Origin: Roseofilum halophilum BLCC-M91
GTDB taxonomy: Bacteria > Cyanobacteriota > Cyanobacteriia > Cyanobacteriales > Desertifilaceae
NCBI RefSeq assembly: GCF_030068445.1
Contig: NZ_JAQPOK010000076.1
Span: forward strand, 1 to 44,679
Direction: 5' to 3'
DNA: 44,679 nt
How positions within the stretch are numbered: the first letter of the stretch is position 1; every line of letters begins with the position of its first letter. The translations under genes were made by a program, and so were the position numbers. The notes below the pieces were generated by a model. That model was not told where the DNA came from and made no database searches. It saw only the letters and a program-made list of their open reading frames with translations. Below, one piece after another: positions 1 to 44,679 of this stretch.

Positions 1-126
1 GTAGGGCATACGGGAACTTTTGGGATAGACCCAATAAACGCTTGGGGAGAGAATACCTCTACTTTTTCAGAAGTGATTTTGTCTAAGCAAGTAATCTCAA
101 TGAACCAAGAATCCCCGTCTCTTTAG
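1..126 (+). CDS. TnpB-family transposase, C-terminal end only (runs off left edge)
   Basis: Frame 1 is open from the first base to a TAG at 124-126 and encodes 41 residues ending NQESPSL. This tail (VGHTGT..., INAWGE..., MNQESPSL) is what I know from the C-termini of cyanobacterial IS1341/IS605 OrfB (TnpB) proteins. The catalytic RuvC part would lie left of the window. The stop codon sits in the loop of the right-end hairpin, so the coding sequence runs into the element end. It is too short for ordinary ORF calling, and whether the full gene is intact cannot be seen. The tail differs from that of the complete TnpB at 3362-4534, so this is another subfamily, not a recent copy. Confidence 0.72.
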   Translation, partial: VGHTGTFGIDPINAWGENTSTFSEVILSKQVISMNQESPSL

Positions 127-141
127 AGCGGGGAGTGTCAA
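111..141 (+). mobile_element. Right end of an IS605/IS1341-type element (bulged hairpin)
   Basis: The stem is CCCCG (113-117), an unpaired T, then CTC, loop TTTA, GAG, CGGGG (129-133), followed by AGTGTCAA ending at 141. The same architecture occurs at 4546-4576 with GTC/GAC in place of CTC/GAG. The GAATCCCC...CTTTAG...GGGG...TCAA pattern is typical of cyanobacterial IS1341-like right ends. The hairpin sits 20 bases from the 3' end of tRNA-Leu. The exact cleavage point after TCAA is inferred. Confidence 0.65.
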
Positions 142-161
142 GGTGTATAGCCTTCTGTTGA

Positions 162-245
162 TGCGGAACCGGGGACTTGAACCCCGAAGTCCTTGCGGAC
201 ACTAGAACCTGAATCTAGCGCGTCTACCAATTCCGCCAGTTCCGC
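162..245 (-). tRNA. tRNA-Leu (CAG anticodon)
   Basis: Read on the minus strand, a 7-bp acceptor stem GCGGAAC/GTTCCGC closes the molecule, with A as discriminator (position 162). The D arm contains GGCGGAATTGGTAGACGC, and the anticodon stem CTAGA/TCTAG encloses TTCAGGT, giving anticodon CAG. A long variable arm (GTGTCCGCAAGGACTT) marks a class II tRNA, and the T arm reads GGGGTTCAAGTCCCC. No CCA is encoded. All Leu identity features are present and it looks functional. Confidence 0.97.
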
Positions 246-331
246 TTCTGGGAGGCTCTCAGTAACCTAAATAAGCACTCCGATCTTCTATTATTATCAA
301 TTTTTAGTTTAAAGTCAAGTCCATGATGAAT

Positions 332-1486
332 TTAGGCTCGTAAAGCTTTGACGGGATCGAGTTGACTGGCTTGCCAAGCTGGAAACAAGCCAGCTCCCAT
401 GCCAACAACTAGGGCCGATCCGAGGGAAAATCCAGCGACTTGGGGATCGAAACGGTAGGGTAAGTTAAAGCGATCGCTGACAATCAGGGTTAAACCGTGA
501 ACTGTGGCGATCGCCATTACCCCCCCAACCAAACTCAGTAGGGTGGCTTCGAGAATAAATTGAAATAAAATATCGCGCTCCGTTGCCCCAATAGCCAAAC
601 GTAGTCCAATTTCAGCAGTTCTTTCCATCACGGAAGCAATGCTAATGTTGGCAATGCCCACACCCCCAACAAACAGAGCGATTAATCCCACCAATGCTAA
701 TCCTTGGGAGGCTAACTTCAGGGTCGTTTGTTGTTCTAAGATTTCATCGATATTCGTTCCTACCCAAAACCCCTGTTGCGGAAATCTTTGCTTCATTAAA
801 GCCTCGACCTGCTTTTCTAGATCGTTAAGCTGTTCTAGACTTTGGGGGCGAATTAACATATTATGAAATGTCCGAGAACCGGTCAGGGCATAATGAAGAG
901 TTGAAGGGATAAAAACCAGTCCTTGTCGCTCCCCTTCGGCTGGAAGGGTTACAACGACACCAATAATCGTATAGGGTCTGCCCTGCACATATAGACGTTG
1001 ATTGATGGGATTTCGGTCTTCAAAGAGCTGATCGACCAGATATTCATCGACGATCGCCACTGAACGAAACTCGATAAAATCTGTTGGCGTAAACCCTCTT
1101 CCCTGAATCACCTGTCGGCCCGCAGTCGAGAGCAAGGCTTCAGATACAGCGCTTGTCGTAGCACTAGCGTGCTGGTCTTCAAAGAAGACTGAACCCCCCC
1201 AACTGATATATTGTTTGGTTGAGATCGCCTCTACCCCAGTTAACCGTTGCTTGAGAAACTCCTTGTCCTCTGGAGTCATGTACCCTTTCCAGATTTCAAC
1301 CTGTGGTGCTTCCCGTTCCGCTAAGTCTTTTTCCATGACGGCCCTGGAAATCGTACCTACCTTTAAGGTGGCATCTACGGCAAAAACACCCATAAATACA
1401 CCCACCAAGGTTAAACTTGAACGCAAGGGATTACGCCATAGGGAATTCCACGTCAGGAGGATAAGATGAGGTAAAGATAAACTCAT
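332..1486 (-). CDS. MacB/FtsX-type ABC transporter permease
   Basis: This 384-residue integral membrane protein has the MacB layout. An N-terminal helix (about 20-42, after WRNPLRSSLTLVGVFMG) is followed by a large periplasmic MacB_PCD-like domain (about 45-255) and three C-terminal helices (about 262-285, 310-335, 350-372) forming the FtsX domain. The region near FVGGVGIANI and ERTAEIGLRLAIGA is the conserved coupling segment facing the ATPase. Such permeases pair with a MacB-type ATPase and often a membrane-fusion protein to export lipids, peptides or siderophores. No ATPase gene adjoins it here, so partner and substrate are unknown. The ATG at 1486 is the first Met. A near-perfect palindrome lies 18 bases upstream. 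Confidence 0.85.
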   Translation of the reverse strand: MSLSLPHLILLTWNSLWRNPLRSSLTLVGVFMGVFAVDATLKVGTISRAVMEKDLAEREAPQVEIWKGYMTPEDKEFLKQRLTGVEAISTKQYISWGGSVFFEDQHASATTSAVSEALLSTAGRQVIQGRGFTPTDFIEFRSVAIVDEYLVDQLFEDRNPINQRLYVQGRPYTIIGVVVTLPAEGERQGLVFIPSTLHYALTGSRTFHNMLIRPQSLEQLNDLEKQVEALMKQRFPQQGFWVGTNIDEILEQQTTLKLASQGLALVGLIALFVGGVGIANISIASVMERTAEIGLRLAIGATERDILFQFILEATLLSLVGGVMAIATVHGLTLIVSDRFNLPYRFDPQVAGFSLGSALVVGMGAGLFPAWQASQLDPVKALRA

Positions 1487-1503
1487 GGCTCGTCTTAGGT
1501 ATC

Positions 1504-1530
1504 GGGTTACCTCATTATATGAGTTAACCC
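1504..1530. promoter_or_regulatory. 27-bp near-perfect palindrome upstream of the permease gene
   Basis: Twelve-base arms GGGTTACCTCAT and ATGAGTTAACCC (one mismatch) flank a TAT centre. It lies 18 bases before the start codon of the minus-strand permease, a place that suits a repressor operator or a 5' UTR hairpin. No T-run follows on either strand, which argues against an intrinsic terminator. The function is inferred from position and symmetry only. Confidence 0.4.
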
Positions 1531-1621
1531 TATGTTACGTGGGAGCATCAGCACAAAACTCCCCTCTCTACATTCGAGCCACACATTCCCTTCAAACGAG
1601 AACGAGGAGGGAGGAACCAAT

Positions 1622-1819
1622 TTAGAGAGATGGTTTATTTCCACTCATCACTTGGATCTGCTGTAACAAGCATTCCACTTCAGCTTCTAAGTGCAAATAT
1701 TTCACTTGTTGATCGGCCTGATACAAGTTCTGCATCTTTTTCCAGGATTCTTTGGCTTGAACTGAGGTTGATGTGGCTTTGCTTTGAGTAGCCAAGGTAA
1801 CAGTAGAAGAGTTTTTCAT
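1622..1819 (-). CDS. Small conserved-looking protein, unknown function (65 aa)
   Basis: I place the start at the ATG at 1819 (MKNSSTVTLATQ...). A GTG at 1846 would add nine residues, but on the minus strand a TATAAT-like box and a CTCCCG stretch lie just upstream of that region, so the extension would overlap the likely transcript start. The 65-residue product is soluble and mostly helical, with a charged second half (VQAKESWKKMQNLYQAD, then LEAEVECLLQQIQVMSG) that could form a short coiled coil. I recall similar small proteins in other cyanobacteria but no function. It stands alone, and the next gene downstream is the permease. Confidence 0.6.
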   Translation of the reverse strand: MKNSSTVTLATQSKATSTSVQAKESWKKMQNLYQADQQVKYLHLEAEVECLLQQIQVMSGNKPSL

Positions 1820-1902
1820 TTTGTTTAAAAGAATATGCTTATTCACACCACGGGAGAATTATAGCCTAACTTTTTCTAATCATCAAGTTTTGTAACGAGA
1901 GG

Positions 1903-2085
1903 CTAGAAACGGGTTACGCTCAACTGGAGGATACCAGCAGCGATCGCTGTCCACAGCAGCAAAATGATGATCCCTCCAGGGATAAAGGTCAACAAACCAA
2001 TTCCTCGAAGTATCCAGAGGATCGCAGCCCCTGCGAGGCTAAATACAAATAACCAGTAGACGGGACTACCCGATCTCATATTCAT
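1903..2085 (-). CDS. Small two-helix membrane protein (60 aa)
   Basis: This 60-residue, very hydrophobic protein has two predicted transmembrane helices (about 9-27 and 30-55) separated by a Gly/Pro turn (FIPGG). Its ATG at 2085 is only two bases after the stop of the DUF1574 gene, so the two are almost certainly co-transcribed. It carries no recognisable catalytic motif. An accessory membrane role for the upstream SGNH-like protein is possible but inferred from spacing only. Confidence 0.65.
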   Translation of the reverse strand: MNMRSGSPVYWLFVFSLAGAAILWILRGIGLLTFIPGGIIILLLWTAIAAGILQLSVTRF

Positions 2086-2087
2086 AT

Positions 2088-3302
2088 TTACCTTGCCTGT
2101 TCCATCCTAGATTGAGATTTTGGCCAAGGAATGTTAGCACGTTTGGCCAATTCACGTGCAACGGCGATCGCCCCCCATTGATTAATATGACTGGGATCGG
2201 CAAAATAGTCGGGATTTTGTAAATTATTTAGCTCAGGGTGAACCAGATTCACCACCTTTAAGCCTTGATGATTGACCCACCCATTAAGTTCCTGGTGAAA
2301 CTCTTGTTCATAGGCCAAACGCACCGGATCGAGATAATCAGCCGTTAGGGGAAGATTGACGAATACTAAGGGGATCTGCCGTCTTTGGGTATAGGTCACC
2401 AGTTGAGAAAGGGCGATCGCCTGTTCTCCCTGAAGATAGAATTGACTATAATCCCCATCAAACTGTCCAGCAATGCGAGGATACTGAGTATAGTAAGTTT
2501 GCGGGTTAAACACTTGCTCCACCGGTAAAAAGCCCAAAGGGGTTAAATCGCTCAAAGTGCGGTTCGCCTGAATCGTCGCCAGAGCCTTCTCCCAGATCGA
2601 AGCTTGATGGCGTTCGGAAACCGGAGGCAATAGACAAGGAGAACTTAAGGTATGAGAGAGTAACGAAACTGATGGTTCTGAACTGGCAAAAGGTACAGGG
2701 AAGTCATAACACTGCTCCCCATCGGGCAACAGTAGAGGAACCCTGGGACGCACGCCCCGCAAAAGCAGTTGATAGCCTTCAGATTCAATAATAGATTGAT
2801 AAGTACGATCGCGCCGACCGCTATTAAACGCCCGCACTCCATCAGCCCAGAGAATCAGACGAGGGAGTTGATCGGGGGTAAGAATTTCCCGAATCAACAG
2901 ATCGACTACTTGGACTGTGGCCCCATTAATGCCAAAATTGTAGATCCTCAAGGGCCCGGAATCTCTCTCCCCTAGGGCTTTTCTTAAGGCCAAAGGATCG
3001 ACCCCTTGCAGGGCGCGGGAACTGCCCACAATCAGAATATCGGGCGGCCCATACAAGGCTACTTGATATAAATACCAACCCAAATGCTCATTGAGTCGTT
3101 GAGAGCCAAAATTGGCGGGCGTAAAGCGGGTGAAACCCGGTTGGGGAAATCCTCCCTCCATGGCTAACCATCCGGAAACCCCAGATTCCTGAGTCTCCAG
3201 GACAGAAACCTGAGTGGGTTGGTGGGCATAGGTTTGCCAGAGGCGATCGCTACTTTCCCAAGGTAGGAGGACACTCGGCAAGAGGAACAACAGGAGTTTC
3301 AT
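2088..3302 (-). CDS. DUF1574 family SGNH-hydrolase-like protein
   Basis: This protein of about 404 residues starts with a signal-like hydrophobic segment (MKLLLFLLPSVLLPW), suggesting export or membrane anchoring. SGNH-type blocks are visible: GSSRALQGVD near residue 95 (nucleophile Ser block), NFGINGAT near 123-130, and ADPSHINQWG near 369-378 with the expected Asp and His. In cyanobacteria this fold is annotated DUF1574; relatives such as AlgX/AlgJ acetylate exopolysaccharides, so a role in envelope or polysaccharide modification is plausible but not proven. A GTG codon lies directly before the ATG at 3302; I chose the ATG. It forms a likely operon with the small membrane protein downstream and is divergent from tnpB. 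Confidence 0.78.
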   Translation of the reverse strand: MKLLLFLLPSVLLPWESSDRLWQTYAHQPTQVSVLETQESGVSGWLAMEGGFPQPGFTRFTPANFGSQRLNEHLGWYLYQVALYGPPDILIVGSSRALQGVDPLALRKALGERDSGPLRIYNFGINGATVQVVDLLIREILTPDQLPRLILWADGVRAFNSGRRDRTYQSIIESEGYQLLLRGVRPRVPLLLPDGEQCYDFPVPFASSEPSVSLLSHTLSSPCLLPPVSERHQASIWEKALATIQANRTLSDLTPLGFLPVEQVFNPQTYYTQYPRIAGQFDGDYSQFYLQGEQAIALSQLVTYTQRRQIPLVFVNLPLTADYLDPVRLAYEQEFHQELNGWVNHQGLKVVNLVHPELNNLQNPDYFADPSHINQWGAIAVARELAKRANIPWPKSQSRMEQAR

Positions 3303-3361
3303 CACTATATATCCATTTTGATGCTCTATTTGTAAGATAAAGGCGATCGAGGGATAGTTCT

Positions 3362-4534
3362 ATGGAGAAAGCCTTTAATTACCGATTTTACCCCACACCT
3401 GAGCAAGAGGGACTCTTGCGGCGTACTTTGGGCTGTGTAAGATTAGTTTACAATAGAGCGCTCCAGGAAAGGACTCAGGCTTGGTATGAACGACAAGAAA
3501 GAGTGAGCTATGGCCAAACCTCTTTCCTGCTAACCGGGTGGAAAAAACAAGAAGAATTAGATTTCTTGAATGAAGTCAGCAGCGTTCCCTTACAGCAAGG
3601 GTTAAGACACTTACAAAGTGCATTTACCCACTTCTTTGCTGGTCGCGCGAAGTATCCCAATTTCAAGAAAAAACACCAAGGAGGTACTGCCGAATTTACA
3701 AAATCCGCCTTTAAATTTAAGGATAATCAGCTCTATTTAGCCAAGTGTGTCCAACCCTTACCCATCCGATGGTCTCGTCAAATTCCCCCAGGAGTTCAAC
3801 CGAGTTCTGTAACCGTAAAGTTACATCCATCTGGACGTTGGCACATCTCCATTAGATTTAATGACCCCACCCTCAAACCCTTACCCCCTAATGACAAAGC
3901 AGTAGGAATTGACTTAGGTCTGAGTAGCTTAGTGATTACCTCGGATGAGGAAAAGATCCGCAACCCGAAGCACCTCAAGAAACACTACCGTAAACTGAGA
4001 AGACTTCAGAAAAGCCTGTCCCGAAAACAGAAAGGCTCTAACAATCGGTATAAGGCGAGAGTTAAACTAGCTAAAGCTCACCTGAAGATAACCGATACCC
4101 GCAAAGACCATCTGCATAAGCTAACGACTCAACTCATTCGTGAAAACCAAACGATTGTAGTTGAGGACTTGGCTGTTAAGAATATGGTTAAAAACCGAAA
4201 ATTAGCCCAGTCTATATCCGATGCAAGCTGGGGAGAGTTAATCCGTCAACTGGAATACAAATGTCAGTGGTATGGTCGGAACTTAATCAAAATAGATAGA
4301 TGGTTCCCTAGCTCTAAACGGTGTAGTAACTGCGGGTATACGCTGGAAACCATGCCGTTAAACATTCGAGAGTGGGATTGTCCGAAGTGTGGCAGACACC
4401 ACGATCGTGATATAAATGCGAGTAAGAACATTTTGGCCGCAGGACTTGCGGTGTCAGTCTGTGGAGCGAGTGTAAGACCGGAGTCGAGTAAATCGGTGAA
4501 GGCAACTGCTATGAAGCAGAAACCTAAATTGTGA
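3362..4534 (+). CDS. tnpB: TnpB (IS605 OrfB / IS1341-type RNA-guided nuclease)
   Basis: The 390-residue protein is full length for the family. The N-terminal helix-turn-helix region (YRFYPTPEQEGLLRRTLGCVRLVYN) leads into an OrfB_IS605 core. All three RuvC acidic residues are present: D184 in GIDLG, E268 in VVEDL and D350 in DRDINASKN. A C4 zinc finger is intact (C321/C324 and C340/C343). TnpB proteins are known RNA-guided DNA nucleases that use an omega RNA from the element's right end; they are not needed for transposition chemistry itself. No TnpA (Y1 transposase) lies nearby, so this is an IS1341-type element that would need TnpA in trans. The left end was not resolved; the gene starts about 60 bp from the divergent DUF1574 gene. 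Confidence 0.93.
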   Translation: MEKAFNYRFYPTPEQEGLLRRTLGCVRLVYNRALQERTQAWYERQERVSYGQTSFLLTGWKKQEELDFLNEVSSVPLQQGLRHLQSAFTHFFAGRAKYPNFKKKHQGGTAEFTKSAFKFKDNQLYLAKCVQPLPIRWSRQIPPGVQPSSVTVKLHPSGRWHISIRFNDPTLKPLPPNDKAVGIDLGLSSLVITSDEEKIRNPKHLKKHYRKLRRLQKSLSRKQKGSNNRYKARVKLAKAHLKITDTRKDHLHKLTTQLIRENQTIVVEDLAVKNMVKNRKLAQSISDASWGELIRQLEYKCQWYGRNLIKIDRWFPSSKRCSNCGYTLETMPLNIREWDCPKCGRHHDRDINASKNILAAGLAVSVCGASVRPESSKSVKATAMKQKPKL

Positions 4535-4540
4535 GGTTTA

Positions 4541-4576
4541 GGAATCCCCGTGTCTTTAGACCGGGGAGGATGTCAA
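4541..4576 (+). mobile_element. Right end of the tnpB element (bulged hairpin)
   Basis: The stem CCCCG (4546-4550), bulged T, GTC, loop TTTA, GAC, CGGGG (to 4566) is followed by AGGATGTCAA ending at 4576. It is seven bases beyond the tnpB stop. In this family the right end and the 3' part of tnpB form the scaffold of the guide RNA, and the guide is the flanking DNA starting after the right end, here TAAATGAGTTG. The structure matches the copy at 111-141 with compensating base pairs. Confidence 0.7.
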
Positions 4577-4675
4577 TAAATGAGTTGATGTTACAAAACT
4601 TTATTATGTCCCCCTCATCCTCTATACTACCCAAAGGCTTATTTGTACGAGTTACATGAAGGAGTACCGAATCGC

Positions 4676-5575
4676 ATGATGGTGTCGGAGGCACAAAGAC
4701 CCCTGACCGTTCCCAAAGAGTTGCTTCATCCACCTGAGACGTTTTTGAATCTCAATGTGATTATGTTCTTGGCAGCTCTAATCTTAATTGGACTGTCAGT
4801 CTGGGGATATTGGTGGGGGGGGTTACCCCATTGGCTCTCATTTGTCGAGAGTATCTTGGCTTTGCATTTAGCAGGAACCATTATTCATGATGCCTCCCAT
4901 AATGCCGCACACCGCGATCGCCGACTCAACGCCATTCTCGGTCACGGGAGCGCCCTCATGCTCGGCTTTGCCTTCCCGGTCTTTACCCGCGTCCACATCG
5001 AGCATCACCTCAACGTCAACGATCCCGAAAACGACCCCGATCATTTTGTCTCCACCGGGGGGCCGCTCTGGTTAATCAATGCTCGCTTCTTCTACCACGA
5101 GATCTACTTTTTCCGGCGCAAACTCTGGAAAAACAATGAGCTGCTCGAATGGTTTCTCAGTCGTTTAGTGGTGGTGGCGATCGTTGCAGCCGCCTGTCAT
5201 TGGGGTTTCTTAAGTTATATCCTCAACTTCTGGTTCGTTCCCAGTGGGATCGTCGGTTTAGCCCTAGGCTTATTCTTTGACTATCTTCCCCATCGCCCCT
5301 TCCATGAAACCGCCCGATGGAAAAACGCCAGAGTTTACCCCAGTCCCATTCTCAATCTATTAATCTTTGGCCAAAACTACCATCTCGTTCATCATCTTTG
5401 GCCCTCCATTCCCTGGTACTACTACCAAAAAACCTATGGAGTAATGAAACCCCTGTTAGATCGTAAAGGCTGCACCCAAACCCTAGGGCTTCTAGAAAAA
5501 CAAAGTTTCTGGAGTTTCCTTTACGATGTATTTATCGGGATTCGTTTCGGGGGGCATGGCAAGGATAAAAATTAG
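4676..5575 (+). CDS. crtR: Beta-carotene hydroxylase (membrane di-iron)
   Basis: The protein has the histidine boxes of the membrane fatty-acid desaturase/hydroxylase superfamily: HDASHNAAH (about 71-79), HIEHH (107-111), HRPFHE (206-211) and HLVHH (236-240). Four hydrophobic stretches are consistent with a thylakoid or cytoplasmic membrane enzyme. Sequence and length match cyanobacterial CrtR, which hydroxylates beta-ionone rings to make zeaxanthin and myxol derivatives with O2 and ferredoxin. An upstream in-frame TTG at 4643 would add 11 residues, but GAAGGAG at 4659-4665 is well spaced for the ATG at 4676, so I use that (299 aa). It is a single gene, convergent with the histidine kinase and with no gap between the two stops. 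Confidence 0.93.
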   Translation: MMVSEAQRPLTVPKELLHPPETFLNLNVIMFLAALILIGLSVWGYWWGGLPHWLSFVESILALHLAGTIIHDASHNAAHRDRRLNAILGHGSALMLGFAFPVFTRVHIEHHLNVNDPENDPDHFVSTGGPLWLINARFFYHEIYFFRRKLWKNNELLEWFLSRLVVVAIVAAACHWGFLSYILNFWFVPSGIVGLALGLFFDYLPHRPFHETARWKNARVYPSPILNLLIFGQNYHLVHHLWPSIPWYYYQKTYGVMKPLLDRKGCTQTLGLLEKQSFWSFLYDVFIGIRFGGHGKDKN

Positions 5576-8500
5576 CTAGATTCGATCGGCTTGATCGATT
5601 TGCTGAACCAGTTGAGATAATTGGTCAAACTGAAAAGAACCGGTCAAAGCCTCTAAGGTTTTAGCTAGACTTCGATCGCGATCTTCTAGTTCAATGATGA
5701 GCTGCAACATATAGTCGATATCTCCCTCCAGAATAGCTTGGCAAAAGTTTTTTTTCCAGGTTTGGGGCAAATTTTGAAGTTGTTCCAGAGTTAATGAGGG
5801 AGTAACAGCAGTTGAATCTTGGGAACTGGATGGGGAGATAAATTTTGCATTGAGATACTGTTCTAGAGTGCTGATAATCTGTTCTTTCTTAAAGGGCTTG
5901 CCAATAAAAGCATTACAGCCTAAACCGAGAAATTTGCTTCGGTTTTCAGAAAACGCACTAGCAGTTACAGCGATAATCACCACTCGGCTATCTGGCATTT
6001 GTTGACGGATTATTTCCGTTGCTCGATCGCCATTAAGTTTGGGCATTCTGATATCCATAAAAATGAGATCCGGTTGCCAGGTTTGACATTGCACGATCGC
6101 TTGTTCGCCATCGGTGGCTTCGGCGACTTCAAAGCCCCAATTTTTTAACAGGGTTACCAGCAGTTGACGGTTCATTGGATTGTCATCAACGACTAAAATT
6201 CGATACTGAGGTTGATCGGGCGCTAGACTAACTGGTTTATCGCTATGGGTGGATTGCAAATCACAAACGCTTGATTCTTGGGCAATCGGAATATCAAACT
6301 TAAAAGTTGTACCTTTTCCTAGTTCACTCTCGACGGTTAATTCACCTCCGAGTAATCGCGCAAATTTTTGACTGATTGTTAACCCTAATCCTGTCCCTTC
6401 TTGAGTGTTTTTCCCACTTTGAGTTTGCACAAAGGCTTCAAATAGATTTTTGATTTCTTCTGGGGCAATTCCCACGCCTGTATCGCTAACTTTAAATTCT
6501 AGATGGTTGCTATCCCGGCTTGAGAGTTGGATCGTTAGAGTTACGGAGCCTCGATCGGTAAATTTAATGGCATTATTGAGTAAATTAACTAAGATTTGTT
6601 GGAGTTTAATTTCATCGGTATTCAGGATATCAGGAACATCCGGTTGGCGGTTTATGTTCAAGTCTAATTCTTTTTTGTGCGCTTTCTGCACGAACATCAC
6701 TTCAAGATTTTCGAGTAGACTTGCGAGTTGGAAGTTGCTAGGCTCAAATGTGATATGACCGGCTTCAATTTTGGAAATATCGAGAACTTGATTGATTAAG
6801 CTGAGTAAATATTCGCCACTGTCTTCAATGATTTTTACAAATTCGCGATCGCGCTTTGACAGACTGGGACTATTGATTAAAAGCTGGGGATAGCCGAGGA
6901 TAGAATTGAGGGGGGTGCGGAGTTCGTGGCTCATATTGGCCAAAAAGGTGCTTTTGGCTTGGTTGGCCGATTCTGCGGCTTCTTTGGCTTGTTGCAGTTC
7001 GAGTTCGAGTTGTTTGCGATCGCTAATATCTAAGGAAATGAGGGTTACATGCCAACACTGTTGCTGCTCATCCCAGGTCGAACTGTGGGTTTGGGAGATC
7101 CATCGAGTTTGACCGCTTTTATCATAAATCCGATACTCATAGACTCCCATTTGCTCGGCAAAAATATCTGTAAAAAGTGGCTCTTCAATCCGACTCCAGT
7201 CCCCCGGATAAGTCCGGGAAATCCAAAAATAAGGATCGGAGATTAACTCGGAGGGATGATAGCCAGAGATAATTTCACTGCCTTCAGAGACTTGATTGAT
7301 TGTCCAGGTGCGATCGGGATATACTTGTAAGTAAGTAATGGCACCACTGACGCTATTAAAAATTCTTTTGAGTTTTTGTTCTGAGGCTTGAATCTCTAGT
7401 TCGAGTCGTTTGCGCTGTGTAATATCTTTAGTCACTACCAGTATATAGGTTTCGTCTTGGATTTGGCATAATTCAGCCGAAACCAGTACCGTTTTAATTG
7501 CACCTGATTTAACTTGTATGGGCACTTCTAGATTGGAAACACTTCCTTCTGATTTGAGGATATTCAAAAATTGCTCTCGATCGCTCAAATTGCCCCAAAG
7601 TTGCAAGTCTAAGGTGGTATAACCAATTACTTCGTCACGAGAGTATCCTAGGAATTCCATCTGCCTCTGATTGGCTTCTATCATTTTTCCGTCCGGAAGA
7701 TTAACAATAGCAATGGGATCGGGACTGGTACGGAAAATGGTGGCAAATTTTTCTTCAGATGCTTCGAGGGCATTTTGAAGTTGTTCGGCAGTGCGATCGA
7801 ATGAGTCCGATAAAAGGGAGATTTCGGCGATCGCACTTTTTGTTCCCATGAAGGGTTCCCAGCGTCGTTCAGCCAGGGCGATACTCTCTTCGCTGAGTCG
7901 TTGAATCGGAGTGGCGATCGTCCGTGAGGTTAAGATTCCGGTTGCCATGGCAATGATTAGGGCGATCGCCGATAATTTTAAGGTGCGGTTAGTATTGGCG
8001 TAAATTTCAGCCATAAAATCCGATTCTGGAATCGAGACGACAATCAACCAATCGAGTCCAGATTTATCTGAGTAAGGGGTAATCCGCACAAACTCGTTTC
8101 GATCCTCGATTGTGAGGTCTAAGGTTTGCGCGTCTTGAAGTTTGCTCAATGGACTAAAATGCTCTTGCAGCGCTAAAGCGATCGCCTGAGTGCGTCGATT
8201 TTCACTTTCTGTTACTTTTAAGGATTGCGGTTCTCCTGGCTCTAGCTCAATAAAAAAAGTTTCTTCGGTAGAAGTCGCTACCACCTCTCCAGAGGATTCT
8301 AAAATCAAACTTTGACCTGCTTCAGAGAAATTTAATTCCCTCAAAAATGTATTCAATTTCCCTTGATACCCTTTCAAGGATTCTTGGGAAATGTCCATAT
8401 AATCATCAATCTCTCGACGGATTTCCCTAGAGGTATTCACTAATAAACGATCGGCCAAGTGGTCAACAGACGCTCGACTGGTTTGATAAGCAAAATATTC

Positions 8501-8599
8501 TACCAGACCTACAACAGCGACCAATTGAACCACAAAAGGTACTATTAAAACCACTTGTAGAGGAATTTTGAGCGATCGCAGTTTGGAAATATATTTCAT
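5576..8599 (-). CDS. Hybrid sensor histidine kinase (sensor-HAMP-PAS-PAS-HisKA-HATPase-REC)
   Basis: This 1007-residue protein has TM1 (about 14-37), an extracytoplasmic sensor region (38-205, Cache-like; WLIVVSIPESDF near 184-195), TM2 (208-226), HAMP (about 227-280), and two PAS domains (about 283-400 and 408-530). The HisKA domain carries H558 in SHELRTP. The HATPase shows NNAIKF (N box), DTGVGIA, and GTGLGLTIS. The receiver domain (799-915) has D805/D806, phospho-acceptor D849 in FMDIRMP and K901. The last 90 residues are helical without a clear Hpt histidine. A separate Hpt protein or response regulator is therefore needed for output. No partner gene is adjacent; the signal is unknown. 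Confidence 0.93.
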   Translation of the reverse strand: MKYISKLRSLKIPLQVVLIVPFVVQLVAVVGLVEYFAYQTSRASVDHLADRLLVNTSREIRREIDDYMDISQESLKGYQGKLNTFLRELNFSEAGQSLILESSGEVVATSTEETFFIELEPGEPQSLKVTESENRRTQAIALALQEHFSPLSKLQDAQTLDLTIEDRNEFVRITPYSDKSGLDWLIVVSIPESDFMAEIYANTNRTLKLSAIALIIAMATGILTSRTIATPIQRLSEESIALAERRWEPFMGTKSAIAEISLLSDSFDRTAEQLQNALEASEEKFATIFRTSPDPIAIVNLPDGKMIEANQRQMEFLGYSRDEVIGYTTLDLQLWGNLSDREQFLNILKSEGSVSNLEVPIQVKSGAIKTVLVSAELCQIQDETYILVVTKDITQRKRLELEIQASEQKLKRIFNSVSGAITYLQVYPDRTWTINQVSEGSEIISGYHPSELISDPYFWISRTYPGDWSRIEEPLFTDIFAEQMGVYEYRIYDKSGQTRWISQTHSSTWDEQQQCWHVTLISLDISDRKQLELELQQAKEAAESANQAKSTFLANMSHELRTPLNSILGYPQLLINSPSLSKRDREFVKIIEDSGEYLLSLINQVLDISKIEAGHITFEPSNFQLASLLENLEVMFVQKAHKKELDLNINRQPDVPDILNTDEIKLQQILVNLLNNAIKFTDRGSVTLTIQLSSRDSNHLEFKVSDTGVGIAPEEIKNLFEAFVQTQSGKNTQEGTGLGLTISQKFARLLGGELTVESELGKGTTFKFDIPIAQESSVCDLQSTHSDKPVSLAPDQPQYRILVVDDNPMNRQLLVTLLKNWGFEVAEATDGEQAIVQCQTWQPDLIFMDIRMPKLNGDRATEIIRQQMPDSRVVIIAVTASAFSENRSKFLGLGCNAFIGKPFKKEQIISTLEQYLNAKFISPSSSQDSTAVTPSLTLEQLQNLPQTWKKNFCQAILEGDIDYMLQLIIELEDRDRSLAKTLEALTGSFQFDQLSQLVQQIDQADRI

Positions 8600-8792
8600 A
8601 ATTGATAATCTTTTCTAGGCTTACCCGATCTTAAGTCCTTGAGAATGCTACCCTTATATCATATCTCGCTTTTGCAGATGTCAGGGGTAATTGAATTAAG
8701 GAGAGTTAGAGATGGGGACGACGATCTCATAAATAGGGTAAAATAACTATATCAAAACAACAGAGCGTTATCAGATATAAACCGTAGATTCC

Positions 8793-10136
8793 TTGAGTAG
8801 ACAATCCACCCGTCAAGAAACCCACCTAAACCTGGCTCGTGCGAGTATTCGGAGATCGCTGGCCCAGTATAATCCCCTGCTGCGCCAAGACCCTGCTCTA
8901 GCCATTCAACCGGAACTCCAAATTCTCCATGGGAACCTGGAAAAACTCGATCAAAACGTGATTCGCATTGCTGCGTTTGGCTTGGTGAGTCGGGGAAAAT
9001 CGGCGGTTTTGAATGGATTAGTGGGTCAAAAAATTCTGCCCACTGGCCCCATCCATGGGGTGACTCAATGGCCGCGATCGGTGCGTTGGATACCCCAAGG
9101 ACAAAGTAAGGTGCAAATTGAGTTAATCGATACCCCTGGACTCGACGAAATTGGCGGAGAAGTGCGGGCTGATATGGCTAGGGAAGTGGCCCAAGAAGCA
9201 GATTTAATTTTATTTGTCGTGGCGGGAGATATTACCCAAACGGAATATGATGCCCTGCTGTTTTTAGCCCATACCCACAAACCGTTAATTTTGGTCTTTA
9301 ATAAGGTCGATTTATATCCCGATCCAGATTTAGCTGCCATTAGTCGCAACCTGCAACAATTGGGACAACGGGAAGAGTTAACCCAACTGCTAACAACCCA
9401 GGAGATGGTGCGGGTGGCAGCCGAACCCATGCCCAGACAAGTGCGGGTGGAGTTGCCAGACGGTGAAGTGCGGTATGAATGGGAATATGCTGCGCCCCAA
9501 ATTGAGGAATTGCGGGGGAAAATTTTGCAGGTGCTGAACCGGGAAGGGCGATCGCTGCTTGCCCTAAATGCCTTGGTGCAAACCCAAGCTGCCGAAGCGA
9601 GAATTGCCCAAAAAACCTTGGATGTTCACCATCAACAGGCAGAGGCTCTGATTTGGCAGTATACCCGCTCTAAAGCCTTAGCCATTGCTGTCAATCCGAT
9701 CGCCCTGTTGGACATTCCAGGGGGAGCGATCGCCGATTTAGCCCTGATCCGCGCCCTCAGTCGCTTGTATGGCTTACCCCTCACCGATCGCGAAGCGCGA
9801 AAACTCTGGAAAACCCTGTTATTCAGTTCAGGAAGCTTGATTTTAGGAGAACTCGCAACCGTCCTCCTGGGAATGGGCAAAACTGCCGCCACCGTTGTCG
9901 GAGCCACCGGAGAAACGGCAGGATTAAGCGCTTGGATACCTGGAGCCATTTTGCAAGGGGCGATCGCCGGTTATGGAGCCTATCAAGTCGGACAAATTAC
10001 CCGCGTTTACCTGCAACAAGGCTGTACCTGGGGCAATTTGGGGCCAAGTACCGTTATCCACCAAATTCTACAACAACTCGACTCCCAAGCCATCCTCTAC
10101 CGCCTGCGCCAGGAAATCGAGTCCTCGCTCTATTAG
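8793..10136 (+). CDS. Era/dynamin-like GTPase with C-terminal DUF697-type membrane domain
   Basis: This 447-residue protein has a G domain with P-loop GLVSRGKSA (63-71; Lys69, Ser70), Walker B/G3 DTPGLDE (113-119) and G4 NKVD (170-173). The C-terminal third (about 290-430) holds hydrophobic stretches (GAIADLALIRAL, LILGELATVLLGMG, GAIAGYGAYQVG) typical of DUF697 proteins in cyanobacteria. Such proteins are inferred to act at membranes; the exact role is not known. No ATG exists in frame near the N-terminus and an in-frame TAA precedes the TTG at 8793, so translation most likely begins at TTG. It appears monocistronic; gatA follows 113 bp later, after a heptamer repeat. Confidence 0.82.
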   Translation: MSRQSTRQETHLNLARASIRRSLAQYNPLLRQDPALAIQPELQILHGNLEKLDQNVIRIAAFGLVSRGKSAVLNGLVGQKILPTGPIHGVTQWPRSVRWIPQGQSKVQIELIDTPGLDEIGGEVRADMAREVAQEADLILFVVAGDITQTEYDALLFLAHTHKPLILVFNKVDLYPDPDLAAISRNLQQLGQREELTQLLTTQEMVRVAAEPMPRQVRVELPDGEVRYEWEYAAPQIEELRGKILQVLNREGRSLLALNALVQTQAAEARIAQKTLDVHHQQAEALIWQYTRSKALAIAVNPIALLDIPGGAIADLALIRALSRLYGLPLTDREARKLWKTLLFSSGSLILGELATVLLGMGKTAATVVGATGETAGLSAWIPGAILQGAIAGYGAYQVGQITRVYLQQGCTWGNLGPSTVIHQILQQLDSQAILYRLRQEIESSLY

Positions 10137-10146
10137 GGATGGGGAG

Positions 10147-10195
10147 ATTACCCTTCTGCCGATTACCGATTACCCATTACCCATCCCCATTCCCC
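10147..10195 (+). repeat. Degenerate heptamer array (CCCATTA/ACCGATT units)
   Basis: The gap between the GTPase gene and gatA holds ATTACCCTTCTGCCG followed by degenerate repeats of GATTACC/CATTACC/CATCCCC. The first 15 bases also occur at 19609-19623. The array belongs to the same repeat family as 17271-17300, 19597-19636, 27679-27710 and 31806-31836. Confidence 0.7.
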
Positions 10196-10249
10196 TCTGA
10201 ATCTTGATAGGATTTAAAACGCTAAATCGCAAACACAGAAGGTATAAGC

Positions 10250-11707
10250 ATGGCATCCATCCGCGAGTTGCACCAACAGCTTGTGACGAAAGAGCGATCG
10301 GCTGTAGAATTGGCCCAAGAGGCGATCGATCGCATTGAAACCCTAGAACCAAAGCTCCATAGTTTTTTGGCGGTGATGGGAGAACAGGCGTTAGCCCAAG
10401 CCAAGGCTGTTGATGAGAAAATCGCAGCCGGAGAAGAGATCGGGCCGTTGACGGGGATTCCGATCGCCATTAAAGATAATATGTGTACCCCTGGAGTGCC
10501 CACCACCTGCGCCTCCAAAATTCTCCAGAACTTTATCCCCCCCTACGAGTCTACAGTTTCCCAAAAGCTCAAAGACGCAGGAGCGGTGATCGTCGGTAAA
10601 ACCAACCTGGATGAGTTTGCCATGGGTAGCTCCACCGAAAGCTCTGCCTATCAACTCACCGCCAACCCTTGGGATTTAAGCCGCGTTCCGGGGGGTTCAT
10701 CCGGGGGTTCGGCGGCGGCTGTAGCTGGGTCAGAATGCCCTGTATCCCTCGGATCGGACACTGGGGGGTCGATTCGGCTTCCGGCTTCGTTTTGTGGCAT
10801 TGTCGGCTTAAAACCGACCTATGGGTTAGTGTCCCGGTATGGCTTGGTCGCTTATGCCTCATCCCTGGATCAAATCGGGCCGTTTGGGCGTACCGTAGAA
10901 GATGCCGCTATTGTCTTAGAGGCGATCGCCGGTTACGATCCCAAAGACTCCACCAGTCTGAATGTGAAAATCCCCCACTATGCCGATTTACTCAAACCCA
11001 ACCTCAAATCCAAAGGGCGGTTAAGAATTGGCATCATCACCGAAACCTTTGGTACAGGACTCGATCCAGAAGTCGATGAAGCTGTCAAAAAAGCCATTAG
11101 CCATCTACAAGATTTAGGCGCAGAAATTCAAACTATTTCCTGTCCCAATTTCCGCTACGGCTTACCCGCCTATTACATTATTGCCCCCTCCGAAGCCTCC
11201 GCCAACTTAGCCCGCTATGATGGCGTAAAATACGGCTTCCGCGCAGAACAAGGGGATAACCTGCTCTCCATGTACGAAAAAACCCGCGCCCAAGGATTTG
11301 GCCCAGAAGTCAAACGGCGGATTATGATCGGAACCTATGCCCTATCTGCGGGTTATTATGATGCCTATTATCTCAAAGCCCAAAAGGTACGCACCCTGAT
11401 TAAACAGGACTTTGAAAAAGCCTTTGCTTCGGTGGATATCTTAGTTTCTCCCACAGCTCCTACCACAGCATTCAAAGCGGGCGAAAAAACCAAAGATCCC
11501 ATTAGCATGTATCTATCGGATTTAATGACCATTCCCGTTAATTTAGCCGGACTGCCAGGATTAAGTATTCCCTGCGGATTCGATCGCCAAGGGCTACCCA
11601 TTGGACTGCAACTGATAGGGGATGTATTGCGCGAAGATGTATTATTGCAAGTTGCCCACGCCTACGAGCAAACCACCAACTGGCACTTAAAACAACCCTC
11701 TCTGTAG
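10250..11707 (+). CDS. gatA: Aspartyl/glutamyl-tRNA amidotransferase subunit A
   Basis: This 485-residue amidase-family enzyme has the Lys-cisSer-Ser triad: K75 (AIKDN), S150 in PGGSSGGS and S174 in DTGGSIRLP. GatA hydrolyses glutamine and passes ammonia to GatB, converting Glu-tRNA(Gln) to Gln-tRNA(Gln), the route cyanobacteria use in place of glutaminyl-tRNA synthetase. Length and motifs match the family closely. GatB and GatC genes are not in this window, which is usual for cyanobacteria where gat genes are scattered. The ATG at 10250 is preceded by AGAAGG (10236-10241). Confidence 0.97.
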
Positions 11708-11803
11708 TCAAAACAACTCCGGGGTTGGGTTCTTTTTCTTTACAATTAAGAGAACGGATAGCCACGGGGTTGCTCTTCGTTTGTTGTTATTCCCCTTCAA
11801 ATC

Positions 11804-12691
11804 ATGTTGATGGCCTTATTACATCAAGGATTATGGATTTTTTTGGCCGGTTTGGCGATCGCCTATGGCAGTCTGTGTTGGTATTATTGGGCGATCCAAA
11901 CCCGGTTAATTTTTTTCCCCGTGGAAGAAATTACCCGCACCCCAGCCGATTTTAATTTAGACTATGAGGACGTTTGGGTAGAGTCCGTAGAACCGGGAGT
12001 CAAGTTACATGGGTGGTGGATTCCCAATTCTGCGAGTAATCGCGTCCTCCTCTATCTTCATGGTAACGCCGATAACATTGGTACAAACGCCTATCACGCC
12101 GGGCGATTTTACCATCTCGGCTTTTCCGTCTTCCTCTTCGATTATCGCGGATACGGTCAATCTCAGGGTGAATTTCCCACAGAGAAACAGGTTTATGACG
12201 ATACTGACACCATCTGGGACTACTTGGTGAACGAGCGGGGGATAGCACCAGAACAGATTGTGGTGTATGGTCATTCCCTAGGAGGGGCGATCGGCATAGA
12301 ATTAGCCACCAAACACCCCCAAATTTCCCATTTCATTATTGAAGGATCGTTTACCTCCCTGCGACGCATGGGAGATTATCGCTATCCTTTACTCAACATC
12401 TTGCCCATCGATCTCTTATTGCAAAACCAATTTAATTCCCTAGCCAAAGTTCCCCAATTAAAAATGCCCACCCTCTTCATTCATGGACAACAAGATACCG
12501 CCGTTCCTTCCTTTATGAGCGAAGAACTGTTTGCTGCTGCCCCGGAACCCAAAAAACTCTGGCTCTTTCCCCCTGGCGATCATAGTACCGTTGCCCCTTT
12601 AGCAGGAGAAGAATACTTCAAAACCATCCGCGAATTTGTCGAAATGCCACCCTTTCCCATTCCAGGATATTATCTGAGTCCCAGCAAATAA
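11804..12691 (+). CDS. Alpha/beta hydrolase, membrane-anchored (BEM46/ABHD13-like)
   Basis: This 295-residue protein has an N-terminal hydrophobic anchor (about 5-30) followed by an alpha/beta hydrolase fold. The oxyanion region LYLHGNADN (about 83-91), RGYGQSQG, nucleophile elbow GHSLGG, an acidic residue in HGQQDTAVP and catalytic His in GDHST are all in the expected order. It resembles the BEM46/ABHD13-type hydrolases found with one N-terminal helix. The substrate is unknown; an esterase, thioesterase or peptidase role cannot be separated by sequence alone. It follows gatA by 96 bp. Its stop codon overlaps the left end of the MITE-like element at 12690-12899. Confidence 0.88.
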   Translation: MLMALLHQGLWIFLAGLAIAYGSLCWYYWAIQTRLIFFPVEEITRTPADFNLDYEDVWVESVEPGVKLHGWWIPNSASNRVLLYLHGNADNIGTNAYHAGRFYHLGFSVFLFDYRGYGQSQGEFPTEKQVYDDTDTIWDYLVNERGIAPEQIVVYGHSLGGAIGIELATKHPQISHFIIEGSFTSLRRMGDYRYPLLNILPIDLLLQNQFNSLAKVPQLKMPTLFIHGQQDTAVPSFMSEELFAAAPEPKKLWLFPPGDHSTVAPLAGEEYFKTIREFVEMPPFPIPGYYLSPSK

Positions 12692-12899
12692 TATCAAATC
12701 CGGTTTCCGCAAGCGGACATGAAAATGGGATTCAGGAAGCGAAAATGGGATTCAGGAAGCGAAAATGGGATTCAGGAAGCGGGCAAGATGCCCGCACTCC
12801 TCCAATCCCTTGATATTACTGGAGTGGGAGCATCTTGCTCCCTAGATTTTTAATTAGGGTGTTTCCGCTTCGCGGACATGAATAACCGGACTTGATATT
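12690..12899. mobile_element. MITE-like element with 14-bp terminal inverted repeats
   Basis: The ends AATATCAAATCCGG (12690-12703) and CCGGACTTGATATT (12886-12899) are inverted repeats with one mismatch. Inside each end lies a direct copy of GTTTCCGC(AAG/TTC)GCGGACATGA, itself a small palindrome. The core contains three exact 20-mers (12721-12780) and an imperfect inverted pair: GGGCAAGATGCCCGCACTCC (12782-12801) opposite GGAGTGGGAGCATCTTGCTC (12821-12840). It has no coding capacity. The left end contains the stop of the hydrolase gene. Transposition by a trans-acting transposase is inferred. Confidence 0.6.
12721..12780 (+). repeat. Three exact tandem 20-mers inside the MITE-like element
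   Basis: The unit GAAAATGGGATTCAGGAAGC occurs three times without a mismatch or spacer. There are no spacers, so it is not a CRISPR. The identity of the copies suggests a recent expansion by slippage. Confidence 0.9.
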
Positions 12900-12982
12900 A
12901 CAGCAGTTTGTACTTCATCTGCTTCTAGTTGTCCAGCTTTTCCCATTCGATAAATAGCATTCGTTATTTCATATGTAATCTG
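12899..12982 (-). pseudogene. Remnant of a PIN-domain (VapC-like) toxin gene
   Basis: On the minus strand 28 codons read TYEITNAIYRMGKAGQLEADEV in the middle, resembling the early part of PIN-domain toxins around the conserved Glu-x-x-Asn segment. An in-frame TGA lies directly upstream of the first codon shown, and the similarity ends where the MITE-like element begins. There is no antitoxin gene nearby. The recognition is from memory of the family, so it is tentative. Confidence 0.35.
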
Positions 12983-13037
12983 TCATGGTTTCATCTTCTG
13001 TTTGAGTGAACAGGCTTCAAAAAGTTCTTGACTTTGT

Positions 13038-13043
13038 TATAAT
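13038..13043 (+). promoter_or_regulatory. Possible -10 box of the dnaE promoter
   Basis: A perfect TATAAT lies 34 bases before the dnaE ATG. A TTGACT is present but only four bases upstream of it, so no well-spaced -35 box accompanies it. Position relative to dnaE is the main support. Confidence 0.35.
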
Positions 13044-13076
13044 AACTCTCATTGTTGCTTCATGGCAAACTAGATT

Positions 13077-16000
13077 ATGTCTTTCGTAGGATTACATATT
13101 CACACCGACTATAGCTTACTCGATGGCGCGTCTCAAATCGCCCAACTGGTGGGCAAAGCTCAGGAATTGGAAATGCCCGCGATCGCCATCACCGATCATG
13201 GGGTAATGTATGGAGCGATCGAATTAATTAAAGCCTGTCGTAATAGTCCAGTCAACCCCATTATTGGTAATGAAATGTATATCATTAATGGGGATATTGA
13301 AACCAAATATAAAAAAATCAAGAAATATCACCAATTGGTACTCGCTAAAAACACCCAAGGTTATAAAAACCTAGTCAAATTAACAACCATATCCAACTTA
13401 AAAGGCATTCAAGGAAAAGGAATTTTTTCCCGTCCTTGCATTAACAAGGAACTGCTAGAACAGTATCACGAAGGGCTGATTTTAACCAGTGGCTGTTTAG
13501 GCAGCGAAATCCCCCAACTCATCCTCACAGGAGATATGGAAAAAGCGCGAGAAGTAGCGAAATGGTATCAGAATTTATTCCAAGATGACTATTATCTAGA
13601 AATTCAAGACCATGGCTCCCAAGAAGACCGGATTGTAAATGTAGAATTGATGAAAATCGGGCAAGAATTGGGGATTAAACTGGTTGCTACCAACGATTCC
13701 CACTTTATTTCCTGTTACGATACCGAAGCTCATGACGCTTTGTTGTGCATCAATACCGCCAGTTTGATTACCGATGAGAAGCGGATGCGCTATAGCGGGA
13801 CAGAATACCTGAAAACGGCTGAGGAAATGGCATTATTATTCCGGGATCATCTTCCGGATGAGGTGATTCAGGAGGCGATCGCCAATACCCTAGAAGTCGC
13901 GTCAAAAATCGAACCTTACAAGGGCATTCTCGGAGAACCCCGCATCCCCGATTATCCCATTCCCAAAGATCACACCCCCGACACCTATGTAGAAAAACAA
14001 GCCTGGGATGGACTGCTAGAACGCTTAGAACTCAAAAGTCGAGACGAACTCAAACCCGTCTATAAAGAGCGCCTCGAATATGAACTCAAAATGCTCCAGC
14101 GCATGGGATTTTCCACCTATTTCTTAGTAGTTTGGGATTATATTAAATATGCTAGAGATCATAACATTCCCGTTGGCCCCGGTCGCGGTTCTGCCGCCGG
14201 TTCATTAGTTGCCTATGCCTTAAGAATTACCAACATTGACCCCGTTCACCATGGACTTTTATTCGAGCGATTTTTGAACCCCGAACGGAAATCAATGCCG
14301 GATATTGATACCGATTTTTGCATTGAACGTCGGGATGATGTGATTGAGTATGTAACCGAAAAATATGGTAAAGAACGGGTTGCTCAGATTATTACCTTTA
14401 ACCGCATGACCTCGAAAGCAGTGCTTAAAGACGTGGCGCGAGTTCTGAATATTCCCTACTCAGAAGCAGACCAAATGGCGAAAATGATTCCCGTTTCTAG
14501 GGGGAAACCCACGAAGCTAAAAATCATGGTTTCCGAGCAAACACCGACACCGGAATTTAAACAAAAATACGAATCAGATGAGCGTGTTCGTCAGTGGATA
14601 GACATGGCCATGAGAATTGAAGGAACCAACAAAACCTTTGGGGTTCATGCTGCGGGTGTGGTCATTTCTAAAGAACCGTTAGATGAAATTGTCCCCCTAC
14701 AAAGGAATAATGATGGATCTGTAATCACTCAATATTCCATGGAGAATATTGAGGCATTAGGATTGCTGAAAATGGACTTTTTGGGCTTAAAGAATTTGAC
14801 CACAATTCAAACAGCCTTAGAGTATATTGAACAGGATGAAAACCGAAAAATAGACCCCTATGATATCCCTGCTGATGAACGCAGAGCGCAAGAAACGTAT
14901 CAGAGGATCAAGAAGTTTCCTGATGATGTCAAGAAAACCTATAAGCTTTTAGAAAAAGGAGATTTAGAAGGCATTTTTCAATTAGAATCTTCCGGGATGC
15001 GCCAAGTGGTTCGGGAGCTGAAACCCTCCTGTATTGAAGATATTTCTTCCATTCTCGCCCTCTATCGACCGGGGCCGCTGGATGCGGGTCTAATTCCTAA
15101 GTTTATTAACCGCAAACATGGCATCGAAAAGATTGTTTATGACCATGAACTGTTAGAGCCAATCTTGAATGAAACCTATGCAGTTTTGGTCTATCAAGAA
15201 CAGATCATGAAAGTGGCTCAGGATTTAGCGGGTTATTCCCTAGGAGAAGCGGACTTACTGCGCCGAGCCATGGGGAAAAAGAAAATGGCCGAAATGCAGA
15301 AACACCGCAATATTTTTATGGATGGTGCAGCTAAAAATGGCATCGATAAAACCATTGCCGAAAGTTTGTTTGACCAGATGGTTTTGTTTGCTGAGTATTG
15401 CTTTAATAAATCCCACTCTACAGCCTATGCTTATGTTACCTATCAAACGGCTTATCTGAAAGCCAATTATCCGGTCGAATATATGGCCGCTTTGCTGACT
15501 TCCAATAGTGGCGATCAGGATAAAGTCGGTAAATATATCGCCAATTGTCGAGAAATGGGTATAAAGATTGAACCACCGGATATTAATCGCTCTGGTGTGG
15601 AATTTACGCCGACTAAAAACCACACTATTTTGTTTGGTTTATCGGCGGTGAAAAATTTAGGGCAAGGGGCGATTGATGGTATTTTAAGAGCTAGAGAGGA
15701 AGGGGAGTTTAAGGCATTGGCTGATTTGTGCGATCGCGTGGATTTGCGGACGGTTAATAACCGTGCCTTAGAATCTCTAATTAAGTGTGGTGCATTTGAT
15801 GCATTTGATGATAATCGTGCCCAACTGTTAGCGGATTTGGAAAAGGTTGTACCCTGGGCCCAGAGTCGGGCGAAAGACCGGGAAAGTGGCCCCAATTTAT
15901 TTGATATGTTGGGCAATACTCCCTTTAGCAGTCAAAATACCAATGGTCGTGCCCATGAAGTGGCTCCTAAAGCTGCTCCTGTGCCGGAAATTACGTTGGC

Positions 16001-16865
16001 GGACAAGCTGCAAATGGAGAAGGAGTTACTCGGTTTTTATGTGTCTGAACATCCGCTAAATTCTGTGGCGAAACTGGCTCAAACCTTAGATCCAAAACCG
16101 ATCAATCTCGTTGATTTAGAAGATGCAAGTAGTCGCAAGCCGGTTAAAGTGGTGGTGATGATTACAGAGATCAAAGAAATTACCACGAAGTCGGGTAAGT
16201 TAATGGTGATTCTGAACCTGGAAGATTTAACCACGAAAGGAGAAGCGAAGGTTTGGGGGGATGATTATGAACGGGTGAAAGGTAATTTAGCGACTGATGT
16301 GCCGGTGATTTTAACGGGAAAAGTGAGTCGCTGGAACGAGCAAACGCAACTGACGGTTAGTGAGGCGGAAAAGGTAAATTTAGAAGAGATTCAACAGGGG
16401 ATGGAAGATGAACCGCCATGCTCTGTTGAATCCCCTATTGAATCACCTTTTCATTCCATAGATTCTGCTCCGGTTTCGACTCCTGTAGAGCAAGCAATTC
16501 TCCAAAATCCTGCGCCCAACCTTGAGAGTCAACCTTCTGGGGTTGTTTCTTCACCTGCTGTACCCGATGTTCCCCAATCTTGGATTGTGATTACTCTGTC
16601 TTTAGAAGAGGCATCTGAAGAAGCAATGCGAAAGAATCTGAAATCTTTGCTAAAACCTTTAGTAGGAGAGTATTCAGGACAAACTAATACCGAAACTTAT
16701 CCTGTTTTGATTGTGATTAAGGGCGATCGCTTTGGATTTTTGCAAGGGGTGAAATTGCCCCAAAAATGGCACGTTCAAGATCCAGGAGCTTTCGTGGAAA
16801 GACTACGAGAAAAACAAGTTGCTGCTGAGTTGAAGCCTTTGGAATTAGATGACTTACGGGTGTAG
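13077..16865 (+). CDS. dnaE: DNA polymerase III alpha subunit, unsplit and intein-free
   Basis: This 1262-residue replicative polymerase has an N-terminal PHP domain ([17 protein letters not shown]), a polymerase core with catalytic D409/D411 (PDIDTDF) and D567 (KMDFLGL), a tandem helix-hairpin-helix/beta-binding region and an OB domain (about 1010-1100). A Ser/Pro-rich linker (about 1109-1160) leads to a C-terminal domain of about 100 residues. In many cyanobacteria dnaE is divided into two genes by a split intein between Tyr and Cys of [10 protein letters not shown]. Here Y774-C775 are joined directly in one frame with no intein. The ATG at 13077 begins the PHP motif correctly. Confidence 0.97.
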
Positions 16866-16903
16866 GCGCTGGTGATTGGTAATGGTTGTATATTGACTCT
16901 ATT

Positions 16904-16959
16904 CGGGCGGGTTTAGTGAGGTTATTTGTGGGGTTCCTAGATATGGGTTAACCCGCCCC
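16904..16959. repeat. Imperfect inverted repeat between dnaE and the DUF3593 gene
   Basis: CGGGCGGGTTTA (16904-16915) faces TTAACCCGCCCC (16948-16959) around a 32-base centre that includes GTGGGG and ATGGGTTAA. It lies between convergent genes and could act as a bidirectional terminator or be a small dispersed repeat. The GCCCCTACAA flank is also seen in the element at 44390-44508. Confidence 0.5.
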
Positions 16960-16969
16960 TACAATTGGC

Positions 16970-17269
16970 TTAACTGTCAGATACTTTTGCTTGTTGAGAT
17001 CTAACGGCTTGATAAAATCCCAGGACGATTAGGATATTGGAAATACTGAGGAAAATTTCTGCGCCGCCATGGAGCCAGTCTACATTAGCGAGGGCTTCAT
17101 GGTAAACGACTTGGGCGTAAATCCCGGCGGGAATGGTTACGCCGACAAAGACTAAGGTCATATAAAAGCCAATCAGGGCTAACCGGGGCATTTGTCCAGA
17201 GCGGGTAATAAACCATAGGAATCCTAAATAGGGAAACAAGGATATTGCAAATAGGGCATCTTTAGACAT
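16970..17269 (-). CDS. DUF3593 membrane protein
   Basis: The real reading frame starts at the ATG at 17269 (MSKDALFAISLFPYLGFLW), giving 99 residues; upstream codons in the same frame are a shadow of the neighbouring gene. Three hydrophobic helices are visible (about 5-20, 32-52, 72-90). I recognise it as the DUF3593 family of cyanobacteria and plastids, function unknown. It lies 44 bp downstream of the DUF2499 (Ycf49-like) gene on the same strand, so the two probably form an operon and may act in one membrane complex; that is inferred from adjacency. A short palindrome plus GGTAATGGGTAA repeat sits between them. Confidence 0.8.
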   Translation of the reverse strand: MSKDALFAISLFPYLGFLWFITRSGQMPRLALIGFYMTLVFVGVTIPAGIYAQVVYHEALANVDWLHGGAEIFLSISNILIVLGFYQAVRSQQAKVSDS

Positions 17270-17270
17270 T

Positions 17271-17300
17271 GTTATAGCGCTTCGTGCTGGTAATGGGTAA
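17271..17300 (+). repeat. Dispersed palindrome-plus-GGTAATGGGTAA repeat, copy 1
   Basis: GTTATAGCGCTTCGTGCT is followed by GGTAATGGGTAA. The same sequence with one substitution and one indel occurs at 31806-31836, and a related inverted copy at 19597-19636. It fills the gap between the DUF2499 and DUF3593 genes. Confidence 0.75.
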
Positions 17301-17313
17301 GAAGGGTTGAGGT

Positions 17314-17616
17314 TTAAGCTTGAGATTGGGTTTGTCGCCAAAGGAGCCAACCGGCGGCGCAAAGGGTACAATTGCCGACAACGGTCATGGCGGCTTGTAG
17401 GGTGACAATCCATTCTAGGTTGGGATCGTTGTCGAAGAAATGCCAGGTACAGGCAGACATGGCGCTGATGAGGGCGGGAATCATGGCGAGGGAAAGCCAG
17501 GACCAACGGCGATCGCCGGTTAGTTCTCCATAACGCCAAATTAGCCAAATGGCGATGATCCACTCCATCACACTGGAAACATGAATTACCCAAGTGGGGA
17601 TCGATAGTACATTCAT
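17314..17616 (-). CDS. DUF2499 / Ycf49-like membrane protein
   Basis: This 100-residue protein matches the Ycf49/DUF2499 family by its conserved SIPTWVIHVSSVMEWIIA start, MIPALISAMSACTWHFFDN centre and NLEWIVTLQAAMTVVGN segment. It has three predicted helices. The family is found in cyanobacteria and plastids; its role is not established. The ATG at 17616 is the first Met. It precedes the DUF3593 gene on the same strand and the two likely share a transcript. Confidence 0.85.
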   Translation of the reverse strand: MNVLSIPTWVIHVSSVMEWIIAIWLIWRYGELTGDRRWSWLSLAMIPALISAMSACTWHFFDNDPNLEWIVTLQAAMTVVGNCTLCAAGWLLWRQTQSQA

Positions 17617-17736
17617 AAATTGCCTTTATCCAAAACGCCAGACCTTATTTTACCTTGATGGGGGGATGGGGAGGATGGGGGCCGGAGTATCGTACGATGG
17701 TAAATTAAGAAATTCTTAAGTTGAATCGTCTTTGAA

Positions 17737-17820
17737 ATGAAACGTATGAAAGCTTTAGCTCAAACTCTTGTCTGTGTAGCGATCGCCATCCTTCTCAGCG
17801 TTGGCATCAATCTAGTCTAG
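17737..17820 (+). CDS. Possible 27-residue hydrophobic peptide or lost signal peptide
   Basis: An ATG at 17737 opens a 27-codon frame (MKRMKALAQTLVCVAIAILL..., ending GINLV) with a charged start and one hydrophobic helix, then TAG. It looks like a signal peptide or single-span microprotein. Just after the stop, another frame reads ALATAAN, as a cleavage site would, so it may be a decayed exported-protein gene. It lies 50 bp before the SLH/WG gene. Support is weak. Confidence 0.3.
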   Translation: MKRMKALAQTLVCVAIAILLSVGINLV

Positions 17821-17869
17821 CACTAGCCACAGCCGCTAACGAGGGTTTTTTAGGGGAGAATTGGGTTTT

Positions 17870-19582
17870 ATGGTCTGTTCATTGTCATCCTTTCTACTTA
17901 GGGCATCTGGGGCGATCGCCGCCTTGAGCTATCTCCTCTCTACATTACCCGTATCTGCGTTTCCCGATACCCAAAATTACTGGGCTTCTGACTGCATTGA
18001 ACGACTGTCCTCTGGACGGGGATGGGTGGGTTATCCCGATGGCACATTTCGCCCGGATGCCTCGATCACTAGGGCAGAGTTCGCCACGATGATGATCAAT
18101 GCTTTTCGCACCCATTCCTTTTCTGAGCGGGAGGCCATTACCTTTAAGGATGTTCCCTCATCCCATTGGGCGTATCAGACGATCAAACGCTCCTATGAGC
18201 TGCAATTTTTTAGCGGATACCCCGATCGCACTTTTCGCCCCAACCAACCCATTACCCGCACCGAAGCCTTTGTGGTTCTCCAAAGTGCCAGCGACTTTAC
18301 CGCACCAGAAGACACTGAAGCCTTTCTCAATCAAGTCTTTGATGATGTTGACGCGATTCCCAACTATGCAAAAGAAGCGATCGCCAACGCCGCGATCGGT
18401 AGATTGATCCTCAACTATCCCCAAGTGCGGCAACTGCGCCCCACCGAACCCGCAACTAGAGGGGAAATGGCCGCTTCTTTTTGCCAAGTTCTGGCTATCT
18501 CTCGCACCCTACCCCAAGCCTACATCGCCGTTGGTGAAGACCCCTTTGACTTGCCCCCAGAACTGGGTGGCATCAGTGAATTTTCGGAAGGGTTAGCTGT
18601 TTTTCGCGGCCCCAACTTCAAAATGGGTTACATGAACCCCCAAGGGGAAATCGTCATTCCTGCCCAATATGACTATGCCAGCATCTTTGAAGATGGTATC
18701 GCCAGGGTGAGAACCGGTAGCCTCTGGCAAGCCATCACCCCAGAAGGCCAAGTCATCTTAGAACAAAATGGTTATATTGGCGAATTCTCAGAAGGTTTAG
18801 TCCGTCTGGGTCGCAGCTATCCCTACACCGCCATTTATGATCGAGAAGGGGAATTTTTGTTTGAAATTGACCACTTTATTGAAGCGTTTTCTGATGGTCT
18901 GGCTTTGGTGAAGCTGCAAGAGCGCGGGGGTTATGGGTTTGTCGATCGCACTGGAGCCTATGTGATTGACCCCCAACCTGATGAAGTCTCTTCGTTTTCC
19001 GAGGGACGAGCCTGGATTTTGCAGGAAACCGAGCCAGGAAAGCCCCGTTACGGCTTTATCGACAAAACTGGAAAAATTGTCATCGAACCGGTTTACGAGG
19101 AAGTAAAAGCCTTTTCTGAAGGGCTGGCGGCGGTGAAAGTCGGTGGACTCTGGGGCTATATTGACCGCTCTGGAACAATGGTAATTGAACCTCAATTTCA
19201 ACAGGCTCAACCTTTTTCTGAAGGTCTCGCAGGCGTTCAAGGAGACAGCACTTGGGGCTATATTAATTCCCAAGGAACCTGGATGATTGAAGGGGGATTT
19301 CATGTGCCTGAATTTGCCCAAGTTCATCCGATAGAACCGTTTGAAAATGGCTTGGCGATCGCGCGAATTGGCGATCGGGCAGGGGTCAAGGATCGTCAGG
19401 CGAATTGGGTTCTACCTGTGGAATTTGTCGATATTGCCGGTGTTTCCGATGGGTTAGCCTTTGTGAATGTGGGAGGACGCTGGACAACAGAGGTTACGGG
19501 TACAAATATCCCCCCAGATTATCCTCGACGCTCTGTGATGACTGGAGGCCGTTGGGGTTACAGCAGTTTGCGCTATAAATGA
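17870..19582 (+). CDS. Exported SLH-domain protein with C-terminal WG repeats
   Basis: The start is the ATG at 17870, 11 bases after GGGGAG; the in-frame TTG at 17861 is too close to it. A signal peptide (to about PVSAF, residue 27) is followed by three SLH motifs: NYWASDCIERL...GYPDGTFRPDASITRAEFA, SHWAYQTIKRS...GYPDRTFRPNQPITRTEAF, and a divergent third ending RPTEPATRGEMAASF. From about residue 230 to the end come eight or so WG (KWG) beta repeats such as FSEGLAVF...GYMNPQGEIVI and FSEGLAAVKVGGLWGYIDRSG. SLH domains bind envelope polysaccharide; WG repeats are putative interaction modules. An outer-envelope location is inferred. It is monocistronic. Confidence 0.88.
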   Translation: MVCSLSSFLLRASGAIAALSYLLSTLPVSAFPDTQNYWASDCIERLSSGRGWVGYPDGTFRPDASITRAEFATMMINAFRTHSFSEREAITFKDVPSSHWAYQTIKRSYELQFFSGYPDRTFRPNQPITRTEAFVVLQSASDFTAPEDTEAFLNQVFDDVDAIPNYAKEAIANAAIGRLILNYPQVRQLRPTEPATRGEMAASFCQVLAISRTLPQAYIAVGEDPFDLPPELGGISEFSEGLAVFRGPNFKMGYMNPQGEIVIPAQYDYASIFEDGIARVRTGSLWQAITPEGQVILEQNGYIGEFSEGLVRLGRSYPYTAIYDREGEFLFEIDHFIEAFSDGLALVKLQERGGYGFVDRTGAYVIDPQPDEVSSFSEGRAWILQETEPGKPRYGFIDKTGKIVIEPVYEEVKAFSEGLAAVKVGGLWGYIDRSGTMVIEPQFQQAQPFSEGLAGVQGDSTWGYINSQGTWMIEGGFHVPEFAQVHPIEPFENGLAIARIGDRAGVKDRQANWVLPVEFVDIAGVSDGLAFVNVGGRWTTEVTGTNIPPDYPRRSVMTGGRWGYSSLRYK

Positions 19583-19596
19583 GGAGTTTTAAGAGA

Positions 19597-19636
19597 ACCC
19601 ATTACCCATTACCCTTCTGCCGCGCGAAGCAGAGCT
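19597..19636 (-). repeat. Dispersed heptamer/palindrome repeat, inverted copy
   Basis: ACCCATTACCCATTACCC (19597-19614) is followed by TTCTGCCGCGCGAAGCAGAGCTATAG. Read on the minus strand it is a palindromic CTATAGC...GCTTCGCGC unit followed by GGTAATGGGTAA, as at 17271 and 31806. It separates the convergent SLH/WG and mrpB genes. Confidence 0.65.
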
Positions 19637-19648
19637 ATAGAGAGAGAC

Positions 19649-20311
19649 TTACAACAGACCGCGATAACGGATAAAAACCAGAATCACTGCCCACGATCCT
19701 AAAGCAACTTTCAGGGCGACTAAAATATTCAAAAAGGGAATAATTCCACCGCTTACGAGTGTACCTAACTCTCCTTGGGGTAGTTCTAGACCAACTAACG
19801 TAATGGCAGCTAAGACAATAAAGATTAAAACCGAGACCTTTTCCCAGGTGGAGGCTTTCCAACGCTCATAAATCTGTTCCATCCATTCTGACGGCGAAGT
19901 AATGGCAATTAAACCGATCGCCGTTCCCCCTGCAACACCAGCCGCAAATCCTCCTCCTGGACTCAGATGGCCGCGAATAGCCAACTCAATACAGACTAAA
20001 GCAGAGATAGTTGCCCCTAAACGAGCTAAAACAATCGAGGGTTGGTCGGTAAACTGGCGCACCATGGCTGAGGGTTGCTCATTGGCTAATAAGAATTTTG
20101 CGCCCATAATGGCGATCGTAAACACCACCACCTCAAAGATCGTATCGTAGAGCCGATTTCTAAAAATAATGCCTGAAACCGCATTCGGCACGCCACTATC
20201 TTGAACCACCAACTCCACCATGGAGATTTCTAAACCCTCCAATGTCGGATTTTTCATCACCAACATTTTCACTAAAAAAATCAGCCCTGCTGCCAAATAA
20301 AGCCATTTCAT
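19649..20311 (-). CDS. mrpB: Mrp-type cation/proton antiporter subunit B (MnhB-like)
   Basis: This 220-residue membrane protein carries the MnhB signature: NRLYDTIFEVVVFTIAIMGA (about 51-70) and RGHLSPGGGFAAGVAGG (about 113-129). Six or so hydrophobic helices are visible. MrpB is an essential small subunit of the multi-subunit Na+(Ca2+)/H+ antiporter in the cytoplasmic membrane. It is the last gene of the minus-strand cluster, 39 bp after the mrpA C-terminal-domain gene. The family's usual B subunit is about 140 residues; this one has extra N-terminal helices, as is common when part of the MrpA tail is fused or relocated. Confidence 0.85.
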   Translation of the reverse strand: MKWLYLAAGLIFLVKMLVMKNPTLEGLEISMVELVVQDSGVPNAVSGIIFRNRLYDTIFEVVVFTIAIMGAKFLLANEQPSAMVRQFTDQPSIVLARLGATISALVCIELAIRGHLSPGGGFAAGVAGGTAIGLIAITSPSEWMEQIYERWKASTWEKVSVLIFIVLAAITLVGLELPQGELGTLVSGGIIPFLNILVALKVALGSWAVILVFIRYRGLL

Positions 20312-20350
20312 CCCCTTTTCCTCCTACTCATACCATTTCTCCCTTGGCCG

Positions 20351-20902
20351 TTAAGATCTCTTTTCAAGGCTAGGCATAGATAAACTGGTGACCTCATTAG
20401 GTAACTCCGTCTGCATAATTTCATAAAGCCGTTCTACCCGAATCGTCGTATGATAGGGTTTTGCCGTTTTCTCCTCTCCAGAAGGAATACAAGTGGCGTG
20501 AATTTCCTTATCGATCAGGGCCCGATCCAGGCTTGTGCGATCGCCATAGGAAACCAAATCGAGGCGCATATGATATTTATCCAACGTCTGCTGTAAGCCA
20601 TCCATCAAAGCTTCAAACTGGGGATTTTTCTCATCTATGCCCTCAGAAATCATCCCCAAACGCATCACCAAAGACGATCGCACCGCTACCGCATATAAAG
20701 TAATAGCCAGCATTGTCCCTACCAGAGCCTCAGTCAAGGCCACATCTGCCCCACCCAGCACGGCATAGACTAGGGCGGCTACTGCTCCCAAGATCCCCCG
20801 AATCACCAACGCATGATAGGGATTCTTCTGAAGAACAACTAGACCGGCAGCCAATGGCAACAGGGCGATAATTAATAACGTCGAGATATCAGTCGTCATC
20901 AT
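20351..20902 (-). CDS. MrpA C-terminal-domain-type subunit (DUF4040)
   Basis: Starting at the ATG at 20902, the 183-residue product has an N-terminal membrane part with GILGAVAALVYAVLGGADVALTEALVGTML (about 35-64), the DUF4040/MbhD signature found at the C-terminal end of large MrpA proteins. A soluble tail of about 100 residues follows. The NuoL-like antiporter part of MrpA is absent and no frame upstream encodes it. The gene overlaps mrpG by 14 bases (20889-20902), implying translational coupling. It is a stand-alone MrpA-tail subunit of the cyanobacterial Mrp complex. Confidence 0.82.
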   Translation of the reverse strand: MMTTDISTLLIIALLPLAAGLVVLQKNPYHALVIRGILGAVAALVYAVLGGADVALTEALVGTMLAITLYAVAVRSSLVMRLGMISEGIDEKNPQFEALMDGLQQTLDKYHMRLDLVSYGDRTSLDRALIDKEIHATCIPSGEEKTAKPYHTTIRVERLYEIMQTELPNEVTSLSMPSLEKRS

Positions 20903-21167
20903 TCCCCCCACTGGAACAATAGGCCAACACATATCCCAACACGGTATTCCAAATCGCTAGAGAAATAATGCCCAACACCAGTAATGGCCATTCCCTGGGA
21001 ATTTGGAGCAACAAACCGATAATCATACTCATAGAACCCAAAGTATCCGCGACCGAAAGACTATGGAGTTTAAACAAAACGGAGCGATCGCCCACTAGAG
21101 GCCAAGTGCCCCAAAACCAGAACACGATTCCCACGCCCATACAGACATAACTCAAGGTTGTAATCAT
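20889..21167 (-). CDS. mrpG: Mrp antiporter subunit G (MnhG/PhaG-like)
   Basis: This 92-residue protein has three hydrophobic helices and the family pattern of a short loop FKLHSLSVADTLG (about 32-44) followed by GLLLQIPREWPLLVLGIISLAIWN. MrpG is a small structural subunit needed for assembly of the antiporter. Its ATG at 21167 overlaps the mrpF stop by four bases (ATGA), and its own end overlaps the next gene by 14 bases. Confidence 0.88.
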   Translation of the reverse strand: MITTLSYVCMGVGIVFWFWGTWPLVGDRSVLFKLHSLSVADTLGSMSMIIGLLLQIPREWPLLVLGIISLAIWNTVLGYVLAYCSSGGNDDD

Positions 21168-21415
21168 TCTTCCCCCATCCGTTTAATCACATGGGCTAAT
21201 AACATTAAGGCCGCATTGCCCACGCTTAAAATAATCACCCCTACCACCCCAATCATCCAATCATCCCGCAACACCGAGACAATTAAGATCATCATCGAGG
21301 TTTTGGTGGCAATACTGGCAAAGGCCAACATTTTCTGCCAAATATTATCATCCTGGCAAGCCTCATATAGGGGAATTAACAGGGCAAAAATCATTAAAAC
21401 CAAAATTATCGTCAT
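21164..21415 (-). CDS. mrpF: Mrp antiporter subunit F (MnhF-like)
   Basis: An 83-residue, three-helix membrane protein. It fits MnhF by size, by position between E and G, and by the ASIATKTSMMILIVSVLRDDWMIGVVGVIILSVGNAAL stretch typical of the family (written here as one conserved block at about residues 33-70). It starts at 21415 with a 4-base overlap with mrpE and ends with a 4-base overlap with mrpG. Confidence 0.8.
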   Translation of the reverse strand: MTIILVLMIFALLIPLYEACQDDNIWQKMLAFASIATKTSMMILIVSVLRDDWMIGVVGVIILSVGNAALMLLAHVIKRMGEE

Positions 21416-21801
21416 CTGCTTTTCCTCCGTCTCACCCAGTGAACTTCATACCACCCCCTAGCCTGATACCTGACGACGATGGTTTTGGGGGTAAAAGTAA
21501 TTAAGAAAATATCTAAAAAGATTAATCCGGGAGTGCGGTTGGGTTTGACCTGCTCTAGGGTCGTCTCTTCTTCTTGATGGGGGCGCACCATCAACTCGAT
21601 CGCCTCCTTGTAAGCGATGGGAATGGCGACTAGAATCTCCCACAGAGCATGTAACCAATCTTTTAAAACGGCTGGCGCAGTCACCGATCGCGGTAAGAGC
21701 AAAGCCACAGCAACGCCAATAATAATATTGGCCCGGCTCACATCGGAAGTGAGCAGAAACCAGATGGTCAATCGTAGTATTAGATCCAGGTATCCAATCA
21801 T
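21412..21801 (-). CDS. mrpE: Mrp antiporter subunit E (MnhE-like)
   Basis: A 129-residue protein with two N-terminal helices (about 5-35), WEILVAIPIAYKEAIELM in the middle and a C-terminal soluble part with TPGLIFLDIFLITFTPKTIVV, which is the MnhE pattern of a membrane anchor followed by a cytoplasmic domain. Its first eight bases (TGATTGGA around the start) recur after the other mrpD copy at 23456-23463, marking the downstream edge of the tandem duplication. It overlaps mrpD and mrpF by four bases each. Confidence 0.85.
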   Translation of the reverse strand: MIGYLDLILRLTIWFLLTSDVSRANIIIGVAVALLLPRSVTAPAVLKDWLHALWEILVAIPIAYKEAIELMVRPHQEEETTLEQVKPNRTPGLIFLDIFLITFTPKTIVVRYQARGWYEVHWVRRRKSR

Positions 21802-23237
21802 GGCAAGACCATCCAGAACAGCAGCAACAACATTAAACTCATCATCCCCATGAGATGGTCAAAGTGTTCGAGCATCCGAGGCAGTTTGACCATTGACTGG
21901 CGAAAGATGAGAAAGTAGGCGAGCCAACCCAGGGCGATCGTGGCCAGGGGTTTAACAATGTTGGCTAGGGTATAGGCTTGATAATAAACCACGTTTGCAC
22001 CCACAAGTCCACCGATTAAGACTACCACGGCTAACCAAAAGCCAATCGATTGTTTTTTATCTCCCTCTTTTGCCGCTCTATGGGGCAAAAAGATCAGTTT
22101 AGCGAAGGAAATGGCAGTTCCCAAGGCGGCGATATTCATGCCGATGACTTGCCAAGGGAGCAGGGTTTTCATGGTGAGGACTTTTGCGCCAAAACCAGCC
22201 AGCAGGGGAAAACCGGAGATGGAGAAACTCGCCAGGGTAAGGGCAATCCACATGGGATTGGGAATGGGTTTCTGTTTCAATTCTTTCAGGTTCCGACTGG
22301 GTAAATTGCCTCCAATTAGGAAGAGAGCGGATTTCACCAATCCGTGGGTGAGGGCGTAGAAGCCTCCCACTTCGGGGGCTGCAAGGATAAAGCCCAATTG
22401 GGAAATGGTGTGAAAGGCTAACATGCGTTTGATATCTTTTTCAAACACGGCATAGCCCACTCCTAATACAGCCGTTCCCACGCCAAAGAAGCGCACAATG
22501 GGGTCAATATCTTCTAACATCAGGGCACAGCGCACTAGGGGAAAGACTCCTGTTTTCACCACAACTCCTGAGAGCAGGGCAGAAACGGGGCTTTCTGATT
22601 CTGAGTGGGTGAGGGGTAACCAGAGTCCGGAAATAAAGATCCCCCCTTTAGCCAGCAGTCCCAGAAAGATCAGGGCGATCGCCTCCGTGGGAGCATTGGT
22701 TAGGCCCGCAAAAGCAAAGGAGTTGTTGGCTTTATACACTAGGATCGTTCCCACCAAGTAGAAGAGCATGGCTACATTACTGACAAAGAGATAACGTAGA
22801 CCGACCCAAATTGAGCGATCGCTCCTCGGATAAGCAATCAGCAGAAATGAGGCGATGCTAATCACTTCTAAGGCCACATAGACACTGAGGAAGTCGGCAC
22901 AGATAAAGACTGAGTTTACGCTGCCCTGTAAGATAGTGAGCTGAGTATAAAAGAATGGAGTTTTATTACTGCGCCAACAGTAGAGCAGCACTGCCGCACA
23001 GACTAGGGCATTGGTTAATATAAAGAAACCACTTTGCTCATCGATGAGTAGGGTAACACCAAAACTATCGAGCAGTTCTAGGGGAGTCGCTTCCGGTTGT
23101 CGAAACACAAATGTGGCATAGGCAACGGAGACTAGGGTGACTCCAAAGGCTAGAAACCAATCTAGTCTCGGTAGGAGGTAAATCCCGAATCCGACAATAA
23201 AGGGAAGAATAAGCCAGGCGATGGTTAAAATAGTCAT
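21798..23237 (-). CDS. mrpD: Mrp antiporter subunit D, downstream copy (NuoM/N-like)
   Basis: This 479-residue protein of the NuoL/M/N proton-translocating family has about 14 helices. The residues expected for proton movement are present: E124 (VALEVIS), K197 (LLAKGG) and K228 (VVVKTG), plus the PLTHSESESPVSALLSG loop. It is about 90% identical to the upstream copy at 23461-24900, with no gaps. Cyanobacterial clusters such as slr2006-slr2012 of Synechocystis also carry two such genes, annotated ndhD5 and ndhD6 there; MrpD rather than NDH-1 membership follows from the flanking mrp genes. Its ATG at 23237 overlaps the stop of the mrpC remnant by four bases. Confidence 0.9.
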   Translation of the reverse strand: MTILTIAWLILPFIVGFGIYLLPRLDWFLAFGVTLVSVAYATFVFRQPEATPLELLDSFGVTLLIDEQSGFFILTNALVCAAVLLYCWRSNKTPFFYTQLTILQGSVNSVFICADFLSVYVALEVISIASFLLIAYPRSDRSIWVGLRYLFVSNVAMLFYLVGTILVYKANNSFAFAGLTNAPTEAIALIFLGLLAKGGIFISGLWLPLTHSESESPVSALLSGVVVKTGVFPLVRCALMLEDIDPIVRFFGVGTAVLGVGYAVFEKDIKRMLAFHTISQLGFILAAPEVGGFYALTHGLVKSALFLIGGNLPSRNLKELKQKPIPNPMWIALTLASFSISGFPLLAGFGAKVLTMKTLLPWQVIGMNIAALGTAISFAKLIFLPHRAAKEGDKKQSIGFWLAVVVLIGGLVGANVVYYQAYTLANIVKPLATIALGWLAYFLIFRQSMVKLPRMLEHFDHLMGMMSLMLLLLFWMVLP

Positions 23238-23329
23238 AGTGTATAGTTTTTCGCGATCGCCAGGTTTTTTTTCAGGATAATGCTGGAAAATCCAAGGAAT
23301 AGGGGGATTAGGATACAGGCTTCTAACAT
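23234..23329 (-). pseudogene. mrpC remnant: in-frame internal deletion, 31 codons
   Basis: On the minus strand an ATG at 23329 opens 31 codons. Residues 1-23 (MLEACILIPLFLGFSS..., KKNL) match the start of intact MrpC (MLETCILITLLLGFFG..., KKNL), and the last eight (AIAKNYTL) match its end (AIEKNYTP). About 80 codons between them are gone and the frame is kept. It still overlaps mrpD by four bases, as intact mrpC does. It may survive only as a leader that couples translation into mrpD. The sequence further upstream (to about 23418) also matches the region upstream of intact mrpC. Confidence 0.85.
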
Positions 23330-23438
23330 CAACAGGGCTTACGGGGTCAGGGGTATGGGCTATGCTCTGGAAAGCTCTTTATAAAGAATACACAATTTCC
23401 GGTCTTTGAAAACCATCAATCTCTTAAGTCCACTAATC

Positions 23439-23459
23439 TGGAGATCTTCGAGATCTCCA
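23439..23459 (-). terminator. Perfect hairpin just after the upstream mrpD copy
   Basis: TGGAGATCT, loop TCG, AGATCTCCA forms a perfect 9-bp stem one base after the mrpD stop. No T-run follows in the direction of transcription, so it is more likely a processing or partial attenuation site within the operon than a full terminator. It lies exactly at the duplication junction. Confidence 0.4.
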
Positions 23460-23460
23460 A

Positions 23461-24900
23461 TCAGGGTAAGACCATCCAGAACAGCAGCAAAAGCATTAAA
23501 CTCATCATCCCCATCAGGTGGTCAAACTGTTCGAGCATCCGGGGGAGTCTGACGGTTGTCTGGCGCAAGATGAGCAAGTAGACGAGCCAACCGAGGGCAA
23601 TAGTTGCGAGAGGTTTGACGATGTTGGCTAGGGTATAAGCTTGATAATAGAAGGCACTCACGCCCATGAGTCCACCGATTAAGATCGCGATCGCCAACCA
23701 GAAACCGATCGATTTCTTTTTACCGCCCTCTTCTAATCGTTCATGGGGTAAAAAGATTAATTTTCCATACATACTTGCTGTTCCCAAAGCAGCAATATTC
23801 ATGGCGATCGTTTGCCAAGGCAGAAGGTTTTTCATCGTCAGGACTTTCGCCCCAAAACCCGAGAGCAAGGGAAAGCCAGAGATGGAGAAACTCGCCAAGG
23901 TGAGGGCGATCCACAGAGAATTCGGCATCGGGTTATGTTGCAATTCTTTTAGGTTCCGACTCGGTAAATTTCCCCCAATTAGGAAGAGGGTCGATTTGAC
24001 CAGCCCATGGGTAAGGGCGTAGAAGCCTCCCACTTCGGGAGCAGCCAGAATAAAGCCCAATTGAGAAATGGTACTGAGGGCTAACATGCGCTTAATATCT
24101 TGCTCAAATACGGCATAACTGACTCCTAATAGGGCAGTGCCTACACCAAAGAAGCGCACAATGGGGTCAATATCTTCTAACATCAGGGCACAGCGAACCA
24201 GGGGAAAGACTCCAGTTTTCACCACCACGCCTGAGAGTAGGGCGGAAACTGGAGTTTCTGATTCTGAGTGGGTGAGGGGTAACCAGAGTCCGGATATAAA
24301 GATACCGCCTTTGGCCAGCAGTCCCAAAAAGATTAGGGCGATCGCCTCCGTGGGAGCATTGGTGAGGCCCCCAAAAGCAAAGGAGTTGTTGGCTTTATAC
24401 ACTAGGACAGTTCCCACCAAGTAAAATAGCATGGCCACATTACTGACAAAGAGATAGCGCAATCCTACCCAGATTACCCGATCGCTTCTCGAATAAGTAA
24501 TCAACAAAAACGCGGCGATGCTAATCACTTCTAAGGCCACATAGACACTGAGAAAATCAGCACAGATAAAGACTGAGTTTACACTGCCCTGTAAGATCGT
24601 GAGCTGGGTATAAAAAAATGGAGTTTTATTACTGCGCCAACAGTAGAGCAGCACAGCCGTACAGACGAAGGCATTAGTGAGGATAAAGAAGGCACTTTGG
24701 CGATCGGCCATCAGGGTAACGCCAAAACTATCGAGCAGTTCCAGGGCAATGGGTTCCGGTTGCCGAAACACAAACGTAGCATAGGCAAAAGAGACTAGGG
24801 TTACCCCAAAAGCCAGAACCCAATCTAGTCTCGGTAGGAGGTAAATCCCTAATCCGACAATAAACGGAAGAATAAGCCAGGCGATCGTCAGGATGGTCAT
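23461..24900 (-). CDS. mrpD: Mrp antiporter subunit D, upstream copy (NuoM/N-like)
   Basis: This second 479-residue NuoM/N-like antiporter keeps E124, K197 and K228 and is about 90% identical to the downstream copy. Differences are scattered substitutions, so both copies look functional. Its start at 24900 overlaps the intact mrpC stop by four bases. Because the NuoL-like part of MrpA is missing from the cluster, the two D subunits may together form the pair of ion-translocating modules that A and D provide in bacterial Mrp; this is inference. The TGATTGGA at its end matches the mrpE start region, a trace of the duplication. Confidence 0.9.
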   Translation of the reverse strand: MTILTIAWLILPFIVGLGIYLLPRLDWVLAFGVTLVSFAYATFVFRQPEPIALELLDSFGVTLMADRQSAFFILTNAFVCTAVLLYCWRSNKTPFFYTQLTILQGSVNSVFICADFLSVYVALEVISIAAFLLITYSRSDRVIWVGLRYLFVSNVAMLFYLVGTVLVYKANNSFAFGGLTNAPTEAIALIFLGLLAKGGIFISGLWLPLTHSESETPVSALLSGVVVKTGVFPLVRCALMLEDIDPIVRFFGVGTALLGVSYAVFEQDIKRMLALSTISQLGFILAAPEVGGFYALTHGLVKSTLFLIGGNLPSRNLKELQHNPMPNSLWIALTLASFSISGFPLLSGFGAKVLTMKNLLPWQTIAMNIAALGTASMYGKLIFLPHERLEEGGKKKSIGFWLAIAILIGGLMGVSAFYYQAYTLANIVKPLATIALGWLVYLLILRQTTVRLPRMLEQFDHLMGMMSLMLLLLFWMVLP

Positions 24901-25232
24901 GGTGTATAGTTTTTCTCGATCGCCTTCGTTTCTAAGGTTGGGTTATCTTTTGCCAGTTTCATCACCCCCACAAGCATCAGCGCTTGAATGGAAAAGCCGA
25001 TTACAATTGCCGTTAAAATCACCGCTTGGGGAACCGGATCGGCATACTCAACGGTTTTAGTTTCATCTAAAATGGGCGTAAACAGCCCCTCTCGTGAGGC
25101 GATCAAAATATAGTAGGCGATCACTCCGGTACTCATCACGTCCATGGAGATAATCTTCATTACCAGGTTCTTTTTCAGGATAATACCGAAAAATCCCAGC
25201 AATAGGGTGATTAGGATACAGGTTTCTAACAT
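24897..25232 (-). CDS. mrpC: Mrp antiporter subunit C (NuoK-like)
   Basis: The start is the ATG at 25232 (MLETCILITLLLG), giving 111 residues, the normal size for MrpC; an upstream extension to 25280 would read through a GGGGAATGGG repeat and is rejected. Three helices are visible, with the NuoK/MrpC pattern MKIISMDVMSTGVIAYYIL (about 25-43) and DPVPQAVILTAIVIGFSIQALML (about 67-89). It is the first gene of the operon and overlaps mrpD by four bases. It is divergent from the DALR-domain gene, so the operon promoter should lie in 25233-25394. Confidence 0.9.
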   Translation of the reverse strand: MLETCILITLLLGFFGIILKKNLVMKIISMDVMSTGVIAYYILIASREGLFTPILDETKTVEYADPVPQAVILTAIVIGFSIQALMLVGVMKLAKDNPTLETKAIEKNYTP

Positions 25233-25394
25233 CAAAGGGGAATGGGGGAATGGGGAATGGGCACAAGGAGATGACTCCATGACTCCCGGCTCCTGGAAAA
25301 GCTCTTTCTCTTTCTAAAGAATACACAATTTTTTGCCCTTGAAAACCATCAGCACCTTCAGTCAACAGTAAGGAAAACCATTGGTTATCATCAA

Positions 25395-26174
25395 ATGAAA
25401 CAGAGTCTGCAAGTAGCCATTCATCAGGGAATCGAAGCATCCTTCGCCGGTTTAAGCTGGGAGCAGATCCCGGTGGAACTGTTGCCAGAGCATCAACCGT
25501 TAGGCTATCAATCGGCGATCGCCCTGAAATTATCAGCCTACAGCGATCGCCCTCCTGTCGATCTGGCAGAAGAACTGCTTGAGTTCCTCTCTGTTCAAGA
25601 GCATTTATCCGGGTTTTCCCTCTCTCTACGTTCTCCCGGTTGGATTCAATTTCATTATGGCGATCTCGCTTTAGTCAAGCAACTGCAAGCTCTGCCGCTC
25701 ACTCCCTTAACCCTTGCCCATCATACCCCCTTCGTCGATCCCCATTCCCCAGAAGTATTGACCTGGCAAGTTGCCCATGCTCGCTGTTGTGCCCTCCTAC
25801 GTTTAGCAGAGCATGGGGGCTTAATTGCTCTAGAACCATCTACATTAAAGATCGTCCAACCTCATCCCATACCTTGGTTAGATGGCGGCTACTTTCAACT
25901 CGTTCACCCCAGCGAACACACCTTAATCCGCTCCCTACTCTATATCTGGGATACTCTCCATGACGAGCCTACCGCCTCGCGCCTTTTGTCCTTAACTCGA
26001 ACCTTAAGTCAAGATATCCTGAGATTTGAGCAAAATTGCCGCATTTGGGGATCGACATTAAAGGAAAATCCCCCACTTTCCCTCAGTCGTTTAGGATTAT
26101 TGGCCATGGGCGGAAAAACCCTAAAAACCTTACTAGAACAAGGCTTAACCCTGAGTGCCCCCCCAGAATGGTAA
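25395..26174 (+). CDS. DALR anticodon-binding-domain protein (ArgRS-related, no catalytic core)
   Basis: A 259-residue soluble protein. The N-terminal part (AIALKLSAYSDRPPVDLAEELLEFL) resembles the additional N-terminal domain of arginyl-tRNA synthetase, and the C-terminal half (LTWQVAHARCCALLRLAEHGG onward, about 122-255) resembles the DALR anticodon-binding domain. There is no HIGH or KMSKS motif, so it cannot activate an amino acid. Cyanobacterial homologues are annotated only as DALR-domain proteins. A role in tRNA binding is inferred from the fold. It is divergent from mrpC. Confidence 0.72.
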   Translation: MKQSLQVAIHQGIEASFAGLSWEQIPVELLPEHQPLGYQSAIALKLSAYSDRPPVDLAEELLEFLSVQEHLSGFSLSLRSPGWIQFHYGDLALVKQLQALPLTPLTLAHHTPFVDPHSPEVLTWQVAHARCCALLRLAEHGGLIALEPSTLKIVQPHPIPWLDGGYFQLVHPSEHTLIRSLLYIWDTLHDEPTASRLLSLTRTLSQDILRFEQNCRIWGSTLKENPPLSLSRLGLLAMGGKTLKTLLEQGLTLSAPPEW

Positions 26175-26257
26175 TCAAGTCCAGAGCCTGCCCCGATCCA
26201 TCCGATGAAAAAATTTTCTTCAAGGGATGACAAACCCAAGTGAGTAAGTTATATTGA

Positions 26258-26326
26258 CTATCGTGTGAGGAGCGAACCAGTGAGGACACCGAGACGAAAC
26301 ACGGCCAGTCGTCGGTGTCCTTTCTG
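26258..26326 (+). ncRNA. Candidate structured small RNA (Yfr2/Cyano-1-like)
   Basis: GGACACCGA (26284-26292) and TCGGTGTCC (26312-26320) form a 9-bp stem, extended by GAC/GTC across a single bulged G, with a 12-base loop GAAACACGGCCA. A TATATT box lies near 26250 and TTTCT follows the stem. The GAAACA-containing loop on a strong stem is what I recall of the Yfr2/Cyano-1 RNAs of cyanobacteria, but I cannot run a covariance model. It sits in the 269-bp gap before ndhO. If not an RNA gene it would be a terminator of the DALR gene. Confidence 0.45.
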
Positions 26327-26443
26327 ATTTAAATCTAAAATTAAATCCCTTCACGAAAATAACCGGTAAAATCAAGCCATAAATCCAGATCGCTCCTTGG
26401 TATCATATTAGGGAAGTTTTGAAACATACGTCCTGAATTGATT

Positions 26444-26665
26444 ATGGCAGCAGCAATTAAAAAAGGTTCAATGGTACGGGCTATCCAAGAAAAACTGGAA
26501 AATTCCCTAGAAGCTTCCGCAAGCGATACCCGTTTTCCTCCCTACATTTTTGAAACCCAAGGCGAGATCATGGACATCAAAGGTGACTACGCTCTAGTCA
26601 AATTTGGTCAGGTTCCTACCCCCAATATTTGGCTGCGTGTCGATCAACTAGAGTTGTTCAAATAA
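26444..26665 (+). CDS. ndhO: NAD(P)H-quinone oxidoreductase subunit O
   Basis: A 73-residue protein from the ATG at 26444 ([28 protein letters not shown]). It matches NdhO by length and by the [39 protein letters not shown] stretch (residues about 31-69). NdhO is a cyanobacteria- and plastid-specific subunit on the stromal side of NDH-1, involved in cyclic electron flow and respiration. A TTG two codons earlier is a less likely start. mdh follows 19 bp after the stop and may be co-transcribed. Confidence 0.95.
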
Positions 26666-26684
26666 CAAAAAACGAGACTTGGCC

Positions 26685-27647
26685 ATGGTTAAAGCGAATC
26701 AATCGATCAATCCCCGTGTCGGTGTCATTGGAGCCGGAAAAGTTGGCAGCACTCTGGCGCAACGAATTGCAGAGAAAGACTTAGCCGACGTGGTTCTCTT
26801 GGATGTGATCGAAGGGATGCCCCAGGGCATCGCCTTAGATCTCATGGAAGCACGGGGAGTCGAACACCACGATCGCCAATTGATCGGTAGCAACAATTAT
26901 GCGGATTTGGTCGGTTGCAATATAGTCGTGATTACCGCAGGGAAACCCCGCACACCTGGCATGAGTCGAGAAGAGTTGATCGAAATCAATGCCAAAATCG
27001 TTAAATCTGCTGTCAAAGAGGCGGTCAAGCACTGTCCCGAAGCCATCTTTATTTTGGTGACGAATCCCCTAGATGTGATGACCTATTTGGCGTGGAAAGT
27101 CAGTGGTCTCGATCCCAGTCGGGTGATGGGAATGGCAGGAGTTCTCGATTCGGCAAGGTTTGAAACCTTTATCTCCCTAGAGTTAGGATGCTCGATCGCC
27201 GATATTCAAACTCTGGTATTAGGAGGACATGGGGACTTAATGGTTCCCCTGCCTCGTTTTTCTACGGTTCGGGGGATTCCCATTACCGAACTGATGGAGA
27301 CAGAAACCATCGATCGCCTCGTCGATCGCACCCGCAAAGGCGGTGCGGAAATTGTGCAACTGATGAAAACGGGTAGCGCTTATTATGCACCTGCATCCTC
27401 AGTCTGTCTGATGGTGGAAGCGGTGTTGCACAATCAATCCCGCTTTATGCCTGTAGCCGGATATCTGCAAGGCCAATATGGTTTAAATGATATCTATATG
27501 GGCGTTCCCTGTAAATTGGGATACAAGGGGATTGAGCAGATCCTAGAGTTACCCCTAGAAAAGTCAGAAATTGCTGCCCTCCGTGAGTCTGCCGAAGTCG
27601 TGCGTAAGGGTTTGGAAATGGTGGAAAGTTTAGTCGGCTTTGATTAG
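26685..27647 (+). CDS. mdh: Malate dehydrogenase (LDH-like type)
   Basis: This 320-residue NAD-dependent enzyme has Rossmann motif GVIGAGKVGSTLA (about 13-25), coenzyme-binding Asp in LLDVIEG, substrate-loop Arg in GKPRTPGMSREEL (Arg instead of Gln marks malate over lactate), TNPLDVM, catalytic GGHGD and the Asp of GVLDSARF. It oxidises malate to oxaloacetate in central metabolism. The ATG at 26685 is preferred to the TTG at 26679. It follows ndhO closely on the same strand. Confidence 0.95.
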   Translation: MVKANQSINPRVGVIGAGKVGSTLAQRIAEKDLADVVLLDVIEGMPQGIALDLMEARGVEHHDRQLIGSNNYADLVGCNIVVITAGKPRTPGMSREELIEINAKIVKSAVKEAVKHCPEAIFILVTNPLDVMTYLAWKVSGLDPSRVMGMAGVLDSARFETFISLELGCSIADIQTLVLGGHGDLMVPLPRFSTVRGIPITELMETETIDRLVDRTRKGGAEIVQLMKTGSAYYAPASSVCLMVEAVLHNQSRFMPVAGYLQGQYGLNDIYMGVPCKLGYKGIEQILELPLEKSEIAALRESAEVVRKGLEMVESLVGFD

Positions 27648-27678
27648 TCGCCAATAGGGAATAGGAAAAACCCGATTT

Positions 27679-27710
27679 ACCCATTACCCATTACCCATTA
27701 CCCATTACCC
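27679..27710 (+). repeat. Heptamer array ACCCATT x4.5
   Basis: Four and a half perfect copies of ACCCATT lie between the convergent mdh and glyQ genes. The array overlaps the end of glyQ and supplies its TAA stop codon and the last codon or two. It is the cleanest array of the dispersed family in this window. Confidence 0.9.
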
Positions 27711-28580
27711 ATTTTTCATTGATAGTGGAAAGCCTAATTTTTCCCGTTGCTCCAGATAGATGTGGGCAATCTTGCGGGCTAATGTGCGAATTCTGCCGAT
27801 ATAGCGGGTTCGTTCTGTTACGGCGATCGCGCCCCTGGCATCGAGGAGGTTAAAGCTATGGGAGCATTTGAGAACATAGTCTAAACCGGGAGTGACTAAG
27901 CCTTTGTCAATCAGTTGAGTGGCTTCTTGTTCATAGAGTGCAAACAACTTAAAGAGTAACTCTGGATTGGAGGCTTCAAAATTGTAGGTACATTGTTCGA
28001 TCTCTCCTTGCAGGTGAATATCTCCATAGTTTAGGCGATCGCTCCATTGGATTGCCGCCAGCGCTTCCACGCTTTGCAAATACATAGCCAAACGCTCTAA
28101 ACCATAGGTAATTTCAATGGCAACGGGATGGCAATCAATGCCTCCACATTGCTGAAAATAGGTAAATTGGGTCACTTCCATGCCATCGAGCCAAACTTCC
28201 CAACCCACTCCCCAAGCGCCGAGGGTGGGAGATTCCCAGTTATCTTCCACGAAGCGAATATCATGGTCTTCCGGCTGAATACCGAGAACCCGTAAGGAGT
28301 CGAGGTAAATGTCCTGAATATTATCGGGAGAGGGTTTCATCAGTACCTGATACTGGTAATAGTGCTGGTAACGGTTGGGGTTTTCGCCATAGCGTCCATC
28401 AGTGGGACGACGACAGGGTTCTACATAGGCGACAAACCAAGGTTCTGGCCCGATCGCCCTCAGAAACGTATGGGGACTCATGGTTCCTGCCCCTTTCTCC
28501 GTATCATAGGGCTGAACCACCAAACACCCGCGATCGGCCCAAAACTGATTTAAGGTAGTAATGACTGACTGAAAATTCAT
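27705..28580 (-). CDS. glyQ: Glycyl-tRNA synthetase alpha subunit
   Basis: The 291-residue protein is the normal length for bacterial GlyQ and carries its hallmark blocks: [36 protein letters not shown] (about 14-49), [28 protein letters not shown] (about 52-79), and [21 protein letters not shown] (about 127-147). It is the catalytic half of the alpha2beta2 class II synthetase; glyS is elsewhere. The ATG at 28580 overlaps the start of a spurious plus-strand frame. The C-terminal residues after FPLSM derive from the heptamer repeat. Confidence 0.97.
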
Positions 28581-28716
28581 GCCCCAACTTTCCTCGATCG
28601 ATCACAACAGTGTCTATTCTCTCTCAAAAGGGGAATGGGAAAATGGAGAATTGGCGATCGGCGATCGCCCGGTTTCCATATCCCCCACTCCCCCATTCAC
28701 TCTTTGCCACTCCCCC

Positions 28717-29154
28717 ATGACCTTAATTACGCTCACCGATCGCTCTTTGGAGTTAGAGACTTCCCCGATCGCCTTTACCCTACCTTTAACCGCTTGGGAG
28801 CGAACCCGCAGTCGCTATCAGACCCAAACTCCAGACGGCATCAGTGTTGAGTTACGATTACCCAGAGGAACCATTCTCCAAGATGGCGACCTCTTGCAAA
28901 CGGCGATCGCCGATACCCTAGTGAAAGTGATCGCCAAACCGGAACCCGTCTTAGAAGTGACCTCCGAAACGGCGATCGGTCTCCTGCGAGCTGCCTATCA
29001 TCTCGGAAATCGTCATATTCCCGTCGAAATTACCCCACACTACTTACGCTTAGAAATCGATCTCGTCTTAAAAACCTTATTAGAACAACTCGGACTCAAC
29101 GTCACCGAAAAAATCGCCCCCTTCCAACCCGAACCGGGAGCCTATCACCATTAA
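28717..29154 (+). CDS. ureE: Urease accessory protein UreE
   Basis: From the ATG at 28717 (MTLITLTDRSLELE) the 145-residue product has normal UreE length; the longer frame back to 28579 crosses a GGGGAATGGG repeat and lacks similarity. The family motifs AYHLGNRHIPVEI (about 93-105) and the C-terminal metal-binding GAYHH are present. UreE is the nickel metallochaperone for urease. No other ure genes are in the window, so ureE is detached from the urease operon, as is often seen in cyanobacteria. It is divergent from glyQ and convergent with the Crp/Fnr gene. Confidence 0.92.
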   Translation: MTLITLTDRSLELETSPIAFTLPLTAWERTRSRYQTQTPDGISVELRLPRGTILQDGDLLQTAIADTLVKVIAKPEPVLEVTSETAIGLLRAAYHLGNRHIPVEITPHYLRLEIDLVLKTLLEQLGLNVTEKIAPFQPEPGAYHH

Positions 29155-29171
29155 ACAATATTAAACAATTC

Positions 29172-29216
29172 ATCAGAATCCCCAGCCTTTAGCGAACGCG
29201 GAAGCTGGCAAGGATA
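29172..29216. terminator. Hairpin between convergent genes; possible eroded IS right end
   Basis: GAATCCCCAGC...CTTTAGCG...GAAGCTGG...TATCAA recalls the GAATCCCC-CTTTAG-GGGG-TCAA layout of the IS605-type right ends at 111-141 and 4541-4576. Here the stem is CCAGC/GCTGG with an enlarged loop. It may be a decayed right end or simply a terminator shared by ureE and the regulator gene. Confidence 0.35.
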
Positions 29217-29852
29217 TCAAAATTTTTGGATCGTAATATAACGCTGGGAGTCTAAGCTTAACCACTCATCTTGGCGTAACTCTTTCATCAACCGCGTCAC
29301 AGTTACCCGAGTTGTGCCAATCGTATTCGCTAAATTCTGATGAGTCAACTTCACCGGTAGGCGTATCCCTTGCCCGTCCCTTGTCGGCTGGCCCATTTCC
29401 TGGGCTAATAATAACAGCAATTCTTCTAAGCGCTCTTTCACGCGCCGATGACCCACCAAAGCAAGAATCGCCTCAGTTTGCCGTAAACGACGCTCCAATT
29501 GATGCCATAAACTGCGGCATAGAAGAGGGGATTTTTCCATTTCAGCCAGGCTAAACCGCATTAACCCAACATTAGAAAGGGCAATAGCTTGATAACAGTC
29601 CCTTTCCATCATAGTTAAGGGCAGACCAAACGGCATAGAAGGCACAGCAAAGCCTAACAACGATTCATCACCATCGACTTGAACGACACTTAAACCGATC
29701 ACCCCCCGGCAAACCACCCAAATATCGGTAGAATGCAACGGGATCATTTGGCCGGCAACAAAGTCTACTAAACTCCGACCTTTATAGAGGTCTTCGAGCA
29801 ATTCACGGAACTGGATTTGAGAGTTAGAGGTCGGCAGAAATGAAGAAACCAT
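29217..29852 (-). CDS. Crp/Fnr-family transcriptional regulator (not NtcA)
   Basis: This 211-residue protein has an N-terminal cyclic-nucleotide-type sensor fold (about 20-120) and a C-terminal winged helix with recognition helix LTHQNLANTIGTTRVTVTRLMKELR (about 168-192), very like the NtcA/Crp DNA-reading helix. The sensor domain lacks the Arg/Ser phosphate-binding pattern of cAMP receptors and differs from NtcA in its N-terminus and mid-section, so it is a paralogue. It has two Cys only, so it is not an Fnr-type Fe-S sensor. It is divergent from the Ser/Thr kinase across 238 bp, which contain both promoters and no further feature I can support. Effector unknown. Confidence 0.85.
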   Translation of the reverse strand: MVSSFLPTSNSQIQFRELLEDLYKGRSLVDFVAGQMIPLHSTDIWVVCRGVIGLSVVQVDGDESLLGFAVPSMPFGLPLTMMERDCYQAIALSNVGLMRFSLAEMEKSPLLCRSLWHQLERRLRQTEAILALVGHRRVKERLEELLLLLAQEMGQPTRDGQGIRLPVKLTHQNLANTIGTTRVTVTRLMKELRQDEWLSLDSQRYITIQKF

Positions 29853-30090
29853 GCCAAAATCCGGGTCTATTGAGTTGGTTCCCTTGCTAGTCTAGGGCGT
29901 TACATTCATAAATAGGTAATCGTTAGGTTAAGCTTTGGTATTGTAAAGTATAGTCCCCCCCCCGATCGCCCGATCTTCCTATCTCTCGTTAACTAGGGGA
30001 ACTTTCCTGAATGCACTCTTTCTTTGCACTACAATCAAAACGATCTCACCTTTCAATGCTTTTTAGGCAATAGCCACAACATCTGAAACT

Positions 30091-31806
30091 ATGGTTAAAA
30101 CCTTACAGGGAGGAAAATATACCCTTGACGAAGAACTCGGTCAAGGGGGGTTTGGATTGACATTTAAGGCCACTCATCACTATTTGCATCAAGTCGTGGT
30201 GATTAAAACCCTGAATCAGTCAATCCGTAAACAACCGAATTTTCAGGAGTTTGTTCAAAAGTTTCAAGATGAGGCTCGCCGGTTAGCCCTCTGTGTGCAT
30301 CCCCATATTGTGCGGGTGAGTGATTTCTTTACCGAAGATGGGATGCCCTATATGGTCATGGATTATATTCCAGGCCCAACATTAGCAGAATTAGTCCATC
30401 CCGATCGCCCCTTAAATGAAGCCGTGGCCATCCATTATATTCGCCAAATTGGAGCCGCCCTAGAGGGAGTACATCAAAAAGGCTTGTTACATCGGGATAT
30501 TAAGCCCCAAAACATCCTTCTCCGGGAAGGAACCCAAGAAGTTGTCCTGATTGATTTTGGTATTGCTAGGGAATACGAGCAAAATTCACCCCAAACCCAT
30601 ACCAGTTTGGTCTCGGAAGGTTATGCTCCCATCGAGCAGTATATGCGATCGCAGCGTCGCAGTGCTGCCACAGATGTCTATGGACTAGCGGCCACCCTCT
30701 ATACCTTACTGACCGCCAGAATCCCGATCGCCTCTATTTTACGCGATCGCCACCAAATGCCAAGCCCCAGAGACCTACAACCCCATCTGAGTCCTGCCAT
30801 TAACCAAGCGGTACTGCGGGGAATGGCCCTAAATGCCGAAGACCGACCCCAAACCATTCCCCAATGGCTTCAGTTATTGCCCCAAAGCTCGCTCACCGCT
30901 CTGCCCACCACCCCCCAAAGCACAACCCCCACCCCCTCATCCACCAGCCAAGCTGCAACCATTGCCTTAGTTCCCCCATCCCCACCCCATCAGAGTTCCC
31001 CGGCTGCATCAGGAACCGCCACCCCTCAAACCACCACGGAACCTCGGCCGTCTGTTTGGCTACCTATTGTAGGATTCGTGGCGATCGCTGCTTTAATTGG
31101 AGGAGTAACCGCCACCCTACAACTGGCCAACCGCCCCTCTGATCCCATTGCTTCCCCTAGTCCCCAACCTTCGCCCTCGCCAACGCCTAAACCCACCCCT
31201 TCCCCCTCACCAACGCCTAAACCCACCCCCACACCCTCTCCAGTACCCACCCCCACACCCTCACCCTCGCCTAAACCCTCTCCAGTGCCCACCCCCACAC
31301 CCGCACCTCAACCTAAACCCTCTCCAGTACCCACCCCTACACCCGCACCCGTACCCCCTCCCGCCCCCATTCCCACCCCCACACCCCAACCTACCGAACC
31401 CTCTCCCCCTCCCGTTGCCAGAGGGTTTCCCCCAGGAACCTCAGAAGCAGAAGTGCTAGAGGCCCTTGGAGAACCGACCCAGACCACATCAGGACTTTGG
31501 GGAACCGAAGCCATCAGTTATGATTTAGGCAAAATTCAATTAGGATATTTAGTCGATGCGAATAGTCGCCAGATTCGACAAACCGAAGTCTCTTTTGACC
31601 CCACCATTGACCGATTTATCAGCCGGGTTCTGGTTAACGGTTTATTAGGCAGCAATGCACCTCTAGAAGTGATCGACCAATTTGAGCGCGTGCTACAAGG
31701 CCAAAGCCAATATTATGATTTCTCCCACGAAAACTTTAACGGTGTCATTCAACTCGAAAGCGATGGCCGCATTTATGTAGGGGTTTGGGATAAACAGTTG
31801 AAATAG
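30091..31806 (+). CDS. Membrane Ser/Thr protein kinase with Pro-rich spacer and C-terminal sensor-like domain
   Basis: This 571-residue protein has a Hanks-type kinase domain (about 8-262) with Gly-loop GQGGFG (17-22), Lys39, HRDIKPQN (134-141, catalytic D136) and DFG (155-157). One transmembrane helix (323-345) follows. A Pro/Ser/Thr-rich spacer (352-445, [11 protein letters not shown]-like units) leads to an outer domain (446-571) beginning [19 protein letters not shown]. The active site is complete. The topology places the C-terminal domain on the far side of the membrane as a likely sensor; ligand unknown. Homologues are frequent in filamentous cyanobacteria. No phosphatase gene is adjacent. 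Confidence 0.93.
31145..31400 (+). repeat. Degenerate Pro-Thr-Ser tandem repeat inside the kinase gene
   Basis: CCCACCCC-, CCTTCCCCCTC- and CCTAAACCC-type units repeat with high C content and encode [17 protein letters not shown] modules. The near-absence of G on the coding strand gives a strong strand asymmetry, and long false frames on the opposite strand. Copy number is likely variable between strains. Confidence 0.85.
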
Positions 31807-31836
31807 TTATAGCGCTTCGCGCTAGGTAATGGGTAA
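31806..31836 (+). repeat. Dispersed palindrome-plus-GGTAATGGGTAA repeat, copy 2
   Basis: GTTATAGCGCTTCGCGCTA plus GGTAATGGGTAA, nearly identical to 17271-17300. The palindrome TAGCGC-TTC-GCGCTA (31810-31824) could act as a terminator stem for the kinase gene. Three exact octamers CCCCATCT follow at 31855-31878. Confidence 0.75.
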
Positions 31837-31880
31837 CTGGTCATTTCTGTATCCCCCCATCTCCCCATCTCCCCATCTCC

Positions 31881-32561
31881 TTAGTACACTCTGCCTCGAT
31901 AGACTCGTTTATGACGGGCTTTTTCTAAAGCGTTTTTCTCTGAGTTACCTAGAGAAGGCACAGGTTGCAGAGGGGGGAGCGTCTTGGAGTTGCTCTCCGA
32001 TGGGGCAAAAGAGTCCACAGGATGCTCTACCACTTCATGATTGTTCAGGGAGTTGGCCAAGGATGGAGTTGATAGGGATTGGGCGTTTTCAAGATCTTGT
32101 TTTAACTCCAGCAGACAGGAGACTAGGGGATCGTTGTGAATGGTTAATCCTCCCAGAGCGGATAATACTTTTTTAGTACCTGCAATTACTTTTAGGGCTA
32201 GGGTATCGGGTTCAAAGGGGGGGAGAATATCGATCGCTCCATAGGCGATCGCTGCTTGTCGTTGCTGATGGTTAATTTCCGCCTCACTGCTTTCTAAGAG
32301 AATCACCGGCACTGGGTTATTATTCTCTAGGGAGCCACGACAGAATTGTTCTGGATCTAAATCTGGCGTTTGTCGATCCATGAGAATCACATGGGGCCGG
32401 GTTTTAGTGCTAGAGTTAATCTCCTGTAGTTGCTCAGATAAGCTGGCGGCTGATGCCGACAGAATCACTGCCAAATTTTGGGAGATTAACACTCTTTGCC
32501 ATACCCACCGTTGGAAGTCGCAGGGTTGGCATAAAAGGACAGTTGCTCTTGGATTAGTCAT
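31881..32561 (-). CDS. Receiver-like (REC) protein with disordered tail
   Basis: The start is placed at the ATG at 32561 (MTNPRATVLLCQPCDFQRW), giving 226 residues; a TTG at 32576 is the alternative. The first 120 residues resemble a response-regulator receiver domain: an acidic/polar start LLCQPCDF, the candidate phospho-Asp in VILMDRQTP (D62), VPVILLESSE and a final AYGAIDILPPFEPDTL. The Lys of the KP motif is replaced (LPPF), so it may not be phosphorylated normally. A low-complexity tail ends in HKRVYRGRVY. There is no output domain. Function is unknown. It is convergent with the kinase gene. Confidence 0.62.
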   Translation of the reverse strand: MTNPRATVLLCQPCDFQRWVWQRVLISQNLAVILSASAASLSEQLQEINSSTKTRPHVILMDRQTPDLDPEQFCRGSLENNNPVPVILLESSEAEINHQQRQAAIAYGAIDILPPFEPDTLALKVIAGTKKVLSALGGLTIHNDPLVSCLLELKQDLENAQSLSTPSLANSLNNHEVVEHPVDSFAPSESNSKTLPPLQPVPSLGNSEKNALEKARHKRVYRGRVY

Positions 32562-32872
32562 AGAAGGATTAGACAACTTGATTTAGAGTAACATTGTGCA
32601 AATTCAGAACTATAAGCTAAGTTTATAACTTAATCTTTTGATTAACTGTTTTTAAAGTTTTCCTCAAGATTCGGTATAACAGAAAACAGTACAAAAATTC
32701 TGTATCATTTAATGCATTTAAGAGTCGAATTTTCTAGGCAAAATTAAAGCTTAGAGGATTAAGATCGGATGGACTCTGCTTATGGGACTTCCCAAAAGTA
32801 GGAAGAATCAATCCCTTGCCAAAGTTCCCAATGACACTTAAATTGTTTACCCAAGATCCGTGTATTTAAGAG

Positions 32873-34366
32873 ATGAAAAAACAGTATTTGCGATTTAAGC
32901 TCAAGGTTTTCAGGCAGGCAACTTACCCAAAAATAAGTATTAAGGAACACTCACTCTGGTTTTGGGCAAGTCTGGGAGTGATGACGGCTTTAATTCCTTT
33001 GGGATGGCAGGCGATCGCCCAAGCCCAGACTCCAAATGGTTTGAGTAGTGACATCCCCGATCAAATGCAAATCATCCTCAATACGTTGTGGGTGATTTTT
33101 GCTGGAGTGCTGGTGTTTTTTATGAATGCTGGCTTTGCCATGCTAGAAACAGGCTTTTGCCGCCATAAAAGTGCTGTTAATATTTTAGCAAAAAATCTGA
33201 TTGTGTTCGCCTTATCCTCTCTGGCCTTTTGGGCCACTGGCTTTGCCTTGATGTTTGGCGATGGTAACCCCTTTATTGGACTGCAAGGATTTTTCCTCAG
33301 TGGCCCTGACAATAGTCCAGCCGTGGGAGAAGCTTACGAAGGGATCTATCGCTCCCTAGATTGGGCTGCCATTCCCCTGAAAGCCAAATTTTTCTTTCAA
33401 CTGGCCTTTGCGGGGACGGCCGCGACGATTGTCTCTGGAGCTGTGGCCGAACGGATTAAATTTGCCGCCTTTATCCTGTTTAGCGTGGGCTTAGTGGGAT
33501 TGGCTTACAGCATTATTGGCCATTGGATTTGGGGCGATGGATGGCTCTCCCAACTGGGCTTTTGGGACTTTGCTGGCTCGACTGTTGTTCATTCTGTGGG
33601 CGGATGGGGAGCTTTTATGGGGGCGGTTTTATTGGGGCCGCGCATGGATAAATATCCAGATGGGCAAATTGCTGCCATTCCGGGCCATAATTTAGCGATT
33701 TCTACCCTAGGGTGTCTGATTTTGTGGTTGGGATGGTTTGGATTTAATCCGGGTTCGACGTTAACGGCCGATCCTGAAGCGATTACCCATATTATTCTGA
33801 CTACGAATATGTCAGCGGCCGCTAGTGGGGTAACCGCTACGGTGGTTTCTTGGTTCTATTTTGGTAAGCCGGATCTGACGATGATTATTAATGGGATCTT
33901 GGCTGGGTTAGTTGCTGTTACGGCATCGTGTGCTTATGTCAATATGGGGAGCGCGATCGCCATTGGCATAATCTCTGGCATCATTGTGGTCTTTTCTGTC
34001 GTGTATTTGGAACAATGGCGCATTGATGACCCGGTAGGGGCGATTTCTGTCCATTTGGTCTGTGGGATCTGGGGAACATTGGCACTGGGCTTGTTTAGCG
34101 TGGGCCCCGATATTTATCCTTGGTATGGTGAAACGGCGGGCCCCTTGGCCGGCTTGCTTTTGGGGGGCGGCTATTCTCAGTTACTTAATCAGTTATTGGG
34201 GGTGCTGGCCGTTGGGTTTGCCATGATTGCGTTTAGTTTGCTGTTGTGGTTGAGCCTCAGTTTTACTGTGGGGATACGAGTGAGTCCCATGGAGGAGCAA
34301 GAGGGCTTGGATCTGAGCGAACATAGTATGGAAGCCTATAGTGGGTTTGTGAAAGAACAGGAGTGA
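32873..34366 (+). CDS. amt: Ammonium transporter
   Basis: This 497-residue protein has a signal-like N-terminal segment (to about residue 52, AIAQAQ) and 11 transmembrane helices. Conserved blocks are FFMNAGFAMLETGFCRHKSAVN (about 82-103), FFQLAFAGTAATIVSGAVAERI, GHWIWGDGWL, DFAGSTVVHSVGGWGAFMGA with the pore His, and NPGSTL. It imports NH4+/NH3 across the cytoplasmic membrane. Cyanobacterial amt genes are usually under NtcA, but I see no perfect GTA-N8-TAC in the 296-bp upstream region; that stretch is AT-rich and shows nothing else I can support. No PII gene is adjacent. Confidence 0.96.
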   Translation: MKKQYLRFKLKVFRQATYPKISIKEHSLWFWASLGVMTALIPLGWQAIAQAQTPNGLSSDIPDQMQIILNTLWVIFAGVLVFFMNAGFAMLETGFCRHKSAVNILAKNLIVFALSSLAFWATGFALMFGDGNPFIGLQGFFLSGPDNSPAVGEAYEGIYRSLDWAAIPLKAKFFFQLAFAGTAATIVSGAVAERIKFAAFILFSVGLVGLAYSIIGHWIWGDGWLSQLGFWDFAGSTVVHSVGGWGAFMGAVLLGPRMDKYPDGQIAAIPGHNLAISTLGCLILWLGWFGFNPGSTLTADPEAITHIILTTNMSAAASGVTATVVSWFYFGKPDLTMIINGILAGLVAVTASCAYVNMGSAIAIGIISGIIVVFSVVYLEQWRIDDPVGAISVHLVCGIWGTLALGLFSVGPDIYPWYGETAGPLAGLLLGGGYSQLLNQLLGVLAVGFAMIAFSLLLWLSLSFTVGIRVSPMEEQEGLDLSEHSMEAYSGFVKEQE

Positions 34367-34375
34367 GGAAGAAAC

Positions 34376-34399
34376 GGGGACACGGGGACACGGGGACAC
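34376..34399 (+). repeat. Octamer GGGGACAC x3
   Basis: Three exact tandem octamers lie in the 80-bp gap between amt and the M42 peptidase gene. Similar in style to the CCCCATCT octamers at 31855-31878. Confidence 0.85.
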
Positions 34400-34446
34400 G
34401 GAGAATGGGATGATATGAAATGCAAATATTATATGGACTGGGATGA

Positions 34447-35493
34447 ATGGACTCGGATGGTTGGTTTAAACGGATTGAAGAGTTGGTGATGCTCCATTCT
34501 CCAAGCGGAGTTGAGGGGGAGATGACTCGGTTTCTGTTGGCGGAGTTTGAACGCTTGGGGGTGGAGGTGACGGTGGATTTGGCCGATAATGTGATTGCTA
34601 AAATTCCTGGTAAAGAGGGGAGTGGGGCGATCGCCATTACGGCCCATAAGGATGAAATTGGCGCTATTGTTAAGCGCATCAAACCCCAGGGACGGTTGGA
34701 GGTGGCTAGACTCGGAGGTTCGTTTCCTTGGGTGTATGGGGAGGGGGTGGTGGATATTTTGGGCGATCGCCGCACGATTTCCGGTATCCTCAGTTTTGGC
34801 TCCCGCCATGTTTCCCATGAGTCTCCCCAAAAGGTACAGCAGGAAACGAAACCTGTAGAGTGGGAAAAGGTTTGGATCGAAACCAAGCTCACTCAGGAGC
34901 AGTTACAAGAGGCTGGGGTGCGTCCGGGAACTCGCGTGGTCGTGGGGAAACACCGCAAGCGGGCGATGCGGTTACATGATTATATTGCTAGTTATACGTT
35001 GGATAATAAGGCCTCTGTTGCCATCCTCTTAGCCCTGGCCGAGCGCGTCAAAGAACCTCCCATCGATGTCTATTTGGTGGCTTCGGCGAAGGAAGAGGTG
35101 GGAGCCATGGGAGCCTTATATTTTAGCCAGCACCATCGCTTAGAAGCCTTGATCGCTCTGGAAATTTGCCCTTTAGCTCCAGAATATCCGATCGCCGATG
35201 GGGTGGCTCCGGTTCTGCTCTCCCAAGATAGTTATGGACTCTACGATGAGGGCTTAAATCAGGAATTACAGCAGGCCGCTGAAACTGCCCAAATTCCCAT
35301 CCAACGGGCGATTCTCAGTGGCTTTGGTAGTGATGCCTCGATCGCCATGAAGCTCGGTCATGTGGCTCGTGGCGCGTGTCTGGGCTTCCCCACCCAGAAT
35401 ACCCATGGCTATGAAATTGCCCATTTAGGGGCGATCGGCAATTGTCTCGAAATTTTAGTGAGTTATGTCAGCTCAATTCAACCTTACGTCTGA
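34447..35493 (+). CDS. M42-family metallo-aminopeptidase
   Basis: This 348-residue protein has the M42 (glutamyl aminopeptidase/FrvX/TET) pattern: metal ligands in TAHKDEIG (about 64-71), the bridging Asp in YTLDNKAS (about 182-189), catalytic Glu in SAKEEVGAMGA (about 213-223), Asp in LEICPLAPE, and a final His in TQNTHGYE. These enzymes form large tetrahedral cytosolic complexes that trim peptides with Zn or Co. The ATG at 34447 is used; a second ATG four bases earlier is out of frame. It follows amt but there is no functional link that I know of. Confidence 0.92.
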   Translation: MDSDGWFKRIEELVMLHSPSGVEGEMTRFLLAEFERLGVEVTVDLADNVIAKIPGKEGSGAIAITAHKDEIGAIVKRIKPQGRLEVARLGGSFPWVYGEGVVDILGDRRTISGILSFGSRHVSHESPQKVQQETKPVEWEKVWIETKLTQEQLQEAGVRPGTRVVVGKHRKRAMRLHDYIASYTLDNKASVAILLALAERVKEPPIDVYLVASAKEEVGAMGALYFSQHHRLEALIALEICPLAPEYPIADGVAPVLLSQDSYGLYDEGLNQELQQAAETAQIPIQRAILSGFGSDASIAMKLGHVARGACLGFPTQNTHGYEIAHLGAIGNCLEILVSYVSSIQPYV

Positions 35494-35627
35494 GGATTGA
35501 ATGGAATTTTTAAACTCTCTGGTTAGCAATCCTGATGATTCCCTGGATTTTTGTATCTCAGTATACCAAAAAAGTCATATATAAACCTTTCCTAAAAAAC
35601 GTAAAGTTATGTAAACTGTTTATAGAG

Positions 35628-35670
35628 GGATGTGAATCTAGGCTTTCACAGGTTTTTCACATTCACATCC
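35628..35670 (+). promoter_or_regulatory. Perfect 10-bp inverted repeat in the leader of the 99-aa protein gene
   Basis: GGATGTGAAT (35628-35637) and ATTCACATCC (35661-35670) flank 23 bases. GTGAA at 35632 could also pair with TTCAC at 35645 or 35655, so alternative hairpins are possible. A TTATAG box lies just upstream near 35619, so the repeat is probably in the 5' UTR, 54 bp from the start codon. It may be an operator or an RNA stability or switching element. Confidence 0.5.
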
Positions 35671-35723
35671 TATGATGATTTACATAAGGAACACACAAGC
35701 AAGGAATTTATTAGGAGCCGGTT

Positions 35724-36023
35724 ATGTCTGTTAGTTTACCCTCAATCATCCAAGAACAATTCGTAAAACCCTTCAAATACTGGAACGATGGTGTCCAGGA
35801 AGCCATGTCCTACCAGAATGAAATGTATACTTACGTCCGTTCTTACAACCAAGAGAAACGTCTACAAGCCTATGGCTATGCCTGTGACATGGCTGAACAA
35901 AACATCAGAAGCTGCATTACTTGCTCTGAGCAAGGCTACAAAGTTTGGGTCAATCTCAAGTCCCTAGCCAATCAGCAGGCTAATGACGCTCAAAACCTGA
36001 ACCTCAGCCCAGTCTTTTCCTAG
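35724..36023 (+). CDS. Hypothetical protein of 99 aa, four-Cys/aromatic helical
   Basis: A strong AGGAG at 35713-35717 precedes the ATG. The 99-residue product is soluble and helical (IIQEQFVKPFKYWNDGVQEAM..., YNQEKRLQAYGYACDMAEQN) with three Cys at about 54, 63 and 66 (SCITCSEQG), a CxxC pair that could bind metal or form a disulfide. I recognise no named family. The long AT-rich leader with a perfect inverted repeat and good ribosome site suggests a well expressed, regulated gene. It is convergent with the ArsA-like gene. Confidence 0.65.
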   Translation: MSVSLPSIIQEQFVKPFKYWNDGVQEAMSYQNEMYTYVRSYNQEKRLQAYGYACDMAEQNIRSCITCSEQGYKVWVNLKSLANQQANDAQNLNLSPVFS

Positions 36024-36040
36024 TCCACCTCTAGGATGAC

Positions 36041-36080
36041 GGTTCAAGACGGTTCAAGACGATTCAAAGAGTTTCAAACA
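36041..36080. repeat. Four degenerate decamers (GGTTCAAGAC)
   Basis: Two exact GGTTCAAGAC units are followed by GATTCAAAGA and GTTTCAAACA. The last two cover the stop and final codons of the ArsA-like gene. It lies between convergent genes. Confidence 0.75.
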
Positions 36081-37962
36081 GTAATCGTGCCGCTCCTTGA
36101 ATACGCACCAGAGGTTCAACAGAGCGAGGCAAGGGAGGAAGATGAATCACAGTTTGCTCGCTATCAAAACCCAATTGGTCATGACGATCGCAACTATAGT
36201 TCCAAACCACATAGTTTTGATTAACCTCTAGATCCTTCAACGATGTACTTAATCGATGGTGTTCCGCTAAAATCGCCGGTTGATTCTGTACCACCCCAAT
36301 AAATTCAGTATGCTCACGATCCTTGAGCTTTTTCTGGGCTGTAACTACCCGTTTTCTCAGGGTGCGGAGTTCGCCCATAAACTCGGTACGTCCGAGAACA
36401 TCTTGATATTTAATCCATAATTTGAACACCCAGGCTAACCAGTCGGCTAGGGCTGTGGGCATTTCTAGAAATCGCAGTAAGTGGCCAGTGGGAGCAGTAT
36501 CCAGGATGATTAAATCTTGCTCTTGACTCTCTAAGAGTTCCATCACAGCTAAGAGAGCTAAGATTTCATCAATTCCAGGAAAAGAGAGGGAGACCAGTTT
36601 GCGCCAAGCTTCCGGGCCATAGAGTAATTTTAGGTTTTCCTGGGTGGGAGAATCGCCACTAATCATTTCAGCGAGTTCCCACAAATAGGCTTCGCGAAAT
36701 TGATTGAGGAGAACTTGAGAATTAATTTCAGCGGCCGTGAGATTGGGGAGATCGATCGCCTGGGGATCGTGGTCTAAAGGCTGGCCGAAGGCATCCCCCA
36801 AGGAATGGGCCGGATCGATAGAAATCACCCGCACTCGTCTTTCGGGGTGGGTTTTTGCCATTCCCCAGGCGATCGCCGCCGCCACAGTAGTTTTACCCAC
36901 TCCGCCTTTACCCCCAACAATCGTTAAGCGGCGCTGTTGGTCAATAAAATCGGGTAAACTCGGTGGGATGCGATCGGGCCAAGTCACCTCAGTTAAGGCG
37001 CTCTGTGCCCCATCCTGCATCGTCACCGGAGACATCTGCGCCATCACTCGATCTAACGCTTCACCTCCCAAGGGAGGAGTAGCCAATTGAGCGATCCCCA
37101 AAAGGGGCAAACCCTGCACCAGTTCCTGAAATCCGGGGAGAATCTGCTGCTGCTCTGCATAGCGGTCTCGATCTCCTGGGGATAAATCCTCCGATCCCGC
37201 TACCAACCGATTCACCCAAACCCCACCCAAAGGAATCTGCAACCCTTGTAGAGACGTGACAAACCGCCGGGTTTCTTCTAAACTCATGGCTTCAGCAATT
37301 CCCACCACCACGCAACGGGTGCGGTCTCGATCTTGCAATAAGGCCCGTCCCGTTTGCAGATCCCCTTTCATGTCCTGTAAAAACTCATCCCCCCGATCCC
37401 CCTGATAGCGACCGGTAAACGCTTCACTGATAGCGCGGTGCTTTTCCTGGAATAAATCCAGCGCTTCTAAAAACTGATCGAGAAAATCCATTAATCCCAA
37501 CAGGTTGAGTGCATGGCCACTAGGGGCCATATCCACCACCACCCGGTCTACCTCTTCCTCCCGCAACAGACGCTGAATTTCTAAGATTCCCATTAATTCA
37601 TCGAGTCCCGGCCAACTTAAATCCCAGACGGGGGTTAAATCTTCGGCCGAGGCAAAACTTCCCCGTTCCACCAGCAGTTGTAGGACTTCACCGTAGCGCT
37701 GTTTAAAGTCTTGTAGTAAGGTGGCTGCATCCAGAGCTTGGACTTCTAGATTAGGTAGATCGGGCAGAGAAAGGCGATCGCCAGTCACCGGACATTGCAA
37801 CACATCCCCCAAGGAATGGGCCGGATCGGTCGAGAGCAGTAAAACTTTCTCTTCGGGGAACCGTTGGCCCCAATAGCGAGCAAACCCACAGGATAGGGTG
37901 GTTTTCCCCACGCCCCCTTTCCCACTCAAGAGCAATAGTTGTAGGCGATCGTATGAATTCAT
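36064..37962 (-). CDS. Tandem (double) ArsA/Get3-like ATPase
   Basis: The 632-residue protein consists of two ArsA/Get3-type ATPase halves in one chain: half 1 with deviant Walker A SGKGGVGKTT (13-22) and half 2 with GGKGGVGKTT (about 350-359). Both halves have STDPAHSLGD / SIDPAHSLGD switch I motifs and a DMAPSGHALNLL / DTAPTGHLLRFL switch II pair, so both sites look active. Classic ArsA has the same two-domain form, but no arsenite metalation cysteine triad or arsB gene is visible. Cyanobacterial homologues are annotated as Get3/ArsA. A role in membrane-protein targeting or another ATP-driven task cannot be decided here. Confidence 0.88.
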   Translation of the reverse strand: MNSYDRLQLLLLSGKGGVGKTTLSCGFARYWGQRFPEEKVLLLSTDPAHSLGDVLQCPVTGDRLSLPDLPNLEVQALDAATLLQDFKQRYGEVLQLLVERGSFASAEDLTPVWDLSWPGLDELMGILEIQRLLREEEVDRVVVDMAPSGHALNLLGLMDFLDQFLEALDLFQEKHRAISEAFTGRYQGDRGDEFLQDMKGDLQTGRALLQDRDRTRCVVVGIAEAMSLEETRRFVTSLQGLQIPLGGVWVNRLVAGSEDLSPGDRDRYAEQQQILPGFQELVQGLPLLGIAQLATPPLGGEALDRVMAQMSPVTMQDGAQSALTEVTWPDRIPPSLPDFIDQQRRLTIVGGKGGVGKTTVAAAIAWGMAKTHPERRVRVISIDPAHSLGDAFGQPLDHDPQAIDLPNLTAAEINSQVLLNQFREAYLWELAEMISGDSPTQENLKLLYGPEAWRKLVSLSFPGIDEILALLAVMELLESQEQDLIILDTAPTGHLLRFLEMPTALADWLAWVFKLWIKYQDVLGRTEFMGELRTLRKRVVTAQKKLKDREHTEFIGVVQNQPAILAEHHRLSTSLKDLEVNQNYVVWNYSCDRHDQLGFDSEQTVIHLPPLPRSVEPLVRIQGAARLLFETL

Positions 37963-38004
37963 AGCACCAGGATCGGTTGTCCATCCCCTATGGTACTACC
38001 AGTT

Positions 38005-38565
38005 TTACTCTGAAACATCTCCACTGGTATTGCGAGTAATTAACTCTACCGCATCATAGCCATCCACTTCCTTTAAATACACTTTCACATTTTCTTCCCT
38101 AGAGGTCGGCAATTGTTTCCCACTAAAATCAGGATGAATGGGTAATTCTCGATGACCCCTGTCCACCAACACCACCAGCCAAATTTCTGCGGGTCTACCA
38201 TAATCACTCACCGCATTCAGGGCCGCTCGAATGGTTCGCCCTTTGTAGATCACATCATCCACTAAAACTACGGTTTTGCCCGACAAATCCAGGGGAATTT
38301 CCGTTTTTGCTGGAGTTCGCATACCAATTTGATCCAAATCATCCCGATAAAAGGTAACATCTAAGGCTCCAACTGGAACGGAGGTTTGTTCGAGCAGCGT
38401 AATTTGTTCGGCAATTAAATGGGCTAAAGGGACTCCACGGGTATGGATTCCCAATAGCACAATTTGCGATAATTCCCCAGATTTTTCTATAATCTGGGAG
38501 GCTAACCGAGTTAAGGTGCGACGAATTTCGTGGGCATCAAGAATTTCAACAATTTGAGCGGTCAT
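38005..38565 (-). CDS. pyrR: PyrR-type uracil phosphoribosyltransferase/regulator
   Basis: A 186-residue type I phosphoribosyltransferase with PRPP loop [20 protein letters not shown] (about 97-116) and the PyrR pattern [16 protein letters not shown] near residue 37 and [23 protein letters not shown] near 134. It is the usual length. PyrR attenuates pyr operons in some bacteria and has uracil phosphoribosyltransferase activity; in cyanobacteria the regulatory role is not established. It lies 42 bp downstream of nothing related: the ArsA-like gene follows it on the same strand. Confidence 0.93.
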
Positions 38566-38692
38566 GATCGCAGACAGATAGGGCGTTATTGCAGCAAGGA
38601 GAGGGAGAATAGATGTTTTAATTATCGTCGATCCACGTGAAAAAAGCGAGGGTCTTCAACCCGTTAGCTCTGAGCCAGTCCAGTGGGCGATC

Positions 38693-39673
38693 CTACAGTA
38701 CGAATCCCAGACCAATCCCTAGCCCTAACCACAGTAAAAAACAAGAGCGGGTGAGGGTGAGGGCTTGGGTGATGGAGTGGGGGGTAATGGGGTGGATTGG
38801 ATCGCCTAAAGGGGGTTTAATTTTGATCGTTCCTCGATAGGTATTGACTCCCCCTAATTGAACTCCTAGGATGGCCGCATAGACACATTCACTCCATCCA
38901 GAATTGGGACTAGGGTCGTGGATTGCATCCCGTTGACATAGGGCCCAAACTTTTTTTAATTGACCGGATAATAGACCCAAGGTAATCACTGTTAAGCGAC
39001 AGGGAAGCCAGGTGAGGAAGTCTTCGAGTTTGGCACTAAACCAACCCATATATAAGTAGGGGGGTTCTCGATAGCCAATCATGGAATCTAAGGTGCTGGC
39101 TGCTTTGTACCCCATGGCCAGAGGGAGAGGCCCTAAACCGGGAATTAGAGTGCCCAAAATAGCATAAAATAGGGGCGCTGTCACACCATCAATGGCATTT
39201 TCAGCTAGAGTTTCTAGGATAGCTCGAAGAATTTCTGGTTCATCTAGGGTTTGGGTCTCTCGACCCACATACAGACTGAGCTTTTCACGGGCGCTGTCGA
39301 GATCCCCAGCTTGTAGAGGATGGAGGACATCTAGAGCTGCATGGTGTAAACTTCTGCCAGCAAAACAACTGGCTAGAAGTAGACTTTCGATACTGATTCC
39401 TAGGAGGGGATGAACCGTGTTAGCCAGCCCGATGATTCTATCACTAACTAGGGCAGCCGTGCCTATAACCGTAAGACCTAGGGCAACTCCTGCCCACCGT
39501 TGGCTTAGGGGAGAGTGGCAACATTTGAGAATAAGCTGACTTCCTTGGGCGATCGATTTTCCCATTAGTTGAACGGGATGGGGCCAATGCCAAGGATCGC
39601 CGATCAGAAAATCTAGAATTGAGGCGATCGCTAAACCGATCGGAGGCCAGAAGAACACCATAAGTTTTTGCAC
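38693..39673 (-). CDS. cbiB: Adenosylcobinamide-phosphate synthase CbiB/CobD
   Basis: A 326-residue (or 322 from the ATG at 39661) membrane protein with the CbiB signature DFLIGDPWHWPHPVQLMG near the start, and further family blocks LAENAIDGVTAPLFYAILG, GYKAASTLDSMIGYR and YLYMGWFSAKLEDFLTWLP. It joins the aminopropanol arm to adenosylcobyric acid in (pseudo)cobalamin synthesis. The GTG at 39673 overlaps the last base of the Rrf2 stop (TAGTG), which supports it as start and implies translational coupling. No cobalamin riboswitch was seen upstream. Confidence 0.93.
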   Translation of the reverse strand: MQKLMVFFWPPIGLAIASILDFLIGDPWHWPHPVQLMGKSIAQGSQLILKCCHSPLSQRWAGVALGLTVIGTAALVSDRIIGLANTVHPLLGISIESLLLASCFAGRSLHHAALDVLHPLQAGDLDSAREKLSLYVGRETQTLDEPEILRAILETLAENAIDGVTAPLFYAILGTLIPGLGPLPLAMGYKAASTLDSMIGYREPPYLYMGWFSAKLEDFLTWLPCRLTVITLGLLSGQLKKVWALCQRDAIHDPSPNSGWSECVYAAILGVQLGGVNTYRGTIKIKPPLGDPIHPITPHSITQALTLTRSCFLLWLGLGIGLGFVL

Positions 39674-40116
39674 TAAACCACAAAATTACTGGCTTCTCCT
39701 TGGGAGGCTTGCCAACTACGAGCATCGAAGTACAGGTCTTCTAGGGAAATAGTATACAACGATTCTTTGAGTTTTTGATGGAGCCGATTCCATAAGCTAT
39801 AGGTTACCCAGTCTTCCACTTGATTGTTATCGGGAGGAGAATCGGCCAGAGGGGGAAAGGTTTCTCCCACTGCTTCGAGAATTTGCCCTAGAGAAATATG
39901 GGCCGGTTGATGGGCTAAACCGTAGCCTCCTTGGGCCCCTCGAAGGGAATAAACTAGACCTGCTTCTCGCAGTTGAATCAGCAGTTTTTCTAAATAGGCT
40001 GCCGAGATCTGTTGACGAGTGGCGATCGCTTGTACAGATGAGGGCCCATATCCCGGTTGTAAGGTTAAATCTAACAGGGCCTTAACACTATAATGTCCAC
40101 GGGTTGTCAACTTCAT
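39673..40116 (-). CDS. Rrf2-family transcriptional regulator without cysteines
   Basis: The 147-residue protein has an N-terminal winged helix typical of Rrf2: MKLTTRGHYSVKALLDL, ISAAYLEKLLIQLREAGLV, SLRGAQGGYGLA and ISLGQILEAVGE. It contains no Cys at all, so it cannot bind an Fe-S cluster in the way IscR, NsrR or RirA do; it is closer to CymR-type members. It overlaps cbiB by one base and is likely co-transcribed, so it may respond to a cobalamin, sulfur or O-acetylserine signal; that is inference. Confidence 0.88.
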   Translation of the reverse strand: MKLTTRGHYSVKALLDLTLQPGYGPSSVQAIATRQQISAAYLEKLLIQLREAGLVYSLRGAQGGYGLAHQPAHISLGQILEAVGETFPPLADSPPDNNQVEDWVTYSLWNRLHQKLKESLYTISLEDLYFDARSWQASQGEASNFVV

Positions 40117-40249
40117 CTTCTGGGCAATCTATGGATGGGATGGGGGGACTTATGATCTTGATGAAATTCCTAACCATGCTTCAGTTAGGATCGGGGTGTC
40201 GGAGGTCACGATTTTATTCTGACATGGGTCAACTTTTGTGCGAGAGGTT

Positions 40250-40264
40250 GTAATATATTGTTAC
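40250..40264. promoter_or_regulatory. GTAA-N7-TTAC dyad upstream of cyAbrB
   Basis: GTAATATATTGTTAC forms a small dyad 80 bp before the cyAbrB start and in the shared upstream region of the divergent Rrf2 gene. It resembles an NtcA-type GTA-N-TAC site but has a 9-base spacer instead of 8. It could be a dimer operator. Confidence 0.3.
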
Positions 40265-40343
40265 TAGCCGGTGAAAAGAACAACTTTTTTTTTCGGCAAA
40301 CATCAGTTAAACTGAAAACAGTTCTAAATCAAGTCGTTAAGTG

Positions 40344-40736
40344 ATGAGTAAAACAGAGAAAATGAAACCTCTAGTTGGTCAAGAGTTAGTTAACAAGGTT
40401 AAAGAGCTAGACCACCTGAGCAAAGAGGATAAAGCCAAAGAATGTGGCTACTCTACCACCACGAAAGGTGGGGTAGAGCGGGTGAATATGATGAAATTCC
40501 TCAATGCATTAATCGACGCTGAAGGAATTGAGCTAGATGGGAAAAACTCATCGAATGGGCGAGGTGGACGCAGCGCCAGCTATCGGATTAGTGTGCAATC
40601 GAATGGTAACTTACTGATCGGGGCAGCCTATACTAAGCAGATGGATCTGCAACCGGGTGATGAGTTTGAAATTTCTTTAGGCCGCAAACATATTCATCTC
40701 AAGCAAATCGGATCTGAAGCTAATGGTGACGACTAA
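40344..40736 (+). CDS. cyAbrB-family transcriptional regulator
   Basis: A 130-residue protein from the ATG at 40344 (a GTG lies one codon earlier). The N-terminal part KPLVGQELVNKVKELDHLSKEDKAKECGY and the C-terminal swapped-hairpin AbrB domain (about 80-125, YRISVQSNGNLLIGAAYTKQMDLQPGDEFEISLGRKHIHL) are those of cyanobacterial cyAbrB proteins, which regulate carbon and nitrogen metabolism genes and redox genes. In Synechocystis the pair is Sll0359/Sll0822; I cannot decide the subtype with certainty. It is monocistronic; the 177-bp downstream gap holds only a short CCAGAA/TTCTGG hairpin. Confidence 0.92.
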   Translation: MSKTEKMKPLVGQELVNKVKELDHLSKEDKAKECGYSTTTKGGVERVNMMKFLNALIDAEGIELDGKNSSNGRGGRSASYRISVQSNGNLLIGAAYTKQMDLQPGDEFEISLGRKHIHLKQIGSEANGDD

Positions 40737-40913
40737 GCCTTGACTCCCCCCTTTCGGATCGACTAATGGGCGATCTAACCTCCTGAATCCACGCCTGTGA
40801 AGGGATCTGGAGCGGAGAAATGCAGGAAAAAGACCCCAGAACACACCCATTCTGGAGAAGTCCCCAAAAGAGTAAGGATTCTTAACCTGATTTCTCCCTA
40901 GGGCTGGGGTAGA

Positions 40914-41342
40914 ATGAAAAGGGTTTTCAACGCATCAAGTGCAATGAATGCAGATACATTTAATTTTGAGAGTCACTCCCCTACCTGTCCCATTTGTCAT
41001 CGAGTTCAGGTCTTACCTTTAGAACAGTTGAACAGTGGACTCTATATCTGTCCCTATTGTCAGCAACGATTAGTGGTCAGTAAGAGTGGCCATTATGTGC
41101 GCGATCCATTCATGTTGAAACCTTTTATTTCCAGTCAATTATTGCGCCGCCAAAGTCATCCCCTAGCGAGGGCGATCAGGGACTGTGGAAGTGCTAAACC
41201 CCCCTATTGGATTACAGTGATGGTGAGTATTGTCCTGTTTAGTTTTGCCTTAGCTGCGACTGAACGGGTAAAACCGGTAGAGAATCCGATCCCCCATTGG
41301 ATGGAAGAAGGGAGTCAGATTATGCGATCGCTACATCCATAA
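40914..41342 (+). CDS. Zinc-ribbon single-span membrane protein
   Basis: This 142-residue protein has a C4 zinc ribbon (CPIC at about 25-28 and CPYC at about 46-49), a basic linker and one transmembrane helix (about 99-116, WITVMVSIVLFSFALAA), then a short outer tail. The ATG at 40914 is used; Met11 is an alternative. No named family is recognised. Its last 12 bases overlap the end of the convergent GT39 gene. Confidence 0.7.
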   Translation: MKRVFNASSAMNADTFNFESHSPTCPICHRVQVLPLEQLNSGLYICPYCQQRLVVSKSGHYVRDPFMLKPFISSQLLRRQSHPLARAIRDCGSAKPPYWITVMVSIVLFSFALAATERVKPVENPIPHWMEEGSQIMRSLHP

Positions 41343-43004
41343 GCTGGAACTCGAACCGGAAGGGGAAAGGGCTGAAGATTTGGTCACCAATGTCCATCCT
41401 TCTGCCGCTCCTAAGCGTTGGACTCCGTTGGGAAACCGAGCTTCGAGTTCCTGTAACCCCGGTGGATCTAAAAGGAGATAGGGTTGGGGATATTGAGACC
41501 AAGTTGCTAGAATTTGGTCGAATTTAGCAGGAATCAAGCGGCGATCGCTATAAAAATCTAGAGATGGTCGGCCATGGGGATAATTGGTCATAATCGGTTG
41601 TTGCACAGGAGTATGGGCAATTAACACTTGGGCAACCGGTTTAACGGCAAATCCTTCTTCAAGTTCCCACACCCAAACGGGAGAAGCCATCAATAGCAAT
41701 AAGGAAAGATAACAACCCCAGGCCAAAATCCCAACAAACTGATAATCGCCCTGTTGAAACAAAAAACTCACCACCGTCAGTGTCACCGCAACCGATCCCA
41801 CCACTGCAAGAATCATCCAATTGGAAACTCTTTGAGCGATCGCCAGATAAAAAGTAGCGCCCCAAGCGACTAAGGCCAAGCTGCAAAAACACCCGGTTAA
41901 GGTTTGGATAAACCGGGTCTTTAATCGGGGAATTCCTTGGGAATAGGCCCTCCAAAACTCCGTCAGTTGTGCCCCTCCTGCTAACGCTAAAGCCGGATAC
42001 AAAGGCAGCACATACCAAGGTAACTTGGTACTCATGATCGAAATAGCCGTAAAATAAACACTGGCCCAAACTAAAACTAACTTGCCCCAACTCCAACGGC
42101 GATTTTGCCAAGCCAATCGCAAACCAGGAATAAAAATCAACCACCAGGGCGCTGATAATTTCAGAATTTCCAACAGATAATACCACGGGGGGCCAGAGCG
42201 ATTTTCTACTGACTGCCAAATGCGACTTAAGGATTGATGCACTAAACCGGTTTCTAGAAACGGGTTACCATAATGGAGTAGTTGCATACCATACCAGAGA
42301 GTGACGGGAGTCAAACCCAGGATAATCCCCATCCACAGATACTCAGACTTGAGCAAACGGGGGGTATCCCAGGCTAAAAAAATCAGGGCGATCGTGCCTA
42401 ACAACAGGGCTAAAATACTTTTAGTCAGAGCAATTAAACCCAAGCCTAATCCCACGCCCAAACTATAGACAAGATTGCGCCGTCCCTTCAAGGCAAACAG
42501 CACCATCAGGAGTAAAAAACATAAAACTGGCCCATCTAACATGGCTAACCGGCCATGGCGAACCACGGGTAATAAGGTTAAATAAATCAGTGTCGAAAAA
42601 AGGGCCGGTAGTCGTTGGCGAAACAGCTCTAAACCGAGACCATAAAAGAGAGGAACGGAGGTCGCACTTAGGAGGGCAGAAGGTAAACGAGTGGCCCATT
42701 CATTGACACCCACCCCCTGATACATCAAGGCAATTAACCAATGAACCAGGGGGGGTTTATTAAAATAGGGCAATCCCGATAAGGTGGGAAAGATCCAACC
42801 CTCCCAACTCGAAGAGCGGCTGATATTACGAGCGACTTGGGCGATCGTCCCTTCATCCCAATCTCTTAAGGGTACTCCCCCTAAATTAATCGTAAATAGC
42901 ACGAGGGCGGCTACCAAAAATCCCAAGGCCCAAAAGCGATCGATACGATGATCCACTCTCTGAAAAGACTTGGGCAATTGAATAGACCAAAAATTACGGT
43001 ACAT
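41331..43004 (-). CDS. GT39-type membrane glycosyltransferase (PMT/ArnT-like)
   Basis: The 557-residue polytopic protein has the N-terminal GT-C signature NLGGVPLRDWDEGTIAQVARNI, with the acidic DWDE pair in the first outer loop, followed by PYFNKPPLVHWLIALMY and about 11-12 helices. A soluble outer domain of about 90 residues ends the protein (PIMTNYPHGRPSLDFYSDRRLIPAKFDQ). Relatives transfer sugars from polyprenyl-phosphate donors to lipid or protein. Donor and acceptor are unknown. It is monocistronic and divergent from the small membrane protein gene. Confidence 0.9.
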   Translation of the reverse strand: MYRNFWSIQLPKSFQRVDHRIDRFWALGFLVAALVLFTINLGGVPLRDWDEGTIAQVARNISRSSSWEGWIFPTLSGLPYFNKPPLVHWLIALMYQGVGVNEWATRLPSALLSATSVPLFYGLGLELFRQRLPALFSTLIYLTLLPVVRHGRLAMLDGPVLCFLLLMVLFALKGRRNLVYSLGVGLGLGLIALTKSILALLLGTIALIFLAWDTPRLLKSEYLWMGIILGLTPVTLWYGMQLLHYGNPFLETGLVHQSLSRIWQSVENRSGPPWYYLLEILKLSAPWWLIFIPGLRLAWQNRRWSWGKLVLVWASVYFTAISIMSTKLPWYVLPLYPALALAGGAQLTEFWRAYSQGIPRLKTRFIQTLTGCFCSLALVAWGATFYLAIAQRVSNWMILAVVGSVAVTLTVVSFLFQQGDYQFVGILAWGCYLSLLLLMASPVWVWELEEGFAVKPVAQVLIAHTPVQQPIMTNYPHGRPSLDFYSDRRLIPAKFDQILATWSQYPQPYLLLDPPGLQELEARFPNGVQRLGAAEGWTLVTKSSALSPSGSSSSLWM

Positions 43005-43148
43005 GGAAGTCAGGAGTGGGAAGTCAGGAGTAATTGAGGATTGCTATCAACTGCTATAGTATACGCTTTCAGTGGAGAGCGTTTCTGTTCGGCAAGCGAA
43101 GAGCTTACCGATTATCGATTACCCGTGCTTGAATTGGAGGCTGAGTCT

Positions 43149-43550
43149 ATGGTTAAACAAGTGCATCGAGTCGAACGGCATACAGGAGGTCGAGGGTCAA
43201 AAATTGCGGCTACTGCGATTATTTGGCCCTGTGCGGTGGCTATGTTAGCGATTTGTATTCCGATTGTAAAAGTGGTGAAGAGCGAGTTGGTTCCCCTAGC
43301 GGTGATTTTGGGGGCGAGTGGGAGTACGGCTTTAGTTTGGTTTAGTCCGGCGATCGCCTCTGGAAAACAGGAGAATGAGTGGGATGGATCGGCTGAAATC
43401 CTGGCTTCTCAAGGTGTTGATGCGGCTCAATGGACAGAAAGTACAAGCTTAGTGAAAACGGTTGACTCAGAGGAGATGAGTCCCCAAAGTTGGAGTCATG
43501 CATCAGAATCGAATCAGGAATCGATTACCCCGATTTTGCCCCTGTGGTAG
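43149..43550 (+). CDS. Small two-helix membrane protein, unknown function
   Basis: The start at 43149 has GGAGG at 43136-43140; the longer frame from 43041 covers the promoter region and is unlikely. The 133-residue product (MVKQVHRVERHTGGRGSKIAATAIIW) has two helices (about 18-42 and 50-70) followed by an acidic, Ser-rich tail. No family is recognised, though I recall similar short membrane proteins in cyanobacteria. It precedes the DUF561 gene by 94 bp. Confidence 0.65.
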   Translation: MVKQVHRVERHTGGRGSKIAATAIIWPCAVAMLAICIPIVKVVKSELVPLAVILGASGSTALVWFSPAIASGKQENEWDGSAEILASQGVDAAQWTESTSLVKTVDSEEMSPQSWSHASESNQESITPILPLW

Positions 43551-43644
43551 TCTAAGGGTTTTATATTGATTTTGGCCCAATTTTGCTTAAACAACATGGC
43601 ACAATTAAGGGTACATTAATTATCGCGATCGGAGATTAGGTTTT

Positions 43645-44388
43645 ATGACGATTCTTCCTCAACTGCAACCCGCTTTAGCCCAAGGACGGGCCCTGAAGGT
43701 GATTAGTGGGTTGATGAATTTTGATGCAGATCGCACAGCGATGGTGGTTAAGGCGGCCGATCGCGGGGGCGCAACGTTTGTCGATATGGCTGCCGATCCG
43801 GATTTGGTTCGCCTGTGCCGCAGTTTGACGGGTCTACCCCTGTGTGTTTCTGCCGTTGAGCCGCAGAAATTTGTGGCCGCAGTGGACGCGGGAGCGGATT
43901 TGATTGAGATTGGGAATTTTGATGCGTTTTACGCCCAAGGACGGCGATTTGAGGCGGATGAGGTGTTGGCGCTAACCCAAGAAGTGCGATCGCTGCTTCC
44001 CGATATTATGCTCTCGGTGACGGTTCCCCACATTTTACCCTTGGATGAACAGGTACAGTTAGCTCAAGCGCTGGTAGCTGAAGGTGCGGATGTGATTCAA
44101 ACGGAAGGGGGAACGAGCAGTCAACCTACCCATTCGGGCACATTGGGGTTAATTGAAAAAGCGGCTCCTACCTTGGCGGCTGCCTATGAAATTTCCCGTG
44201 GGGTAGAGGTTCCTGTTTTATGCGCTTCTGGCTTGTCTAATGTTACTGCACCGATGGCGATCGCGGCGGGCGCTCAAGGTATTGGCGTGGGTTCAGCCAT
44301 TAACCGGTTAGATAATGAGGTGGCAATGGTGGCTGTGGTGCGCTCTCTGGTGGAAGCGTTGAAGGAGGCGATCGTCCTCCACTCTTAA
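43645..44388 (+). CDS. DUF561 / Ycf23-family TIM-barrel protein
   Basis: A 247-residue protein with a TIM-barrel pattern: LKVISGLMNFDADRTAMVVKAADRGGATFVDMAADP, DAGADLIEIGNFDAFY, EGADVIQTEGGTSS and a final phosphate-binding GAQGIGVGSAINRL. It matches DUF561, the Ycf23 family of cyanobacteria and plastids. Its function is not established; it resembles NanE/thiazole synthase-type phosphate-sugar barrels. The ATG at 43645 follows AGATTAGG. It is monocistronic. Confidence 0.88.
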   Translation: MTILPQLQPALAQGRALKVISGLMNFDADRTAMVVKAADRGGATFVDMAADPDLVRLCRSLTGLPLCVSAVEPQKFVAAVDAGADLIEIGNFDAFYAQGRRFEADEVLALTQEVRSLLPDIMLSVTVPHILPLDEQVQLAQALVAEGADVIQTEGGTSSQPTHSGTLGLIEKAAPTLAAAYEISRGVEVPVLCASGLSNVTAPMAIAAGAQGIGVGSAINRLDNEVAMVAVVRSLVEALKEAIVLHS

Positions 44389-44389
44389 G

Positions 44390-44508
44390 TATATAGTCGA
44401 TTCGATTAAGGTTGAGACACCTCGATTGATTTACAAGGCCGGTATATGTAGGGGCTTTCCGGCCGCCCCTACAACCTGAGTCTCATTGTTAATCGAATGA
44501 ACTATATA
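44390..44508. mobile_element. MITE-like element with 29-bp terminal inverted repeats
   Basis: TATATAGTCGATTCGATTAA... (44390-44418) and its near-complement (44480-44508) match at about 24 of 29 positions. The centre holds GTAGGGGC...GCCCCTAC around CCGGCCG (44448-44472), a second nested palindrome. It has no coding capacity. It starts two bases after the DUF561 stop and is flanked by TAAG / CTTA. Mobilisation in trans is inferred. Confidence 0.6.
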
Positions 44509-44679
44509 TTACTTACCGTGCTTCCCGTTGTCATCATAATAGTTAACCAAAATATAGTCAGATATAAACAAGACATGGATTCTATTGCAAAAATCCCCTT
44601 CATTTTGGCTTTGAGAGATTAATTCTCCTTGGGTGAACTACGCACCTCTCTATCCCATAGCCCATAAAGGCATTTGGGA
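44509..44679. other. Non-coding right edge, nothing recognised
   Basis: After the MITE-like element no frame of useful length, tRNA or strong hairpin is visible. The region is AT-rich in its first half. A gene may begin beyond the window. Confidence 0.5.

Follow-up and report, generated by a model that had tools for sequence, protein, structure and literature searches.

The canonical Mrp antiporter combines two antiporter-like subunits (MrpA and MrpD) with one MrpC. Cyanobacterial group 3 mrp operons, in turn, have two mrpD genes and one or two mrpC genes ahead of mrpEFG and of split A and B genes. In the available part of PMC5703873, the Synechocystis operon (mrpCDCDEFGBB) is cited as belonging to this group, like that of Aphanothece halophytica (mrpCD1D2EFGAB), which has a single mrpC and for which Na+/H+ antiporter activity has been reported; in the same source, MrpC is described as having three membrane segments. 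The other described systems close to the locus are those of termination-reinitiation at ATGA, where a short upstream coding stretch, with its stop overlapping the next start, links subunits of one complex (PMC6728339 and PMC10666635, in their available parts). In E. coli, termination-reinitiation requires no more than the final 15 nt of the upstream gene, and coupling is almost lost when gaps reach about 20 nt (PMC10666635). In cyanobacteria, few gene pairs overlap (<10%), about 40% of these carrying a Shine-Dalgarno motif, which is rare at fresh starts and commoner at overlaps (PMC6728339). Among the open-access papers listed by literature searches, none dealt with a truncated mrpC serving as leader.

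The window, i.e. the whole stretch of DNA analysed (44,679 nucleotides), corresponds to contig C76 of a draft genome (4.85 Mb, 169 contigs) and carries on its minus strand an mrp operon in the order mrpC, mrpD1, a 31-codon frame, mrpD2, mrpE, mrpF, mrpG, a short mrpA and mrpB (Table 1). Compared with the group 3 operons, the window is intermediate, since its second mrpC has been cut to 31 codons and is neither whole nor gone. Compared with the known ATGA systems, its upstream frame is a broken paralogue whose product is unlikely to function, and coupling is here a prediction. The genes which we take to be mrpE and mrpF matched no Pfam family in the profile search of the window proteins. The region between mrpD1 and the remnant is called promoter-like on the grounds of conservation only, since a consensus promoter (sigma-70) scan of 23200-25500 gave no match on the operon strand.

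Table 1. Features of the mrp operon in the window
Feature	Position	Strand	Remarks
mrpC, first copy, intact	24897..25232	(-)	111 aa; NuoK/4L-like; Pfam PF00420, E 5.7e-23
mrpD1	23461..24900	(-)	479 aa; PF00361; start overlaps mrpC by ATGA
Spacer mrpD1–remnant	23330..23460	(-)	second copy of the operon's upstream, promoter-like region; contains AAATTGTGTATTCTT block
mrpC remnant, 31 codons	23234..23329	(-)	23 N-terminal + 8 C-terminal codons
Deletion junction	23259..23262	(-)	240 bp lost; 2-bp GG ambiguity
ATGA stop/start overlap, remnant and mrpD2	23234..23237	(-)	
mrpD2	21798..23237	(-)	479 aa; 84.3% nt identity to mrpD1
mrpE (presumed)	21412..21801	(-)	gene order and similarity to relatives
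mrpF (presumed)	21164..21415	(-)	gene order and similarity to relatives
mrpG	20889..21167	(-)	PF03334
Short 'mrpA', MbhD-like part only	20351..20932	(-)	PF13244
mrpB, MnhB domain	19649..20311	(-)	PF04039

The 31-codon frame translates as MLEACILIPLFLGFSSIILKKNLAIAKNYTL*, 24 of its 31 residues being identical to those of intact MrpC. An earlier note on this DNA had described it as the first 23 and last 8 codons of mrpC, joined without loss of frame and with start, stop and the 4-base overlap with mrpD retained, and this description holds in full: with 96 nt in the remnant and 336 nt in intact mrpC, exactly 240 nt are absent, the frame opens on ATG and its final 4 nt (ATGA) overlap the start of mrpD2. 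The position of the junction is ambiguous over 2 bp because GG is common to both sides. The remnant was found with the MrpC protein query of its own genome (E = 2.9e-4), in a match that extends beyond the remnant stop, and homology to the intact mrpC locus reaches about 90 bp 5' of its start codon, into the copied promoter-like region; therefore, its likeness to mrpC is not due to chance. Chance or artefact is rejected as a full explanation, given that the homology extends upstream and is present on either side of the junction. In the alignment, the AAATTGTGTATTCTT block of the spacer is common to the operon-upstream regions of relatives. The remnant frame matched no Pfam family in the profile search, PF00420 included, whereas its intact neighbour did. 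Lacking 80 of the 111 MrpC residues, it would, judging from its length, be too short for the three membrane segments of MrpC, and it retains a start, a stop and one hydrophobic stretch. Its homology to an intact paralogue, together with an intact counterpart in the close relative G006, is what a duplicated-gene remnant displays, and an open ATG-to-ATGA frame whose stop overlaps the next start has the layout of a coupling leader. We regard it as a deletion remnant and probably a translated coupling leader.

The earlier note had also placed the junction where a HIP1-like sequence was created, and this proved mistaken. The first seven bases (GCGATCG) of the GCGATCGC octamer near the junction are already present in the intact mrpC tail, and the eighth arose in the remnant by a GAG to GCG substitution. 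An octamer at both parental breakpoints, or one made by the junction, was looked for, and the left parental breakpoint holds no GCGATCGC; a HIP1-mediated deletion is rejected on these grounds. The window contains 58 such octamers (1.3 per kb), so that one near the junction is unremarkable.

The origin of the remnant was addressed by a family search of nine other genomes, five of them of the same genus as the window. Within Roseofilum, G006 has the order C1-D1-C2-D2-EFGAB with both mrpC whole (111 codons each), G005 and G007 have a single mrpC and a single mrpD, and G008 and G009 have the order C-D-E-F-G-D'-A-B; the remnant allele is carried by one of the six genomes of the genus, that of the window. 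Since the gene order of G006 is the same and neither of its mrpC is shortened, the best reading is that a C-D unit was duplicated and its second mrpC then suffered an internal deletion, which supports the in-frame deletion history put forward in the earlier note. The trees comprised ten and eight sequences, in which the placement of the remnant is weak (0.71). As a separate observation (24897-25400 in the window; L094 1200-3700), the first mrpC of the window is identical at 306 of 333 nt to the second mrpC of G006 and at 278 of 333 to the first, with dS values of 0.354 and 0.689, respectively, and its upstream region, with a CCCATTCCCCATTCCC insert, is also nearer to the second unit of G006. 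This closeness may point to an exchange, or to gene conversion, involving both C-D units. In G008 and G009 (L096 and L097), moreover, the extra mrpD follows a short mrpC tail in the interval from mrpG to mrpA, and a second match to the end of mrpG stands directly before mrpA, an arrangement which is perhaps another tandem-duplication scar.

As regards the dispensability of a second mrpC, MrpC matches (E <= 1e-6) were present in at least 242 of the 388 genomes of the class, with two matches in 7 of those 242 among the matches listed, a cut-off which would miss diverged second copies. At the level of the order, about 46 of 223 genomes with a close mrpD match had two or three among the matches listed, a few of these being fragments of a single gene. 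Loss of the second mrpC is not universal, since two recognisable copies persist in G006, L127 and L130, and also in L006 and L012, where the first copy is diverged. As the MrpA of the window is short, two MrpD and one MrpC would, we infer, restore the canonical subunit count.

The account which we favour, and in which we have modest confidence, combines a tandem C-D duplication, the in-frame loss of 240 bp and the use of the remnant as a translated coupling leader for mrpD2. The upstream region, mrpC and mrpD would have been duplicated in tandem in a Roseofilum ancestor, after which the redundant second mrpC would have lost 240 bp by a single in-frame deletion in the lineage of the window. Ribosomes would enter the remnant at the old mrpC start, read through to its TGA and, having stopped there, reinitiate at the mrpD2 ATG that overlaps it; the translation of the remnant and the dependence of mrpD2 on it are both inferred. 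The remnant would thus be a disposable leader. Its peptide, made up of MrpC's first hydrophobic stretch and a short tail, probably has no function of its own, and one mrpC would serve two mrpD proteins, like in the known mrpCD1D2EFGAB operon. Both mrpD starts overlap the preceding frame, and both genes are strongly constrained, with dN/dS values of 0.075 (mrpD1) and 0.070 (mrpD2) against their counterparts in G006; 420 of their 480 codons (stop counted) have the same translation. The copied upstream region could permit a separate expression of mrpD2, which counts against coupling, and no Shine-Dalgarno motif was seen by eye before mrpD2. A stem-loop at the start codon was rejected as coupling device, since folds around mrpD2 were no better than those of shuffled sequences (z -0.71 and -0.24; -0.84 for the intact mrpC-mrpD1 junction). 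Pairing between the mrpC tail and the 5' codons of mrpD was -11.6 in cis against -10.8 kcal/mol between genomes (43 junctions, p 0.016), a slight advantage which, with relatedness and base composition uncontrolled, is not counted as support.

Three other explanations have to be weighed against this one. The earlier note had suggested that the mini-protein itself, with its one helix, may have a role; such a peptide would join or regulate the Mrp complex, and we consider this most improbable. The retained start, stop and hydrophobic stretch agree with such a role, as does the compatibility of the data with a mildly constrained dN/dS of 0.3 (P 0.15, or 0.23 without the change on the intact side), but the remnant differs from its own intact paralogue by seven non-synonymous and three synonymous changes. 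This proportion, which fits a dN/dS of about 1, has a probability of 0.001 if dN/dS is 0.08 and of 0.017 if it is 0.15; one of the seven is probably a change of the intact mrpC itself, and without it (6/9) the values become 0.003 and 0.037. Constraint thus appears relaxed relative to intact mrpC, with only p 0.067 in a coarser Fisher test of the remnant against pooled intact copies. Moreover, T9P, F15S, G16S, E to A and P to L fall at residues common to the six other Roseofilum copies of its clade, the frame has no Pfam match, and leaders in other cyanobacteria are flat over codon positions. Even less credence is given to an assembly artefact, in which two similar C-D units would have been misjoined: the genome is indeed a draft with two mrpD genes 84% identical, but 10 of the 96 nt of the remnant, 8 of them ahead of the junction and 2 beyond it, differ from intact mrpC, and the preceding spacer has a sequence of its own, so that neither part copies the first unit.

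A more serious competitor, although in our view rather doubtful, is that of a young scar whose deletion fell in frame by luck, mrpD2 starting translation independently and the remnant decaying without a role. The frame of such a remnant would be retained by chance with a probability of 0.19-0.24 (1/3 for an in-frame deletion, multiplied by the 56-71% that stay open after 6-10 substitutions), and with roughly one such frame in five surviving by luck, the window alone cannot prove coupling. The near-neutral differences of the remnant agree with this explanation, as do the tandem mrpD genes that have no leader and the seldom use of Shine-Dalgarno by cyanobacteria for fresh starts (PMC6728339, available part). 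Relatives with frameshifts, which the earlier note had named as speaking against a retained leader, do exist to the extent that the mrpC tail before the extra mrpD of G008 has one base fewer than that of G009 and is thereby frameshifted, while the mrpD behind it is constrained (dN/dS 0.118 with G009); nevertheless, this is a different remnant and another allele. The G009 tail has 22 open codons, none of them ATG. Against a passive scar stand the overlaps of both mrpD starts in the window and, above all, six older scars which hold their frame despite indels and with no sign of peptide constraint. The earlier idea that the frame is kept for translational coupling therefore stands only in part, since in the window, a single genome, chance may explain it, and the six scars make it plausible.

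The support for coupling that comes from other cyanobacteria is, in fact, greater than that from the window. The six scars (L104, L106, L107, L108, L110 and L114) had first been spotted partly by their open frames. As a check on this bias, nucleotide homology to the L104/L106 scar was used as the sole criterion in a scan of 18 spacers with 300 shuffles. Clear homology (p <= 0.003 with at least one reference) was found in the same six, all of them in frame; L124 also matched L104, via its mrpC sequence. From a shared anchor to mrpD2, the six measure 119, 101, 116, 92, 107 and 77 nt, lengths which are all equal modulo 3, and the gaps between them are multiples of 3 (8/8 under three alignment settings and 13/13 under two). 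The leader frame runs into mrpD2 without stops, each other frame holding 1-5, and the differences, summed over all pairs, are spread over the codon positions as 189/193/191, with 20 of 44 residues changed between the L106 and L110 leaders. Pairwise identities of 43-70% make a young age of these scars less likely. They are related sequences and not six independent trials, and a hand-reckoned rule-of-thirds estimate of about 0.004 for five lengths treats relatives as independent, as does the product of the shuffle results, which is not taken as a p-value. The anchored codon is AAG in L107 and L110, GTG in L108 and ATG in the others, so that the start codon differs among scars; other in-frame starts are present in L107 and L110. 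In L114, mrpD2 is broken, with an internal TAA and a changed start, and the leader overlap has been lost. Since the frame is conserved while codon positions are flat, the six scars can be read as coupling leaders in which translation seems to have been kept and the product not.

It is possible, and we propose it tentatively, that redundant mrpC copies and duplication scars repeatedly become translated leaders of mrpD2, the frame being selected for ribosome delivery while the peptide drifts freely, with the window as a young stage and the six scars as a late one. Such genes would be conserved for their translation rather than for what they encode. The locus offers a natural test of whether the need for ribosomes to traverse a short frame can by itself account for its conservation. 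If this is true, short 'pseudogene' frames between co-translated subunit genes merit re-examination, and gene callers or dN/dS filters which discard them miss working parts of operons. It would also show a route from a two-mrpC operon to the form with one mrpC and two mrpD already known to work.

The spacers between tandem mrpD genes are of several kinds, consisting of an intact mrpC, a direct overlap of mrpD1 with mrpD2 by ATGA (L011, L038 and L105), no leader into mrpD2 (L015, L111, L112, L123, L008 and L014), or a short frame ending at mrpD2. Another 25 spacers were classified, from loci other than L008, L014 and those where an intact mrpC was recognised, or further operon genes lie, between the mrpD copies. 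A frame terminates on ATGA in 10 of them and within -8..+1 nt of mrpD2 in 8, no frame bridges the spacer in 4, and mrpD1 directly overlaps mrpD2 in 3; this set possibly includes close relatives, and the survey rests on the matches listed. ATGA by itself is weak evidence, as it needs merely an A after the start codon, and several of the eight near-start frames, among them L113, L126, L129 and L133, may be due to chance, since they begin with TTG or GTG and lack homology to mrpC. Some intact mrpC-mrpD pairs do not overlap (G007, L007 and L015), with gaps of tens to hundreds of bases in several pairs. These spaced pairs, together with the leaderless tandem spacers and the frameshifted G008 tail, indicate that coupling at mrpD2 is not obligatory.

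Sequence of the mrpC tail occurs in the spacers of a group of genomes including L106, L107, L114 and L118, and the scars before mrpD2 in L104, L106, L107, L108, L110, L114, L118 and L124 resemble the window in having a short open leader and mrpC-tail-derived sequence. They differ from it in that those with a recognisable mrpE head (L106, L110, L118 and L124) derive from the endpoints of a tandem duplication and not from a deletion within mrpC, in that the six homologous scars look much older, and in that the leaders of L106, L110 and L118 also overlap mrpD1. These three open with an mrpE head (p 0.013, 0.0008 and 0.043 against their own mrpE), and in each a single frame of 45, 47 and 20 codons, respectively, spans the entire spacer, its ATG overlapping the mrpD1 stop and its end the mrpD2 start, with ATGA at both ends. 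Such a spacer is the trace left by a tandem duplication whose endpoints lay within mrpE and mrpC. Compared with the own mrpE of each genome, the head was supported (p <= 0.044) in L109 and L124 as well as in these three and was not supported in L100 and L131, and none was recognised in the L104, L107 and L108 leaders. The scar of G090 (L124), with a clear mrpE head followed by mrpC residues 62-112 at 76% identity, is, from this structure, a younger example of the same mrpE/mrpC duplication scar. In L131, a bridging frame has a head unlike mrpE or mrpC, and the second mrpD is broken. Internal stops were also observed in mrpD copies of G126 (L131), G258 (L114), G243 (L119) and G253 (L135), so that mrpD copies decay in some genomes.

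Further rearrangements were noticed in other genomes. L099 (G003) and L102 (G059) carry an additional mrpD within mrpE-F-G, with another piece of mrpF after it. Three mrpD are present in L122 (G261), an mrpC preceding each of the last two and both mrpD-mrpD distances being 487 nt. Finally, mrpC appears as three consecutive matching pieces in L014 (1823-2473; Hydrocoleum sp. CS-953), which perhaps represent another partial duplication of mrpC.
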